From an uncultured Sphingorhabdus sp. (lineage in GTDB: Bacteria; Pseudomonadota; Alphaproteobacteria; Sphingomonadales; Sphingomonadaceae): DNA of 64,000 nucleotides. Below the pieces are notes generated by a model. That model searched no databases, was not told the origin of the DNA, and worked only from the letters and a program-made list of their open reading frames with translations. A program made the translations under genes and the position numbers. The stretch spans positions 1,280,578 through 1,344,577 of the forward strand of contig CANLOL010000001.1 of NCBI GenBank assembly GCA_947492905.1. The letters run 5' to 3'. Positions 1 through 64,000 of the stretch are shown here, in pieces (the first letter of the stretch is position 1; every line of letters starts with the position of its first letter).

Positions 1-2240
1 AATGTTGCAATACGGATAGTTTGACTTAAGGCTGCAGTAGTAACGCCCAATTCAGAGGCCAAATCGCTGCGAGGTGTGATCAAAATTTCTGGACGTTGTA
101 AATCAGCATTAACGCGCGGAGCTTTAATAGTTTTGAGGCTCTCCATTTGCTCTGCTACTTTTACAGCGGTTTCTTTTAATAGGTCTGAATCCGATCCTGT
201 GAGCATGATAGAAAGGTCTCTACCTGTTCCATTGCCGCCGCTTTGCGATTGGAAACGAACCCGCGCATCGGGTATTTGCTGTAATTCATCATTCAGGTCT
301 TTTTCAAATTCCACCGATGTTTTTTCACGATCTTCATTCAATGTCATAAAGATTGTCGCTGCGCCCTCGCGTACATTTTGCAGGGCAATTTTAACTTCGG
401 GTTGTTCGACCATAATAGCGGTCACTTTGGTCGCAACCTCTTGGGTTTCCTCTAATGTAGTACCAGGAACCATTTCAATTTGAACGCGGCTATTATTCTC
501 ATTAATGGTTGGTTGGAATTGACTGGGGGTAATGGCGAACAAAACAATGGTAAGAATGAAAGCCCCAAAACCTATGCCCATCATCCAAATTCGATGATCA
601 AAAATAAGGCTAGCAAGTTTAGTGCCAAAGCCAGTCTTATTATCGCGCCTTCTATTGCGATTGCGATATGCAACCGCTGAATCTGTATTAATTGTCCATT
701 TCAAAACCTTGGTGTAAAAATCAATCATTGGGCCTTTACCATGTTCCGCATGCCCTTTGGCCTTTAGGAAATAGGCCGCCATCAGCGGTGTTATCATCCG
801 CGCCACAGCCAAGCTCATGAGCACGGAAATCACAACCGTTATCCCAAAGTTTTTGAAAAACTGTCCTGATATTCCGGGCATTAGTCCAACGGGCAGGAAT
901 ACGGCAACAATACAAAAAGAAGTCGCCACAACGGCAAGGCCGATTTCATCAGCAGCGTCTATAGAGGCTTGATAGGCGGATTTACCCATACGCATGTGCC
1001 GCACGATATTCTCAATTTCCACAATGGCATCATCGACCAACACCCCCGCGACTAAGCTTAACGCAAGCAATGACAAAAAGTTTAGGTTAAAGCCAAGCAA
1101 ATCCATGAACCAAAATGTTGGAATAGCGGATAGGGGAATAGCAACCGCAGAAATGATCGTCGCGCGCCAATCACGCAGGAAGAAAAATACAATGACCACA
1201 GCCAAAAAAGCACCCTCAATCATCGCCTTCATAGAGCTGCTATATTGGGTTTTGGTATAATCAACCGTGGTAAATAATTTCGTGAATTTGATGCCGGGAT
1301 TGGCTTCTTCTATCTCTGCCAATACCTCTACTGCTTCGTCATACACTGTTACATCAGATGCACCGCGTGCGCGCGAGAAGTTGAAGTTTACAACCTCTTT
1401 GCCGCGTAATGTATTGATGGAACGCCTCTCACCAAAGGAATCAGTAACAGTAGCTATGTCTGATAATTTTACTGTGCTGCCGCCTGCAATTGGGATAGTA
1501 GCCTGAGAAAGTTCAAAGGCGCTATTGCTATTGCCCAATACGCGCACGGATTGACGCGTACCGCCCACTTCGGAGCGTCCACCTGCTGCGTTGATGTTAA
1601 TCTGCCGTAATATATTATTGACTTGGCTGGCCGATACACCCAGCGCCTGCATCTTACTGGGATCTAATATGACACGAATTTCGCGGTCAACGCCGCCACC
1701 GCGATCGACCTCTGCCATCCCATCAATGGCCAATAATCTCTTGGCGATAGTATCATCAACGAACCAGCTTAATTCCTCAATGGTCATATCTGTGGCTTCA
1801 GCAGAGAAAATGCCCAAGAAAGCTCCGCCCGCTATATTCACTTTCGAAATGCGTGGCTCTAATATACCAGCGGGCAGGCTGCCTCTTATTTGATCGACAG
1901 CATTTTTAACTTCGGCTACAGCCTGATCAGCGTCAGTGCCAATTTCAAACTCAATGAAGGAAGAACTGCTGCCTTCGCTTGCGGTTGAGTTAATTGTTTT
2001 AACGCCGTTAATTGAGCGCACAGAAGCTTCTATGCGGTCAGTAATTTGATTAATAATCTCTGTAGGAGCAGCACCAGGCTGAACGATATTGATATTGACA
2101 GCTGGAAAATCCACCTCTGGATTGTTCACAACGTCCATGCGGTTAAAGCTTAATATACCTGCTAAAAATACAGCAATAAAGAATACCATCGGTACGACGG
2201 GATTACGAATAGACCATGCTGAGAGATTACGAAAATTCAT
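1..2240 (-). CDS. RND-family multidrug/solute efflux permease (AcrB/MexF-like), 3' end outside the window
   Basis: Inner-membrane proton-driven pump subunit of a tripartite efflux system. Read on the minus strand from ATG at 2240, the frame is open to the window edge (about 746 residues seen; the family is about 1030-1060). The N-terminus MNFRNLSAWSIRNPVVPMV leads into the first membrane helix, followed by a porter domain (EIGTDADQAVAEVKNAVDQI), then a helix bundle with FFFLRDWRATIISAVAIPLS and GVLVDDAIVEIENIVRHM, the usual RND motif in TM4 with its acidic residues. A second porter region starts near residue 560. The membrane-fusion gene lies 49 bp upstream in the same direction, so the two form an operon. 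The substrate cannot be read from sequence. Confidence 0.93.
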   Translation of the reverse strand, partial: MNFRNLSAWSIRNPVVPMVFFIAVFLAGILSFNRMDVVNNPEVDFPAVNINIVQPGAAPTEIINQITDRIEASVRSINGVKTINSTASEGSSSSFIEFEIGTDADQAVAEVKNAVDQIRGSLPAGILEPRISKVNIAGGAFLGIFSAEATDMTIEELSWFVDDTIAKRLLAIDGMAEVDRGGGVDREIRVILDPSKMQALGVSASQVNNILRQININAAGGRSEVGGTRQSVRVLGNSNSAFELSQATIPIAGGSTVKLSDIATVTDSFGERRSINTLRGKEVVNFNFSRARGASDVTVYDEAVEVLAEIEEANPGIKFTKLFTTVDYTKTQYSSSMKAMIEGAFLAVVIVFFFLRDWRATIISAVAIPLSAIPTFWFMDLLGFNLNFLSLLALSLVAGVLVDDAIVEIENIVRHMRMGKSAYQASIDAADEIGLAVVATSFCIVAVFLPVGLMPGISGQFFKNFGITVVISVLMSLAVARMITPLMAAYFLKAKGHAEHGKGPMIDFYTKVLKWTINTDSAVAYRNRNRRRDNKTGFGTKLASLIFDHRIWMMGIGFGAFILTIVLFAITPSQFQPTINENNSRVQIEMVPGTTLEETQEVATKVTAIMVEQPEVKIALQNVREGAATIFMTLNEDREKTSVEFEKDLNDELQQIPDARVRFQSQSGGNGTGRDLSIMLTGSDSDLLKETAVKVAEQMESLKTIKAPRVNADLQRPEILITPRSDLASELGVTTAALSQTIRIAT

Positions 2241-2289
2241 TTATATTGCCTATCCACTGTTCCAAGATGTATTTATCATAAACAGCATT

Positions 2290-3498
2290 TTATTGCTCTA
2301 CTACGGGGTTCACTGTCACCCCCTCGCTAAGGAAGCCGCCAGCGCGTAGCACAATTTTCTCATCACCGTTTAAACCCGAAGTGATGATAAGGCCACTGGC
2401 CGTAACCGAACCAACGGTAATAGAACGCTTTGTTACTTTATTATCTTTTTCGACAATATAGACAAAACTATCGGTCCCGTCATTTTGAACGGCGGATGTT
2501 GGCAATATAGGCGCATTTTGCGTGCCAGCTTTAATGGTGACACTAGCAAAGCCGCCCGGACGCAATGAGTCATCAAATGGAACTGCAATACGCGCCATGC
2601 CCTGACGGGTTTGCGGATTGATAGTGGGTGAAATTGCCCAGATATTGCCTTCAAATTCTTCGTCCAATCCCACCGGAACAATAGTCGCAGCTTCACCGAC
2701 TTGGATCGCTGCTAAATCAACTTCGCTCAGCAATGCACGCAATTCCAATTGACCATTTTGCGCCATACGGAAAAGGTTCGTATTGCCTTGGGAGACAGTT
2801 TGACCTTTCTCAACATTACGTTCCAAAATATAGCCTGACGATGGCGCTCTTATGTCAAGGCGCGCCGCGCGAGCGCGTAATTCATTGGCTTGGGCTTGGG
2901 CGGCTCTAACGCGGGCTCTAGCAGAATCGCGCGTGGCAATGCGCCGATCCACATCGGCTTTAGAGATAAAACCTCTGCCTATTAATTGCTCGGCCCGTTC
3001 CAATTCACTTTGCGCCAATTTAAGATCAGCCTTAGCAATGTCAATTTGAGACATTTGCGCTTCCAATTGTTGGGTTTGCACGGACCTTTCTATGCTGATC
3101 AGAGTTTGCCCAGCCTTCACCCAATCACCCGCATCAACATAAACACGCGACACGCGGCCGCCTTCGCCAGTAACGCCGATGGGCACTTCGTTACGTGCTG
3201 CTAATGATCCGGTTGCGTTAATCTTAGATGTAACAGGTTCAATCTTTGGAATAATTACGGTTACAGTCTGAGCTTGGTTGACCTCTTCGGGTGGCTCTTC
3301 TGTTTTTTCATTGTTTAAGGAATAAAAATAATAGGCGCCAGCAATGGCTGCTAATAGAAGCACAATAGCGATGATGATGAAGAGAGTTTTGCCCGAGCTG
3401 CCCTTATTCTCATCATAATATGCTGCGCTAGGCCGTTGACCCAGATTAATCATTCTATCATTCGTAGAGTCAGAATTTATAGCTCTATCTTCGGTCAT
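2290..3498 (-). CDS. RND efflux periplasmic adaptor (membrane fusion protein, HlyD/AcrA family)
   Basis: Adaptor linking the RND permease to an outer-membrane channel. The 402-residue protein has a cytoplasmic N-terminal tail, one membrane anchor at about residues 38-58 (TLFIIIAIVLLLAAIAGAYY), a lipoyl/barrel-sandwich half (GEGGRVSRVYVDAGDWVKAG), a helical hairpin with coiled-coil character (about 135-215), the second lipoyl half (RAPSSGYILERNVEKGQTV) and a beta-barrel domain. It is the first gene of the two-gene operon with the permease that starts 49 bp downstream. No outer-membrane channel gene is visible here, so a shared TolC-like channel is likely. No local regulator gene is seen. Confidence 0.93.
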   Translation of the reverse strand: MTEDRAINSDSTNDRMINLGQRPSAAYYDENKGSSGKTLFIIIAIVLLLAAIAGAYYFYSLNNEKTEEPPEEVNQAQTVTVIIPKIEPVTSKINATGSLAARNEVPIGVTGEGGRVSRVYVDAGDWVKAGQTLISIERSVQTQQLEAQMSQIDIAKADLKLAQSELERAEQLIGRGFISKADVDRRIATRDSARARVRAAQAQANELRARAARLDIRAPSSGYILERNVEKGQTVSQGNTNLFRMAQNGQLELRALLSEVDLAAIQVGEAATIVPVGLDEEFEGNIWAISPTINPQTRQGMARIAVPFDDSLRPGGFASVTIKAGTQNAPILPTSAVQNDGTDSFVYIVEKDNKVTKRSITVGSVTASGLIITSGLNGDEKIVLRAGGFLSEGVTVNPVVEQ

Positions 3499-3760
3499 AT
3501 ATATAGTCCAAAATCATCATGCTGCTGCGCATGTTTTCACAATGTATCAATAATTAAATCACAATACGCTACATAATCTATCGGCAATAGTTTAATAGCG
3601 GCAGAAATCGATATTGGCTATTAACTATGCATATCTTGCATAAGCGTGGATGCTCTTAAAATGGATTTGAGTTCGATTAAAGGACTAATTTCTTGGATGA
3701 AAGCATAAATTGCTCTAATTTAGTGATAATCACGGACAAAAAAGGCCGCCATAATCATTT

Positions 3761-3792
3761 AACCTGTGGGTTAGGCCCAACCTGTTGGTTAG
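3761..3792. promoter_or_regulatory. Tandem 14-bp repeat with dyad character upstream of the efflux operon
   Basis: AACCTGTGGGTTAG (3761-3774) and AACCTGTTGGTTAG (3779-3792) are direct repeats 18 bp apart with one mismatch. Each contains an AACC...GGTT dyad, as expected for paired binding sites of a dimeric regulator. They lie in the gene-free 351-bp gap 3499-3849, between the start of the efflux operon and the 3' end of the GlsB gene. No regulator gene is adjacent, so the assignment is speculative. Nothing else is recognisable in this gap. Confidence 0.35.
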
Positions 3793-3849
3793 ACAAATTG
3801 ATAAGGTTCTGAGATTAGGGCAGCCATAAAAAGCTTAAAAAATATTATT

Positions 3850-4131
3850 TTATCTTATTTTTCCGCGTTTGATGAAATTAACAATTCCCAAAAGAACAAC
3901 TGCTCCACCAAAAGCGACCAATAATGTTGTTAAGCTGAATGGGTTATCACGCAAATTATCTGTTCCGCCGGTGAAAAAGCTAAATAGCCAACCGCCCAGC
4001 ATAGAACCAACACAGCCAACAACTACATTCCAAAAAACACCCATTGATGCATCACGATTCATCACCTTGCTGGCCAGCCAGCCCATGATTCCGCCCATTA
4101 TTAATGCTGCTATAAATGTAAACATGTTCAC
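3850..4131 (-). CDS. GlsB/YeaQ/YmgE family stress-response membrane protein
   Basis: Small inner-membrane protein of the transglycosylase-associated (YeaQ/YmgE) family. The 93 residues contain three hydrophobic segments: an N-terminal helix with MGGIMGWLASKVM, a central glycine-rich helix (VVVGCVGSMLGGWLFSFF) and a C-terminal helix (LLVAFGGAVVLLGIVNFI) ending in the basic tail KRGKIR. This length and pattern are typical of the family. Members are often general-stress-induced in alphaproteobacteria, but their biochemical role is unknown. It stands alone, with 241 bp separating it from the upstream sciP unit. Confidence 0.9.
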   Translation of the reverse strand: MNMFTFIAALIMGGIMGWLASKVMNRDASMGVFWNVVVGCVGSMLGGWLFSFFTGGTDNLRDNPFSLTTLLVAFGGAVVLLGIVNFIKRGKIR

Positions 4132-4295
4132 TCCCCTTATTGTTGAAAAACAACATTAGCTATATTTTTAGATTTTATCAAACGCGCAAAAATATATTTC
4201 TTATTTGAAATCCAAATATTTATATTCCGTGATGCTCAAATTAGGGGATATTCAAATTACGCAGCACTCAGATTGTGGGCTAGTGAGATTTAAAC

Positions 4296-4322
4296 AAAAA
4301 AACCCTGCAAAATATGCAGGGT
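4296..4322 (-). terminator. Rho-independent terminator of the sciP transcript
   Basis: Read on the minus strand, ACCCTGCA pairs perfectly with TGCAGGGT (8 bp, loop of 5), followed directly by a run of seven T. It lies about 50 bp beyond the sciP stop codon in the correct orientation. Confidence 0.85.
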
Positions 4323-4372
4323 GATTTTAGGGTCGTAAATATATTAAAGCTGATTATCAGCTCAGATTATTT

Positions 4373-4672
4373 TTAATATTTTTGCTGACGCTCGTATAAA
4401 TCACGATAATGCTGAATACGTGTGACGCGCAAACCAGGCATACCAGAGCGATCAACGGCACGTTGCCATGATGCAAACTCTTCTAATGTGAGGGTATAGC
4501 GTTCACATACTTCGTCAATAGTCAGCAAACCACCGCTAACAGCAGCCACAACTTCGGCCTTACGGCGCACAACCCAGCGGCGTGTTTCCGGTGGTGGCAG
4601 TGATTCCAATGTGAGGGGTTCACCCAATGGACCTACTACTTGGCCAGCTTTTATTTTTTGATTCTCGATCAT
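4373..4672 (-). CDS. sciP: SciP-like CtrA inhibitor, DUF1153 family
   Basis: Small helix-turn-helix DNA-binding protein of the DUF1153 family. In Caulobacter, SciP binds CtrA-controlled promoters and represses CtrA-dependent transcription in G1. The 99 residues contain the core GPLGEPLTLESLPPPETRRW, then VVRRKAEVVAAVSGGLLTID, then EVCERYTLTLEEFASWQRAVDR, which looks like the HTH. The length fits the family. It lies 1 bp downstream of another minus-strand gene (4674-5114), suggesting a joint transcript, and is closed by a clear terminator. The family identification is firm; the cell-cycle role is transferred from Caulobacter and may differ in this lineage. Confidence 0.9.
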   Translation of the reverse strand: MIENQKIKAGQVVGPLGEPLTLESLPPPETRRWVVRRKAEVVAAVSGGLLTIDEVCERYTLTLEEFASWQRAVDRSGMPGLRVTRIQHYRDLYERQQKY

Positions 4673-4673
4673 A

Positions 4674-5114
4674 TTACCCTCGGTTGCTTATCGAATTATT
4701 ATTGGTACGAACAATGTCACCATCGCAGTTTTTACTGTCTAGCCCATAGGATTTTACATTGTTTGAATTGTTTAGGTTAACAGCATCTTCATAATTGACC
4801 CCAGTGTCATTATGTGAAGATATTTTATCATCAATATTGGGATTAAATGACCCACTAACAATATCTTGGATCAAATCATCACGGCTATTTGATTTTGGCT
4901 GAGCAAAAAATAAAATTCTCGCTTTTATTGCACTCATAGAGTGTAATGTGTTCGAATATAATTTTGCTTCATGAGAAATCTGTAATTTCTTGGCTGTCTC
5001 ACTGCTTGCTTGACGCGCACTCGCATTGGCTATGATTGATGAACGTATCGCGTCCAAATCAATGATAGTTTTTTGCTCTTGTGAAACAGAGTCGTGGGGG
5101 AAATTCATATCCAT
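4674..5114 (-). CDS. Hypothetical protein, 146 aa, upstream of and coupled to sciP
   Basis: Not recognised. It is hydrophilic with no signal peptide or membrane segment. The N-terminal two-thirds look helical (residues about 15-75, including RSSIIANASARQASSETAKK). The C-terminal half is rich in Asn, Asp and Ser and probably disordered. The stop codon lies one base before the sciP ATG, so translational coupling is likely. Its position suggests a link to cell-cycle or flagellar control, but that is inference from location only. The gap to the divergent mnmA gene is 166 bp and presumably holds both promoters. Confidence 0.65.
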   Translation of the reverse strand: MDMNFPHDSVSQEQKTIIDLDAIRSSIIANASARQASSETAKKLQISHEAKLYSNTLHSMSAIKARILFFAQPKSNSRDDLIQDIVSGSFNPNIDDKISSHNDTGVNYEDAVNLNNSNNVKSYGLDSKNCDGDIVRTNNNSISNRG

Positions 5115-5280
5115 GACGATTGAACTACGGCAAAGATTATAAATTCTGGTAAAAGACTCTTAAAGAAGACATTAGGGATAGTTAAATTATGTTATCATTT
5201 GTAAATGATTTATGTTCCAAAATGAGAAATGCTCACGTAAAACTAGCATTCTTTGGTCAAATGTATAAACGGCAAGCCCT

Positions 5281-6441
5281 ATGAAAAATAAATTTAATAA
5301 TGTCGATTTTCAGCTTGGAGCTGATTTATCAGGCAAAAAAATTGTTGTTGCTATGTCTGGCGGGGTTGATTCTTCGGTGGTTGCGGCGTTGGCAGCCGCC
5401 ACAGGAGCGGAAACAATAGGAATCACTTTGCAGCTCTATGATCATGGTGAGGCGGTGAATCGCGCAGGCAGTTGCTGCGCTGGACGCGACATCAGGGATG
5501 CAAGGGCAGTATGCGATAATTTGGGTATCGCCCATTATGTGTTCGATCATGAGAGCCGCTTTAAAGAATCGGTCATCGATCAATTTGCTAATGAATATAT
5601 GGCTGGACGCACGCCTATTCCATGCGTGCAATGCAATATGGGGGTGAAATTTACCGACCTGTTCAAGCTTGCAAAAGAATTGGGGGCAGATTGTTTGGCA
5701 ACTGGCCATTATGTGAGGCGTATAGACGAAGGACATGGAGCGCAATTACACCGTGCGCTCGATCCCGCGCGCGATCAAAGCTATTTTCTGTTCGCCACCA
5801 CGCAAGAGCAATTGGACTTTTTGAGATTCCCTTTGGGCGATTTGCCCAAGAGCCAAGTGCGTGAAATTGCCACTGATCTAGGTTTGATAGTTGCGATGAA
5901 GCCCGATAGCCAAGATATATGCTTTGTGCCCAATGGTGATTATGCGTCGGTTGTCCGTAAAGTGCGCCCCGATGCAGAAACCAGCGGTGATATAGTGCAT
6001 ATTGATGGAAATATATTGGGACAGCATAAAGGTATGATCCATTATACCGTTGGGCAAAGACGCGGCCTTGATATTGGGGGGCATGCTGACCCTCTATATG
6101 TTATCCGATTGGATGCGAAAAAAGGACAAGTGATTGTTGGTCCAAAAGAGGCGCTGGCCGTAAATAGTGCGACCCTAAAGGATATGAGCTGGATTGGCGG
6201 CGAACATGATGGTCTATTAAAAGCCAAAGTGCGCTCTATGTCGCGTCCAGTAGATGTACGGCTGGAGCGCCGCGCAGATGGCAGCGCAATATTGTCATTT
6301 TGCAATCCTGAATATGGAGTAGCGCCGGGACAGGCTGCTGTTTTATATGATGGTGAGCGCGTGATGGGCGGCGGTTGGATAGAGGAAACGGAATCTGCTT
6401 ATAATTTGATTGTCAAGCAAGGATTGAAAATTGTATCATAG
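5281..6441 (+). CDS. mnmA: tRNA-specific 2-thiouridylase MnmA
   Basis: ATP-dependent enzyme that thiolates U34 of tRNA-Lys, -Glu and -Gln, taking sulfur from a TusE- or IscS-type donor. At 386 residues it is in the family's normal range (about 360-390). Visible signatures are the PP-loop SGGVDSS (residues 26-32), the substrate-binding segment [12 protein letters not shown], the catalytic cysteine in PCVQCN (about C115/C118), the ATGHYVR loop and the second catalytic cysteine in DSQDICFV (about C214). A C-terminal beta-barrel with [20 protein letters not shown] follows. It is divergent from the sciP unit and is followed 23 bp later by a small AT-rich membrane protein gene. Confidence 0.96.
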
Positions 6442-6464
6442 TAGTACGAAGTAAGGAATTATCC

Positions 6465-6782
6465 ATGCAAAATTTTAACTCTATTCTATTGTTAACACTC
6501 CCATTAGCATGGTTTATATTGTATAATTATGATAAATCTATAATAAATATCATTAACGGTAAAAGATATAAAGAAAACTTAAAGCAAATAGAATTAAAAA
6601 ATATAAATAACAAGGTATTAAGGTTAATACATGATCTTGCTATATGCTTATTATTTTTTACGATAATCTTATCATTACTAATTTATGAAAATGTTATACT
6701 AGGTTCATTAACAGCAATCATATGTATTATGTTGTTAATCGTAAAATCTATGCTATTTATGAAATCAATAGAGAGTAGATAA
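6465..6782 (+). CDS. Small hypothetical membrane protein, 105 aa
   Basis: Family not recognised. The start is supported by an AAGGAA ribosome site 8 bp upstream. Three hydrophobic stretches are visible (about residues 5-20, 51-71 and 73-95), separated by a basic cytoplasmic-type segment (GKRYKENLKQIELKN). Base composition is far more AT-rich than mnmA just upstream, suggesting a recent arrival or weak constraint. It lies 23 bp downstream of mnmA and may be read through from it. Confidence 0.55.
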   Translation: MQNFNSILLLTLPLAWFILYNYDKSIINIINGKRYKENLKQIELKNINNKVLRLIHDLAICLLFFTIILSLLIYENVILGSLTAIICIMLLIVKSMLFMKSIESR

Positions 6783-6839
6783 ATAATATATCCTTGATTT
6801 TATGGTGATATAAGGCGTTACAAGAAAGAAAACAAACTT

Positions 6840-7205
6840 TCACAGCGCGTCAATTTCTTCTTCTGTTAATTGAATACAGCCAAATTCTCCGCGATATTCT
6901 GCGACGGCTTCTGATAAAAAAGTCACCGATGCGGTCATCCTTTTATTCTCTGGATCATCCGACAGATTTACTATCTCCATTCCAGGTTCAAAATCTTTCT
7001 GACAATCCTCTAACTTGCGGCCTTGAATATAGCGGCATGAACACATCACATGTGATGCATAGGATGCCCCAAGCTGCGCATTTCCTTTAAAGCTGGCCAT
7101 ATTATATAAGAGAAAGCCGATTATGACAGCGACAATCAACAGCAATATGATGCCCAATGTGCGCATTTTGCTTTTTTTGGGTCTGTTCAAACTTTCGGTT
7201 GCCAT
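6840..7205 (-). CDS. Hypothetical single-pass membrane protein, 121 aa
   Basis: No known family recognised. The basic N-terminus (NRPKKSKMR) precedes one membrane helix at about residues 15-35 (TLGIILLLIVAVIIGFLLYN). The rest is a periplasmic domain with three or four cysteines (MCSCRYIQGRKLEDC and a later Cys near FGCIQL) that could form disulfides. It is divergent from the lipoprotein-type serine hydrolase, with only 30 bp between start codons, so the two promoters must overlap the coding starts. Functional linkage is possible. Confidence 0.65.
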   Translation of the reverse strand: MATESLNRPKKSKMRTLGIILLLIVAVIIGFLLYNMASFKGNAQLGASYASHVMCSCRYIQGRKLEDCQKDFEPGMEIVNLSDDPENKRMTASVTFLSEAVAEYRGEFGCIQLTEEEIDAL

Positions 7206-7235
7206 AATCTATCCTTGCGGTGATAAAGTGCGATT

Positions 7236-8429
7236 ATGATTAAAAGACCCTATAGTGCAACAGCTTTTTCGGCAAAAGCTAAAATCATCACATTGAGCTT
7301 GTGCGCTGTATTATCAGCATGCACAGCCGAAGAAGAAGGCATACCGCCTTTGTTGCCTGAAGCAGAATCAAAAGCATTAGCCGATAAATCAATTATCAAT
7401 ATTGCCGATGATGCAGATGTAAGCGAACAAATTTTATATGAGTCCTTACGTCCATTTTTTGAGCGCGAAGATTTAACCGAAACCCGTGCGATGGTAATTA
7501 TGCACAGAGGCGAGGTGGTTGCAGAGCGTTATGCAACTGGATATTCGCAAGAAACACCTTTGATTAGCTGGTCTATGGCAAAAACAGTGACGGCCACTTT
7601 GGTGGGATTAATGGTCGCTGATGGGCGCTTGGTCTTGGATGATCCAGCGCCTGTTGATGCATGGAAAAGCCCCGGTGATCCGCGCGGTAAAATCACATTG
7701 CGGCATTTGCTGCATATGGCATCGGGTTTAGACCATAGCGAAGGCGCGGCTCCTGAAGAGGGCAAGGCAATATATCAAGCCGATACTACGCGCATGCTAT
7801 TTTTGGATGGGCGCGATAATGTCGCCCTTTATGCAGAGGCTCGGCAATTAGAAGCGCAGCCCGGCGAAAAATTTGAATATAGCAGCGCAACCACCAATAT
7901 TTTGGCTGATATTATGACCAATATATTGACCGATAGCAAAGACCCTGTGGTGCGCCGTGATGCTATGCTTCGCTTTGCGCGTGGTCGTTTGTTTGAACCA
8001 TTGGGTATGGAAACAATCGTTCCAGAATTTGACCGCAGCGGCACTATGCTTGGCGGTTCGATGATGCACGCTAGCGCCAGAGATTGGGCTAAACTTGGCG
8101 AATTTTTGCGCAACAATGGCTCTGTAAAAGGGGCGCAATTGCTACCAACCAGCTGGACGCGGTTCATGCGCACATCCAGTCCTACCGATCCCGCTTATGG
8201 AGGGCAGACTTGGCTTAACAAACCACGTCCCGAGGGGCGTAATCCGATATTATTCGAAGGCCGCGGTAATCAGAATATTTTTGCGATGCTGGGGCATTTG
8301 GGACAAAGCGTTATAGTATCGCCCAATCATAAGCTCACTATAGTGCGGTTAGGGCGAACATTGGATGATCGCACACGACCCATTTATGAACAAATGGAAC
8401 AGGTGATTGCGCAATTCCCAGAGAGTTGA
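7236..8429 (+). CDS. Serine hydrolase, beta-lactamase/class C family lipoprotein
   Basis: Serine-active-site hydrolase of the beta-lactamase-like (AmpC/EstB) superfamily, 397 residues. A lipoprotein signal is visible: a basic start, a hydrophobic stretch and the lipobox LSAC at about residue 28. The catalytic SxxK motif is SMAKT (about residue 112). The second motif is YSSATTN, where class C enzymes have YxN. A GGSMMHASARDWAKLGEF block follows. It is probably an envelope-anchored esterase or peptidase rather than an antibiotic resistance enzyme, because family members with these variants are mostly esterases. It converges with the phzF-family gene 29 bp downstream. Confidence 0.88.
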   Translation: MIKRPYSATAFSAKAKIITLSLCAVLSACTAEEEGIPPLLPEAESKALADKSIINIADDADVSEQILYESLRPFFEREDLTETRAMVIMHRGEVVAERYATGYSQETPLISWSMAKTVTATLVGLMVADGRLVLDDPAPVDAWKSPGDPRGKITLRHLLHMASGLDHSEGAAPEEGKAIYQADTTRMLFLDGRDNVALYAEARQLEAQPGEKFEYSSATTNILADIMTNILTDSKDPVVRRDAMLRFARGRLFEPLGMETIVPEFDRSGTMLGGSMMHASARDWAKLGEFLRNNGSVKGAQLLPTSWTRFMRTSSPTDPAYGGQTWLNKPRPEGRNPILFEGRGNQNIFAMLGHLGQSVIVSPNHKLTIVRLGRTLDDRTRPIYEQMEQVIAQFPES

Positions 8430-8458
8430 TATTCTATGAGGTACGGTCTTGATGTTAG

Positions 8459-9268
8459 TTAAAGGTTGAAAACACCTTCGATTATCAATGCGCATGTCCC
8501 GCCGAGCCAGACGGTGTCTCCGTCTATGGAGCAATTTAAGTAACCACCGCGCATACTAGCTTGATGGGCTTTGAAATTATCGCGGCCCAATTTATCCGTC
8601 CAATAGGGGGTTAACACGGCATGGGCGCTGCCAGTCACACTATCTTCATTGACGCCAGCCCCTGGCACAAATACGCGGCTAATCACGTCATAATCATCAT
8701 CAGCGGGAGCGCTGCAGATGAATTGATCGTCACCGCCAGCGGAAATTAAAGCAGGAAAATCGGGGCTTAGCGCGCGCACTTGATCTGCATTTTCATAAAT
8801 GCATAGATTATATCCGCCTTCATTATAATGAAATTCTGTTGGTAATAGTCCGCCTTTATCAAGCGATGATATCCAATCGGGCATTTCGGCAGGAGCAGGG
8901 CGATAAGAGGGCAAGCCTACCGCATAGCCATTACCCTCTCGTTTCACGGATAATATACCGGCTTTGCGTGTCCGAAAGGTGATGCAATCTAAATCTGGGT
9001 CTTGGTTTAATAAAAGAAAACCGCTCGCCAATGTAGCATGGCCGCACAATGCAATCTCTAAACCGGGCGTGAACCAGCGCAATTCATAATCGGCTGCACT
9101 GCTATTATCGGGAATGAAAAAGGCGGTTTCAGCAAAATTATTTTCTTCGCCAATCGCTTGCAATATAGCATCATCTAGCCATTCATTCAGCGGCATTACT
9201 GCGGCTTGATTGCCTTTGAATGGGCCATTACCAAATGCATTAATGTGAAAATAGGGGAGTTTACTCAT
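8459..9268 (-). CDS. PhzF family isomerase-like protein
   Basis: Member of the PhzF/DapF-like fold family, 269 residues, close to the usual 260-300. Visible are the N-terminal NAFGNGPFKGNQAAVMPL, the NNFAETAFF segment carrying the conserved acidic residue that matches the catalytic Glu of PhzF, ALCGHATLASGFLL, and near the C-terminus EDSVTGSAHAVLTPYW. There are no other phenazine genes nearby, so its role is probably a general isomerase of unknown substrate. It is followed upstream on the same strand by pdxH, with 40 bp between the coding regions, so an operon is likely. Confidence 0.92.
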   Translation of the reverse strand: MSKLPYFHINAFGNGPFKGNQAAVMPLNEWLDDAILQAIGEENNFAETAFFIPDNSSAADYELRWFTPGLEIALCGHATLASGFLLLNQDPDLDCITFRTRKAGILSVKREGNGYAVGLPSYRPAPAEMPDWISSLDKGGLLPTEFHYNEGGYNLCIYENADQVRALSPDFPALISAGGDDQFICSAPADDDYDVISRVFVPGAGVNEDSVTGSAHAVLTPYWTDKLGRDNFKAHQASMRGGYLNCSIDGDTVWLGGTCALIIEGVFNL

Positions 9269-9308
9269 AATGGATTGCTTTCTAGATTTTGTAATATGCT
9301 ATGAAGGT

Positions 9309-9899
9309 TTAAGGATAGAGCATCCCGCGTGACCATGCATCGCCATCACGCTCAAACAACCAACGTTCATGCAGCCTAAATTCGCGGTCCATCCAAAATT
9401 CTATTTTTTTAGGATTTACCAAAAAGCCAGACCAATGGGGCGGGCGCGGCACTTCTTTGTCAGCATATTTTTCTTCAAAGCTATTGAAGCGCTCTTCAAA
9501 AGTCTCTCTATCGGCTAGGGGGCGTGATTGCTCAGATGCCCATGCTCCCAATTGTGAATTGCGCGAGCGCGATGCAAAATAGGCATCTGCAACTTTATCA
9601 TCCACGGGTGATATTGTGCCTTCAATGCGGATTTGACGGCGCAAGCTTTTCCAATGGAATAACAGCGCGACTTTGCCCGTGCTTTCAATCTCACCTGCTT
9701 TGCGGCTTTCTAGGTTGGTGTAGAAAATAAAGCCATCTTCGCTATGCCCTTTTAACAATACCATGCGGGTTGAGGGCTGGCCATCGGATGCTACTGTGGT
9801 GAGCGCCATAGCATTATGATCATTAATCTCAGAGGATTTTGCTTCATTTAACCATTGATCAAAAAGAGAGAATGGGTCGGCGTTTTGCATATTAGACAT
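9309..9899 (-). CDS. pdxH: Pyridoxine/pyridoxamine 5'-phosphate oxidase
   Basis: FMN-dependent enzyme that makes pyridoxal 5'-phosphate from PNP or PMP. At 196 residues it is slightly shorter than the E. coli protein (218) but typical of alphaproteobacteria. Signatures are DPFSLFDQWLNEA, MALTTVASDGQPSTRMVLLK, GFIFYTNLESRKAGEI, LLFHWKSLRRQIRIEG (FMN binding), RSRNSQLGAWAS, and the C-terminal WMDREFRLHERWLFER and GMLYP blocks. It is divergent from the J-protein gene across 207 bp. Confidence 0.96.
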   Translation of the reverse strand: MSNMQNADPFSLFDQWLNEAKSSEINDHNAMALTTVASDGQPSTRMVLLKGHSEDGFIFYTNLESRKAGEIESTGKVALLFHWKSLRRQIRIEGTISPVDDKVADAYFASRSRNSQLGAWASEQSRPLADRETFEERFNSFEEKYADKEVPRPPHWSGFLVNPKKIEFWMDREFRLHERWLFERDGDAWSRGMLYP

Positions 9900-10106
9900 G
9901 ATATTTGGTAAGCCCTAAGAAATGATTATGATGCCTTAGTCCTGATTATCTTTGCGCTCAACCTATATCATAATATTTGATAATCCCGATTATCCTCTAT
10001 TTTGGGGTTGCGATGACCATTTTTTGACCATAATTAGCGATGCTGGATTGAAATTATCTATACCGCTGCTGATATTAGTGTATTAACAGGGTAAAACGGA
10101 AGAAAT

Positions 10107-11048
10107 ATGTCAGACCTATATTCCATATTGGGCGTTTCAAAAAGCGCAGACGAGAAAGCTATTAAATCGGCTTATCGCAAGCTTGCTAAAGAATTGCATC
10201 CCGATAAAAATAAAGACAATCCAAAAGCCAGCGAGCGTTTCAATCTGGTGACGCGCGCTTATGATATTTTATCGGACAAACAAAAACGCGGACAATATGA
10301 TCGCGGGGAAATCGACAGCGATGGTAATCCGCGTGCGCCAGCGGGTTTTGGCGGATTTGGCGGCGGGCCTAATGCGGCCAGTGCCAATGGTTCGGGCTTT
10401 GATTTTGGCGGCGGTATTGATTTAGGAGATATGTTTGAGGGGCTTTTTGGCGGTGCTCAGTCCACACGTCCGCAAGCTGGTGGAGCAGGGTTCGGCGCAC
10501 AGCAAAGAGCACGTCCTCCGGCAAAAGGCGCGAATATAGCCTATCAGCATTTGGTATCCTTTACCGATGCGGCAACCTTAACACCGCAGCGCATTACATT
10601 GAATGATGGCAAAAAAGTCGAAATAAAGTTGCCGGCTGGCGTTGTTGATGGCACGCAAATCCGCCTTACGGGTAAGGGGCATCCTGGAGCTGGTGGTAAT
10701 GGCGATGGTATGGTTTCGTTAAAAATTGGCAAGCATCCCTATTTTGAGCGTGATGGTGATAATATTCGCCTTGATCTGCCCATTACATTGAAAGAAGCTG
10801 TGAACGGCGCAAAGGTGAAAGTACCAACGGTTAGCGGCGCTGTCTGGCTCACGCTGCCAGCAGGAACTAATGGCGGAACGGTGATGCGCTTAAAGGGCAA
10901 AGGCTTTACCAAAAAAGGCGCAAAAGATGTTCGCGGTGATCAATTGGTGACGATTATGATTCATATTTCATCTGATGATGAAGCCTTGAAAAAATTTGTC
11001 GATACGATGCCCGATAATGACAATATTAGATCGGATATGGGTGTCTGA
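10107..11048 (+). CDS. DnaJ-family chaperone (type II, CbpA-like)
   Basis: Hsp40 co-chaperone that stimulates DnaK ATPase activity. The 313 residues comprise a J domain at about 3-67 with the invariant HPD at residues 31-33, a Gly/Phe-rich linker at about 75-135 and a DnaJ C-terminal substrate-binding region from about 145. No CxxCxGxG zinc repeats are present, which separates it from DnaJ itself and makes it CbpA/DnaJB-like. GGAAGA lies 7 bp before the ATG. Its 3' end overlaps the start of the YihY gene, and the order with fabI and aroC downstream suggests a single polycistronic unit. Confidence 0.93.
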   Translation: MSDLYSILGVSKSADEKAIKSAYRKLAKELHPDKNKDNPKASERFNLVTRAYDILSDKQKRGQYDRGEIDSDGNPRAPAGFGGFGGGPNAASANGSGFDFGGGIDLGDMFEGLFGGAQSTRPQAGGAGFGAQQRARPPAKGANIAYQHLVSFTDAATLTPQRITLNDGKKVEIKLPAGVVDGTQIRLTGKGHPGAGGNGDGMVSLKIGKHPYFERDGDNIRLDLPITLKEAVNGAKVKVPTVSGAVWLTLPAGTNGGTVMRLKGKGFTKKGAKDVRGDQLVTIMIHISSDDEALKKFVDTMPDNDNIRSDMGV

Positions 11049-12000
11049 TCCGTCGCCATTGACCCCAGAAGCGCGGGCAAAAAGAGCCTCGCTCTTGGCC
11101 AGTGCCGAACAGAAAACCAATAATGACTTAATAGAAAGCGAAGATAGATGGTTTCATAGGCTGAAACCACACGATCAAATTATTGAGATATTAAAACGTG
11201 TGGTAACAGGCGTTTATAACGAAGGCTTTGTGCATGCGGGCAATTTTGCCTATTTATCATTATTGGCTGTATTTGCTTTTTTTATAGTTGCGGCAGCAAT
11301 TGCTGGTTTATTTGGGCAAACCCAATCTGGTGTCGAATTAATTCAAGCCTTTTTTCAGACTGTACCTCCGCGCGTCGCAGCCGCTTTGAGCGATCCTATC
11401 GAGAGCGCGATGACCGCGCGAAGCGGCCCTGTGTTGTGGTTTAGCGCGGCGGTGGGGTTATGGACAACGACGAGCTTGATTGAAACCATTAGGGATATTT
11501 TGAACAAATCCTATGGAACGGAAGCATTAAGGCCATTTTGGCATTATCGCCTTAGTTCAATTGCCATTGTTATATTGGCCGTTATTTTTGCGATGCTAGC
11601 CTTTAGCGCCCAAGTTATAGTGAGCGCTTTAGGTGAGTTTTGGGATGAAATATTCCCCAGTGATATTGCGCTGCCAACGATTATTTCTGTCGGACAATTG
11701 CTGCCATTTTTATTGTTATTTTTAACAATCTATATCTTGTTTAAAATGCTTACCCCAAGTAAATATAATAAAAATTACCCCAAATGGCCGGGTGCAGTAT
11801 TGGTGAGTATATGGTGGCTTATTTGTACCAATATTTTGCCATTATTTCTATCTAAGATGGCAAATTATGATTTAACATATGGGAGCCTTGCCGGTGTGAT
11901 GGTTGCTTTAATCTTTTTCTATTTAATAGGATTAGGAATGGTAACAGGAGCGCAATTAAACGCGGCTTTGGCAAATACAAAAGATGATAATGATTTTTAA
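10996..12000 (+). CDS. YihY/BrkB family inner-membrane protein
   Basis: Polytopic membrane protein of the YihY/virulence-factor-BrkB family (334 residues), function unknown. A hydrophilic N-terminus is followed by about six membrane helices. Family-typical segments are VYNEGFVHAGNFAYLSLLAV, VLWFSAAVGLWTTTSLIETI, RLSSIAIVILAVIFAMLAF and the C-terminal YGSLAGVMVALIFFYLIGLG. The chosen start overlaps the J-protein gene by 53 bp; an internal ATG at 11017 would reduce the overlap to 32 bp and is equally plausible. fabI follows 30 bp later. Confidence 0.88.
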   Translation: MSIRCPIMTILDRIWVSDPSPLTPEARAKRASLLASAEQKTNNDLIESEDRWFHRLKPHDQIIEILKRVVTGVYNEGFVHAGNFAYLSLLAVFAFFIVAAAIAGLFGQTQSGVELIQAFFQTVPPRVAAALSDPIESAMTARSGPVLWFSAAVGLWTTTSLIETIRDILNKSYGTEALRPFWHYRLSSIAIVILAVIFAMLAFSAQVIVSALGEFWDEIFPSDIALPTIISVGQLLPFLLLFLTIYILFKMLTPSKYNKNYPKWPGAVLVSIWWLICTNILPLFLSKMANYDLTYGSLAGVMVALIFFYLIGLGMVTGAQLNAALANTKDDNDF

Positions 12001-12030
12001 AAGAGAAAATGAATTGAACGGGAGTAAATT

Positions 12031-12840
12031 ATGGGTGGATTAATGGCTGGCAAACGCGGGTTAATTATGGGACTCGCTAATAATAAGTCATTGGCTTGGG
12101 GAATTGCAAAACAGCTTGCCGATCAAGGCGCAGAGCTTGCATTTTCATATCAAGGAGAGGCTTTGGAAAAGCGCGTTGCTCCGCTCGCGGCTGAGCTAGG
12201 AAGCGATTTGCTGATTGATTGTGATGTGTCCGATATGCAGGCTTTAGATGCAGCCTTTGAACAATTACAATCGCGCTGGGATACGATTGATTTTGTTGTT
12301 CATGCTATTGGGTTTTCCGATAAAAATGAATTGCGCGGCAAATATGTGGATACCAGTCTCGAAAATTTTCTGATGACGATGAATATTTCCGCCTATAGTT
12401 TAGTCGCAGTTTCAAAGCGCGCTGCGAAAATGATGCCAAATGGTGGCAGCATTGTGACGCTTACCTATTATGGCGCTGAAAAAGTGATTCCGCATTATAA
12501 TGTGATGGGCGTAGCCAAAGCAGCATTGGAAACGAGTGTGCAATATTTGGCCAATGATTTGGGGCCAGATAATATTCGCGTCAATGCTATATCAGCTGGG
12601 CCGATTAAAACATTGGCAGCATCGGGCATTGGGGATTTCCGCTATATTATGAAATGGAATGAATTAAATTCGCCGTTGCGCCGGAATGTGACGATCGAAG
12701 ATGTTGGCGGGGCAGGACTATATTTCTGTAGCGATATGTCCAGCGGCGTTACGGGTGAGACGCACCATGTTGATGCTGGCTATCATACCGTTGGTATGAA
12801 ACAAGAAGATGCCCCTGATATTGGTCTTGATAAAAATTGA
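12031..12840 (+). CDS. fabI: Enoyl-[acyl-carrier-protein] reductase (NADH)
   Basis: Catalyses the last step of each fatty-acid elongation cycle, reducing enoyl-ACP with NADH. It has 269 residues. As in FabI, the Rossmann start is the atypical GLIMGLANNKSLAWGIA rather than the GxxxGxG of ordinary SDRs. The catalytic pair is Tyr156 and Lys163 (Y-x6-K in HYNVMGVAK), with another Tyr ten residues before Tyr156. ISAGPIKTLAASGI and DVGGAGLYFCSDMSSGVTGE complete the family pattern. A GGGAG ribosome site precedes the ATG; a second ATG four codons on is the usual N-terminus (MAGKRG), so the first residues are uncertain. FabI is the target class of triclosan. Confidence 0.96.
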   Translation: MGGLMAGKRGLIMGLANNKSLAWGIAKQLADQGAELAFSYQGEALEKRVAPLAAELGSDLLIDCDVSDMQALDAAFEQLQSRWDTIDFVVHAIGFSDKNELRGKYVDTSLENFLMTMNISAYSLVAVSKRAAKMMPNGGSIVTLTYYGAEKVIPHYNVMGVAKAALETSVQYLANDLGPDNIRVNAISAGPIKTLAASGIGDFRYIMKWNELNSPLRRNVTIEDVGGAGLYFCSDMSSGVTGETHHVDAGYHTVGMKQEDAPDIGLDKN

Positions 12841-12965
12841 CCCATCAATAATGTGATATAGTAATTAGGTGCCATTGATTAGGCGCTAATGCTTGACGAA
12901 TCTCTCAATAAGCCGCAATCAATAGCTCTGCATCTTATTGAGATGTTCGCGCATTAGGATATTTT

Positions 12966-14039
12966 ATGAGTTATAACAGCTTTGGGCATTTGTTTCGCTT
13001 TTCCACATGGGGAGAGAGCCATGGGCCTGCTATTGGTGCAATGGTTGATGGAACGCCGCCCGGATTAGAATTGAGCGAAGCTTATATTCAACCCTTTATG
13101 GATGCGCGCAAACCTGGACAGTCTAAATATACGACCCAGCGCAAAGAACCTGACCAAGTCAAAATTCTCTCTGGAGTGTTTGAAGGCAAAACCACAGGGA
13201 CCCCTATTTCGCTAATGATTGAGAATGTCGATCAACGCAGCAAAGATTATAGCGAAGTGGCGAAATCCTATCGCCCCGGCCATGCCGACTATAGTTATGA
13301 TGCCAAATATGGTTTTAGAGATTATCGCGGCGGCGGGCGCTCCAGCGCGCGCGAGACCGCATCACGGGTGGCGGCTGGCGCAGTTGCGCGGCTTATTATA
13401 TCAGAAGTAGATGTGATCGCCTATGTGTGCGAACTTGGAGGTGATAAAATTGATCCCGCCAATTTTGATGCAGCGCAAATATCGCAAAACCCATTTTTCT
13501 GCCCCGATGCTCAGGCTGCAAAGCGCTGGGAAAAATTGGTTGATGATGCGCGAAAAGCTGGCAGCTCGCTTGGCGCTATTGTCGAATGCAGAGCATCGGG
13601 CGTTCCCGCAGGATGGGGTGCGCCTCTATATGCCAAATTAGATAGCGAATTAGCTTCGGCGATGATGAGCATTAATGCGGTAAAAGCGTTTGAAATTGGC
13701 GCAGGTTTTGAAGCTGCTCGGTTAAGCGGTGAGAGCAATGCCGATCCGATGCGTCCCTCTGAAAATGCCGATAATCCAGAATTTTTAGCGAATAATGCAG
13801 GCGGAATTGCTGGCGGTATTTCCACAGGACAAGATATAATCTGCCGCATAGCATTTAAACCAACCAGCAGTATTTTAACGCCCGTTGATACAATTGATAG
13901 CGATGGTAATGCCGCGCAAATCAGCACAAAAGGGCGGCATGACCCCTGTGTCGGCATAAGAGGTACACCCGTTGTCGAAGCGATGATGGCGATAGTATTG
14001 GCTGATCAAAAAATGATGCACAGGGCACAGTGCGGATGA
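12966..14039 (+). CDS. aroC: Chorismate synthase
   Basis: Last step of the shikimate pathway: conversion of EPSP to chorismate with reduced FMN as cofactor. The 357 residues match the bifurcation-family length. Signatures are [20 protein letters not shown] at the N-terminus, the [20 protein letters not shown] block, [20 protein letters not shown] and the C-terminal [18 protein letters not shown]. It follows fabI by 125 bp in the same direction. Confidence 0.97.
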
Positions 14040-14068
14040 TAGCAAAATGATAATGATAGGTGCTGTTT

Positions 14069-15856
14069 ATGCTTGATGCTATTCGCTCTATAATAGCTGA
14101 ATATCAGGCCTTTATTGGTCTAGCCATTTTGGTTTTATTATTCGCTGGTTTCATTATGGAGCGTTTCCCAGCGGCTGTGGTCGCTATTTTGGGTGCCTGT
14201 GGTTTCCTATTTTTGGGCATCATAGATAGCGATGCTATGTTTGGCGTATTTTCCAATACAGCGCCTATTACGATCGGCGCGATGTTCATATTATCGGGTG
14301 CTTTGCTGCGCACAGGTGCTATTGATGCGGTGGCTGGTTTCATCATACGGCGCGCTAAGAAAAATCCGAAACTCGCTGTAGCAGAAATGTTTTTGGGCGG
14401 CTTCGTTGCATCAGCCTTTATGAATAATACCCCTGTGGTAGTGGTGATGATACCGATTATATTACGTCTTGCCAGAGTGACAGGCATATCAGCCAAAAAA
14501 CTGCTTATCCCATTGAGTTTCATATGTATTTTGGGTGGTACAACCACGTTGATTGGTACATCCACCAACTTAATCGTCGATAGCGTAGCGCGTGATAATG
14601 GCCTAGATGGCTTTGGGATATTCGACATCACGCCCTATGGTTTGGCGGCGGCCTGTGCAGGCACGATAATGATGATATTATTTTCGAGCTGGTTGTTGCC
14701 CAAAGATGATGTGGGATTAGATTTTACCGATGATAATGAAGCAACATTTTTAACCGAATTGGAAGTGCGCAATGCCTCGCAAGATATCGGTAAGAAAATA
14801 TCAGAGGTCGCTGCATTAAAAAGGCCCAAGATACGCATGACCGCGCTCAAGCGCAGCACACAATTCATACGCCATGACTTAGAAGAGCAAATATTAGAGG
14901 CAGGCGATAGAGTTGTTGTGCAATTGGACGTTGCAGAATTATTATCGCTGCGTTCCTCCACGGATTTCAAAATTGGCATCGTCAGAAAAGGCGATGTTGG
15001 CGCTATGGGCGAAGCTTTGGTGGAAGCCACAGTTTCTACAAGCCATCCTGCTATCGGTAGTAAATTAATCGATATACCATTTTTATCGAACCCCAATTTA
15101 CGGATATTGGGCTTGACCCGCTATCGCAACTTGCCGCGCAGTGATTTGCCCAATGCGCGCATTCATGCCGCCGATAGGTTGATCGTTACGGGCAGCAAAG
15201 CCGATATTCAAACCATGTATGAAAACCCCAATCTATTTGGTGTTGGGGATACAAAGGCGCGCGCATTTCGGCGCGATAGAGCACCAATAGCCATTGGCGC
15301 GCTTATCATGGTTGTGGTTTTATCGGCTTTGGGCGTTTTGTCGCTCGCCGTTTCCGCTATCTTAGCAGTGGGCGCTATTCTTTTTGCACGCTGTATAGAT
15401 GCCGAAGAGGCATGGAGTTCTATTGACGGCAATGTATTGGTATTGGTTTTTGCAATGCTAGCGGTTGGCGTTGGATTACAGCAAGCTGGCAGTGTGGATT
15501 TATTGGTATCAACCATGACGCCGATATTGATTAGTTTACCGCCATGGGCGTTAATTGCTGCGGTTTATATATTCTCTGTCATTATGACCGAAATTGTCAC
15601 CAATAATGCTGTGGCCATTATCATAACGCCGATTGTTATCACATTGGCACAAAATATAGGAATGGCACCAGAGCCGCTTGTCATTGCGGTTATGTTTGCT
15701 GCATCGGCCAGTTTTGCTACGCCCATTGGCTATCAAACCAACACGCTGGTATATGCGGCTGGTAATTATCGTTTCACAGACTTTTTCAAGGCTGGTATTC
15801 CATTGACCGTCGGCGTTGGTTTCACCACCTGTATGATGATTGCCCTATTGCATTAA
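14069..15856 (+). CDS. SLC13-family transporter with two TrkA-C (RCK_C) domains
   Basis: Sodium- or proton-coupled anion transporter of the divalent anion:Na+ symporter/ArsB-like fold, about 595 residues. The N-terminal half has six or so membrane helices with SAFMNNTPVVVVMIPII and the conserved TTLIGTSTNLIVD. Two soluble RCK_C-type domains follow (about 220-305 and 320-390), then the second membrane half with the repeat signature EIVTNNAVAIIITPI and ATPIGYQTNTLVY. An in-frame GTG at 14060 would add three residues; ATG at 14069 is preferred because an AGG at 14058-14060 sits 8 bp before it. Substrate (sulfate, dicarboxylate or other) is not determinable here. Confidence 0.9.
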   Translation: MLDAIRSIIAEYQAFIGLAILVLLFAGFIMERFPAAVVAILGACGFLFLGIIDSDAMFGVFSNTAPITIGAMFILSGALLRTGAIDAVAGFIIRRAKKNPKLAVAEMFLGGFVASAFMNNTPVVVVMIPIILRLARVTGISAKKLLIPLSFICILGGTTTLIGTSTNLIVDSVARDNGLDGFGIFDITPYGLAAACAGTIMMILFSSWLLPKDDVGLDFTDDNEATFLTELEVRNASQDIGKKISEVAALKRPKIRMTALKRSTQFIRHDLEEQILEAGDRVVVQLDVAELLSLRSSTDFKIGIVRKGDVGAMGEALVEATVSTSHPAIGSKLIDIPFLSNPNLRILGLTRYRNLPRSDLPNARIHAADRLIVTGSKADIQTMYENPNLFGVGDTKARAFRRDRAPIAIGALIMVVVLSALGVLSLAVSAILAVGAILFARCIDAEEAWSSIDGNVLVLVFAMLAVGVGLQQAGSVDLLVSTMTPILISLPPWALIAAVYIFSVIMTEIVTNNAVAIIITPIVITLAQNIGMAPEPLVIAVMFAASASFATPIGYQTNTLVYAAGNYRFTDFFKAGIPLTVGVGFTTCMMIALLH

Positions 15857-15867
15857 ACAATAGCCTA

Positions 15868-17256
15868 TCAAATAACAGTCTTGCGTAGCGCTTTCTCTGT
15901 AAAGGCTGCATCTGCATCGACATTACCGATGATGGCAATATCGCCATTTTCATCGCGGCGGGCGACAAGGACAATAAATTCCTCGCCTTCGCCTGAGAAT
16001 TCCTCAATGCTGCGCGCTGGCGCATTGCGTAATGCTTCGCGCGGATCAACGGGAAGTGCAATTTCTTGCTCGCCATTATCAATCTTTTTGGCTAGGCGCT
16101 CTGCTTTCACCATCGCTTTTAAACCGCCATCAAAAGTCGATAGCATTTTGGCCATGCCGCCCATTTCGGTTTGACTGCGCTTGGCATAGCTCATTGCGGA
16201 AGCAATTTCGGTGATGCGTGTTTTGTCGTAATTTGTTCCGAAAATCAATTTAACGATCGGCGTCATTGGCGCGCGTTCTTGAACTTTCAAGCCAGAATCT
16301 TCTAAAATCATCTGATAATCATCAGCATTATCCTCGGCAATCAAAGCAAAATCATAGGCTCTGCTAATGGCTTGATATAATGTTTCTCGGCTACGAGCAT
16401 CTGCATGTTTCGCATTATCAGCAGAGCTGCGCGCGGCATGCAACCAATCGGCTAGGCTATCGCTCATACTCGGCTCTTGCTCAACCATATCGTCTATGGT
16501 CACTTCATTAGAAATGCCCATCTCTTGCTGGTCTAATATTTCATCTTTATTAGAGCTAGCCGCTATAATAGTGCTGGTTGGAGCATCGGCCCAAACTGAA
16601 TTTGTATCGATATGCTCAGGCGCATCTTGCAGTGCATTGCTGACTTCTAATTGCAATTCATCGCTCAGCTCTTGCGGCACGCCTTCTTTCCAATTGATTA
16701 AACCATAGATAAAATCAATCGTATCATCATCGGAAGAATAGGGCAGCAATATGCCGCGATACATAATATTAATACCTCTTTCGTTCACAAATTCTGCTTC
16801 AAACCCAATGGGCGCGCGATTGGCGATAATTTGCAGATAATGATCCGTAATACGCGATAGCAGCGAACGGGCGGGCACTTGGTCTAAATAGGTAACTTCT
16901 TCTGATAGAGCGCATTCTGCGCGCAATTTATCACCCACATAGGCAATGGATGGGTTTTCTATACCAGAGGTGAAATCCAATAATACACCATAAGGGGCGA
17001 AATCTTCATTCTCTTCTGGGACTAAATCTTCGATGCTTGGATAATTATTATCGCCCAATTGATCAGTCCAAAAATTATAAGCGCGCACTTGTAATCGGCG
17101 CTCATCCCCTTGGATGACGGGCGGCGTTTCCATATTTACATCTTCTTGATCTTCATAGGAGATATATTCTGAGCCATCTAGGTTATCGGTCAAATTATCG
17201 GACAGCGCGCTGTCCAAATCATTGTTAAATGGCCCTGATGTCCTTACATTATCCAT
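15868..17256 (-). CDS. PAS-domain (PAS_5-like) protein, 462 aa
   Basis: Hypothetical cytosolic protein. After an acidic, probably disordered N-terminus of about 60 residues (DNLTDNLDGSEYISYEDQED), residues about 60-195 resemble the alphaproteobacterial PAS_5 domain: RLQVRAYNFWTDQLGDNNYP, VPARSLLSRITDHYLQIIAN, then YRGILLPYSSDDDTIDFIYG. The C-terminal half is helical and ends in REALRNAPARSIEEFSGEGE. PAS_5 proteins are thought to sense or signal, but no output domain is recognisable. It converges with the SLC13 gene (11 bp between stops). Confidence 0.7.
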   Translation of the reverse strand: MDNVRTSGPFNNDLDSALSDNLTDNLDGSEYISYEDQEDVNMETPPVIQGDERRLQVRAYNFWTDQLGDNNYPSIEDLVPEENEDFAPYGVLLDFTSGIENPSIAYVGDKLRAECALSEEVTYLDQVPARSLLSRITDHYLQIIANRAPIGFEAEFVNERGINIMYRGILLPYSSDDDTIDFIYGLINWKEGVPQELSDELQLEVSNALQDAPEHIDTNSVWADAPTSTIIAASSNKDEILDQQEMGISNEVTIDDMVEQEPSMSDSLADWLHAARSSADNAKHADARSRETLYQAISRAYDFALIAEDNADDYQMILEDSGLKVQERAPMTPIVKLIFGTNYDKTRITEIASAMSYAKRSQTEMGGMAKMLSTFDGGLKAMVKAERLAKKIDNGEQEIALPVDPREALRNAPARSIEEFSGEGEEFIVLVARRDENGDIAIIGNVDADAAFTEKALRKTVI

Positions 17257-17513
17257 CGTGTAATCCTTAATATTCCTAAGAAATTCATATCATTTGTAAT
17301 ATTCAATATCCTTAATGCATCTCATATGGTTAATTTATCGTAAAGGAGCGCGAATTATTTCATACTATTTCTAGACCTTTCCTTAGCGAATAGGGCAGAA
17401 GGTATAATGAAGGACATTATGATGCGATGCGCGATATCAATATTGATAAACTAATGGCTTGAAACTATTTGCGACTATGGTATCTGCCAGCGTCTAAACT
17501 TTATTATAGTTTG

Positions 17514-17589
17514 GCCGCTTTAGCTCAGGTGGTAGAGCACATCATTCGTAATGATGGGGTCAGAGGTTCGAGTCCTCTAAGCGGCACCA
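17514..17589 (+). tRNA. tRNA-Thr (anticodon CGT)
   Basis: 76-nt cloverleaf. The acceptor stem GCCGCTT pairs with AAGCGGC, followed by the discriminator A and an encoded CCA (17587-17589). The D arm is GCTC/GAGC. The anticodon stem CATCA/TGATG encloses loop TTCGTAA with anticodon CGT at 17547-17549. The T arm is AGAGG TTCGAGT CCTCT. A possible promoter, TTGAAA (17459-17464) and TATCTG (17481-17486), lies upstream. The 3' half is the attachment site of the downstream island. Confidence 0.97.
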
Positions 17590-17592
17590 TTT
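17571..17592 (+). repeat. attL: 3' end of tRNA-Thr, left attachment-site copy
   Basis: AGTCCTCTAAGCG, then G, then CACCATTT (17571-17592) recurs at 35644-35664 with the single G missing. It covers the 3' side of the T-stem, the acceptor stem and CCA, the classic crossover region of P4-type integrases. The left copy keeps the tRNA intact. Confidence 0.85.
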
Positions 17593-17701
17593 ATATGTTC
17601 GCAATCGTCCATAAAAGCTTGCAAAAAACCCTAAAAACCTATATATTTAACGAATATTGGCCGCTAGCGTCCGCCATTGTTCGTGAGCAATCATTAATTA
17701 T

Positions 17702-17753
17702 TGGGGGCCACCTTGGGGGCCATTGTCAATCGATAAGATAGGAGTGGCCCCCA
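17702..17753. repeat. Left-end integrase arm-type sites (TGGGGGCCA ×2 direct, ×1 inverted)
   Basis: TGGGGGCCA occurs at 17702-17710 and 17714-17722 (12-bp period), and inverted as TGGCCCCCA at 17745-17753, just before the integrase ATG at 17757. The pair recurs near the right end (35566-35586). The position next to int suggests both integrase binding and autoregulation. Function is inferred. Confidence 0.6.
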
Positions 17754-17756
17754 GTC

Positions 17757-18944
17757 ATGGCATTAACAGATTTGAAGATAAAGAGCGCGAAGCACGGTGC
17801 AAAGCCAATTAAGCTATTTGATGATCGTGGCTTGTTCCTATTATTGCAGCCAAGCGGGGGCAAGTTATGGCGGCTTAAATATCGCATATTGGGAAAAGAG
17901 AAGAAATTATCCCTTGGTGTCTATCCTGATGTTTCATTGAAAGAGGCCCGCAAGAGGCGCGATGATGCTAGAACATTGCTAGCCAATGGCGTTGATCCGT
18001 CAAATGCAAAGAAAGAGCGAGAGCAATCTGAGAAGCGAGATGCTGCCAATACTTTCGCAGCAATAGCAGATGAATTTATTGAGAAAACATCAAGAGAAGG
18101 CAGGGCAGCAGTCACCATCAAGAAAACACAATGGCTATTATCTCTCATGAAGGTTGATATCGGTAGTCGCCCTATCAAAGAAATTACGCCAGCAGAATTA
18201 CTCACTTGTTTGCAGAAAGTGGAATCTAAGGGAAATTTGGAAACTGCGCGCAGGATGCGATCATTTGCGGGACGCGTATTTCGATATGCAGTTGCAACAT
18301 CAAGGGCAGATTCTGATCCATCTGCATTATTGCGCGGTGCATTAGTGGCCCCCACTGTAAAACATCATAGTGCTATTTTGGAACCGAAAGCAGTTGGGGA
18401 GTTATTAAGAGCGATAGATGGATATTCTGGACAGCCTTTGACATGTCTTGCTCTAAAATTAACTCCACATTTATTTGTTCGTCCCGGTGAATTAAGGCGC
18501 GCAGAATGGCAAGAGTTTGACCTTGAAAAAGCGATATGGACGATACCAGCCGAGAAAATGAAAATGCGCGATCCGCATGTCGTTCCTCTATCAAAGCAAT
18601 CGCTTGAATTATTGGATATTGTCAAATCCATTAGTGCAGGGCAGCAATATATATTTTCATCGCTCTATCCGGGCAATCGCCCTATGTCAGAAAACACCAT
18701 AAATGCTGCGCTTCGGCGGATGGGTTATTCAGGAAAAGAAATGACGGCTCATGGCTTTCGCTCTATGGCTAGCACGCTTTTAAATGAGAGCAGTAAGTGG
18801 AATCCAGATGCTATTGAAAAAGCATTGGCGCATAAGGATGGCAATTCTATTCGCGCAGCCTATCATCGCGGCACTCATTGGAACGAGCGCGTTGAAATGG
18901 CACAATGGTGGAGTGATTATTTGGATGGGCTGAGAAGAAGTTAA
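17757..18944 (+). CDS. P4-type tyrosine integrase
   Basis: Site-specific recombinase of 395 residues that integrates the island in tRNA-Thr. The N-terminal DUF4102-type arm-binding domain is clear (MALTDLKIKSAK... GLFLLLQPSGGKLWRLKYRI, SLGVYPDVSLKEARKRRDDA). A SAM-like core-binding domain spans about residues 100-185, and the catalytic domain follows. Catalytic residues seen are Arg in RPGELRRAEW, a Lys in the beta-hairpin after WTIPAEKMKMRDPHVVPL, HGFRSM (H-x-x-R), the late His/Lys box LAHKDGNSIR and Tyr in AAYHRGTHWNERVEM. The gene lies 168 bp from the tRNA, the standard arrangement. Confidence 0.95.
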   Translation: MALTDLKIKSAKHGAKPIKLFDDRGLFLLLQPSGGKLWRLKYRILGKEKKLSLGVYPDVSLKEARKRRDDARTLLANGVDPSNAKKEREQSEKRDAANTFAAIADEFIEKTSREGRAAVTIKKTQWLLSLMKVDIGSRPIKEITPAELLTCLQKVESKGNLETARRMRSFAGRVFRYAVATSRADSDPSALLRGALVAPTVKHHSAILEPKAVGELLRAIDGYSGQPLTCLALKLTPHLFVRPGELRRAEWQEFDLEKAIWTIPAEKMKMRDPHVVPLSKQSLELLDIVKSISAGQQYIFSSLYPGNRPMSENTINAALRRMGYSGKEMTAHGFRSMASTLLNESSKWNPDAIEKALAHKDGNSIRAAYHRGTHWNERVEMAQWWSDYLDGLRRS

Positions 18945-19216
18945 GTCAAAGGACATTAAACCGAAATTGGCGATCACATTATTATCACAAGGCATCACGG
19001 CCTAATAAAATTTAACAAATGTGGACGCTATGGCCAATCATAGTGTTAACCCATAACCCAACTAAATGATCGGCGCGGACAAGAAGGTGTGAGCGCATCT
19101 GATCCCAGACTATCGCTTCAACAATAGATTATAAAAGTCATCTATAGGCTTGTGTTAGTATTGACGATTGGTGTTGAGCGCGTAAAGCTATATATAATAA
19201 GTTATAGGAAGATATT

Positions 19217-20320
19217 ATGAACCCAAATTCCGAATCTACAGAAGATATTGAAGGTCATGAGACTAGTAGCTCAGAATTAAATTTAGGTGATTACCCTCTA
19301 GACGACGTAATGGTCCGTAGTGAGGTTCGTACAGTTGCCGAGACTGTGAAACGGATAGAATCGGGACGGTTCATGATGGACCCTGACTTTCAGAGAGATT
19401 TTGTCTGGTCTACGGATAAACAATCGAAATTAATTGAGAGTTGCGTAATGCGCATTCCACTTCCTGTTTTTTATGTCGCTGAACTTATTGATGGCAAAGT
19501 TGCTGTTGTCGATGGATTGCAGAGATTAAGTTCTTTTAGGTATTTTCTGTCTGATAAACATAAGCTTACGGGATTAGGGAAAAACCATCCTTTACTTGGT
19601 AAAAAGTTTTCTGAATTACCCCTTAACCTGCAAGAACGGATTGAAGATACTCAAATAACATTATATATTTTAGATAAAAATGCACCAGATAGAGCGCGCT
19701 TAGATATATTTGAACGCGTTAATAGTGGTGAAGTTCTATCTCGACAACAAATGCGCAATGCTATTTACAATGGCCCTGGTACAAGATGGTTAGCAGATAT
19801 GGCAGACAATATAAATTTTAAAACTGCTACAGGTGGATCTTTAAATCCCAAAACTATGCGCGATCGTGAAGCAATTAATCGATTTGCAGCGTTTCACCTT
19901 TTAGGATTTAAATCCTACACTAAGGGGGATATGGATGAATTTCTTGCAGAAGCTCTGCGCCAAATGAATAAGATGGATAATGAGAAACTAGAACAAATGA
20001 AGAGAGATTTCATTGGTTCTATGAAGATAAATAAAGCAATCTTTGGCAAGCATGCATTCAGAAAATCACTGAGAGAGAATTCAAAAAATGCATCGAGAAC
20101 TACTCTAAATATTTCTTTATTCGATGTTATGTCCACTTGCTTTGCCCCATCTAAATTAAATCTAGACAACGAAAAATATAATCTAGTCCACAAAACTATG
20201 TCTGTTTTATTGAATGATTATGAGTTTGATGATGTCATATCGCGATCAACCAATAGCACAAGGCCGGTGCACACAAGGCATCAGATGATGTCAAATGCCC
20301 TGAAGGATTTTACCGAATGA
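19217..20320 (+). CDS. DUF262 (ParB/Sulfiredoxin-like) protein, first gene of a putative defence operon
   Basis: 367-residue DUF262 protein. The family belongs to the ParB-like nuclease/NTPase fold and forms the N-terminal half of GmrSD type IV restriction enzymes. Visible motifs are FMMDPDFQRDFVWSTDKQS, LIESCVMRIPLPVFYV and VVDGLQRLSSFRYFL (the DGxQR motif). A later FERVNSGEVLSRQQMRNAIY block is also family-typical. No DUF1524/HNH nuclease half follows within the protein, so it is not a complete GmrSD. A GGAAG ribosome site precedes the ATG. Its stop overlaps the ATG of the next gene by 4 bp (ATGA), indicating translational coupling with the ATPase. Confidence 0.85.
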   Translation: MNPNSESTEDIEGHETSSSELNLGDYPLDDVMVRSEVRTVAETVKRIESGRFMMDPDFQRDFVWSTDKQSKLIESCVMRIPLPVFYVAELIDGKVAVVDGLQRLSSFRYFLSDKHKLTGLGKNHPLLGKKFSELPLNLQERIEDTQITLYILDKNAPDRARLDIFERVNSGEVLSRQQMRNAIYNGPGTRWLADMADNINFKTATGGSLNPKTMRDREAINRFAAFHLLGFKSYTKGDMDEFLAEALRQMNKMDNEKLEQMKRDFIGSMKINKAIFGKHAFRKSLRENSKNASRTTLNISLFDVMSTCFAPSKLNLDNEKYNLVHKTMSVLLNDYEFDDVISRSTNSTRPVHTRHQMMSNALKDFTE

Positions 20321-21462
20321 GTATTACATCCATTGAATTAGAAAACTTTAAATGTTTCGAAGTGCTAACTCTACCAACGAGACCATTAACGATATTAACA
20401 GGGTATAATGCTGCAGGAAAATCAAGCCTTTTGCAATCGGTTTTACTTTTTTCACAACAACTCAGAAGTAATAATGATGATGGCTACTTTTCATTAAATG
20501 GAAAGATGGCTAATCTTGGCAATGCGGGCGATGTGTTTTGCAAGCATTCTAAATCTAAGACAAGAAGTCTAAACATAGCATTTGAGAGTGAGTCCGAAAG
20601 GGCGGCAATTCAACTAAGTTCTCAAGACGCGCCCCGAGGCAAACTTATATTCGAAAATTTAAAGTTAGAATGTGATGGCGAAGTAATAACGGTAATTCAA
20701 AACCTGAATGAGACTTCAAAAGAGAATGCAAGCCCTCTGATCAAATCTATTAAAGAATGTGTATTCGTAGGCTTAATCCGTCAAAGTCAATCTCAAACCT
20801 TTCCTATGCCTCATGACAGTTCAGACAAAATTTGGGATGTTGGCAGAGATGGTCAATATGCGCCTTATATATTAGATATACGCTCTACGGATATAGTAGA
20901 TCCCGAAAGACGGCATCCAGACGAAACTAGCGAAACTGTCCAAGGGCAGTGTGATGCTTGGCTAAATGAGCTTTTCCCTAAGGCGCGGGTTAACTCCACA
21001 GTTATCAGATCAACCGATTTATTAAAGCTTGAGTTTCAAAACAGTAAATCAAGTGGTTGGGTACGACCAGACAATATAGGGTACGGGCTGAGTTATGCAT
21101 TTCCACTAATTGTAGCATTAATGACTGCGCCTAAGGGGGGAATAATAATCATTGATAGCCCCGAAGCCCATCTTCATCCTAGGGCACAATCTAAGATTGG
21201 TCAGATGATCTCCAAAATTGCAGCCTCTGGAGTGCAAATTTTTGTTGAAACCCATAGCGACCATTTCCTCAATGGAATACGAATAGCCACGAAAGATGAA
21301 AAAATTCCTGCTCATGATGTTCAAATTTATTTTTTTGGAACTGACACAGATGCTACAGGTATTGAATCTATAAATATAGATAAACAAGGTAATATGAGTC
21401 ATTGGCCCGAAGGCTTTTTTGATCAGAGTGAACATGATCTATTTAAGCTTGCTGGGTGCTAA
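20317..21462 (+). CDS. AAA ATPase with DUF3696-type C-terminus (OLD/RecF-like)
   Basis: 381-residue ABC-type ATPase of the RecF/OLD-like group. The order is an N-terminal SIELENFKCFEVLTL, Walker A GYNAAGKSSLLQS (about residues 29-41), a signature-like region near NIGYGLSYAFPLIVAL, Walker B GGIIIIDSPEAHLHPRAQSK, and the H-loop in FVETHSDHFLNGIRIA. It ends with the DUF3696 mark WPEGFFDQSEHDLFKLAG. No TOPRIM or HNH nuclease domain is present. Middle gene of a tight three-gene operon: 4-bp overlap with the DUF262 gene and 3 bp to the next. ATPases of this class power many anti-phage systems with separate effectors. Confidence 0.88.
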   Translation: MSITSIELENFKCFEVLTLPTRPLTILTGYNAAGKSSLLQSVLLFSQQLRSNNDDGYFSLNGKMANLGNAGDVFCKHSKSKTRSLNIAFESESERAAIQLSSQDAPRGKLIFENLKLECDGEVITVIQNLNETSKENASPLIKSIKECVFVGLIRQSQSQTFPMPHDSSDKIWDVGRDGQYAPYILDIRSTDIVDPERRHPDETSETVQGQCDAWLNELFPKARVNSTVIRSTDLLKLEFQNSKSSGWVRPDNIGYGLSYAFPLIVALMTAPKGGIIIIDSPEAHLHPRAQSKIGQMISKIAASGVQIFVETHSDHFLNGIRIATKDEKIPAHDVQIYFFGTDTDATGIESINIDKQGNMSHWPEGFFDQSEHDLFKLAGC

Positions 21463-21465
21463 AAA

Positions 21466-22431
21466 ATGCGCGCCTTCTTAAACGAGTTAGCACTATCTGA
21501 AGCTTGCAGAGCCTCTTCTCAGAAGCAACAGCCACTTATTGACTTGCTATCTTTAAGAGCAAAGCATCCTGAAATTCGGAACTCATTATATTGCTCCAAA
21601 GAGCTACGAGCTTATCAGATTGATGGCACCCTAGACATAGACACACTGATTAGACTGTTACCTCGAGATAATAAGCTTAGTTTTCTGCACTGGATGACAA
21701 GCAAGGGCCCATTTTTTGATGATGATCGATTAGCCGATCCAGAAACCGATTTATATAATCACAGCAATTCTGACGTAACTCGCCTTGGTTTAGGAGAAGC
21801 AGCCGCTAGGACGGTAAATCAAGGCAACAGCTGCGTATTTAGCCCTACCACACAAAAAACAATCAATAATCAGGCCACGCCATTGAAGGTACAGAAAATA
21901 AGCAATTCTGAACCAGAAACCTTCATTAATGTATTGAACTACTGGATTACTGAAAAGTTAATAGAATATATTGTGCTATCTAAGCCAGAGGCTAAATCGT
22001 GGACAGATTTGATTCATCAAGTAGATGAGAACTTTCCAAATCTATTAATTGGCAATGAATGCTTTAATTCTCTCAAACGTACTCCTTATAACTCGGTGAT
22101 TTCGAGAGCTATATTGAATAGACTTCATATATTGAATGAAATTGCAAAAGATAGAGATACTTCTGGCAAGCTTTTAACAAGAGCAAACGAACTTTATGAA
22201 CTACATTTTACGGGAAAAGATCCGCTTTTCAGTGATGAGTCTGATGGCAATAAAACTAAATTTAGAAACGCAATGACTTTTCCTGATCCAACAGGGGGTG
22301 GAAAAGTAATTTATTTTTGGCACGGGAAGATAAAACAACAGCAACAACGTATCCATTTTGAGTGGCCGATCCCAAAAGGCGCAAAACGAATAAAAGTTGC
22401 ATACATAGGACCTAAAATTTCTAGGCGTTAG
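21466..22431 (+). CDS. Protein of unknown family, third gene of the DUF262/ATPase operon (candidate effector)
   Basis: 321 residues, no assigned family. The N-terminal two-thirds are mostly helical and hydrophilic. The C-terminus (about residues 245-321) is distinctive: FTGKDPLFSDESDGNKTKF, MTFPDPTGGGKVIYFWHGKI, then RIHFEWPIPKGAKRIKVAYI followed by GPKISRR. The alternating hydrophobic pattern and conserved-looking His, Lys and Arg (HGKI, RIHF, GPKI) suggest a small beta-rich catalytic or nucleic-acid-binding domain. It starts 3 bp after the ATPase stop, so it is certainly co-transcribed. Being the only member without a recognisable domain, it is the likeliest effector or specificity factor. 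That role is inference. Confidence 0.7.
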   Translation: MRAFLNELALSEACRASSQKQQPLIDLLSLRAKHPEIRNSLYCSKELRAYQIDGTLDIDTLIRLLPRDNKLSFLHWMTSKGPFFDDDRLADPETDLYNHSNSDVTRLGLGEAAARTVNQGNSCVFSPTTQKTINNQATPLKVQKISNSEPETFINVLNYWITEKLIEYIVLSKPEAKSWTDLIHQVDENFPNLLIGNECFNSLKRTPYNSVISRAILNRLHILNEIAKDRDTSGKLLTRANELYELHFTGKDPLFSDESDGNKTKFRNAMTFPDPTGGGKVIYFWHGKIKQQQQRIHFEWPIPKGAKRIKVAYIGPKISRR

Positions 22432-22587
22432 ATCTAAAACAATATTATGCCTTAATTTGTTTCATAATTTTGGCGATAATGTCTCCAGAGGAAGATATTG
22501 AAAGTCACTACCTATGGAGTGAGGCCCAGCATTTCTGAATGTTCAAATTTCAACATATGACATATTGTTAAAAATGGGTTGAGTGAA

Positions 22588-22610
22588 AAATATTTTATTT
22601 TAAAATATTT
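22588..22610. other. Perfect AT-rich inverted repeat between the two defence operons
   Basis: AAATATTTTA and TAAAATATTT are perfect 10-bp arms with a 3-nt loop, in the 259-bp gap between the DUF262 operon and hsdM. It may be a weak terminator or an operator; there is no GC stem and no flanking regulator to decide. Confidence 0.35.
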
Positions 22611-22690
22611 AATTTCATTCTTTTAAAAAATTGCATCTATTTCATAAATAAATATAAGTAGTTTTTGATTAGTATTAGGGGTTAAGAAAA

Positions 22691-24232
22691 TTGCTGACAG
22701 GTGAAATACGGAATCAAGTTGATCAAATATGGAATGCATTTTGGTCTGGGGGCGTATCAAACCCATTATCTGTGATCGAGCAAATCACTTATTTGCTATT
22801 TATCAAGCGTCTTGATGATTTACATACATTAGAAGAAAATAAGGCTACGACCCTTGGCAGCCCAATGGAACGCCAAATATTTCCTGAAGGCAATGACGAT
22901 CAGGGGAGGCCATATTCTGATATGCGCTGGTCTCGCTTCAAGAACTTTGAAGCGCGCGAAATGATGGATGTCGTCGCCGATAGAGTATTCCCATTCCTGA
23001 GGGGGCTTGGCGAAGAGGGCTCAAGCTTCGGCGAGCACATGAAGGATGCGCGGCTCGGTTTCAGCAACGCAGCGCTTCTCGCAAAAACCGTCGACATGCT
23101 CGACAAAATCCCGATGGATGATCGCGACACCAAGGGCGATCTTTATGAATATATGCTAGGCAAGATTGCCAGCGCGGGCACCAACGGACAATTCCGCACG
23201 CCGCGTCACATCATTCAGCTGATGGTCGAAATGACCCAGCCTACCCCCAGCGATGTGATTTGCGACCCAGCACTGGGCACGGCGGGCTTTCTTGTGGCAG
23301 CGGGCGAATATCTTCGCGATAACCACCCCCAGGCATTGCGGGATGAGAAGTTGCGCCAGCACTTCCATGGCGGCATGTTCCATGGCTTTGACTTTGACCC
23401 AACCATGCTGCGCATCGGCAGCATGAATATGACCCTGCACGGCGTTGATAATCCCAATATCACCTATCGCGACAGTCTGGCTGAAGAGCATGGCAGTGAT
23501 GCAGGCAAATACAGCCTGATCCTTGCCAATCCGCCTTTTGCCGGATCGCTCGATTACGAGACGACCGCCAAAGACCTTCAGCAAATCGTCAAAACGAAGA
23601 AGACCGAATTGCTGTTCCTTGCTTTGTTCTTGCGCTTGCTGAAAACCGGCGGGCGCGCAGCGGTGGTTGTGCCCGATGGCGTGTTGTTCGGATCATCGAA
23701 AGCGCACCAGGAATTGCGCAAACTATTGGTCGAAAAACACAAGCTTGAAGGCGTTTTGAAACTGCCTTCCGGTGTGTTCAAACCCTATGCCGGCGTGTCC
23801 ACCGCGATCCTGTTCTTCACCAAGACGGGCGTGGGCGGGACAGAGAATGTCTGGTTCTATGATCTACAGGCCGATGGCTACTCGCTCGATGACAAGCGCA
23901 ACGCGCTGCTTGATCCGGACAAGCTTGGATCGCTTCCAGCCGCGCAGCCGAGCGAGGAGGACCACGCCAAGAACAATCTGCCCGATGCGCTGACCCGTTG
24001 GCTGGACCGTGAAGGCGGCGAGATCGAAAACCCGCGCACGGCGCAAAGCTATTGCGTTTCAAAGGAAGATATCGCTGCCACCGGCACCTATGACCTCTCG
24101 CTCAATCGCTACAAGCTGGTCGAGCATGAAGAGGTGACGCACGACAAGCCTGCCGACATCATCAAGGAACTGCGCATGCTGGAGCAGGAAATCGGCGATG
24201 GCCTCACCAAGCTGGAGGCGATGCTGGGATGA
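22691..24232 (+). CDS. hsdM: Type I restriction-modification system, methyltransferase subunit
   Basis: N6-adenine DNA methyltransferase subunit (513 residues). The N-terminal HsdM_N helical domain is seen in IRNQVDQIWNAFWSGGVSNP and LIKRLDD-like text; the SAM-binding motif I is DPALGTAGFLVAAGEY and the catalytic motif IV is NPPFAG. VVVPDGVLFGSSKAHQELRK is also typical. The start is TTG: it gives the family N-terminus MLTGEIRNQ and has AGGGG about 8 bp upstream. GC content rises sharply inside this gene compared with the preceding operon, indicating a different donor. The stop overlaps hsdS by 4 bp. Confidence 0.96.
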   Translation: MLTGEIRNQVDQIWNAFWSGGVSNPLSVIEQITYLLFIKRLDDLHTLEENKATTLGSPMERQIFPEGNDDQGRPYSDMRWSRFKNFEAREMMDVVADRVFPFLRGLGEEGSSFGEHMKDARLGFSNAALLAKTVDMLDKIPMDDRDTKGDLYEYMLGKIASAGTNGQFRTPRHIIQLMVEMTQPTPSDVICDPALGTAGFLVAAGEYLRDNHPQALRDEKLRQHFHGGMFHGFDFDPTMLRIGSMNMTLHGVDNPNITYRDSLAEEHGSDAGKYSLILANPPFAGSLDYETTAKDLQQIVKTKKTELLFLALFLRLLKTGGRAAVVVPDGVLFGSSKAHQELRKLLVEKHKLEGVLKLPSGVFKPYAGVSTAILFFTKTGVGGTENVWFYDLQADGYSLDDKRNALLDPDKLGSLPAAQPSEEDHAKNNLPDALTRWLDREGGEIENPRTAQSYCVSKEDIAATGTYDLSLNRYKLVEHEEVTHDKPADIIKELRMLEQEIGDGLTKLEAMLG

Positions 24233-25362
24233 GTTGGCAATCAGTGAAGCTAAAGGAAGTAGCGTCCATCGAGAGGAATGGCATTGGGCCGGATGCTATT
24301 ACCTCCGGCACTCAATACCTCGGGTTGGAGCATATCGAGTCAGGAGGCAAAATTCTCGGAGCCGAAACTGTTAAAGCAGGTGATCTTGCTAGTACGAAGT
24401 TTCGCTTTAGCAATTGCCATGTACTATTCGGAAAACTGCGGCCCTACTTGGCAAAAATTGCCAAGCCTGACTTCGAAGGCATTTGTAGCACTGACATCGT
24501 GCCAATCATGCCCGGACCAGACCTAGATCGATCATTTTTGACCCACTTCTTGCGGCAGCCAAGCATGGTTGAATTCGCCAATTCGCAATCAACAGGCGCA
24601 AATCTCCCGCGATTAAGTCCCAAGGCCCTTGCAGAATTTGAACTTCCGCTACCTCCTCTCAACGAGCAGAAGCGGATTGCGGCGATCCTTGATCAGGCGG
24701 ACGAGCTGCGCCGCAAGCGCCAGCGCGCCATCGACCGCCTCAACCAACTCGGCCAAGCCATCTTTCATGATATGTTTGGCGATCCGGCGACGAACCCCAG
24801 AGGTTTCGAAGCATTGCCGCTGGGTGATGCGGTCGAGTTTATTGGCGGATCGCAACCTGCTAAATCTTATTTCTTGCATGAGGATGGACCAGATCGCGTC
24901 CGTTTCGTGCAAATTCGAGATTTTCGCTCAGATAAGTATCAGACATGGGTGCCGAAATCGCTAGCAAAGCGCCCTTTTACGGAGGACGATGTGATGATTG
25001 GTAGGTACGGGCCACCAGTCTTTCAAATTTTCAAAGGACTGTCTGGAACATACAACGTTGCATTGATGAAGGCGAAGCCGAAGCTGAATCTGACCTCGGA
25101 CTTCGTTTTCTATCTTCTCCAAGAGCCAAGATTGCATTCATTCGTTGTGGCCAATTCAGAACGGACTGCCGGGCAGTCAGGGGTCAATCTGGACCTGCTT
25201 GAAAAATATCCGGCATATGCGCCACCGGCCGACTTACTGCGCGAATTTTCTGATCGCATCGCTGATGTTGACAACCAAGTTCGCGCCTACCGAGAAGCAA
25301 AAATGGCAGCGGAGCGTCTGTTCGCTTCCCTCCAACACCGCGCCTTTGAAGGGGAGTTGTAA
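24229..25362 (+). CDS. hsdS: Type I restriction-modification system, specificity subunit
   Basis: Determines the bipartite DNA target of the complex. The 377 residues contain two target-recognition domains. TRD1 (about 1-140) ends in the conserved FELPLPPLNEQKRIAAILDQ followed by the helical spacer ADELRRKRQRAIDRLNQLGQ. TRD2 (about 190-335) is followed by a second spacer starting near DLLREFSDRIADVDNQ and ending in RLFASLQHRAFEGEL. TRD1 DNA is visibly lower in GC than the spacer, the usual sign of TRD shuffling. The gene overlaps hsdM by 4 bp and is followed after 2 bp by a non-RM gene. Confidence 0.95.
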   Translation: MSWQSVKLKEVASIERNGIGPDAITSGTQYLGLEHIESGGKILGAETVKAGDLASTKFRFSNCHVLFGKLRPYLAKIAKPDFEGICSTDIVPIMPGPDLDRSFLTHFLRQPSMVEFANSQSTGANLPRLSPKALAEFELPLPPLNEQKRIAAILDQADELRRKRQRAIDRLNQLGQAIFHDMFGDPATNPRGFEALPLGDAVEFIGGSQPAKSYFLHEDGPDRVRFVQIRDFRSDKYQTWVPKSLAKRPFTEDDVMIGRYGPPVFQIFKGLSGTYNVALMKAKPKLNLTSDFVFYLLQEPRLHSFVVANSERTAGQSGVNLDLLEKYPAYAPPADLLREFSDRIADVDNQVRAYREAKMAAERLFASLQHRAFEGEL

Positions 25363-25364
25363 TT

Positions 25365-26309
25365 ATGCGCGGCGAACTCCTGAATGTGTGGGGCAAAGTT
25401 TGGTCAGAGGTTTTAGTGAAGCTCTCTAAGCATAAGGATGCTCCAACCGAACTCTTTTCGGAGCTATATCAAGCCATCATCCCTGCTCCAATGATGCCGG
25501 CGGAGCCAGATGAGCCGACGCAATATGATGAATATGGTCAGTTAACAGACCCTAATGAGATCGCAGCAGAGGAAGTTTACAAAACAGCAATTGAAAACTT
25601 CAACACGGCGCGCTCCCATTATGAACAAGCCGTCTCGGGAAGCACTAAAGCGCGCCAATGGTTACGTACCGAAATGCCTCTGTACATCACTAGTGAGGCC
25701 AAAGCCCTGCAAACCTTGGAAGCCGTTCACGCAAAAGTTCGTGACATCAGCGGCGACGAACTGACCAATCGCTATTTCAAACTTGTTGAAGCATTTATCG
25801 ACAAATATAGTTTGCGCTATGATCTGCGCAGACCATTTTCAATGCATCCAACCTTGCCCGGTATTTTTGCCCGCATGGTGCTCAATCTCAAAGCTGCATC
25901 ACAAAGCGATGCTCACCTCTCTAGCGCGTTTCATGAGTTTGAAGATGCCTTACGTGATCTGACGGCGGAGCAAACACCAACCAGGATCAAGACCTGTATC
26001 GCCAAGCAAACAAATTTTTTAGAAGCGATTGGCCAAATTGCTCCGAATGTGACTGGCAACACACTTGGTCAGATTTGCGATCAAGTCGGCACTTGGCCAC
26101 ATGATCGTATTAAAGACTCCATGAAAAATATGTACGGCTTCGCATCGAACTATCCAGGAATAAGGCATGGTGGCACAGCGGCGAATCAAATTCGCGAGAT
26201 TGAGATGCGTGATCTCGTCTCCGTTTGCATCGTACTTTTTGGGTTCGCGCCGTATCTAACGGATCAAATCAATTTAGAAGATATTTATACAATTGAGGAG
26301 GTCGTATGA
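25365..26309 (+). CDS. Abortive-infection-like accessory protein within the type I RM operon
   Basis: 314-residue protein, no firm family. The N-terminal half is helical with a Pro/Glu-rich stretch (PAPMMPAEPDEPTQYDEYGQ). The C-terminal region has MYGFASNYPGIRHGGTAANQ and EIEMRDLVSVCIVLFGFAPY, which resembles the C-terminal domain of abortive-infection (Abi_C-type) proteins and RM-associated HEPN-like proteins. A canonical R-x4-6-H HEPN motif is not present (R and H are adjacent). It sits 2 bp after hsdS and overlaps the next gene by 4 bp, so it is translated with the RM system and may act as a back-up suicide module. The role is inferred from context. Confidence 0.6.
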   Translation: MRGELLNVWGKVWSEVLVKLSKHKDAPTELFSELYQAIIPAPMMPAEPDEPTQYDEYGQLTDPNEIAAEEVYKTAIENFNTARSHYEQAVSGSTKARQWLRTEMPLYITSEAKALQTLEAVHAKVRDISGDELTNRYFKLVEAFIDKYSLRYDLRRPFSMHPTLPGIFARMVLNLKAASQSDAHLSSAFHEFEDALRDLTAEQTPTRIKTCIAKQTNFLEAIGQIAPNVTGNTLGQICDQVGTWPHDRIKDSMKNMYGFASNYPGIRHGGTAANQIREIEMRDLVSVCIVLFGFAPYLTDQINLEDIYTIEEVV

Positions 26310-26827
26310 CTTTATCAGCCGCGCAGATGCATACTATGACAATGCCTGGTCCCATGCTTAAGCGCGGTTTTTGGCTCTATGTTTGGCGCGTAACTGCACC
26401 AGAAGGTGAGAAGCTCTATGTCGGTCGCACTGGCGATAATTCAAGTCCTAATGCTGCCGCACCTTATACAAGAATGGGTCAGCATCTTGGTTTTTCAAAG
26501 GCACAAAATTCACTTCGTCGCCTTTTGATGGAACAATCAATTCATCCTGAAGAATGTGATAGTTATGAGTTAATTACTTATGGACCAATTTTTCCAGAAG
26601 TTAGCAAAAGTAAAAAATTGGATCGGAATCAACTCATGGAACTTCATACTCCATCGCGAAATGCTGTAGGGGCATTGGAGAGAAAACTAGCTAATGAATT
26701 AAAAGCTGCCGGCTATGATGTTCTTAATATAGTAAAATGGAAGCATCCATATAACGAAAAATTATGGCATAAAGTAGTTGATGAATTTGCAGTTCATTTT
26801 CCTAAGCTTAAGGAGCTAAATAAATGA
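26306..26827 (+). CDS. GIY-YIG-like nuclease domain protein within the RM operon
   Basis: 173-residue protein with a GIY-YIG-type core: FWLYVWRVTAPEGEKLYVGR matches the paired strands (LYVW ... LYVGRTG), with the candidate catalytic Arg in GRTGD and a downstream Glu in ALERKLANELKAAG. YTRMGQHLGF follows the second strand, as in GIY-YIG proteins. Its DNA is much more AT-rich than hsdS or hsdR on either side, so it was inserted separately. It overlaps its neighbours by 4 bp at each end (ATGA), so the insertion preserved translational coupling. It could be an additional nuclease effector or a phage-DNA-targeting accessory. Confidence 0.65.
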   Translation: MTLSAAQMHTMTMPGPMLKRGFWLYVWRVTAPEGEKLYVGRTGDNSSPNAAAPYTRMGQHLGFSKAQNSLRRLLMEQSIHPEECDSYELITYGPIFPEVSKSKKLDRNQLMELHTPSRNAVGALERKLANELKAAGYDVLNIVKWKHPYNEKLWHKVVDEFAVHFPKLKELNK

Positions 26828-29800
26828 ACCAATTCGCCTTCCTCGAAGCTGAATTTGCCAAGGTCTATGAACTGGCTCGAAAGGCCGAAACATCGGCTCT
26901 GTCCGATCCACGCGGGAGCTGTTTTCATGCGCGCTTGGCTTTGGAAAGTGCGGTCAAATGGATGTATGCGAATGACCGCAATCTGCGCTCACCCTATGAT
27001 ACGGCTCTGTCCGCGCTGATCCATGAAGGCACATTCCGCGCACTGGTTGGCAATGCGCTGGTCACCAAGGCGCGGATCATTAAAGATTTGGGCAATGTGG
27101 CAGTCCATGAAACCCGCCCTGTGCCAGAGAAGGCTGCGACTGATAGCCTGAAGCAGCTCTTCGATTTCTGTTATTGGTTGGTGCGCACCTATGCGCGGGG
27201 TGCCAAGCCCGATCCTGCCGTGGCCTTCTCCATAACTGCGCTTCCTCGTGCAGTGCAAGTCGAAGCCTCCACCTTGGCCAAGCTTCAAGCGATGGCCAAA
27301 GAGCGCGAGGATACCGCCAAGGCTTTGGCCGATGAACAGGCCGCGCGGATCAAGAGCGAGGAAGACCGCGTCGCCCTCGATGCGCATATCAAAACACTTC
27401 AAGCCGAGATTGAGGCGATCAAGGCCAAGAATGCCAAGGTCGAGGATACGCATGATTATAGCGAGGCAGAGACCCGCGACATCTGGATCGATCGCCTACT
27501 GGCCGAGGCTGGCTGGCCGCTAGATCAGGAGCGTGACCGGGAATACCCAGTACAAGGTATGCCCAACCAGTCCAAGCAGGGCTTTGTCGACTATGTGCTG
27601 TGGGATGATGACGGCAAGCCGCTCGCCGTGATCGAGGCCAAGCGGACCAAGCGTGACGCGCGCGTAGGGCAACAGCAGGCCAAGCTTTATGCCGATTGCC
27701 TAGAGAAGCAGTTCGGTGTGCGCCCGCTGATCTTTTACACCAACGGCTATGAGCATTGGCTGTGGGATGATGCGGCCTATCCGCCGCGTCAGGTGCATGG
27801 TTTTCTTAACAAAGACGAGCTGGAGCTGTGGCGTCAGCGCAAGGCTGCGCGGCGGTCATTATCTACCACGAAAATTGATGAGGACATTGCAGGGCGCTAC
27901 TATCAAACCCGCGCTATTCGTAGGGTGGGCGAGGTTTTTGAGAAAGACAGGCAGCGCAAAGCCCTGTTGGTTATGGCGACTGGTTCGGGGAAAACCAGAA
28001 CGGTTATTGCACTGATTGATCAGATGATGCGCGCCAATTGGTGCAAGCGCGTGCTGTTTTTAGCGGACCGCGTGGCGCTGGTGAGACAGGCCCATAATGC
28101 CTTTAAAGCGCATATTCCCAACACGCCGAGCGCCAACCTGATTGAGCGACACGATAGCAATAATAATGATCACAATGGCGCGCGTGTTTGTGTTGCCACC
28201 TATCCCACGATGATGGGACTGATTGATGAAATGCAGAACGGTCAAAAGCGTTACGGGCCGGGACATTTTGATCTCATCGTTATCGATGAGGCGCACCGCT
28301 CTGTTTACCGGAAATACCGCTCGATTTTTGACTATTTCGACAGCATGCTTGTAGGCCTGACTGCAACGCCCCGCGATGAAATCGACCGTGACACATATTC
28401 ATTGTTCGAACTGGAGCGAGGCGTACCTACCGATAACTATGATCTCGAAAAGGCTGTAGATGATGGGTTCCTTGTGCCGCCGACGCCGATATCAGTGCCG
28501 ACGCGCTTCATGCGTGAGGGGATCAAATATGATCAGCTCTCCGACGTGGACAAGGAAAAGTGGGATCTGCTCGAATGGGAAGGGCAGTTGCCAAAGGGCG
28601 ATGTTGATCCGGCGGCGCTTAACAAATGGCTGTTCAATGAAGACACCGTCGACAAGGTTCTCGAGCATTTGATGGTGAACGGCCTTAAGGTTGCCGAGGG
28701 TGACCGTTTGGGTAAGACCATCATCTTTGCCAAGAACCACAAGCATGCTCAATTCATCGCGGATCGCTTTGATGCAAATTATCCGCACCTCAAAGGGTCA
28801 TTCGCTCGATTGATCGATTATTCTGTTGAATATCCGCAATCGTTGATAGATGACTTCTCTATACCCGAAAAGCCGCCACACATTGCCATTTCGGTAGACA
28901 TGCTCGATACAGGCATCGATGTGCCTGAGGTTCTCAACCTCGTTTTCTTCAAGGTTGTCCGCTCAAAAACAAAATTTTGGCAAATGATTGGTCGCGGTAC
29001 GCGCCTTAGCGAGGGCCTGTTCGGCCCAGGACGCGACAAGAGGGAATTCCTGATCTTCGACTATTGCCAGAATTTTGAATTCTTCAACCAGAACCCCAAC
29101 TTGAAAGATGGGAAGCCAACGGCTTCATTGACCGAAAAATTGTTTGCATCGAGGGTCGAGCTCATCGGGCATATAGGAGCGATGTCGAAGGAAGAACGGG
29201 GCGAAGCCCTGGCCAACCTCGACGGTGATACCCGCAAGCGCCTGTTCGAAGAGGTCAATGGGATGAGCCTTGACAATTTCCTTGTCCGCGCGAAACGCCA
29301 ACAGGTCGAAAGCTTTCAGGATCGCGCAAGCTGGAACGACATCGGTCTTGACGAGAGAGAGACGCTGATCAACGAAATTGCCGGTCTGCCATCAGCTTTT
29401 GAAGACACAGATATTGCTGCCAAGCAATTCGACTACATCGTTTTAAGGGGCCAGCTGGCCTTGCTTCAGAACGATGTGTCCTTTGCCCAATGTCAGGAGA
29501 AGATCATCGCGCTTGCCTCCAAGCTCGAAGAGCTCGGTAACGTCCCAATGGTTGCCGCTCAGATGGCGCTGCTTCTTGAAGTCCAGACACAAGAATATTG
29601 GACTGAAATTGACGTCTGGACGCTGGAGCAAATGCGCCGCCGCCTTCGTTCGCTCATGAAGCTCATCGAGGGCGATGAAGCTGTCATCATTTACACGGAT
29701 TTCGAGGATGAGCTCGGGGACGCTACGCGCATCGAGTTGCCCGATGCGGGCGTTGGAACTGATAAGGCGCGGTTCCAAATGAAGGTCCGCCACTTCCTTA

Positions 29801-30228
29801 ACGCTCATGCCGATCACATCACGATCCAGAAACTGCATCGCAACGAGCAGCTGACCCCGCAAGATATAGCGGAGCTTGAACGCATACTGCGAGAAGAGAC
29901 CGAAGCCAGCGACGACGATATCGCTGCGATCACGAGCGAGGGCGGGTTGGGTCTGTTTATTCGTTCGCTAATCGGCCTTGATCGCGATGCCGCGAAAGAC
30001 GCTTTTGCGGAGATGCTTGCAGGCCAGAACTTAACCGCAAACCAGATTGAGTTTATCAATCTTGTGACCGATTATCTGACTGAGCGTGGCGCGATGGACC
30101 CACGCCGACTGTACGAAAGCCCATTTACCGATCTTGATGATCAAGGAATCAGCGGCTTGTTCCCACAAACGGAAGTGCAGCGGATAGTCCAAGTTCTAAA
30201 AGAAGTTAGTGGGAGGGCCGCTGCGTGA
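26824..30228 (+). CDS. hsdR: Type I restriction-modification system, restriction/translocase subunit (EcoEI-type)
   Basis: ATP-driven DNA translocase and endonuclease of 1134 residues. Domains in order: an N-terminal DUF4145 HEPN-like domain (about 5-130, with IIKDLGNVAVHETRP), a coiled coil (about 150-210), an HSDR_N nuclease core (about 215-330, with GFVDYVLWDDDGKPLAVIEA and KRTKRD, the D...ExK site), SF2 helicase motif I MATGSGKTRTV, motif II DEAH, motif III GLTATPRDE, motif V DMLDTGIDVPEV, motif VI QMIGRGTR, and an EcoEI_R_C-type C-terminus. The frame is intact and all catalytic motifs are present, so the restriction system looks functional. Confidence 0.96.
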   Translation: MNQFAFLEAEFAKVYELARKAETSALSDPRGSCFHARLALESAVKWMYANDRNLRSPYDTALSALIHEGTFRALVGNALVTKARIIKDLGNVAVHETRPVPEKAATDSLKQLFDFCYWLVRTYARGAKPDPAVAFSITALPRAVQVEASTLAKLQAMAKEREDTAKALADEQAARIKSEEDRVALDAHIKTLQAEIEAIKAKNAKVEDTHDYSEAETRDIWIDRLLAEAGWPLDQERDREYPVQGMPNQSKQGFVDYVLWDDDGKPLAVIEAKRTKRDARVGQQQAKLYADCLEKQFGVRPLIFYTNGYEHWLWDDAAYPPRQVHGFLNKDELELWRQRKAARRSLSTTKIDEDIAGRYYQTRAIRRVGEVFEKDRQRKALLVMATGSGKTRTVIALIDQMMRANWCKRVLFLADRVALVRQAHNAFKAHIPNTPSANLIERHDSNNNDHNGARVCVATYPTMMGLIDEMQNGQKRYGPGHFDLIVIDEAHRSVYRKYRSIFDYFDSMLVGLTATPRDEIDRDTYSLFELERGVPTDNYDLEKAVDDGFLVPPTPISVPTRFMREGIKYDQLSDVDKEKWDLLEWEGQLPKGDVDPAALNKWLFNEDTVDKVLEHLMVNGLKVAEGDRLGKTIIFAKNHKHAQFIADRFDANYPHLKGSFARLIDYSVEYPQSLIDDFSIPEKPPHIAISVDMLDTGIDVPEVLNLVFFKVVRSKTKFWQMIGRGTRLSEGLFGPGRDKREFLIFDYCQNFEFFNQNPNLKDGKPTASLTEKLFASRVELIGHIGAMSKEERGEALANLDGDTRKRLFEEVNGMSLDNFLVRAKRQQVESFQDRASWNDIGLDERETLINEIAGLPSAFEDTDIAAKQFDYIVLRGQLALLQNDVSFAQCQEKIIALASKLEELGNVPMVAAQMALLLEVQTQEYWTEIDVWTLEQMRRRLRSLMKLIEGDEAVIIYTDFEDELGDATRIELPDAGVGTDKARFQMKVRHFLNAHADHITIQKLHRNEQLTPQDIAELERILREETEASDDDIAAITSEGGLGLFIRSLIGLDRDAAKDAFAEMLAGQNLTANQIEFINLVTDYLTERGAMDPRRLYESPFTDLDDQGISGLFPQTEVQRIVQVLKEVSGRAAA

Positions 30229-30729
30229 GTTTTGCATATTGGCGAAAATGCGACTTTCAGCTTCTTGGAGCTCGTTGATTTAACCAATATAGAAGCTGTG
30301 GCGACGGCCATACCTAAACCAGACATTTCACTTTACTATTGCGATGATAATCGCAAAATCGCTTTCGAGAAGGCTTCTGAAGGGCAACGTGCTGCCGCAC
30401 TACTATTTATGCTTCTCTAGCAGCCAGGTGGCCCCTTAATAGTGGATCAGCCCCAGGGCGATCTGGATAACAAAATCTTATCTGAGCTCGCAGAAAAACT
30501 GCACACTGCGAAGCAGCGTCGTCAAATATTTTTCGCCAGCCATAATGCAAATATCGTCGTGAACGGCTCTTCGGAGCTGGTCCTTGGTATGGATGTGACT
30601 TCTGACGTGAGACGTGTAATAGCTTGCTCCGGAGCCATCGACATTAAGGAAGTTTGCCAAAAAATTAAGGAGACAATGGAAGGCGGTGAAAAAGCATTCC
30701 GAGACCGAAAAGACAAATATGGCTATTAA
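30229..30729 (+). pseudogene. Remnant of a TrlF-like AAA ATPase (C-terminal end only, in-frame amber)
   Basis: One reading frame runs from the hsdR stop codon to TAA at 30729. It contains IAFEKASEGQRAAALLFMLL, then a TAG at 30418-30420, then QPGGPLIVDQPQGDLDNKIL and IFFASHNANIVVNGSSELVL. This is the ABC signature, Walker B and H-loop end of a large SMC-like ATPase of the TrlF type that often accompanies type I RM genes. The first ~80% of the gene, including Walker A, is absent, and the stop sits between signature and Walker B. It is therefore a decayed accessory gene, deleted at its junction with hsdR. Confidence 0.8.
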
Positions 30730-30910
30730 ACTCGAGGATATGAGATTATTAGAGTTTAATCTTATTTTGCTATTCCCTGTCAGATAATCCGCCATAATGG
30801 CTCAGCTATTTGCGTGATAAATGATTTAATAGCACAACTCTTGTCGCAACATTGCCTAGCTTTTATAACTCATGTACTTTCAGCACTTACGTACTAAGTG
30901 AATGAAATCA

Positions 30911-31432
30911 TTAGTCTTTAATTGTTGTTTTATCTCTGAATCCTGGCTCAAAGTAATTGGGTTTATCCATATTCTCTTTCCTCACTCTTTCTGGCCCAGA
31001 TTGGAGTAAGAAACCGCATAAATATTTTGCGGGCACATTATGTTTATTTGCATAATTTAAGTTCATGGTCCATTTGGATGTCAGCTGACGATATAGTGAT
31101 AAATTGCCTGGAAGGCTATTAAATAGAGCGCGAAAGTTATCGTCTTGCTTATCAGGCCGGGTCATTGAACCTGGGCGAACCTTCGCAACAAAAGCTTGTG
31201 AATCCCAGTTTTTCCTTTTTTTATAAATTTCTCTTCCAAGCCAATAAATCTCTCTTTGTAGAAAGTTGTGGTGATTTTCATTCACTGTGGATTGTATGTT
31301 TTCTCTGGCAGAGCTTAGACGTAGTTTATATTCCTCTGCTATTCTTTTAAGCTGGCTTTTAATAAGTTTGTTTTTGACTTTCCCGTCAACGCACAGCTGA
31401 TTGCGAGAGTATTTATTTATTTTCATACTCAT
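30911..31432 (-). CDS. Hypothetical protein, 173 aa
   Basis: Family not recognised. It is very basic in its N-terminal half, helical, with no membrane segment; YWLGREIYKKRKNWDSQAFV and LPGNLSLYRQLTSKWTMNLN are the most structured-looking parts. The ATG at 31432 is chosen because GGAG lies 6 bp before it; a TTG at 31444 would add four residues. Its upstream region is the palindromic AT-rich segment at 31489-31571, which it shares divergently with the AlpA-like gene. It may be a replication or mobilisation accessory, but nothing in the sequence proves this. Confidence 0.55.
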   Translation of the reverse strand: MSMKINKYSRNQLCVDGKVKNKLIKSQLKRIAEEYKLRLSSARENIQSTVNENHHNFLQREIYWLGREIYKKRKNWDSQAFVAKVRPGSMTRPDKQDDNFRALFNSLPGNLSLYRQLTSKWTMNLNYANKHNVPAKYLCGFLLQSGPERVRKENMDKPNYFEPGFRDKTTIKD

Positions 31433-31488
31433 GAAAAGCTCCAAATTCTGTTTAAGAATATATTATATAATGTCAATGCTTTGCATAT

Positions 31489-31571
31489 ACACTTATTGTC
31501 ATCGATATACAATGACATAATAATCACACTTATTGTCATTGTATATCGATGACAATAAGTGTGATTATTAT
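31489..31571. repeat. Overlapping perfect palindromes with iterated ACACTTATTGTCAT: candidate replication origin or oriT
   Basis: Stem A: 31489-31517 is the exact reverse complement of 31534-31562 (29 bp, 16-nt loop). Stem B: 31517-31539 is the exact reverse complement of 31549-31571 (23 bp, 9-nt loop). The stems share sequence and are mutually exclusive. The unit ACACTTATTGTCAT occurs twice directly (31489, 31526) and once inverted (31549-31562). A very AT-rich run (TTAATTAATTTATTATTATT) follows. Downstream are an AlpA-like HTH gene and an HUH-motif protein gene, as expected at a Rep-controlled origin. Function is inferred. Confidence 0.7.
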
Positions 31572-31723
31572 TAATTAATTTATTATTATTAATCAGCGGC
31601 ATACAAAATTATAAATGAAAACTGAACAAATTTCGACTGTACGATAAGAGTGGAAATGCAGAGTTGTAAATAATGGTCCGGTGAACAAATTTCTGTTTAC
31701 TGAAATTTATAAGGATCGTTTTT

Positions 31724-31906
31724 ATGAAACCCCAATTAATTTCCATCGGACAATTGTGCACACAATTAGGTATTGGACGTACGAAAGCCTACGAACTATT
31801 AGCAGACAAGAAAATCTCATCCATGAAAATAGGTTCGCGAAAGTTAGTAGTATATAAAAGTGTTATAGATTTTGTTGAACAAACAATCATCGAAGGAGAT
31901 CGGTGA
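31724..31906 (+). CDS. AlpA/excisionase-like helix-turn-helix protein
   Basis: 60-residue MerR-like winged-helix DNA-binding protein of the excisionase/AlpA (HTH_17) type: LISIGQLCTQLGIGRTKAYE, then LLADKKISSMKIGSRKLVVY, and a short C-terminal helix. Such proteins direct integrase towards excision or activate element promoters. AAGGA lies 8 bp before the ATG. The stop overlaps the ATG of the HUH-motif gene by one base (TGATG), so the two are coupled. Its location far from the integrase and beside the palindromes suggests it controls replication or excision of the island. Confidence 0.85.
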   Translation: MKPQLISIGQLCTQLGIGRTKAYELLADKKISSMKIGSRKLVVYKSVIDFVEQTIIEGDR

Positions 31907-32784
31907 TGGGACGTCCAAATATAGAGTCGTTAAAGAGACCAAAAAAGAAATCGGATATCACTCGACATAATCCTCACACCAACAAAAATAAGCGATTTGA
32001 AACTAAGGAGGAGTGCCAGAAAGAAGATAAACTTCGTATAAAGATGAATAGTAAGCTTGAAATAGATAATGATCAGATGAACATGAGTATAAGCAAAAAA
32101 CAAGTTAAGTTGTTGAATAAAAAAATTAAAAAAAGCAAAACTCCGGCTTCTAGAGTTTATATGAGAAAATGGCGGAGGAATCTAATAAACTCAATAAATA
32201 GTTTACCAATTCCAGAAGAGGATTCTCTAATATTTTTCACATTAATACCTAGAGGATTTAGCTTTAGAGGAGGTAGATTAAGCGAGGCTAATCCAGCTAA
32301 ATTAATGGAGAGAATTAGACTAATGTTCATGCGTAATGGCTCTTCAGATACTGAGGGTTGGATGTTCTGCTACTTGCATGGTGAGTATGAACGGATGAGC
32401 AATCAGTATGTGCTTCACGTTCATGGGGTTGCTACATCTGATTACAGGGAGGTGTTTAAAAGTATGCGATCATCGTGTCGTGTTTTGCAATCTAATACCA
32501 ATGGAGATGAACCTGAGGTACGTAAGAGAATTCAGATCAGTAAAAAACCAATTGATAATAAGTTTAAGGTTATTTCATATTGCACCCAGAGTTACTGGCC
32601 TATGAGGAATATATTTGATAATAAGAAAAGAAAGAGAGAGCGCACCAAGCATAGGATTATCAACCCTTATCATACAGAATATCTTTTATGGCTAAGCAAA
32701 ACAAATATAAAAGATATGGAATTACGTATTGGGCTTGTTGTTAATAAAAATGGCAAACTTATACACCATATCAAGCGTACATGA
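31906..32784 (+). CDS. Putative Rep protein with HUH-like motif
   Basis: 292 residues, strongly basic. The first ~85 residues are Lys/Asn-rich and probably unstructured. In the core, YVLHVHGVATSDYREVF provides H-x-H (His171, His173) as in HUH endonucleases, preceded by two predicted strands (SLIFFTLIPRGF, GWMFCYLHGEYE). YCTQSYWP gives Tyr225 and Tyr230 as possible nucleophiles. This order, strand then HUH then Tyr, matches rolling-circle initiators and relaxases, but similarity to a named family was not recognised. ATG at 31906 has GGAG 7 bp upstream. The palindromic repeats 340 bp upstream are the natural substrate candidate. Confidence 0.6.
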   Translation: MGRPNIESLKRPKKKSDITRHNPHTNKNKRFETKEECQKEDKLRIKMNSKLEIDNDQMNMSISKKQVKLLNKKIKKSKTPASRVYMRKWRRNLINSINSLPIPEEDSLIFFTLIPRGFSFRGGRLSEANPAKLMERIRLMFMRNGSSDTEGWMFCYLHGEYERMSNQYVLHVHGVATSDYREVFKSMRSSCRVLQSNTNGDEPEVRKRIQISKKPIDNKFKVISYCTQSYWPMRNIFDNKKRKRERTKHRIINPYHTEYLLWLSKTNIKDMELRIGLVVNKNGKLIHHIKRT

Positions 32785-32942
32785 ATAATACTAAATTCCC
32801 TAAATGATATAAAATTAAATCTATAATATATAACGATAATATTATATTTGAATAATAATTAATAGCTCTATAACTGTTAACACTAGTTAAATTATTTTGC
32901 AGGTATTTTTTGAGTGCTGTTTTTAAAAATTACTCATTAGAA

Positions 32943-33533
32943 TTACCGCGAATGAATAATATTATCAGCGCAGGCTCGCCATAGAATTAAGTCAACCGTA
33001 GCGGCACGGTAACTTGTTACCTTGGCGAGCCTGTCACATAGCTCTTGTGCATCTAAACCTTCCTTTTCTGCCAATCGGTTTAGGTGCACATCGGGTTTGG
33101 CAACATCAGCGCCTAAGTTTTTGGCTAAATGAAATTTTGTTATCGGTCCGATCCAGGGTAAGGAGGCACAAAACTCGATTAAATCATTAGTTTGGTGATA
33201 TTGGCTTAGCAATTGCTTTCGTTCTTTCCATATCAGATCAATTGCTCTTGATTTGCCGGGATGTCCGAACACTGTTGTTACTGACTGGCCATTATTTAGC
33301 GCAAGTATACATTTTTCAAATATAGGCACTGCAATGCGATTACTCATCCCTGAATTACATATCACATAGATCGCTTCACCAGCAAATTCTTTAGCTGTTC
33401 TAGGAGGAGTAATGTTTTCGGACCATTCAATTGCCGCTTTGTAACCAGCCTTCCTTACGGCTTTGTCTATTTTCTTAAATTGTTGTTTCGTTATTGGAAA
33501 TTTTAACTCGATTAAAGGTGGTTTCCTAGCCAT
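32943..33533 (-). CDS. HhH-GPD-like DNA glycosylase fold protein
   Basis: 196 residues. The C-terminal part, LPWIGPITKFHLAKNLGADV followed by AKPDVHLNRLAEKEG, is the helix-hairpin-helix plus Pro/Asp loop of the HhH-GPD base-excision glycosylase superfamily (KPDVHL is seen in EndoIII/AlkA-like enzymes). The Asp in PDVHL sits where the catalytic Asp is expected. No Fe-S cysteines follow. A glycosylase could repair or attack modified phage DNA; no substrate can be named. The ATG at 33533 overlaps the stop of the DUF3768 gene by one base, so the two form a coupled pair. The 158 bp upstream of its stop (32785-32942) contain nothing recognised. Confidence 0.65.
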   Translation of the reverse strand: MARKPPLIELKFPITKQQFKKIDKAVRKAGYKAAIEWSENITPPRTAKEFAGEAIYVICNSGMSNRIAVPIFEKCILALNNGQSVTTVFGHPGKSRAIDLIWKERKQLLSQYHQTNDLIEFCASLPWIGPITKFHLAKNLGADVAKPDVHLNRLAEKEGLDAQELCDRLAKVTSYRAATVDLILWRACADNIIHSR

Positions 33534-33886
33534 CAATATTCAGCCGCTAGCATGATAGTTAAATATCTGATCGTTACATCAGGATCGCTAGGATCGGGGG
33601 AGGCGTATTGTTGATTGTTGTTATAATAATCAATCTTCCAAAAAATATTTTGACCTTGTATATTTATTACACCAAAATCATGTTCCTTATGTGGATCATT
33701 ATCATCTGTAAAATCATCAAACTCTGCAACGGCTTTTATGATATTTAAATAAGTGGGATGCCCTAGAGCAACTATTCCATCTGTAATGCAAAAATATCCT
33801 CCCACTCTATATTTCCTGAATTGATCATTTAAATCTCTAATTCGTTGCTTGTACTCGGCGCAGCACTCCTTTTCATGAGTATTCAT
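33533..33886 (-). CDS. DUF3768 family protein
   Basis: 117 residues matching the DUF3768 pattern common on alphaproteobacterial plasmids and islands: LNDQFRKYRVGGYFCITDGI near the N-terminus, EFDDFTDDNDPHKEHDFGVI in the middle and WKIDYYNNNQQYASPDPSDP followed by IRYLTIMLAAEY at the end. Function unknown. It is translationally coupled to the glycosylase-like gene (TGATG overlap), so the two may act together. Confidence 0.85.
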   Translation of the reverse strand: MNTHEKECCAEYKQRIRDLNDQFRKYRVGGYFCITDGIVALGHPTYLNIIKAVAEFDDFTDDNDPHKEHDFGVINIQGQNIFWKIDYYNNNQQYASPDPSDPDVTIRYLTIMLAAEY

Positions 33887-33933
33887 GTTCAGTATCTCCT
33901 TTTATTATTTGCTGTGTGCAGGGTGAGCGTAAC

Positions 33934-34515
33934 TCAGATTAAGCTAATAAGTTTGCGCTGCGCATCCCGGTCGCCTTCTATATATCGCTCAGTAGTAGTT
34001 AAGGCGCGGTGACCAGCAAGTTCTTGCACATCCCGCAGTGATCCACCTGTTTTGCTTATAATTCTTGCAGATTGTGTTATAAATGTGCGCCGCCCTGAAT
34101 GCGATGAGCAACCACGTAGTTCCAAACTGGCATAAGCGTCGTGGAACCAATTAACGATACTTCTAGGAGTCATGTGTCCGCCACGTTCCGACAATATCGT
34201 TGGGCCTTCTTGTGGACGTCCTATAGTTAGATGATAGTCAGCTAGAGCCTTAAGAAGGTCTGCATGCATTGGAATATGTCTACCGCTTCCATATTTGGCT
34301 ATGTGTTTACTGATCTGTATATGGTCCGCTATATGTCCATCTGTTTTTAAAAGCATTTGCCATGTGAGTCCGGCAATTTCACAAGCCCTAAGACCTGCTT
34401 TGAAGCTGAGTAATATAATAACTGTATTTCGTTGCTGATGTCTATGGTTTTTGGTGTGTGATAATAACCGGCACACATCTGTTGCCTCCAGCACCCTCGC
34501 AGGTTGCCTGTCCAT
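33934..34515 (-). CDS. Short tyrosine recombinase (catalytic domain only)
   Basis: 193-residue phage-integrase-family protein. Catalytic residues seen: Arg in KAGLRACEIAGLTW, Lys near ISKHIAKYGSGRHIPM, HSGRR (H-x-x-R), the late His in ELAGHRALTTT and Tyr in TERYIEGD. There is no arm-binding or core-binding N-terminal domain, and the protein begins almost directly at the catalytic fold. It may be a resolvase-like enzyme or a truncated survivor of another element. ATG at 34515 is chosen because GGAG lies 6 bp upstream; an upstream ATG at 34527 overlaps that site. DUF3768 starts 47 bp downstream. Confidence 0.85.
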   Translation of the reverse strand: MDRQPARVLEATDVCRLLSHTKNHRHQQRNTVIILLSFKAGLRACEIAGLTWQMLLKTDGHIADHIQISKHIAKYGSGRHIPMHADLLKALADYHLTIGRPQEGPTILSERGGHMTPRSIVNWFHDAYASLELRGCSSHSGRRTFITQSARIISKTGGSLRDVQELAGHRALTTTERYIEGDRDAQRKLISLI

Positions 34516-34659
34516 AATATTCTCCATTTCATATGTTTAGTTTAGCGTTGCTGTTGCAGCCGCTAATGCATAATAGCAAAAATCAATAAATTGATAAAGA
34601 AAAATGAATTATAACAATAATTTAAGAAGATTATGTGTTAGCAAAGCAGTTTTGGATTA

Positions 34660-34711
34660 GGGCGTATTGACTCAATGAATTGGACATATAAAATATATAA
34701 TCCAATACCCC
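34660..34711. repeat. Compound palindrome upstream of the short recombinase gene
   Basis: Outer arms GGGCGTATTG and CAATACCCC and inner arms ATTGGA (34679-34684) and TCCAAT (34701-34706), with ATATA/TATAT inside, form nested imperfect dyads. They lie in the 208-bp gap between the recombinase start and the stop of the zinc-ribbon gene. They could be the recombinase's target, an operator or a terminator. Confidence 0.4.
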
Positions 34712-34735
34712 ATTTTATCAAAACTTAGCCTTATA

Positions 34736-35179
34736 TTATGCTTCATCTTCTGCATTTGTTGTATGATTATCTTTTGGAGTGAACACAGTTGAGCACTTTA
34801 AGCAGATAAATTTTGCATCCCATGATGCATATTGCTTTGGGTATGATTTTAGGTTGTTCAATAATGACAATGCCGAAACAGCAATGCCAATATATACACC
34901 AACCTCTATTGCTATTGAACCAAAAAATATTGTGGCAATCAAGGATAACATCATGATAGCAAAAAAGCCGCCTATCACAGGCATCTTCTCTGGTTCTGCG
35001 TATTGCTTTGCAAGTTTACTTGTTGATGTGCCTTTTGATGCTGCAACACCTAATCCTAAGCCGCTACCTGCAAAACCCAAGCCTGCGGTTTGAGATTTAT
35101 TATCCATCGTTCCGTTGTTGACTATGAGGGAGAGTTTTTGTGTATTTTCACTGTGGCAGTTTGAGCAATCTAAGTTCAT
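34736..35179 (-). CDS. Zinc-ribbon protein with a membrane hairpin, 147 aa
   Basis: Two half zinc ribbons, CSNCHSENT at residues 5-8 and CLKCSTVFTP near the C-terminus, flank a Gly-rich segment (GLGFAGSGLGLGVAASKGTS) and two membrane helices (about 70-108). The four cysteines could form one composite zinc site at the cytoplasmic face. Family unnamed. It is divergent from the XRE regulator gene, and the perfect operator at 35201-35221 lies between them, so it is probably under that regulator's control. Confidence 0.6.
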   Translation of the reverse strand: MNLDCSNCHSENTQKLSLIVNNGTMDNKSQTAGLGFAGSGLGLGVAASKGTSTSKLAKQYAEPEKMPVIGGFFAIMMLSLIATIFFGSIAIEVGVYIGIAVSALSLLNNLKSYPKQYASWDAKFICLKCSTVFTPKDNHTTNAEDEA

Positions 35180-35200
35180 TTTAATGTCCTATCATTAATA

Positions 35201-35221
35201 ATTATCCCAAATTGGGATAAT
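35201..35221. promoter_or_regulatory. Perfect palindromic operator between XRE regulator and zinc-ribbon gene
   Basis: ATTATCCCAA, central A, TTGGGATAAT: perfect 10-bp arms. A spaced CCCAA...TTGGG pair further towards the regulator start (about 35242-35265) may be a second, weaker site. The position in the divergent 91-bp region supports autoregulation by the XRE protein. Confidence 0.7.
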
Positions 35222-35270
35222 CCTTATTTACGATTAGAGAAACCCAATATCAAGAAAATTTGGGAACAAA

Positions 35271-35513
35271 GTGAAAACTCTAAGAAGTAAGCAGCATGAA
35301 CTATTAATTGCGCAGCTTAAAAAGCTTCGGAACGAAAAAGGTATAACGCAAGAATGTTTAGCCTCAATCCTTGGAAAGCCGCAATCCTATGTTGCTAAGA
35401 TAGAAGGACTTGAAAGGCGCATTGACGTAGTTGAATTTGTGGCTTGGTTAAAAGCTCTCGACACAAAGCAGGATGAGAGGATACGAATACTCTCCCTACT
35501 TTTTGAAAAATAG
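35271..35513 (+). CDS. XRE-family transcriptional regulator
   Basis: 80-residue Cro/CI-type HTH protein: LIAQLKKLRNEKGITQECLA, then SILGKPQSYVAKIEGLERRI (recognition helix) and a short helical dimerisation tail. It begins with GTG; no better ATG lies nearby. It is likely the island's repressor, acting at the palindrome 50 bp upstream. Confidence 0.88.
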   Translation: MKTLRSKQHELLIAQLKKLRNEKGITQECLASILGKPQSYVAKIEGLERRIDVVEFVAWLKALDTKQDERIRILSLLFEK

Positions 35514-35565
35514 GCCTATTCTGTTTATGGATGTTCGCCAATAATCTCTAGGAATCGCGCATCAA

Positions 35566-35588
35566 CAGGGGCCACATTGGGGGCCATT
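35566..35588. repeat. Right-end integrase arm-type sites
   Basis: CAGGGGCCA (35566-35574) and TGGGGGCCA (35578-35586) repeat the left-end pair in the same orientation with the same 12-bp period, one mismatch in the first unit, about 56 bp inside the right att core. It is part of the gene-free stretch 35514-35966. Confidence 0.6.
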
Positions 35589-35643
35589 TATTACATCGAA
35601 TTAGCTAAGTATATTAATATCAATGGCTTAATGTTCTAGTATT

Positions 35644-35664
35644 AGTCCTCTAAGCGCACCATTT
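35644..35664 (+). repeat. attR: right copy of the tRNA-Thr 3' end
   Basis: AGTCCTCTAAGCG followed by CACCATTT matches 17571-17592 except for one missing G in the acceptor stem. It marks the right boundary of the island. Confidence 0.8.
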
Positions 35665-35697
35665 CTCTTAAAATCACAGAATGAACAGCCAATAAAG

Positions 35698-35823
35698 CCG
35701 GGTGTTCAAAACCCCACGCAAGCACGGAGCGCCATCACTTTTAGGCCGAAATAAATCAGCCTTGGACATATGATGGCCACCCGGACAGAAAATCTGGCCG
35801 GCGCTTGCAATAGAGGTTTTGAA
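35698..35823. other. GC-rich segment with nested inverted repeats beyond attR (possible structured RNA or old repeat)
   Basis: TTCAAAACC (35705-35713) pairs with GGTTTTGAA (35815-35823), and GCAAGC (35718-35723) with GCTTGC (35803-35808), nested inside. CCGGGTG (35698-35704) can pair with CACCCGG (35778-35784), giving a pseudoknot-like topology. A local hairpin lies at 35781-35801. The stretch is far richer in GC than the gene that follows. No convincing ORF is present. The rest of the gene-free gap 35514-35966 holds the arm sites, attR and an AT-rich leader before the AAA gene. Confidence 0.4.
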
Positions 35824-35966
35824 GGCCCCGCAGCGAGAAGTTGCGCACTGCGCTTATCACTTTAGCGAAGGTGGGGCGGGAATGGAAGGGGGGGTGGCGT
35901 AGGAACGTGGATGAGTAATGATTAAAAAAGGTTAGTAATAATAATTATTATTCTATAATATTAAGT

Positions 35967-38309
35967 ATGATTAAAAAAATTAATATTGCAAATTTTGGTT
36001 GTTTTAATGACTTTGAATGGGGTGTATCGCTAAGAGATGCTGGAAATAATGTCGTAGAGCTAAAGAAAATAAACATTATTTATGGTTGGAATTACTCTGG
36101 TAAAACCACTCTTTCTAAAATTTTTCGTAGCTTAGAAGAAAAAAGATTACCCAATAATTATAATCACCCTGAATTTACGATAACGACCGACGAGGTCGAT
36201 ATAAAACAAAACGAGGTTGATAAAAATTCATTGAGCGTAAGAGTATATAATTCTGACTTTATTAGAGAAAATCTTAGTTTTTTATATGATTCCGATAATG
36301 GATTGCTCAAACCTTTTGCATTAATTGGAAGTACAAATAATCAGAATGAAACAAAAATAAATGAAATAGAGCAAGAATTAGGCAGCTTAGAATCTGAGAG
36401 TGGCTTGCGCTTTAGAGAACATTCCCGTCTTGAAGCTCAAGCTAGTATAATTGATAATTATAATTCATCTAAAAGAAGCCTTGATAATAAATTGATAGGT
36501 TGTGCTAAACAAATAAAATTAAATAAAAAATTAGAAGATGTGAATTATAATATTGCTAAAATTCGAAATGATATTCAAAAAATTTTGAATAATGGCTCTG
36601 AAAATTTTATTTTAGGTAATGAACCTTCGATAGAGGCTCTGTTAAAAGAAGAGCCCTTAACAGATATAAATGTTACTTTACCTGATATTCAAAATATGGG
36701 TGTGTTGTTCTCAAAAGTCAATAATGTCCTAAATAGGAAATTAGAGCCAACTCAACCAATTCAAAAACTATTAAATGATTCTATATTGCAAACTTGGGTT
36801 AGGCAAGGAATGAACATTCATTCTCCAAACTCAGAAGAATGCGAATTTTGCGGTAATAATATCCCAGCAGATTTGTGGGCTAGATTGAGTGGCCATTTTA
36901 ATAATGCAACACTTGAAATGGAATCAGAAATTGAGACTATAATTTCCCAAATTATAAGAGAAAAAAATAAATTAAGTAACTTACCTATTGATCCGTCTCT
37001 ATTTTATTCAGAGTATAAGGAAAAATATCAACAGATAGTAAATGAATATAATAAGTATGTACTAGAATATAAAAAATATTTGGATGAGTTGATTGAAGCT
37101 TTAAATAAGAAGAAATCAGAGGTTTACAATGTAATCACCGTTCCTAAATATAACCAATCTTATGAGAAATTAAATAAGGCGAGCGAGAACTTTAGTTCAA
37201 TAATTAATGAGAATAATAGCAGAACTAGAACTCTTCATAGTGATCAAGTTAAGGCAAGAAATAACCTTCGACTTTCGATAGTTGCAAAATTCCTAAAGCA
37301 AATAAATTATGATGAAGAGATAAAAAATATTGATAGAATAGAAAAATTAAAGGCAAAAGCCATTGAAGAGACTAGAAAAGTTCGTGACCAAATTGAAAGC
37401 CACGAGAACGTTCTGAAAAGATTTAAATCGGAATTAAAGAGTGAAACTATTGCAGCTCAGAGTATAAACGATTATTTAAATCATTATTTTGGACATAACA
37501 AACTTGAGTTAAAATTATCTGCAGATGAATCTAATGATGAGATTAATTATAAATTCGAAATCTACAGAGGTGATGAACCAGCGCATAATCTCAGTGAAGG
37601 AGAGAGTAGCTTAATTTCTTTCTGTTACTTTATTACAAAGCTAAAAGAGCTTGAAGAAGATTATCAGAATGCCATTATTTATATTGATGATCCTATCTCA
37701 AGCTTGGATAATAATCATATATATTTTATATATAGTTTAATAGAGTCAGAAATTGCAAAGCCTGAGAATTATAAACAATTGATAATATCTACTCACAATA
37801 TTGAATTTCTTAAATATACAAAAAGATTAACGAAACCAGACAATAATTCGGCTTATTTTATCATTGAAAATAATGGGGATAAGAGCCTGATTAAAACTAT
37901 GCCAAAACACTTAAAGAAATACGCTACTGAGTTTAATTATCTATTTAATCAAATATATGATTGTAAGGATGCAGAAAATCGTGAAGCAAAGTCTAGTAGC
38001 TTTTATAGTTTTGGTAACAGTATGCGAAAATTTCTTGAAGCTTATTTATATTTTAAATATCCCAGTGGAATTCCCATGAATGATAAAATTAAACTTTTTT
38101 TTGGTGGTGATTGTGTTTCAACAACATTAACCCAGCGTGTTACAAATGAATATTCGCATCTCGAAAATATGTTTGATCGTGGAATGGAACCTATTGACAT
38201 CATTCAAATTACAAAATTAGCCAATTTCATTTTAGATAAAATGTTCGAAAATGATAAAGAACAATATAATGCTTTGCTATTGAGCATTGGCGAACCCCTG
38301 CGCGAATAA
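35967..38309 (+). CDS. RloC/PrrC-like AAA ATPase with zinc-hook CxxC and C-terminal HEPN motif
   Basis: 780-residue protein of the AAA_13 group, which includes the anticodon nucleases PrrC and RloC. Walker A is GWNYSGKTTLS (about 40-50). A long coiled coil with Cys292-x-x-Cys295 (EECEFCGNN) recalls the RloC zinc hook. The ABC signature LSEGESSLISF (about 540), Walker B IIYIDDPISSLD (about 570) and H-loop ISTHNIEFLKY follow. The C-terminal domain has R724-x6-H731 (RVTNEYSH), the HEPN RNase motif. It is shorter than RloC and lacks the exact PrrC triad, so tRNA cleavage is a prediction. DNA is strikingly AT-rich, and it stands alone outside attR. Confidence 0.82.
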   Translation: MIKKINIANFGCFNDFEWGVSLRDAGNNVVELKKINIIYGWNYSGKTTLSKIFRSLEEKRLPNNYNHPEFTITTDEVDIKQNEVDKNSLSVRVYNSDFIRENLSFLYDSDNGLLKPFALIGSTNNQNETKINEIEQELGSLESESGLRFREHSRLEAQASIIDNYNSSKRSLDNKLIGCAKQIKLNKKLEDVNYNIAKIRNDIQKILNNGSENFILGNEPSIEALLKEEPLTDINVTLPDIQNMGVLFSKVNNVLNRKLEPTQPIQKLLNDSILQTWVRQGMNIHSPNSEECEFCGNNIPADLWARLSGHFNNATLEMESEIETIISQIIREKNKLSNLPIDPSLFYSEYKEKYQQIVNEYNKYVLEYKKYLDELIEALNKKKSEVYNVITVPKYNQSYEKLNKASENFSSIINENNSRTRTLHSDQVKARNNLRLSIVAKFLKQINYDEEIKNIDRIEKLKAKAIEETRKVRDQIESHENVLKRFKSELKSETIAAQSINDYLNHYFGHNKLELKLSADESNDEINYKFEIYRGDEPAHNLSEGESSLISFCYFITKLKELEEDYQNAIIYIDDPISSLDNNHIYFIYSLIESEIAKPENYKQLIISTHNIEFLKYTKRLTKPDNNSAYFIIENNGDKSLIKTMPKHLKKYATEFNYLFNQIYDCKDAENREAKSSSFYSFGNSMRKFLEAYLYFKYPSGIPMNDKIKLFFGGDCVSTTLTQRVTNEYSHLENMFDRGMEPIDIIQITKLANFILDKMFENDKEQYNALLLSIGEPLRE

Positions 38310-38329
38310 TAGTAACATTTAAAGCCCAA

Positions 38330-38953
38330 TCAACGCCGTGCGGTGCATTCTATTTCCACGCGGGCATTTGCCGCGAGGGTTTTCGCCGCAAAGGTGCTGC
38401 GCGCGGGATAATTGCCATCAAAATATTCTTTATAAGCCCCATTGAACGCAGCGAAATCATTAAAATCGGCCAAAATAACAAGGCAGCGGACTATGCGGTT
38501 CATGCCCACGCCGCGTTTTGCCAATTCTGCTTTAATACGCTCCATCGCTTGGCGCGTTTCGGGGACAATACCGCCGGGAACAACGCCTATGCCTGGTTTC
38601 GTACCCAGCATCCCCGCCAGAAATATCCACCCATCAACCTCTACGGCGCTGCTGAATGGTGTGCCTGATTTTTTAAGCGCTTCATTGCTGTGGAATGTGA
38701 TGTTGGGGCTAGTTTGCGCGGCGCTTTCTATGGTGAGCGTCTCAACATTTAGCGTGTCGATATTGACGGTTTGATCGCTGGAAATCCTACTATTGGCTAA
38801 GGCGTCTTTGATTGTCTGGGCCTCTCTGACAGTCTCTTCCTTTTTCGCAATATCTGTATCGCTATTTACTTGCGCGTATAGAGAGTGGGGCGCTGCCCAT
38901 ATATGCGCTGCAAGCAAAAATGCCATTGCGGTTTTGGGAAATAGTGTCATCAT
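38330..38953 (-). CDS. Exported RidA-family protein
   Basis: 207 residues: a signal peptide (TAMAFLLAAHIWAAPHSLYA, cleavage after AQ likely), a polar linker of about 50 residues, then a RidA/YjgF domain (about 85-205) with SSAVEVDGWIFLAGMLGTKP, ETRQAMERIKAELAKRG and YPARSTFAAKTLAANARVEI. Cytosolic RidA deaminates reactive enamines; exported versions have unknown substrates. The catalytic Arg equivalent appears in PARSTF. The start overlaps the stop of the upstream small exported protein by 4 bp (ATGA), so both are in the uvrA-led minus-strand unit. Confidence 0.85.
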   Translation of the reverse strand: MMTLFPKTAMAFLLAAHIWAAPHSLYAQVNSDTDIAKKEETVREAQTIKDALANSRISSDQTVNIDTLNVETLTIESAAQTSPNITFHSNEALKKSGTPFSSAVEVDGWIFLAGMLGTKPGIGVVPGGIVPETRQAMERIKAELAKRGVGMNRIVRCLVILADFNDFAAFNGAYKEYFDGNYPARSTFAAKTLAANARVEIECTARR

Positions 38954-39348
38954 TTTTTTGGCAATTGGTAGCGCATACCAAGTCCTTTGGTGAAACCCGT
39001 GACTCGCACTTTTACGATCGCGGTGTCGTTATTGGATGTGTTACGAAAAACGGCGATTTGCTTTTGGGCAAAATCTTGTGAAAATTTGGCACCAGGAGCT
39101 ATGGTGGCGATAAAGACATCGGATTTAATATCCTTGCCTTGTGGTCGCATCATGACTTTAACAGCCACGGGTCCCGTATTTTGGCCGCGCACATTAAAGG
39201 CTTTGGGTTGGCTGCCGCCGAGCAGGAACGCGTCATTCTTCTCAATATAAATATTGGATTTAATACCCGCCATAGCAGTGGTTGCTAATATTGCACTTCC
39301 GATAATGACACCCATGAATGCAGTTTTCTTGACGATAGATTTTTCCAT
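38950..39348 (-). CDS. Small exported protein, 132 aa
   Basis: Signal peptide AFMGVIIGSAILATTAMAG, then a beta-rich domain (IKSNIYIEKNDAFLLGGSQP, VRGQNTGPVAVKVMMRP) resembling an immunoglobulin-like or chaperone-like fold, but no family was recognised. The ATG at 39348 is chosen over one at 39393 because AAGGAGAAT lies directly upstream and it places the signal peptide at the N-terminus. It is coupled by a 4-bp overlap to the exported RidA-like gene, which suggests shared envelope function. Confidence 0.65.
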   Translation of the reverse strand: MEKSIVKKTAFMGVIIGSAILATTAMAGIKSNIYIEKNDAFLLGGSQPKAFNVRGQNTGPVAVKVMMRPQGKDIKSDVFIATIAPGAKFSQDFAQKQIAVFRNTSNNDTAIVKVRVTGFTKGLGMRYQLPKK

Positions 39349-39436
39349 GATATTCTCCTTCATATAGGTAGGTAACATATTGCGCCAAGCCATGTCTAAT
39401 TCTAGCTAATGCCATTTGTGGCTATTGCTCAAATAG

Positions 39437-42352
39437 TCACTTCGCTAACATGTCGCTTAAATATTCGCCCGTATAGCTGCCTTTGGTTTTGGCGACTTGT
39501 TCGGGCGTTCCTGTGGCGATAATCTCGCCGCCATTTACCCCGCCCAGCGGTCCGAGATCAAGAATATGGTCGGCGGTTTTGATTACGTCTAAATTATGCT
39601 CAATCACAACGATACTATTGCCTTGTTCCGCGAGGCGGTGCAGCACTTCAAGCAGCTTGCGCACATCTTCAAAATGCAATCCCGTTGTTGGTTCATCGAG
39701 GATATATAGCGTTTGCCCCGTGGATCGTTTGGACAATTCTTTGGCGAGTTTAACCCGCTGTGCCTCGCCGCCCGATAGGGTGGTGGCTTGCTGACCCACC
39801 TTGATATAGCCAAGGCCGACCTCATAGAGCATTTCCATCTTGGCACGGATCGATGGAACAGCTTTGTAAAATTCCACCGCATCCTCAATCGTCATGTCGA
39901 GAATATCGGCGATGGAATAGCCTTTCCATTTTACCTCTAATGTCTCGCGGTTATAGCGCTTGCCCTTGCACTGCTCGCACGTCACATAAACATCGGGCAG
40001 AAAGTGCATCTCAATCTTGATAACGCCATCGCCTTTGCATGCCTCGCAGCGGCCACCCTTAACGTTGAAACTGAAACGGCCTGGTTTATAACCGCGCGCT
40101 TGGGATTCGGGCAGTCCCGCAAACCAATCGCGAATATTGGTGAAAGCACCCGTATAGGTGGCGGGGTTGGAACGCGGGGTGCGGCCAATGGGCGATTGGT
40201 CAATCTCAATGACTTTATCCAGATGCTCAAGACCGCTAATCTTTTCATGCTTGCCCGTAGTGATACGCGCACCATTTAGCTCACGGGCGGCGGCGGCATA
40301 GAGGGTATCGACGGTGAAGCTAGATTTACCGCTACCCGAGACGCCCGTGATACAGGTGAAAGTGCCGAGCGGGATGCTGCCCGTCACATTTTTAAGATTA
40401 TTGGCAGCAGCGCCCTTGATGGTCAATTTCTTGCCATTGCCCTTGCGGCGTTTTTTGGGGACGGCTATTTCGCGTTTGCCCGTCAAATAATCAGCGGTAA
40501 GCGATTTTTTGGCTTTGAGGATTTGCTTGAGCGTTCCTTTTGCAACGACTTCGCCGCCATGCACACCCGCACCGGGGCCAAGGTCGACAATATAATCGGC
40601 GGTCTTTATCGCATCTTCGTCATGCTCGACCACAATCACAGTATTACCCAAATCGCGCAAACGTTTAAGGGTAGCAAGCAGGCGATCATTATCGCGTTGA
40701 TGCAGACCGATGCTAGGTTCATCCAGTACATAAAGCACGCCCGATAGGCCGCTGCCGATTTGACTAGCAAGACGGATGCGTTGGCTCTCTCCGCCTGATA
40801 ATGTTCCCGATGTGCGATTGAGGTTGAGATAATCTAATCCGACATTGTTCAGAAAACCAATGCGCTCTACAATTTCTTTGAGGATAGGCGTTGCGATTTG
40901 TGTTTGCTGTTCATTCAGCGTTGCGGGCAGGGCGTCAAACCAAGCAACGGCATCTAATACCGATAATTGGGTGACGCTTGATATATCGCTATCGGCAAGG
41001 CGCACGCATAATGCTTCGGGTTTGAGGCGTTTGCCGTCGCATGTTTCGCAGGGATGGGCGGCTTGATATTTGGATAGCTCGTCGCGCATCCAATTGCTCT
41101 CGGTTTGTAATAATCGGCGCTGCAAATTGCCCAAAACGCCTTCAAATGCTTTGGTAACGGTATAATTTTTACGGCCATCTTTGAAGGTTAATTCCACGGG
41201 CATACCGCCAGTTCCAGTGAGGATGATTTCCTGTTGGTCGCTCTCTAAATCGCGCCATTTAGTGGTGAGGCTAAAATCATAAGCCTTGGCCAATGAACCC
41301 AGAACTTGCAGATAATATGGGCTAGGCGGGTTGGATTTGGCCCATGGGAATATCGCGCCTTCTTTTAGCGAGAGATTATGATTGGGAACAACCAAATCAC
41401 GATCAAATTCTAATTTCTCACCCAAGCCATCGCATGTTGGGCAAGCGCCTTGCGGAGCGTTGAAAGAGAATAAGCGCGGGGCGATTTCTTCGATAGTAAA
41501 ACCGGATACGGGGCAAGCAAATTTCTCAGAGAATATTATGCGGTTATCGGGGATGCCAGCCCCTTTCATAGCACTGCCATCCTTGGATGCGCTCTCTTCA
41601 TCTTTGCTTTCGCCCATGGCCTCGGCCACTGTAGTGTCAGCCAGATCAATATAGGCCAATCCCTCGGTCAGTTTGAGCGCGGTTTCAAAACTATCGGCAA
41701 GCCGTGTTTCAATATCAGATTTTACCGCGATACGGTCTACGACTACTTCAATGTCATGCTTATATTTTTTATCGAGTTTGGGCGTGTCTTCTATGTCGTA
41801 AAATTCACCATCTATACGGATACGCGTAAAGCCAGCTTTTTGCCATTCGAGCAGTTCTTTGCGATATTCGCCTTTGCGGCCGCGCACAACAGGAGCCAGC
41901 AGATAAGCGCGCGTTCCTTGGGGCAATTGCATGACGCGATCGACCATCATGCTGACGGTTTGAGCCGATATTGGTTTGCCCGTTGCGGGGGAATAAGGAA
42001 CGCCCACACGCGCCCAGAGCAAACGCATATAATCATAAATTTCGGTAACTGTGGCAACGGTTGAACGCGGGTTGCGCGATGTTGTTTTTTGTTCAATCGA
42101 AATTGCAGGCGACAGGCCATCAATATGTTCGACATCGGGCTTTTGCATCATTTCCAAAAATTGGCGCGCATAAGCAGAGAGAGATTCGACATAGCGGCGT
42201 TGCCCCTCGGCATAGATAGTGTCAAATGCCAGCGATGATTTTCCTGACCCAGATAGGCCGGTAATGACGATTAATGTATCGCGCGGCAGATCAATATCCA
42301 CGCCTTTTAGATTATGTTCACGCGCCCCGCGCACTTTAATATGAGTTAGCAT
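39437..42352 (-). CDS. uvrA: UvrABC excinuclease subunit A
   Basis: Damage-recognition ATPase of nucleotide excision repair, 971 residues (normal length). Two ABC modules: Walker [15 protein letters not shown] near residue 32 and [14 protein letters not shown] near residue 667; signatures [16 protein letters not shown] and [15 protein letters not shown]; two Walker B DEP motifs ([26 protein letters not shown]). Zinc-binding cysteine pairs are seen in [23 protein letters not shown] and [11 protein letters not shown] small insertion around [18 protein letters not shown] is lineage-typical. The gene is complete. Two small exported genes follow it on the same strand. Confidence 0.97.
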
Positions 42353-42506
42353 GCAATGTCTTTGCCGATGATTGCGATCAGAGTCCAGAGGCGAGCTATT
42401 TAATGATCATATTGCGCGATTTTTCGGACGATTAATAATCATATTTTGGATTGATAGAAAATATTCATCCTGATGACATGCTTACTATTTCATAATAATT
42501 TGTGAC

Positions 42507-42582
42507 TTAATCAGTTTCAGGAAACACCCGTCTGAAAAGGCGATACCCTTTCCATAAGGCCCAGAGGGTAAAGGCGAATAGT
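42507..42582 (-). pseudogene. Duplicated 3'-end fragment of the DUF4126 gene
   Basis: The minus strand encodes the tail AFTLWALWKGYRLFRRVFPE then T-D-stop, nearly identical in DNA to 43365-43442, the end of the intact DUF4126 gene about 860 bp upstream. Only ~75 bp are left, with no start. It lies in the gene-free gap 42353-42719 between uvrA and the exported protein gene, which otherwise holds the terminator at 42679-42703 and the uvrA promoter region. Confidence 0.8.
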
Positions 42583-42678
42583 TTCAAGATATCAGCTAAG
42601 CAATCTGTCCAAATAGTTGCGTAATTTAGTCTATCTGAAAAATGTTCGAGCAATTAACGGGATCAGCAAAAATATAGT

Positions 42679-42703
42679 GCTAGGCGCGCAAAACGCTCCT
42701 AGC
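42679..42703 (-). terminator. Hairpin terminator after the 162-aa exported protein gene
   Basis: Minus strand: GCTAGG-A-GCG, loop, CGC-G-CCTAGC, with a single internal mismatch, followed after five bases by ATTTTT. It lies 17 bp past the stop at 42720. Confidence 0.65.
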
Positions 42704-42719
42704 GCCGCAATTTGATTGT

Positions 42720-43208
42720 TTAACCAGAAGATGCGCCTGAGTCAGAATCTGTTGCAATTATTATCAATCCAACTCCGACAATTATCACGGGGATAGCAAG
42801 AGCAATTCCAGCAATTCCCAATGTGCTAATATTATTCTGATCGTCATCAATGCGGTATGTTCTGCCATTGACTAACATTTGTGGGTTTTGATCTAAGGTA
42901 AAGCCAACGCGTCCAATGTTGCGGTTCACTATTGGCGCTTGTTGTAATGAATAACGATTGAAATCAAGCTTTAATTGCTCTTGTTGAACACGCGATTGTT
43001 GGAATGAAAATTCAACACGCGGTTTGGCATTTGCTTTTTTCTTATCACCGCCAATGGGTATTACGATATTCGCGCCTGCATGCAATTCACTCGCGCCATA
43101 ATCTCTGGAGGGATGATAGCTCTGTGCGACTACTGGTGATATGCTTGATGATAGAATTGCGATTAATGATGTTGACTTGGCTGCTGTAGAAATAGTTTTC
43201 ATTCTCAT
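42720..43208 (-). CDS. Exported hypothetical protein with C-terminal membrane helix, 162 aa
   Basis: Family not recognised. A signal peptide (SLIAILSSSISPVVAQS) is followed by a polar domain with basic GGDKKKANAKPRVEFSFQQS and LDFNRYSLQQAPIVNRNIGR. A C-terminal hydrophobic helix (GIAGIALAIPVIIVGVGLII) ends in DSDSGASSG. A GGGGGG ribosome site precedes the ATG. It may be anchored in the inner membrane with a periplasmic domain. It is flanked by the intact DUF4126 gene and its duplicated fragment. Confidence 0.65.
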   Translation of the reverse strand: MRMKTISTAAKSTSLIAILSSSISPVVAQSYHPSRDYGASELHAGANIVIPIGGDKKKANAKPRVEFSFQQSRVQQEQLKLDFNRYSLQQAPIVNRNIGRVGFTLDQNPQMLVNGRTYRIDDDQNNISTLGIAGIALAIPVIIVGVGLIIIATDSDSGASSG

Positions 43209-43339
43209 CTTATTTCCCCCCTTTGGTTGAGATTTTAAGATGATCTACAATTATGTCTAAATTAAGTTGTAATATTAGTGATTTTAAAAATTATAGAAAT
43301 GTGAAACTTATTTTTGCCTTATTGCGTTATTGTGTTTGT

Positions 43340-43945
43340 TTAAGGGTTAACTTCATCTTCTTTTTGTTCAGGAAACACCCGCCTGAAAATGCGATACCCT
43401 TTCCATAAGGCCCAAATGGTGAAGGCGAGCAAGGTAAAGCCTATGACAGCTGCGACAATGGGATTAGCGAAGCTTAGGAATAATAATCCGCCGGCTGTTA
43501 CATCCTCTCCCGTTGACATCATCATATTGCTAACGGGTTCGGGGCTGGTGTTGATCGCCGCGCGCGTTCCTGCTTTTGTTGCATGACCCGCAAAGGCCGC
43601 ACCACCGCCAAGCAAAAAGGCAATCACTTGCCATGTAGGATCGCTGGCATCGATAACGGCTAGGGCCAATAATGCTCCGCCTATTGGACGCAATAATGTA
43701 TGCAGACCATCCCAAATACTATCGAGCCATGCGACTTTATCGGCGAAAAATTCGGCTATCGCACCCAATCCACTAATGCCCAAAACCCAAGGGCTAGCGA
43801 AGGCATCAAGAACCGCTAGATTTTCGGGTAAATCAACAAAGCCGCTATTCATAGCAAGGCTGGTCGCAAAAATGGTTAGATAAAGCCGCCACCCCGACAA
43901 TAGGCTGACGCTGGCCGCTAATCCCAATAATTCAATGATGCCCAT
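43340..43945 (-). CDS. DUF4126 family membrane protein
   Basis: 201 residues, function unknown. The protein has a hydrophobic start (IELLGLAASVSLLSGWRLYL), four or so further helices and the family-typical ISGLGAIAEFFADKVAWLDS, GGALLALAVIDASDPTW and GGGAAFAGHATKAGTRAAIN segments. It ends in KGYRIFRRVFPEQKED. It is divergent from the NUDIX gene. Its 3' end is the source of the fragment at 42507-42582. Confidence 0.88.
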   Translation of the reverse strand: MGIIELLGLAASVSLLSGWRLYLTIFATSLAMNSGFVDLPENLAVLDAFASPWVLGISGLGAIAEFFADKVAWLDSIWDGLHTLLRPIGGALLALAVIDASDPTWQVIAFLLGGGAAFAGHATKAGTRAAINTSPEPVSNMMMSTGEDVTAGGLLFLSFANPIVAAVIGFTLLAFTIWALWKGYRIFRRVFPEQKEDEVNP

Positions 43946-44065
43946 ATATGCCCCCTTAATGCTATAGTGCCATAGATGCTAAATTTGCGCAAATTAATGA
44001 TAATCGGCCATTATAATGCTTGATTGGGGGTAGCATTTTGCGGGCAGCCATGCTTCACATTGATT

Positions 44066-44860
44066 ATGAAAAATGATGAAGCAAATGTAATCGCCGCCTC
44101 TACGCTTATTATATTTAGGGATGCGGATGATGGTCCGCCCGAATTATTGATGGTTGAGCGTTCTGCTAAAATGGTTTTTGCAGCTGGTGCAGCCGTATTT
44201 CCTGGGGGGCGTGTGGATGAAGGTGACTATATATATGCGGATGCGCTCAACAGCGGATTAGAGCGTGATGAAGCCGCCGCCCGCATTGGTGCCATTCGCG
44301 AGACTCTCGAAGAAGCAGGTTTGGCAATGGGCATAGAGGGCGTTTCGGATCAAAATCAGATTGAACAAGCGCGCAGCGCGCTGCATGATGGCAAGACGAT
44401 TGGCGATATTTGCGATAGCTTTGGCTGGAAACTCAATTTGGACGCGCTAACCCCTTGGTCGCGTTGGCGGCCTCCCGCATTTGAGATTAAACGTATATTT
44501 GATACGCGATTTTATATAGTGAATGCAGGTAAAGATGATCATCTGGCCAAAGTCGATGCGACCGAGAATAGGATCTTATTCTGGGCTAGCGCGCATGAGG
44601 TTTTGCGCCGCGCTGACCTCTCACCATCTGAGGGCGAAAAGAATGAAGCGGTGCATATCATTTTCCCGACCCGCCGCAATTTGGAACGGCTAGCCCAATT
44701 TGATAATTATGAAGCGACCAAAAAACATGCGCTCGAATATCCTGCAGCTATGGTGAAAACTTATACTGAAAAACGCGATGATGGTATGTATCTATGTATT
44801 CCCGATGGGCATGGTTATCCTGTAATTGAAGAAGCTTTTGAACAAGCAAAACGAGGATAA
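44066..44860 (+). CDS. NUDIX hydrolase
   Basis: 264 residues. The NUDIX box is split by a longer loop as in NUDT7/19-like proteins: FPGGRVDEGDYIYADAL, then IRETLEEAGLAMG with the catalytic REtlEEaG core. The substrate is probably a nucleoside diphosphate derivative or CoA, unresolved. The ATG at 44066 gives the natural start of the domain; a TTG at 44024 is in frame but has no ribosome site. Its stop overlaps the ATG of the nucleoside transporter by one base (TAATG), indicating an operon. Confidence 0.88.
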   Translation: MKNDEANVIAASTLIIFRDADDGPPELLMVERSAKMVFAAGAAVFPGGRVDEGDYIYADALNSGLERDEAAARIGAIRETLEEAGLAMGIEGVSDQNQIEQARSALHDGKTIGDICDSFGWKLNLDALTPWSRWRPPAFEIKRIFDTRFYIVNAGKDDHLAKVDATENRILFWASAHEVLRRADLSPSEGEKNEAVHIIFPTRRNLERLAQFDNYEATKKHALEYPAAMVKTYTEKRDDGMYLCIPDGHGYPVIEEAFEQAKRG

Positions 44861-46122
44861 TGATGACACAGTTTCAGGGTTTGATAGGCATTGCGCTTAT
44901 CATCTTATTATCATGGGCTTTGTCCGATAATCGCAGCAGCATTAAATCACAATGGAAATGGATTGCTGGCGCATTATTGGTTCAATTTGCGCTCGCGCTT
45001 ATCATTTTGCGCGTGCCATTTGTTTGGGACATTATCGGCATTGCTAACCAAGGCGTATTGGCGATTGAGCAAGCCACATTGGTGGGAACAAGCTTTATGT
45101 TTGGTTATGCAGGCGGCGCAGAAGTGCCTTTTGTACTAAAAGAAGGCGCACAGCCACCCATCATCATCGCCTTTCAAATATTACCCTTAATCGTCGTTTT
45201 CTCGGCTCTCGCAGCATTATTATGGCATTGGGGTGTGCTCAAATTTTTGGTGCGCGGGCTAAGCTGGCTGCTGCAAAAAACAATGGGCGTGAGCGGCGTT
45301 GTCGGCCTTAGCGGCGGTGCGAATATATTTTTGGGCCTTGTCGAAAGCCCGATGATGATAAAAGCCTATTTGGGCAAGATTAGCCGCAGCGAATTATTCA
45401 TGGTCATGGTGTTGGCGATGGCCACAATATCGGGCGCTATCCTTATCCTTTATGCGACCACATTATCCAAAACTTTGCCCAATGCAGTAGGCCATATGAT
45501 CGCAGCTTCGCTTATATCTTTGCCAGCGGCCCTATTGATTGCGCGGATCATGGTGCCCGGTAATGGTGATACTATGGCAAAGCTGGATGATGCGGAACTG
45601 AAATATGAAAATAGCATCGATGCCATTGTGCGCGGGACGCTCGATGGGGTGCAACTATTATTGGCCGTGGTTGCGGTAATTGTCGTGGTTTTTGCTTTGG
45701 TGGCCTTGATCGATCAGATATTTGCATTGCTGCCATTGGTGGAGGGCGAAGTCATAACTTTGCGCCGATTATTCGGTTGGATATTCGCACCGCTCATGTG
45801 GGCGATTGGCGTACCGTGGAGCGAAGCGGCAGATGCTGGCGCGCTTATGGGAACGAAAGCGGTCTTAAATGAATATGTGGCCTATTTGGATTTAGCAGCC
45901 ATAGAGGCTGGCACATTTAGCACACGTAGCCAGCTTATCATCACCTATGCGCTGTGCGGTGTGGCCAATTTAGCCAGCGTGGGCTTGCTGGTTTCTACTA
46001 TAGGGACATTATGTCCAGAGCGGCGCAGCGATGTCGCAAAGCTAGGCATGAAAAGCTGGGTCGCGGGTAATTTCGCAACGATGATGACGGGTGCTGTTGT
46101 TGGGCTGATTACAATTGGCTGA
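44860..46122 (+). CDS. Concentrative nucleoside transporter (NupC/CNT family)
   Basis: 420-residue membrane protein importing nucleosides with H+ or Na+. The N-terminal region has three helices. The Gate domain and C-terminal half follow, with GLSGGANIFLGLVESPMMIK and the conserved MGTKAVLNEYVAYLDLA and ALCGVANLASVGLLVSTIGT blocks. It overlaps the NUDIX gene by one base; joint expression would couple nucleoside uptake to nucleotide clean-up. Confidence 0.94.
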   Translation: MMTQFQGLIGIALIILLSWALSDNRSSIKSQWKWIAGALLVQFALALIILRVPFVWDIIGIANQGVLAIEQATLVGTSFMFGYAGGAEVPFVLKEGAQPPIIIAFQILPLIVVFSALAALLWHWGVLKFLVRGLSWLLQKTMGVSGVVGLSGGANIFLGLVESPMMIKAYLGKISRSELFMVMVLAMATISGAILILYATTLSKTLPNAVGHMIAASLISLPAALLIARIMVPGNGDTMAKLDDAELKYENSIDAIVRGTLDGVQLLLAVVAVIVVVFALVALIDQIFALLPLVEGEVITLRRLFGWIFAPLMWAIGVPWSEAADAGALMGTKAVLNEYVAYLDLAAIEAGTFSTRSQLIITYALCGVANLASVGLLVSTIGTLCPERRSDVAKLGMKSWVAGNFATMMTGAVVGLITIG

Positions 46123-46172
46123 TTAGATCAAATTTACAGTCTAATTTGGCTTCATACCCCAGTAACTAGCTA

Positions 46173-46535
46173 CTAAGGTGCATTTATTACATCTTTACGA
46201 TAGTCGCATGGGAGCGTTTTGAAATACTTTTTTTTGTTAATTTCGCTTACAAAACTTATAGCGGCTCTATTTAAGTTACGAATTAAATTACGTTTCGAAG
46301 GTTCTTTTATTTTGTTTAAACGTTCAGAATTAAAATAATAATTATATATTATAGCATGATCCCGCTTATCATAATTTTTGAGTTTATCGTCATTTAAATC
46401 GCAGCTAATATATGGTTGCGTGTCATAAAATTCTTTTAAATTACTATTTAAGTGAAAAATAATTAATATAATAGAAAGTATGAAAGAAGCTAATAACACT
46501 AATAAGATTATTATGGTTATCTTAAGCTTTCTCAT
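46173..46535 (-). CDS. Hypothetical membrane-anchored protein, 120 aa
   Basis: Family not recognised. An N-terminal helix (ITIIILLVLLASFILSIILI) is followed by a hydrophilic, AT-rich-encoded domain with two cysteines (ISCDLNDDKLKNYDKRD and a C-terminal LPCDYRKD). The third of three consecutive start codons (46535) is chosen because AGGGG lies 6 bp upstream of it. Composition is well below that of flanking core genes. Confidence 0.5.
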   Translation of the reverse strand: MRKLKITIIILLVLLASFILSIILIIFHLNSNLKEFYDTQPYISCDLNDDKLKNYDKRDHAIIYNYYFNSERLNKIKEPSKRNLIRNLNRAAISFVSEINKKKYFKTLPCDYRKDVINAP

Positions 46536-46615
46536 CATCAACCCCTATTAAATCTAGAAAATAGAGACGCTATCTCTTATTTTCATCTTTTTTTAAAGCC
46601 AATTATCAAAAGACC

Positions 46616-46639
46616 AAAAAAAACGCCCCAAAAGGAGCG
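46616..46639 (-). terminator. Terminator of the ferredoxin gene
   Basis: On the minus strand CGCTCC and GGGGCG form a 6-bp stem with one mismatch around a TTTT loop, followed by eight T. It lies 28 bp after the ferredoxin stop. Confidence 0.75.
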
Positions 46640-46666
46640 CTCTAATTCGTCATGTGCTTTGAGAAG

Positions 46667-46984
46667 TTAATCTTCTTTTGCAATGGTGACGGTTAAGCCT
46701 TCGATAGCATCGCTTATGTTGATTTGACATGATAGGCGCGAATTATCGTCGCGATGCTCGCTGCTTTCCAGCAAATCATCTTCATCTTCGCCCATAGTAT
46801 CGACTTTGTCTTTGAAGCTTGGGTCTATATGGACATGGCATGTTGCGCATGAACAACAGCCCCCGCAAAGGGCCAGCAATTCATCAAAGCCATTATCGCG
46901 AATTACTTCCATTAAAGATAGGCCATTCTCGGCTTCTATGTCTTTTTTCTCGCCGCTTTGGTTGATTACAGTGATTTTGGTCAT
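46667..46984 (-). CDS. 2Fe-2S ferredoxin (adrenodoxin-type)
   Basis: 105-residue electron carrier. Cluster ligands C-x5-C-x2-C are visible in [13 protein letters not shown] and the distal Cys in [15 protein letters not shown] and EGLTVTIA are typical of the adrenodoxin/ISC-type ferredoxins used in Fe-S assembly or P450 electron supply. ATG at 46984 has AAGGAACC just upstream and gives the normal N-terminus [13 protein letters not shown]; the longer frame from 47047 is not supported. Confidence 0.93.
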
Positions 46985-47168
46985 GTTGGTTCCTTTGGAA
47001 TTATTTCGCAACATATGGTCAATTAATGATAAATGACGATGTTGCAATCCTTAATTTAAGAGTTTGTTTCAGGAAATACACAATTTTTTGCTTATCAATA
47101 ATGGACATAGAGAAAATCATGATTATGTGGATAGTGTAATCATTATAAACGCGCCTGTGAGCGCATGA

Positions 47169-48329
<1,161 letters not shown>

Positions 48330-48394
48330 CTAGATTGACAGCCTATCCCCTATCTATATTGTGCTGATAACATTGTTTTACATAGGGGGTAGTG

Positions 48395-49564
48395 ATGGCA
48401 TTAGATCCAGCCGCAGAAACAGCAAAATTAATCGATGCTTTGGGCGTTGAGGCGCTCAATAGATCCGCGGAATATACCATAGGAAATCATTGGCTCATAT
48501 TGTGGGGGTTTTTGGTATCGGCGCTGATGACTTTGGTCATTGTCAGATGGGGTATATTGGATAAAATCTGGGCAAAGATGGAAAAGCGCGGCTGGGCGTT
48601 TAAGACAATATGCGTTTGTGCATTCTTTGCATTTATTTCGGCAATATTATTATTGCCATGGGAAATTTATGCAGATTGGTGGCGCGAAAAAAGCTATGAT
48701 CAGACAAGCCAACCTCTGAGCGATTATATATCACAAGCCGCCATTGGCTTAGCCTTATCAACAATCTTATTTGGCGTATTTTTCCTTGGTGTATATGCGT
48801 TGATACGCAAAATGGGCAGGTTTTGGTGGCTATGGTCGGGCGCGTTCACGGCCTTTGTTTTAACCTTCATGTTATTGCTGTCACCCATAGCGATTGAACC
48901 GCTTTTCAACGAATATACACCCTTGCCAGAGGGCGAAGTGCGCACCGCGCTTGAGGCCATGGCCGATGAAGCAGATATTCCGCATGATCGTATTTTTATG
49001 TATGATGGGTCACGTCAATCCAATGTATTCACCGCCAATGTATCGGGCGTATTTGGCAGCGCGCGGATTGCCATTTCCGATGTCGCATTGGACAAAGCCT
49101 CGCTCGATGAAGTGAAGGCAGTGACGGGCCATGAAATTGGCCATTATGTAGAGGGACATATTTGGACACGTTTAATCATGTTGGTTGTTGTCATTATGGC
49201 GGTATTTTATTGTGTTGATAAAACATTCCCATGGTTTGCGCGCAAATTTGGCAGCAGTGCGAAAATATCGGATCCAACGGGGGTGGCTGTACTGATTTTC
49301 GTTGTGGGCTTATTCTTGCAACTCACGCAGCCCCTCAGCAATGCCGTCAGCCGCATGGGAGAGCGCGATGCCGATAATTATTCGCTGCGCACGGTTAATT
49401 TGCCCGATGCCTTAGCGGGGGCGTTGATAAAAACAGCCGATTATAGATATCCACGGCCCTCTGCTTTGCAGGAGATATTATTCTATACGCATCCTTCGGT
49501 GGAATGGCGCGTGCGCAATGCGATGGAATGGAAAGCGAATAACCCGCCTACCGAAACTAAGTGA
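48395..49564 (+). CDS. M48 metallopeptidase, CAAX protease 1 (Ste24) type
   Basis: 389-residue zinc membrane protease. An N-terminal multi-helix CAAX_prot domain (about 20-160) is followed by the M48 catalytic domain with H246-E-I-G-H250 in TGHEIGHYVEGH and a later Glu in MGERDADNYSLR as third ligand. RQSNVFTANVSGVFGSARIA is typical of Ste24-like proteins. ATG at 48395 is chosen over GTG 48392 because AGGGGGT lies 5-6 bp before it. Its role is probably membrane-protein quality control. Confidence 0.92.
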   Translation: MALDPAAETAKLIDALGVEALNRSAEYTIGNHWLILWGFLVSALMTLVIVRWGILDKIWAKMEKRGWAFKTICVCAFFAFISAILLLPWEIYADWWREKSYDQTSQPLSDYISQAAIGLALSTILFGVFFLGVYALIRKMGRFWWLWSGAFTAFVLTFMLLLSPIAIEPLFNEYTPLPEGEVRTALEAMADEADIPHDRIFMYDGSRQSNVFTANVSGVFGSARIAISDVALDKASLDEVKAVTGHEIGHYVEGHIWTRLIMLVVVIMAVFYCVDKTFPWFARKFGSSAKISDPTGVAVLIFVVGLFLQLTQPLSNAVSRMGERDADNYSLRTVNLPDALAGALIKTADYRYPRPSALQEILFYTHPSVEWRVRNAMEWKANNPPTETK

Positions 49565-49589
49565 TTTAAGGATTTTGAACTTAGCTTTA

Positions 49590-49765
49590 TTTGTCAGAAT
49601 TTTCTATGTGCCTAGGAATGTAGATCGTTCTATTATATGAGCATTAAAACAAAAGTTTTCGGCTATTGTTGATTTTGGTGGTACACATAGTATTCGATTT
49701 AGACCTACAAATACGGTGGATGACCTTATTCGCTCGCTAGGGGATAAATTAAATGAATATTGAGA
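49590..49765 (+). pseudogene. Remnant of an unidentified gene (C-terminal fragment, one in-frame stop)
   Basis: A continuous frame gives FYVPRNVDRSII, then TGA, then ALKQKFSAIVDFGGTHSIRF and VDDLIRSLGDKLNEY before TGA at 49763-49765. It has no start codon. The sense reads like a real protein tail, and the stop overlaps the start of the next small gene, as in an operon. It is presumably a decayed partner of the two hypothetical genes that follow; family unknown. Confidence 0.45.
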
Positions 49766-50049
49766 CATATAAAATTGATTATAAGTCATGTTTTTTTGTT
49801 TTTGTTGTTGCAAGCCCAGATAGGATAGAAGCTATTAGTAAGATATTTAAAAGCATGGGAGGTAGAATCTCAGGCCCTCAATCTTTCACATTTCCAAAAA
49901 AAGATTCTGTTAATATTGAGACTATAAGAAACTCTATTGGCGATATGAAACAAGAAGAGTGTATTAGTATAATAGATTCAGAGGCAGATGACTTAGACTA
50001 TCGTATATTAGTAGCACAGAAGACTAATGTAGGCATAATGCTAGGCTAG
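49753..50049 (+). CDS. Hypothetical protein, 98 aa
   Basis: Family not recognised. Soluble, alpha/beta-like pattern (FFVFVVASPDRIEAISKIFK, then ISGPQSFTFPKKDSVNIETI). AGGGG lies about 10 bp before the ATG, and the start overlaps the preceding gene remnant. Together with the next gene it may be a small immunity- or toxin-type cassette, but no motif proves this. Confidence 0.5.
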   Translation: MNIETYKIDYKSCFFVFVVASPDRIEAISKIFKSMGGRISGPQSFTFPKKDSVNIETIRNSIGDMKQEECISIIDSEADDLDYRILVAQKTNVGIMLG

Positions 50050-50096
50050 CATTGACACAATAATAATAAATAAAATATATTTATAGGGTATAAGCA

Positions 50097-50519
50097 ATGA
50101 CAATATGGAGTTATAAATCTGAAATAAGAATGTATGAAGACACGCTCGATATTAATTGCGAAAACATTAAATCTTGCAGAGAGACACATCGTGGGTCATT
50201 AGCGTTTACATCTAATGAACATAACGGAAGTATAGAGTTTTACGATTCCAGTTATAAAGATACATTGCGCAATATACTTCACTTTACAATCATTGGCGTT
50301 CTAGCGCTTAATTTGGGTGTATTGAAAAAAAAGGAAGAACTTCAACTTGAAGGATATTATTACGATCCAGACACATTCAAGTTTGAAGAATACATCGCTC
50401 TAAATTTCAGTAATAAAACTATCATTGATACAGCCGCGATAATTATTTCAGAAGATCAAAAAACCTTCCTTAAAGATACTAAAATCGTGATGGATGCTAT
50501 AGGCCTTGAGATAAAATAA
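50097..50519 (+). CDS. Hypothetical protein, 140 aa
   Basis: Family not recognised. It is acidic, mostly beta-strand-like in its first half (WSYKSEIRMYEDTLDINCEN), with one hydrophobic segment at about residues 62-78 (ILHFTIIGVLALNLGVL) that could be membrane-spanning or a buried strand. An AGGG ribosome site lies 8 bp before the ATG. AT-rich like its neighbour 47 bp upstream; likely co-transcribed. Confidence 0.5.
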   Translation: MTIWSYKSEIRMYEDTLDINCENIKSCRETHRGSLAFTSNEHNGSIEFYDSSYKDTLRNILHFTIIGVLALNLGVLKKKEELQLEGYYYDPDTFKFEEYIALNFSNKTIIDTAAIIISEDQKTFLKDTKIVMDAIGLEIK

Positions 50520-50588
50520 TTATAGCTTGAACGCAGTCAATGACTGAGCAGTGTTTTAGATGAAAAGCCGATTATACAACAGTAATTT

Positions 50589-50658
50589 GTCATCCTGAAT
50601 TTATTTCAGGATAACATAGTGCGTCGGGCGTGTTATGCTGAAACAAGTTCAGCATGAC
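50589..50658. repeat. REP-like palindromic element, copy 2
   Basis: Two adjacent hairpins: CATCCTGAA / TTCAGGAT and TGCTGAA-ACAAG-TTCAGCA, joined by AACATAGTGCGTCGGGCGT. The sequence matches copy 1 at 48191-48281. It lies between convergent genes, where it could also terminate transcription. Confidence 0.75.
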
Positions 50659-50682
50659 GTTTAAACATTGACTAAACTGCCT

Positions 50683-52797
50683 CTAACTCGCTTTTAGCTT
50701 TAAGCGCCAAGCGTGCAGCAATGGCTCGGTATAGCCAGAGGGTTGCGCTGTGCCTTTGAACACCAAATCGCGCGCCGCTTGGAACGCCATACTATTTTGG
50801 GGATCATTGGCCATAGGCGTATAGAGCGGATCGCCAGCATTTTGTGCATCGACCTTCGCGGCCATTTTCAGCAATGCCGCATCAACCTGCTGTTCCGTGC
50901 AAATGCCATGCAAGAGCCAATTGGCCATATGCTGCGATGAAATGCGCAATGTAGCGCGATCTTCCATTAACCCAATATCATTGATGTCGGGGACTTTGGA
51001 ACAGCCAATGCCTTGGTCGATCCAGCGCACCACATAACCCAATATACCTTGGGCATTATTTTCCAATTCATGCGCAATTTCTTCCTCGCTCCAATTGGTA
51101 TCAGCAGCAAATGGGATGGTCAGCAATTTCTCTAGCGCAGGTATCTCTTGGCCCATCATTTCAGATTGCAGAGCGAATACATCGACTTGATGATAATGCA
51201 GCGCGTGCAATGTCGCAGCGGTAGGCGATGGAACCCAAGCGGTATTGGCGCCTGTTTTTGGGTGGCCAATTTTTTGCTCCATCATATCGGCCATAAGATC
51301 GGGCATAGCCCACATGCCTTTGCCAATTTGCGCCTTGCCCGATAGTCCGCAAGCTAGGCCAATGGCCACATTGCGCGCTTCATAAGAGGCAATCCAATCG
51401 CTGCTTTTCATCTGCGCTTTGCGGATCATCGCACCGCCATGCATAGATGTATGCATTTCATCGCCGGTGCGATCAAGGAAGCCTGTGTTAATGAAAACAA
51501 TACGGTCTTTTACAGCATGAATACATGCCGCTAGGTTCGCCGATGTGCGGCGTTCTTCGTCCATCACGCCAACTTTGATGGTATGACGCTCTAGGTCCAG
51601 CAAATCTTCGACCGCGTCAAATAAATCATTGGTCATGGCACATTCTTCGGGGCCATGCATTTTCGGTTTAACGATATTGATGCTGCCTGCGCGGCTATTG
51701 CGATATTGGCCTAGCGCTTTAAGATCATGCAAGGCGATAAGCGATGTGAATACCGCATCCATAATGCCTTCGCCAATTTCGGTTTTTTGTCCATCGGCGC
51801 CGGATAAGTGGATTGCAGGGTTTGTCATCAAATGACCGACATTGCGCACGAACATCATGCTGCGGCCATGTAGGGTGAGGGGATTGCCATCATGATCGAC
51901 ATATTTGCGATCAGGGTTGAGCGTGCGAACCTGTGTTTTGCCGCCTTTTTCAAAGGTTGCCGTTAAATCACCGCGCATCAGGCCTAGCCAATTACGATAT
52001 GCGATGATTTTGTCTTCGGCATCAACAGCGGCGACGCTGTCTTCCATATCGATGATAGTGGTGATGGCTGCTTCTATAACCACATCGGCAATATATGCTT
52101 TATCATTTTTACCAATTGGGTTATTTGAATCTATTATGATTTCAATATGCAGGCCATTATGCCTAAACAGTAAATTATCACCCGCTGTGCCTATGAAACA
52201 TTCAGGGTTTTGAAGATCCGGCTTGCCGCCTTCATATTCTGTCCATGATCCGCTGTTTAGCGGCAATATCATATCCAAATATTTACGCGCCTCGGCAATG
52301 ACTGCATCGCCGCGCGCTTGGTCATATCCACCCGCTTTGGCGGGCGGGGCATCCAGAGCATCGGTTCCATAGAGCGCATCATATAGGCTACCCCAACGGG
52401 CATTGGCGGCATTGATAACAAAACGATCATTGAGCGATGGGACAACCAATTGCGGGCCAGCGGTGGTAGCAATCTCGCTATCTACATTTTGCGTAGTGAT
52501 GGCAAATGGCTCTGGCTCTTTGACCAAATAACCAATTTCATGCAGAAAATTTATATAGTTTTCAGACTCAATTTGGCACCCATCCAATTTTTTATGCCAT
52601 GTATCAATCTTATCTTGCAGCAATTCCCGTTTTTCGAGCAGGCTGCGATTGCGCGGCATGAAATTTTGGGCAATTTGGGAAAAACCATTCCAGAAATGAT
52701 CCGCGTCTATGCCTGTATTGGGCAAGACTTCATTTTCGATGAAATTGGACAAATCTGTGGATACAGATAGGGATGCTTTGTTGGTATATTTGGTCAT
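50683..52797 (-). CDS. glcB: Malate synthase G
   Basis: Condenses glyoxylate and acetyl-CoA to malate in the glyoxylate bypass; 704 residues, typical of isoform G. Visible are [20 protein letters not shown] near residue 125, the catalytic-barrel segment [20 protein letters not shown] (Asp/Glu metal site), [35 protein letters not shown] and [20 protein letters not shown]. The protein is complete. No isocitrate lyase gene is adjacent. Confidence 0.96.
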
Positions 52798-52906
52798 TGT
52801 GGCTCCTATGGTTTTTCTGGGGAGGAGCTTATTATTACGTCTGTTTAGCGCGAAAATTATAAAACTAAAGCATAAATATGTTTATAGATGGAAATTATTT
52901 ATCATA

Positions 52907-53749
52907 TTATGAAATGCGGGCCGCCGATAATATTTTACCAGTGCCCATATTTTGCACCAATATCACGCTTTTCCAACGACCATTTTTGGCCTTAGGCATT
53001 GTGACGCTTTTAGCTTTTCCAGTCCAATAGCCCATATCATGTAATTCTCTGACGATATTTTTATGGGGTAATGTACGTCCGCCATTTTCGCCCGTTTTAA
53101 TGGCAACATTTTGAGTGCGCGGATCATATCGCACTAACCAGACTTTGGTATTAAACTGTTTATTGTTGGTTTTGCTGATATTTACGACACCAGATTTGCT
53201 GGTAATAGAAGGGCCGCCATAAATCTTACGGCTGTTATTAACCGCTTGCTTTAATTCACCGGGACGATTGCCAACGATAGCGCGCGTTCCATTGATAACC
53301 ACTTGCGGGGTATATACATTGCGTTCGCGCAAAGTGCGCGCATAAGCAACTTGACGGTCCGTATATTTTTGATCGCCAAATATATCTTTCCATCCCAACC
53401 TATCCCAATAGGTAACAGAGAAGTTCAGCGCGATGACATTTGGATCATTTGCAATAGTATTGAGCGCCAAATTAGCAGGGGGACAAGATGAGCATCCTTG
53501 GCTTTGATATAATTCAACAACGATGGGGCTTTGTTGCAATATATTTTTCTTAGCTGCTGCTTGCACAGAGGCCGCAAGAGGCGTTGCATTTGAAATAGTA
53601 TAGCTTTGGCTGATAATCGGCGCGCTAGATGTAGCCGCTGGGGTTGCTTGGGCTTTGCTATTGCTAAAAGCTAGGCCGCCGACTGAAAAGAGCGGAATCA
53701 TGCCTGTAATAAGCATCGCAATTTTTAATGATGAGCGCTTAAATAGCAT
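52907..53749 (-). CDS. Exported DUF1223 family (thioredoxin-like) protein
   Basis: 280 residues. A signal peptide or anchor (IAMLITGMIPLFSVGGLAFS) is followed by a thioredoxin-fold domain of the DUF1223 family: VVELYQSQGCSSCPPANLAL with the CxxC pair, VIALNFSVTYWDRLGWKDIF, YTDRQVAYARTLRERNVYTP and QVVINGTRAIVGNRPGEL. A C-terminal beta-rich region with VWLVRYDPRTQNVAIKTGEN follows. Such proteins are periplasmic; their redox role is unproven. Confidence 0.9.
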   Translation of the reverse strand: MLFKRSSLKIAMLITGMIPLFSVGGLAFSNSKAQATPAATSSAPIISQSYTISNATPLAASVQAAAKKNILQQSPIVVELYQSQGCSSCPPANLALNTIANDPNVIALNFSVTYWDRLGWKDIFGDQKYTDRQVAYARTLRERNVYTPQVVINGTRAIVGNRPGELKQAVNNSRKIYGGPSITSKSGVVNISKTNNKQFNTKVWLVRYDPRTQNVAIKTGENGGRTLPHKNIVRELHDMGYWTGKAKSVTMPKAKNGRWKSVILVQNMGTGKILSAARIS

Positions 53750-53902
53750 GGTATAAGCTCCATAAGGATGATTCGCGGTAATCTACAGATAATCTATATT
53801 AGTGAACGAGAAGATTGGGGGGGCCAAACCTCTCGCTCATAGACTGTTTCGGAGTTGCGTCGCTTATCGTTACAGATGAAAGAAATTATTCGTAATATTT
53901 GA

Positions 53903-54331
53903 TTATTTTGGATATTTCTTATTCATATAATCCCAATCTTTTTGGATGATTTGGGCCAATATATCCATATCTATATCGGATAATCTTTTGATATAGAGGC
54001 AAGATTTTCCGACTTTGTGCGATCCTAATTTCTTAAGCAAATCATCTTGCTGCGAAAAACCGCTCATACAATATAGCGTGAGGGCATTTTTTCTGGCGCT
54101 GAAACCTGCGCGGCACATATCGCCCTCGCGGCCACTATCGTAAATATAGTGATAGCTGCCATAACCCACTATTGTTTTGCCCCACATCATAGGATCATTT
54201 TTTGTGATTTTTTGAAATAATCCATCTAATCTAATGGAATCTTTGCGTTTTTCTTCTCCCTCTATGCTGTTGAGATAGGAACCAACATCATTATCAGTGG
54301 CAATAGTCTTATTCTGGTTTTTTGTAACCAT
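53903..54331 (-). CDS. DUF1801 family protein
   Basis: 142 residues of the DUF1801 (YdhG-like) family: DVGSYLNSIEGEEKRKDSIR, MWGKTIVGYGSYHYIYDSGR and GFSARKNALTLYCMSGFSQQ are characteristic. Function unknown. The ATG at 54331 has GGAGG 8 bp upstream; the ATG at 54346 would overlap that site. It is divergent from argG. Confidence 0.88.
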   Translation of the reverse strand: MVTKNQNKTIATDNDVGSYLNSIEGEEKRKDSIRLDGLFQKITKNDPMMWGKTIVGYGSYHYIYDSGREGDMCRAGFSARKNALTLYCMSGFSQQDDLLKKLGSHKVGKSCLYIKRLSDIDMDILAQIIQKDWDYMNKKYPK

Positions 54332-54438
54332 TGGGAAAACCTCCATTCAAATGATAGTTTTCCATATTTTATAATCTATATCAACTTGCGCCTGACTAAT
54401 GAGCCTGTTAGGCGGCGATAAATATCTATTTTTACACT

Positions 54439-55677
54439 ATGGATTATTCTTCTATGACTGATAAGATTAAACGCGTCGTACTGGCCTATTCTGGCGGCTT
54501 GGATACAAGTGTTATTTTGAAATGGCTGCAAAAAGAATATGGCTGTGAAGTGGTAACATTTACTGCCGATTTAGGACAGGGTGAGGAATTAGAACCTGCC
54601 CGTGCCAAAGCCAAATTAATGGGCATACCCGATGAGCATATCTATATTGACGATTTGCGCGAAGAATTTGTCCGTGATTTTGTATTCCCAATGATGCGGG
54701 CCAATGCGCGTTATGAGGGCGATTATTTGCTGGGCACATCTATTGCGCGCCCGCTTATTTCAAAACGCCTTATTGAGATTGCTCAAGAAACTGGCGCAGA
54801 TGCTATTGCGCATGGAGCAACGGGCAAGGGCAATGACCAAGTAAGATTTGAATTATCGGCCTATGCGCTCAATCCTGACATTAAAGTCATTGCACCTTGG
54901 CGTGAATGGGATTTAACCAGCCGCACCAAATTGATTGAATGGGCTGAAAATCATCAAATCGATGTTCCAAAAGATAAGCGTGGAGAAGCGCCATTTTCAA
55001 CCGATGCGAATTTATTGCATACATCATCAGAGGGTAAAATACTCGAAGACCCATGGAATGAGACGCCCGATTATGTTTATTCGCGCACAGTCAATCCAGA
55101 GGATGCACCCGATACGCCCGAATATATCGAAATTGGTTTCGAAAAAGGCGATGGTGTCTCTATTAATGGAGAGGCCATGTCTCCTGCTACTTTGTTGACC
55201 ACATTGAATGAATATGGCCGCAAGCATGGAATTGGGCGCTTAGATTTGGTCGAGAACCGCTTTGTTGGCATGAAATCACGCGGCATGTATGAAACGCCGG
55301 GCGGCGAGATTTATGCAAGAGCACATCGCGGTATGGAGCAAATCACTTTGGATGGACCAGCTGGACATTTAAAAGATGAATTGATGCCGCGTTATGCAGA
55401 GATGATTTACAATGGTTTCTGGTTCGCGCCAGAGCGTGAAATGCTGCAAGCGGCGATTGATAAAAGCCAAGAGCGCGTTACCGGCACTGTTCGCATGAAA
55501 CTCTATAAAGGAATGGCATCGGTTGTAGGGCGCAAAGCCGATGTAAACTATAATCTCTATAGCGAAGATGTGGTAACATTTGAAGAAGATAGCGGCGCTT
55601 ATGACCAAAAAGATGCGGCTGGCTTTATCAAATTAAATGCATTGCGATTGCGATTGCTCGGCAAAAGACGCGGATAA
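54439..55677 (+). CDS. argG: Argininosuccinate synthase
   Basis: ATP-dependent condensation of citrulline and aspartate in arginine synthesis, 412 residues (usual 400-410). The N-terminal PP-loop-like [15 protein letters not shown], the [17 protein letters not shown] block, [16 protein letters not shown] and [20 protein letters not shown] are all present. An internal ATG at 54454 (MTDKIKR) is the commoner N-terminus in the family; no clear ribosome site distinguishes the two. Confidence 0.97.
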
Positions 55678-55724
55678 TTTAGGACGCACTTATCAAAACA
55701 TAATGGCCAATTTGAGGATATAAG

Positions 55725-56768
55725 ATGGTACTGTCGATTATATTTCTGCTCATTGGCTTTGTGCTTCTCATTGTCGGTGGGGAATTGTTGGTTCGCGGTG
55801 CTGTTAGGCTTGCTGAACGGGCTGGCATGTCGCAAATGCTCATTGGGCTTACCATCGTTGGTTTTGGAACATCGGCTCCAGAATTGGTAGCAAGTATAGA
55901 GGCTGCTTTGGCGGGTTCTCCTGGCATTGCATGGGGCAATGTGGTCGGATCCAACCTTGCCAATAGCTTGCTGATACTGGGCGCAGCATCCCTGATTATG
56001 CCAATGGCAGTAGCACGCGGCCCATTGTGGCGCGATGGCGGACTTGCATTGGTGATAACGGCCATACTCTATTATTGCGCTAGCGCTGGATTAGTGGGCG
56101 TACCGATGGGCATCGCATTTTTGGTAATATTAATTGGTTATCTTTATTATGCATATATCTCTGAAATGAGGATAATGAATGCTCAGAATAGGCCTGCTCA
56201 TGCCTCTGTCGCTGAAGAGCATGATATTGTATTATCCATATTAGAAGAAGGCGATACAGCCGCTGGATCAAAAGCCGCTGCTTTAGAAGTGACGGATACG
56301 CATTTGCATGATGAGCAACATTGGGCGCGCTCTGCGCTTGTGCTTGCTGCGGGCATCGTGCTTATCATTTTAGGCGGGCGTTGGTTGGTTAGCAGCGCTG
56401 TTGAAATAGCGGATGCCATTGGTATGTCAGAGGCGGTTATAGGATTAACGGTCATTGCAATTGGCACATCTTTACCCGAATTGGTGACCGCAATAATCGC
56501 AGCACGCAAAGGAGCAAGCGCCGTTGCCTTGGGCAATATATTAGGGTCTAACCTATTTAATTTGCTGTTGATTGGCGGTGCTACCGCTACATTGGCTCCT
56601 GCTACTATACCGATTGAATTGCTCTCTTTTGGATTACCGGCGTTATTATTATCTTCCATTATTTTGCTTATATTTGCCGCTACTAAACATGCCATTAGCC
56701 GCACTGAAGGGGCTATATTGCTCTTATTATATGGTGCTCAGCTATTATATAATCTGATTGCTCTCTAA
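55725..56768 (+). CDS. Calcium/sodium (cation) antiporter, CaCA family
   Basis: 347-residue exchanger with two Na_Ca_ex repeats. The alpha-1 motif is IVGFGTSAPELVASIEAAL with GNVVGSNLANSLLILG, and the alpha-2 motif is VIAIGTSLPELVTAIIAAR with GNILGSNLFNLLLIGG. About ten membrane helices are visible, with a cytoplasmic loop around residues 150-190. It resembles E. coli YrbG in length and pattern. Confidence 0.94.
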   Translation: MVLSIIFLLIGFVLLIVGGELLVRGAVRLAERAGMSQMLIGLTIVGFGTSAPELVASIEAALAGSPGIAWGNVVGSNLANSLLILGAASLIMPMAVARGPLWRDGGLALVITAILYYCASAGLVGVPMGIAFLVILIGYLYYAYISEMRIMNAQNRPAHASVAEEHDIVLSILEEGDTAAGSKAAALEVTDTHLHDEQHWARSALVLAAGIVLIILGGRWLVSSAVEIADAIGMSEAVIGLTVIAIGTSLPELVTAIIAARKGASAVALGNILGSNLFNLLLIGGATATLAPATIPIELLSFGLPALLLSSIILLIFAATKHAISRTEGAILLLLYGAQLLYNLIAL

Positions 56769-56899
56769 ATTTGGGGACTCATAAAAATACTATAGTTATA
56801 ATAAGTGGTTAACAAAGTTACTAACACTAATGTTAATTCCAATGTAACCAAATTCAATATTCATGCGAAGCTCATAGCATCAACTAAGGAGTTAAAGTT

Positions 56900-57337
56900 A
56901 TGAATATTATACAGAAATTCACTCTTGGTGGTATTATTACACTATCTGCTTTCGCAGTATCATCCCCCATCCAAGCAGCCGAAATTCCAACGGCACCTCT
57001 ATCACAATCCATATTGAATAGTGATCTGGCATCAACCAATAATATTGCAATTGTAGATGTTGCAGTTGAGGATGTGCAATTTAGAGGCCGCCGCAGTTTC
57101 AGTGGTCGCCGAGGTTTTAGCGGTCGCCGTGGATTTAGTGGGCGCCGAGGATTTAGCGGGCGCCGTGGATTTAGCGGGCGCCGTGGATTTAGCGGACGCA
57201 GAGGCATTCATAGTAGAGGTTTTAAACGCGGATTTGGCGGGAAAAAGTTTAGGAAAGGCTTCCGTAATAGAGGTTTCCATAAGCGCGGTTTCCGCAATAG
57301 AGGTTTTAAAAGAGGCTTTCACCGCAGAGGTTACTAA
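56900..57337 (+). CDS. Exported Arg/Gly-rich repeat protein, 145 aa
   Basis: Signal peptide LGGIITLSAFAVSSPIQAAE, a short acidic/neutral linker, then from about residue 60 an extremely basic tail: one GRRSFS, five GRRGFS and one GRRGIH unit in tandem, then degenerate RGF/KRGF repeats (GFHKRGFRNRGFKRGF) to the end. The tail is almost free of acidic residues. A TAAGGAG ribosome site precedes the ATG. Such a tail could bind DNA, RNA, polyphosphate or acidic polysaccharide in the envelope; no family was recognised. The real reading frame is set by the signal peptide and codon pattern. Confidence 0.75.
   Translation: MNIIQKFTLGGIITLSAFAVSSPIQAAEIPTAPLSQSILNSDLASTNNIAIVDVAVEDVQFRGRRSFSGRRGFSGRRGFSGRRGFSGRRGFSGRRGFSGRRGIHSRGFKRGFGGKKFRKGFRNRGFHKRGFRNRGFKRGFHRRGY
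57086..57211 (+). repeat. 18-bp tandem coding repeat (seven units)
   Basis: Seven consecutive 18-bp units of the form GG(N) CGC CGN GGN TTT AG(C/T). Units 4-6 are almost identical at DNA level, indicating recent expansion by slippage or unequal crossing-over. Confidence 0.85.
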
Positions 57338-57433
57338 TATTAAGTGGCATAGTCCGCACAGGCTTTAATCATATATTTCAACAGCCTGTGCATAAAATAA
57401 TAAACATATCAATATGATATTGGAGTATTTGCG

Positions 57434-57470
57434 ATAACCGTAAGCAGAAATGTTTACGGTTATTTGCTTT
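57434..57470 (+). terminator. Terminator of the repeat-protein gene
   Basis: ATAACCGTAA pairs perfectly with TTACGGTTAT (57454-57463) over a 10-nt loop, then TTGCTTTTG. Another perfect 9-bp dyad, GCACAGGCT / AGCCTGTGC (57356-57391), lies between it and the stop codon. Confidence 0.7.
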
Positions 57471-57543
57471 TGTTAAATAGGAATTATCTTGCAAATATAT
57501 AAAAATAGATTGATGTTCATGGAATAATTACTTTTTACGGTTA

Positions 57544-58929
57544 ATGCGTTTTATGAACCAAAGTAAGAATGATGATATGAATAAAGATCAAAGCTCCATC
57601 AATGCGCGTCCTGTTTCCGCCGTAAGCGGCATGGTGGGCGTATGCGGCCTAATCGGCTTGTTCCTATGGATAGCGATTGCACGTAATTTCGGAGATATTG
57701 CCGCATCGCTCGGTTTTCCGGGGTTGCCCGCATTAGCGGATGGCCCTTATTCGGCGCTTATAGCTCTTGTTTTTTGCGGCGCACCTATGGTGCTATGGTC
57801 ATTATTGGTCGATAAAGTCCATAAGCGAACTACCACTGGTTTGGATTGGACGCATAAAAAACCTGTCTCTGAAGTCATTGATTATAGCATAGTGAAGATT
57901 GCTGGTCTTTGGATGACTTGGGGCATTATTGCCGCCATTTACGCGCTGTGCCGTTGGTATTGGGTCGGTGCCTATACTTTTTCGATGGATATGTTCGAAT
58001 TTGCCGCCATTCCTTTGGTGATAATCTCTGTTCCATATGTCATTTGGATTGACCGTTATATGGTGAATCCGCGCGATGGCGCTTGGCATTTTGGGGCTAT
58101 GCTATCTGGATTAGATGGATGGGATAAAGATGAAATTTTCCATCATCTGCGCGCTTGGGCAGTGAAGGGCTTTTTCTTAGCCTTTATGATTTCTATCGTG
58201 CCTGGCGGTTTTGGTGAAGTGGTTCGCATGGACATAGAGCAGATACTGCAAAATCCTGTGGCTATCGCTATGTCATTGATCGTGGTTATGTTCTTAATGG
58301 ACGCACAATTTGCGACAGTGGGTTATTTGCTTACAATGAAGCCGCTCGATGCGCATATTCGCACTGCCAATCCATATTTGGCGGGTTGGCTTGCTGCTTT
58401 AATGTGTTATCCGCCTTTCTTGTTAATGTCGAAAGGCGGCCCCTTATATTATCAGATTAACACATCTGATTGGGCCTATTGGTTTGCTGATAACCAAGCA
58501 ATGTTGATTATTTGGGGCGCTTGGTTGGTTATATTAACCGCTATTTATGCATGGGCGACGGTGGCGTTTGGTCTGCGGTTCTCAAACCTGACGCATCGCG
58601 GTATTTTGACCAATGGCCCTTATCGTTGGACCAAGCATCCAGCTTATTTGTCCAAAAATACCTATTGGTGGTTTAGTTATATGCCGTTCCTCGTGACCAG
58701 TGATAGCATCTATGATGCGATTAGAAATACTGTGATGTTAGCGGCCGTAAGCGCGATTTATTATTGGCGGGCCAAGACCGAAGAAAAGCATTTGATGGCC
58801 GATCCAATCTATCGCGATTATGCGCAATGGATGGATGAAAATGCGTTCATACCGCGCACCATCAACAAATTTGCGAGACTATTTAAACCCAAAGGAACTG
58901 GCGCGCATGAAGTGCAACCAGCGGAATGA
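57544..58929 (+). CDS. Membrane methyltransferase-like protein (isoprenylcysteine carboxyl methyltransferase type)
   Basis: 461 residues with about ten membrane helices. The C-terminal fifth carries the ICMT/PEMT pattern GPYRWTKHPAYLSKNTYWWF followed by YYWRAKTEEKHLMADPIYRD and YAQWMDENAFIPR, i.e. the SAM-binding HPxY and EE motifs. The long N-terminal membrane part is larger than in plain ICMT proteins (about 200 residues). Substrate unknown. Start codon uncertain: ATGs at 57544, 57553 and 57577 are all in frame without a strong ribosome site. Confidence 0.85.
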   Translation: MRFMNQSKNDDMNKDQSSINARPVSAVSGMVGVCGLIGLFLWIAIARNFGDIAASLGFPGLPALADGPYSALIALVFCGAPMVLWSLLVDKVHKRTTTGLDWTHKKPVSEVIDYSIVKIAGLWMTWGIIAAIYALCRWYWVGAYTFSMDMFEFAAIPLVIISVPYVIWIDRYMVNPRDGAWHFGAMLSGLDGWDKDEIFHHLRAWAVKGFFLAFMISIVPGGFGEVVRMDIEQILQNPVAIAMSLIVVMFLMDAQFATVGYLLTMKPLDAHIRTANPYLAGWLAALMCYPPFLLMSKGGPLYYQINTSDWAYWFADNQAMLIIWGAWLVILTAIYAWATVAFGLRFSNLTHRGILTNGPYRWTKHPAYLSKNTYWWFSYMPFLVTSDSIYDAIRNTVMLAAVSAIYYWRAKTEEKHLMADPIYRDYAQWMDENAFIPRTINKFARLFKPKGTGAHEVQPAE

Positions 58930-58932
58930 AGC

Positions 58933-59118
58933 TTAAGTAAAGTTAGATATTTTTTTGGAAAGTCTGCGCCAATGCAGACGATCGCGTTTTTTTAGATTTT
59001 TATCTTTGCTTCTCTGTTCAAGTATATTTTTTGAATCTGAGCCATATTTGTTGATAATTGAAATAATCTCGTGATTATCCTCAACCTCTTTTTCTTTGTT
59101 TTTGAATAAATTTAGCAT
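58933..59118 (-). CDS. Small basic protein, 61 aa, with RDRxHWxR motif
   Basis: Family not named. EIISIINKYGSDSKNILEQR and then KKRDRLHWRRLSKKIS are its main features; a CCGAGG ribosome site lies 6 bp before the ATG. A frameshifted relative occurs 125 bp away (59243-59471) with the same motif (YKDRAHWHRIAKLVKKL), which supports a real protein family. Predicted helical; possibly a regulatory or nucleic-acid-binding peptide. Confidence 0.6.
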   Translation of the reverse strand: MLNLFKNKEKEVEDNHEIISIINKYGSDSKNILEQRSKDKNLKKRDRLHWRRLSKKISNFT

Positions 59119-59242
59119 TAAAACCTCGGGAAGATATATTTTTTATTAGTATGTTTTACACTTTTGTGTGTTTCAGTATAAAAGCTACTCTACCGCTCAT
59201 TAGATTTCTATTTACATATTTTTACATAAATATGAAGCTAAT

Positions 59243-59471
59243 TTACCAAATTTTATAATTTTTTGATTCAGATGATAATTTTTTCACTAATTTGGCAATC
59301 CGATGCCAATGCGCTCTATCTTTATAACCAATGCTTGAGTCACGTGATCTCGCTCGCGACTAATATATCGAGCGCTTCATCACCATATCTATCAAGGTAA
59401 CTGATAGCTTTTTTTATGTTTCTTTCTTTTCTCAATTTAAGATGTATGTAATTAATCATATCCAAATTCAT
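59243..59471 (-). pseudogene. Frameshifted paralogue of the small RDRxHWxR protein
   Basis: From ATG 59471 the frame reads MNLDMINYIHLKLRKERNIK then KAISYLDRYGDEALDILVAS and meets TGA. Removing one base restores RSRDSSIGYKDRAHWHRIAK then LVKKLSSES to TAA at 59243. The YG-x2-A-x2-IL and DRxHWxR blocks match the gene at 58933-59118. It is in the otherwise gene-free gap 59119-59692, which also holds the CRP-like site. Confidence 0.65.
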
Positions 59472-59563
59472 TAAAGCATATTAGCAATCATGCATTGCCA
59501 ACATGTTTTACCCTCCATTACTTATAACCATAATGGATATAACTACTTTACACAATTTTATAT

Positions 59564-59579
59564 TGTGACACAAGTCACA
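59564..59579. promoter_or_regulatory. CRP/FNR-type palindrome
   Basis: TGTGA-CACAAG-TCACA is an exact match to the TGTGA-N6-TCACA consensus of CRP in enterobacteria. It lies upstream of the two small minus-strand genes and downstream of lepA. A CRP/FNR-family regulator in this lineage may use a different consensus, so significance is uncertain. Confidence 0.4.
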
Positions 59580-59692
59580 CATAAAAATTTTTTAATAAAA
59601 TTTCTATATTTAAGTCTCTGGAGATAGATTGGATTGATGGTATTTCGTGATAAATATGAGAATATATTCAATATTATAACAGTAGTTTATTG

Positions 59693-61495
59693 CTATTCAT
59701 CACCCATCTTAAGCGCTGCAATAAAGGCCTCTTGCGGGATAGATACATTCCCATATTCGCGCATTTTAGCCTTGCCCTTTTTCTGCTTTTCGAGCAATTT
59801 CTTCTTACGTGAAATATCACCACCATAGCATTTGGCGGTCACATCTTTGCGCATCGCGGCAATGGTCTCCCGCGCGATTACCTTGCCGCCAATTGCGGCT
59901 TGCACAGGTATTTTGAACAAATGGCGCGGAATAAGGTCTTTTAAGCGCTCGCACATATGACGACCGCGCGATTCAGCAGCTTCGCGGTGCACAATCATGG
60001 ACAGCGCATCAACAGGGTCTGCATTGACCAAAATATTCATTTTAACCAAATCACCCGTTCGCAGGCCAATTTGCTCATAGTCAAAGCTCGCATAGCCACG
60101 CGAGATGCTTTTCAGACGATCATAAAAATCAAACACTACCTCATTGAGCGGCAGCTCATAAGTAAGCTGTGCGCGGTCTCCGACATAGGTAAGATTTTTT
60201 TGCACACCGCGCCGATCTTGGCATAATTTAAGGATGCTGCCCAAATAATCATCGGGGCAATAGATAACGGCCTCGATCCAAGGTTCTTGGATTTCAGATA
60301 TTTTTACAACATCGGGCATATCCGCAGGATTGTGTAAAAATTGTTCTTCGCCATTGTTCATAATGATTTTGTAAACAACCGAAGGCGCAGTGGTGATAAG
60401 GTCTAAATCATATTCACGCACCAAACGCTCTTGAATAATCTCTAGGTGCAACAGTCCCAAGAAACCGCAGCGAAAGCCTTGACCCAAGGCTGCACTAGTT
60501 TCCATCTCAAAAGTGAAGCTGGCATCATTAAGACGTAATTTGCTGATACTTTCGCGTAATTTTTCAAAGTCTGCTGCATCAACAGGAAAGAGACCGCAGA
60601 ATACAACCGATTGTACTTCTTTAAAACCAGGCAGAGGCTCCAGCGCGCCGCCTTTTACAGTGGTGATAGTATCACCAACGGCGGTCTGGCTAATGTCCTT
60701 AATTTGAGCCGTGATAAAACCAATTTCACCAGCGGCTAGCTCATCAAGATTTTGTATCTTTGGGTTCATACAGCCAACACGGTCCACCAAATGTTCGGTG
60801 CCTTGCGCCATAAATTTAATTTTTAAGCCCTTTGTAATGACGCCATCTATGACGCGCACTAGGATTACAACGCCCAGATATGGATCATACCAGCTATCCA
60901 CCAACATGGCGGTCAAAGGAGCATCTCTATCGCCTTTTGGTGGTGGTATTTTGGTGACAATCTGCTCAAGCATTTCCTCTATACCAACGCCTGTTTTGGC
61001 CGATGCTAGCACAGCCTCATCGGCTGGGATGCCAATAATTTCCTCTATTTCATTTTTTACCACTTCTGGTTCAGCAGCAGGCAAATCAATTTTGTTGATG
61101 ATGGGCAATATTTCATGATCATGCTCTATCGATTGATAGACATTGGCCAGTGTCTGCGCCTCGACCCCTTGGGCTGCGTCAACGATGAGCAATGCCCCCT
61201 CGCATGCGGCTAGGCTGCGCGATACTTCATATGCAAAGTCCACATGGCCAGGGGTATCCATTAAATTAAGCGTATAAGTATCGCCATCTTTAGCTTTATA
61301 ATTGAGGCGCACAGTTTGTGCTTTAATGGTGATACCGCGTTCTTTTTCAATATCCATATTGTCGAGCACTTGCTCGCTCATCTCGCGCTCAGTCAGGCCG
61401 CCTGTATGTTGGATCAATCGATCAGCAAGCGTTGATTTGCCATGGTCAATATGGGCGATAATAGAGAAATTACGGATTTTATCTAATTCATTCAT
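59693..61495 (-). CDS. lepA: Elongation factor 4 (LepA)
   Basis: Ribosome-associated GTPase thought to act in translation initiation or back-translocation, 600 residues (usual length). GTPase motifs G1 [10 protein letters not shown]3 DTPGH and G4 NKID are intact. EF-G-like domains II, III and V follow, and the LepA-specific C-terminus ends in the basic tail with [20 protein letters not shown]. Complete. Confidence 0.97.
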
Positions 61496-61589
61496 ATCGC
61501 GCGATTAGCAGGGCTTAAAGAGTATGTCATCATACAAAAGCATTGTTTTATCCAGAGCGATTGAAAGAAAGCAATCTTATTGGCGGTTC

Positions 61590-64000
61590 TTAATATATGA
61601 TGCCATGGCTTTTATAATAATTTGGAGCAAATTTATATTGGAATAATGCAGTGCGCATAGAATTTTCAGCTTGCTGCATTTTGCCCATATCTTTGTATAT
61701 TACTGCTTTCAGATAATGTGAACCGCTGCGGTTTTTGCTATAATGAATGGCACGGTCTAGATCAGCTAGCGCCTTATCATAATCCCCCATCTTCCAATGC
61801 ACAACGGCGCGCTTCTCTAATATATAAGCGGGTTTTTCGGCTATCTCTATTGCCAAAGTGCAATCATTTCTGGCGGCTTCTAAATTTATATTTGCAAGAG
61901 CATTCGTAAAACAGCGCTCGCTGAGCAAAAATGCATTGTCGGGATCATCTTCTAATAAATCATTGAGCAGAGAATTGGCCTCCTTGAATTTCTTATTGCT
62001 ACGAAAAATTTCAGAGTTTAATTCTGCGGCATCAACATCTGATAACCCTTGATTTTGTGCGTTAAATATAACTTGTCTTGCTTTTGCAGTTTCATTTTGG
62101 CGATTATAAATTTTCACCAAATCAAAAATAGAAGCATAATTTGCCGGCTCTAGTAATAGAGCATTGTTAAGCGCTTCAATTGCTGCATCTTCATCGCTGC
62201 CAGAGAGCATATCAGCCAACCAATTATAATAGCTTGCCGAAGGTTCTATTTCGATAGCCGCTTTTAGGTCGGTAATGGCTTTGTCATAATCGCCTAATTT
62301 CCAGTAGAAATAAGCACGGTTGTAATAAGCATTTGTATCATCTTCTTTGGCATTAGCCACAAATTGATTCAGCCCAGCAATTATTTTATCGGCAGCGCCA
62401 TTGGTTTTTGCTGCTTCATATTCTTGCCATTCCTCGGGTGCATCATCGGGTAAGATGATAGATACAGCTTTTCTTTTTTCATAATTTAATTTTTTACGGT
62501 CAATGCGCAATTGATTGGGTTTAACTTCCCATTGTGTAGGAAATGTCTCTTCAGAGAAATTGACACTATTATCCTGTAATAAAGTAGTTCTCTCTGTCAG
62601 GCGACCTTCTATCTCGCTTGAAATATTGGCATTGCCCGACAATGTGAATGGGCTCGCATATTGCGGTAATTTATAACTCGTATTTTCGCGGAAATAATTT
62701 GTTCCGCTAACCAATATAGGAATATCTTTCCATTCTTCTGTATTTCTATCTTGGCTTATTTTGCGATCATCGAGCGATGACCAAATAGCATGTTTGAACT
62801 TACCCGCTTTTTTCTTCCAACCAAGCCATGCAATGCCTTTTGCCTTAATTGTGCCTTCTCGACTTTCATTATCAAAACTATAATCGGCATCATAAATAAT
62901 ATCGTCTATTACATAATTGGCCGCTATCTCGCGCAGTTTTTCACGAAAACTTTCTTCTGAAAATTGATTTCTTGTGGTGTGTAATTGAAATGCTTGATTA
63001 TCGCGTAATATTAATTTTAAATCATATAGAGCAGGCAAGGCGCGACCTGCGCTCAGATCATATTGTAAAAACGTATCCTGATCAGGTATGGTATTTTTAC
63101 TAATAGCAATTTCTTCGAGAGCCGAACCTTTGGTTGTCACTGGCAGGGCATATCTGTGCGCAGGAGCGACTTGGATATCGCGCATCCTATCTCCACGTCC
63201 AGTACCATCCATCCATAATGTCTGGCCCTTAACATTGGCTTTTACCATAATATGGTTGAATGCCATCATGGAAGGAATACGAATTGAAACGGCGTCTTTT
63301 AAGCTTAGATTGACCAAAATAGGAACTGCTTCGACTTCTAATTCATGCAAAATGGCGAGGAGTAGCAAAGTTTTTGCTTTACAGTCTCCATATTTCAAAT
63401 TCCATGTCTCAGCAGGGCTCTGCGGTTCATAATTGCCATAGCCTAGGCCATTATAAAGATAGCGTACTTTGTCTTGTACTAAACGAAGAGCCAGCTCTGA
63501 ACGGATCATAGGATCATTGGTTTGTGCTTTAATTTGCTCTACTTCAGCAGCCAATTCAGGCGCTTGTGCAATTAAACCCTTAGTTTCATATTGCGAAGAT
63601 GCTGTTTTTGAAACCTCTTCCCAACTCTGAAAGTTGCTAGCCTCGAAAAAGGGAGACATCCGATACCGTATCGGTGCATTTTTGGGTTTTTCTTTTTCTT
63701 TGGGGATAATCATACCCAAAATCATCTCATTATAATTACCAAAGCTGGTAATCTTGGGATTCATATTTTTGGAATGAGCTTTCCAATTTAATTTGCTGCC
63801 TTTGGGCCACAAGATGCGGCGGTAAGATTTATCCACAGAACGTTCGGTTTGAGAGAAAGATTTGCTTATTTCGCCACGTTTTTTGAGCGATGGGTTTTCG
63901 GATCGTATAGTATAGGCAAAGCCGACAACATCCCCCAATTGTAAATCTCGTAATTGTGTGGTTGCTGTGAGCAATCCATTCAATTGTTGTTGTTCTAAAT
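61590..64000 (-). CDS. DUF3857/transglutaminase-like protein with C-terminal TPRs, 5' end outside window
   Basis: The frame runs on past 64000; the in-frame TTG at 63983 is not a real start because coding (LEQQQ) continues upstream. Visible from the N-terminal side: the end of a DUF3857 domain (TTQLRDLQLGDVVGFAYTIR), a transglutaminase-like domain (LVQDKVRYLYNGLGYGNYEP, ETWNLKYGDCKAKTLLLLAI, with Cys in GDCKAK and His in FNHIMVKAN), a large beta-rich region, then TPR repeats from about residue 540 of the visible part (AYYNRAYFYWKLGDYDKAIT and later units). Probably exported or envelope-associated; common in sphingomonads and Bacteroidetes. Confidence 0.88.
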   Translation of the reverse strand, partial: LEQQQLNGLLTATTQLRDLQLGDVVGFAYTIRSENPSLKKRGEISKSFSQTERSVDKSYRRILWPKGSKLNWKAHSKNMNPKITSFGNYNEMILGMIIPKEKEKPKNAPIRYRMSPFFEASNFQSWEEVSKTASSQYETKGLIAQAPELAAEVEQIKAQTNDPMIRSELALRLVQDKVRYLYNGLGYGNYEPQSPAETWNLKYGDCKAKTLLLLAILHELEVEAVPILVNLSLKDAVSIRIPSMMAFNHIMVKANVKGQTLWMDGTGRGDRMRDIQVAPAHRYALPVTTKGSALEEIAISKNTIPDQDTFLQYDLSAGRALPALYDLKLILRDNQAFQLHTTRNQFSEESFREKLREIAANYVIDDIIYDADYSFDNESREGTIKAKGIAWLGWKKKAGKFKHAIWSSLDDRKISQDRNTEEWKDIPILVSGTNYFRENTSYKLPQYASPFTLSGNANISSEIEGRLTERTTLLQDNSVNFSEETFPTQWEVKPNQLRIDRKKLNYEKRKAVSIILPDDAPEEWQEYEAAKTNGAADKIIAGLNQFVANAKEDDTNAYYNRAYFYWKLGDYDKAITDLKAAIEIEPSASYYNWLADMLSGSDEDAAIEALNNALLLEPANYASIFDLVKIYNRQNETAKARQVIFNAQNQGLSDVDAAELNSEIFRSNKKFKEANSLLNDLLEDDPDNAFLLSERCFTNALANINLEAARNDCTLAIEIAEKPAYILEKRAVVHWKMGDYDKALADLDRAIHYSKNRSGSHYLKAVIYKDMGKMQQAENSMRTALFQYKFAPNYYKSHGIIY

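What the first reader, a model, noticed from the sequence alone, without database searches (positions are those of the whole stretch)
19217..22431. Tight three-gene operon DUF262 / DUF3696-type AAA ATPase / unknown protein
The genes overlap by 4 bp and are 3 bp apart, inside an integrative island next to a type I RM system. DUF262 is the GmrSD-type sensor half, but no DUF1524/HNH half is present; the ATPase has no nuclease domain. The third protein must therefore supply or complete the activity. I know of no named defence system with exactly this trio, so it is a candidate undescribed anti-phage system. Novelty is inferred, not searched.
Basis: partly seen in the sequence, partly recalled or inferred. 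Interest (0 to 1): 0.82.

Follow-up and report, generated by a model that had tools for sequence, protein, structure and literature searches.

The report
Menshen anti-phage system, already described
The three genes are an ordinary copy of Menshen, a bacterial anti-phage defence system already in print and in the databases; a predicted structure adds the hint that its third protein, whose role was open here, carries a fold typical of bacterial toxins that cut messenger RNA.

The parts
19217..20320 (+). NsnA: DUF262/GmrSD_N protein of Menshen, 367 aa
   Evidence: PADLOC NsnA PDLC03877 2.5e-116, residues 9-366 on profile 22-383 of 385; Pfam GmrSD_N 2e-21
19508..19525 (+). VDGLQR motif of the DUF262 nucleotide pocket
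   Evidence: D99, G100 and R103 invariant in 12 of 12 aligned NsnA proteins; role of the motif from PMC10952713 passages on other DUF262 proteins
20317..21462 (+). NsnB: ABC/OLD-like ATPase with C-terminal DUF3696, 381 aa, no TOPRIM domain found
   Evidence: PADLOC NsnB PDLC03878 2e-105; AAA_15, AAA_21, DUF3696
20401..20424 (+). Walker A GYNAAGKS of NsnB
   Evidence: G29, N31, G34, K35, S36 invariant in 14 of 14
21142..21180 (+). Walker B region IIIIDSPEAHLHP of NsnB
   Evidence: P282, E283, H285, L286, H287, P288 invariant in 14 of 14
21466..22431 (+). NsnC: third Menshen protein, 321 aa, proposed effector
   Evidence: PADLOC NsnC PDLC03896 3.6e-90, residues 1-320 on profile 1-318 of 319
22033..22428 (+). 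C-terminal domain of NsnC with predicted RelE/ParE-superfamily fold (about residues 190-321)
22321..22350 (+). HGK...R conserved cluster (H286, G287, K288, R295) of the NsnC C-terminal domain
   Evidence: invariant in 11 of 11; HxK or HxR in 10 of 11 further NsnC proteins, read by eye
17514..17589 (+). tRNA-Thr (CGT), probable insertion site of the element
   Evidence: ARAGORN
17757..18944 (+). tyrosine integrase
   Evidence: Pfam Phage_integrase 6.6e-20, Arm-DNA-bind_3, Phage_int_M

Best explanation
The trio is a Menshen anti-phage system (NsnA-NsnB-NsnC; this part alone about 0.96 likely) on a tRNA-Thr-linked element. Proposed working (the confidence below is for this): NsnA, with the DUF262 (ParB-like) nucleotide pocket, and NsnB, an ABC/OLD-type ATPase, form the sensor and switch that responds to phage DNA or a phage-made change. 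NsnC is the effector: its last ~130 residues have a predicted RelE/ParE-superfamily fold with a conserved HxK...R...K cluster where such toxins keep basic catalytic residues (recalled), so once released or activated it probably cuts mRNA (RelE-like) or blocks another host process and stops phage growth by arresting the cell. Shown here: identity of the three genes by profile, conservation of the trio and of the motifs, the predicted fold. Inferred: sensor and effector roles, the RNA target, cell arrest.
Confidence: 0.5

Rival explanations
1. Menshen in which NsnB is the DNA nuclease (OLD-like), NsnA regulates it by nucleotide turnover, and NsnC is an accessory or targeting protein.
For: [quoted passage not shown] NsnB hits OLD-type ATPases, mainly over the P-loop and Walker B parts.
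Against: The NsnB of this window is 381 aa: ATPase plus DUF3696, with no TOPRIM or other nuclease hit at E up to 1; PADLOC's NsnB profile has 345 positions, too short, as I infer, for an ATPase plus TOPRIM.
Confidence: 0.2
2. Menshen in which NsnC acts as a ParE-like gyrase poison or binds DNA or a partner through the RelE/ParE-type fold without being a ribonuclease.
Confidence: 0.2
3. An undescribed system.
For: Pfam, NCBIfam and PHROGs give no credible name to the third protein.
Against: All three proteins are full-length matches to the PADLOC NsnA, NsnB and NsnC profiles.
Confidence: 0.02

Closest known systems
Menshen (NsnA, NsnB, NsnC; Millman et al. 2022, original paper not held; seen through PMC10952713 passages and PADLOC; the gene names are tied to Menshen from memory)
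   Same: All three genes, the order A-B-C, lengths close to the profiles (367 aa on 385 positions, 381 on 345, 321 on 319), and the NsnC subgroup already has its own model, PDLC03896.
   Different: No difference that would set it apart was found. The review speaks of an OLD nuclease and a TOPRIM component; no TOPRIM is detected here.
GmrSD, BrxU and SspE (DUF262 with DUF1524)
   Same: DUF262/GmrSD_N domain with the DGxQR motif in gene 1.
   Different: No DUF1524/HNH hit in any of the three proteins.
PD-T4-2, HEC-03 and PDC-M55 (other systems with a DUF262 protein or a related ATPase)
   Same: NsnA hits PD-T4-2_A at 116 bits; NsnB hits HEC-03B at 128 and PDC-M55A at 118 bits.
   Different: These scores are about a third of those for NsnA and NsnB, and an NsnC gene is present.
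RelE/YafQ/YoeB/ParE toxin superfamily, including the effector Cami1
   Same: Predicted fold of NsnC residues about 190-321.
   Different: No sequence similarity detected; about 190 further residues on the N-terminal side; NsnA and NsnB stand beside it instead of a small antitoxin gene.

Membership tests
Menshen | NsnA: DUF262 protein matching the NsnA profile over its length | tested here: met
   PDLC03877 2.5e-116, profile 22-383 of 385
Menshen | NsnB: AAA/ABC ATPase matching the NsnB profile | tested here: met
   PDLC03878 2e-105, profile 2-343 of 345
Menshen | NsnC matching one of the NsnC profiles | tested here: met
   PDLC03896 3.6e-90, profile 1-318 of 319
Menshen | three genes adjacent and on one strand | tested here: met
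   4-base overlap and 3-base gap
Menshen | protects against phages | not testable with these tools
   no phage assay; stated for Menshen in PMC10952713 passages
Menshen | OLD/TOPRIM nuclease component as stated in the review | tested here: inconclusive
   no TOPRIM hit in NsnB, but the PADLOC NsnB profile also looks too short to hold one, so this may not be a true defining feature
GmrSD type IV restriction | DUF1524/HNH nuclease half | tested here: not met
   no DUF1524 or HNH hit in the three proteins at E up to 1
RelE/ParE superfamily (NsnC C-terminal domain) | RelE-type fold | tested here: inconclusive
RelE/ParE superfamily (NsnC C-terminal domain) | sequence profile match | tested here: not met
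   no Pfam ParE_toxin hit at E up to 1; hhalign probability 1.7% at best, on small alignments
RelE/ParE superfamily (NsnC C-terminal domain) | ribosome-dependent mRNA cleavage or gyrase inhibition | not testable with these tools
   needs a bench assay

The most novel reading that the evidence does not exclude
Menshen senses phage DNA with a restriction-type module (DUF262 plus ABC ATPase) but strikes at RNA: NsnC is a RelE-fold ribonuclease held in check until NsnA and NsnB fire. In a subtype with a cytosine methyltransferase and an extended NsnA (L033, L034, L120) this would amount to a restriction-modification system whose 'restriction' arm cuts mRNA rather than DNA.
Probability: 0.25. Interest if true: 0.6.

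Novelty: already known. Interest (0 to 1): 0.22.

Why it matters
The locus itself is an ordinary copy of a named system, so it should be struck from a list of new candidates. What remains of use is a testable role for NsnC: if the RelE-type fold holds, the effector of Menshen is an RNA- or gyrase-directed toxin, which point mutants in a laboratory strain would settle quickly. The methyltransferase-linked relatives would give a direct handle on what NsnA senses.

Tried and rejected
Undescribed system: rejected by PADLOC. Third gene an unrelated neighbour: rejected, since the trio recurs in the same order. DUF1524/HNH half hidden in gene 3: no Pfam support. Sequence link of NsnC to RelE/ParE: tried by Pfam, by PDB sequence search and by hhalign of C-terminal alignments against 12 groups of ORFs from loci that match Pfam ParE_toxin; none supports it. 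Of those 12 groups I took one (6 sequences) as RelE-type by eye and the largest (22) as probably ParE, without checking; the others are neighbours or chance frames. Foldseek with the full model: no meaningful match. Phage records: no NsnC match in 50,697. Viral contigs: 33 pattern matches, none confirmed. First genome-contig scan with the window NsnC alone: 39 pattern matches, none confirmed. Second attachment site of the element: not found; an empty-site comparison was begun (with a match, mostly over the tRNA, in 41 of 41 genomes of the genus, own included) and not followed.

Rows dropped before counts: in the 398-genome search 12 genomes matched, own genome included. Of the 11 others, G005 (a 199-aa frame, no NsnA or NsnB found in 9 kb) does not show the trio, and G053 (NsnC pieces with stops) cannot show it because the contig begins 214 bases upstream; the other 9 show it. 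NsnA was seen only in part, or in the short locus only, for G018, G105 and G185. In one search L076 was left out of the wider alignment. In the plasmid search with the extended NsnA 677 records matched, the 40 listed rows all over the DUF262 half, and only nine were opened: seven have DUF262 and DUF3696 or AAA genes side by side, six of these with a further gene of 280-330 aa next behind (in L123 after 166 bases); for the seventh (L075) the record ends there; one (L122) has DUF262 with an N-6 methylase and a HEPN gene instead; one (L121) has no annotation.

Literature: searches. The original Menshen paper and Li et al. [quoted passage not shown] of the latter only the title in reference lists was seen. 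So no claim is made that the NsnC fold or the methyltransferase-linked form is unpublished. PMC10952713, PMC12839542, PMC10855318, PMC12926258 and PMC12704722 were seen as passages only.

Full report
What is there. The window has three tandem + strand genes at 19217-20320 (367 aa), 20317-21462 (381 aa) and 21466-22431 (321 aa). Genes 1 and 2 share 4 bases; genes 2 and 3 are 3 bases apart. They follow a tRNA-Thr at 17514-17589 and a tyrosine integrase at 17757-18944, and precede a type I restriction-modification operon at 22691-30228. G+C is 37-39% for the trio, against 54%, 52% and 54% for hsdM, hsdS and hsdR, so the trio and the RM operon probably have separate histories. The far end of the element was not found.

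What it is. PADLOC profiles name the three proteins without ambiguity: NsnA 2.5e-116, NsnB 2e-105, NsnC 3.6e-90, each over nearly the whole protein and profile. These are the three genes of Menshen. That NsnA, NsnB and NsnC are Menshen's gene names is recalled; no held paper that I found spells them out. It fits the review PMC10952713 (passages), which lists Menshen with DUF262 and a predicted OLD-type protein, without DUF1524, and says that mutation or deletion of the DUF262 gene abolishes resistance.

How specific is the match? At E up to 0.001 the NsnA profile also rings in 5 of 14 control genomes and in 13 of 61 relatives, several without an NsnB, so NsnA alone proves little. The NsnB profile at E up to 1e-25 rings in 1 of 14 controls and the NsnC profile at 0.001 in 0 of 14. 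The call rests on all three, their scores and their order.

Is the third gene part of it? Yes. NsnC relatives on plasmids of Crinalium, Cupriavidus and Gluconobacter (28-37% identity) sit behind a DUF262 and a DUF3696 gene in 3 of 3 cases. In 398 genomes drawn from the phylum, 12 match the NsnC profile, own genome included; 9 of the other 11 have NsnB, and NsnA or part of it, directly upstream. In two of these nine the NsnC matched only weakly and was confirmed by closer NsnC models (PDLC03879, PDLC03914). Of the two exceptions one is cut by a contig end (G053) and one (G005) has no NsnA or NsnB nearby. In 296 genomes of the order, 5 have an NsnB above 300 bits, own genome included, and 5 of 5 have the trio. 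No NsnC relative was found in 50,697 phage records.

Motifs. In 12 NsnA proteins D99, G100 and R103 of the VDGLQR motif are invariant. In 14 NsnB proteins the Walker A residues and the PE.HLHP Walker B stretch are invariant. In 11 NsnC proteins H286, G287, K288, R295, H297, W300, P301, Y313, G315 and K317 are invariant. In 11 further NsnC proteins, most of them of other subgroups, an HxK or HxR survives in 10 and the following R in 9, by eye. Nothing in the window's three genes looks degenerate.

Mechanism. NsnA and NsnB would sense the infection and spend nucleotide, and NsnC would act on RNA or another host target and stop the cell. The strongest rival is that NsnB is itself the nuclease, as the review's OLD/TOPRIM reading suggests, but no such domain is seen in this NsnB.

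A side finding. Two genomes of the same order (L033, L034) and one of another part of the phylum (L120) carry a variant in which a C5-cytosine methyltransferase gene lies directly upstream of an NsnA with an N-terminal extension of roughly 200-250 residues, followed by NsnB and an NsnC of the PDLC03915 group. The extension was found in 2 of 296 genomes of the order, 2 of 398 of the phylum (G303 is in both) and 0 of 385 of the class; the class sample held no known positive. In 3 of 3 loci found with it the methyltransferase is there. A methyltransferase beside the sensor suggests that this subtype, at least, tells self from non-self by DNA methylation. I did not find it described in the searches named, but the main recent paper on Menshen domains could not be read.

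Verdict. Observation confirmed, interpretation partly right, novelty claim refuted. Interest 0.22, nearly all of it from the NsnC fold and the methyltransferase-linked relatives.

Noticed in passing
L033 1213-6283, L034 4440-9679, L120 2310-7595: Menshen variant with a C5-cytosine methyltransferase gene directly upstream of an NsnA that has a roughly 200-250-residue N-terminal extension, then NsnB and a PDLC03915-type NsnC; an RM-like form of Menshen.
   Followed up: partly
window 35967-38309 (+): 780-aa AAA_13 protein, nearly full-length match to the candidate defence family PDC-S06 (2.3e-263) with a weaker PrrC match (8.1e-17); likely another defence gene of the same region.
   Followed up: partly
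window 25365-26309 and 26306-26827 (+): Two extra ORFs (314 aa, weak PDC-S32 match 7.7e-9; 173 aa, marginal GIY-YIG hit 0.035) between hsdS and hsdR of the type I RM operon, packed with a 2-base gap and 4-base overlaps.
   Followed up: no
window 32943-33536 (-) and 33934-34527 (-): OGG-like protein (PADLOC OGG 1.7e-32) and a 197-aa integrase-family ORF, shorter than the 395-aa integrase at 17757, a possible remnant of another element.
   Followed up: no
L122 1953-6178: Plasmid operon annotated as N-6 DNA methylase, unknown protein, DUF262 protein and HEPN-domain protein, another pairing of DUF262 with a methylase and a possible RNase.
   Followed up: no
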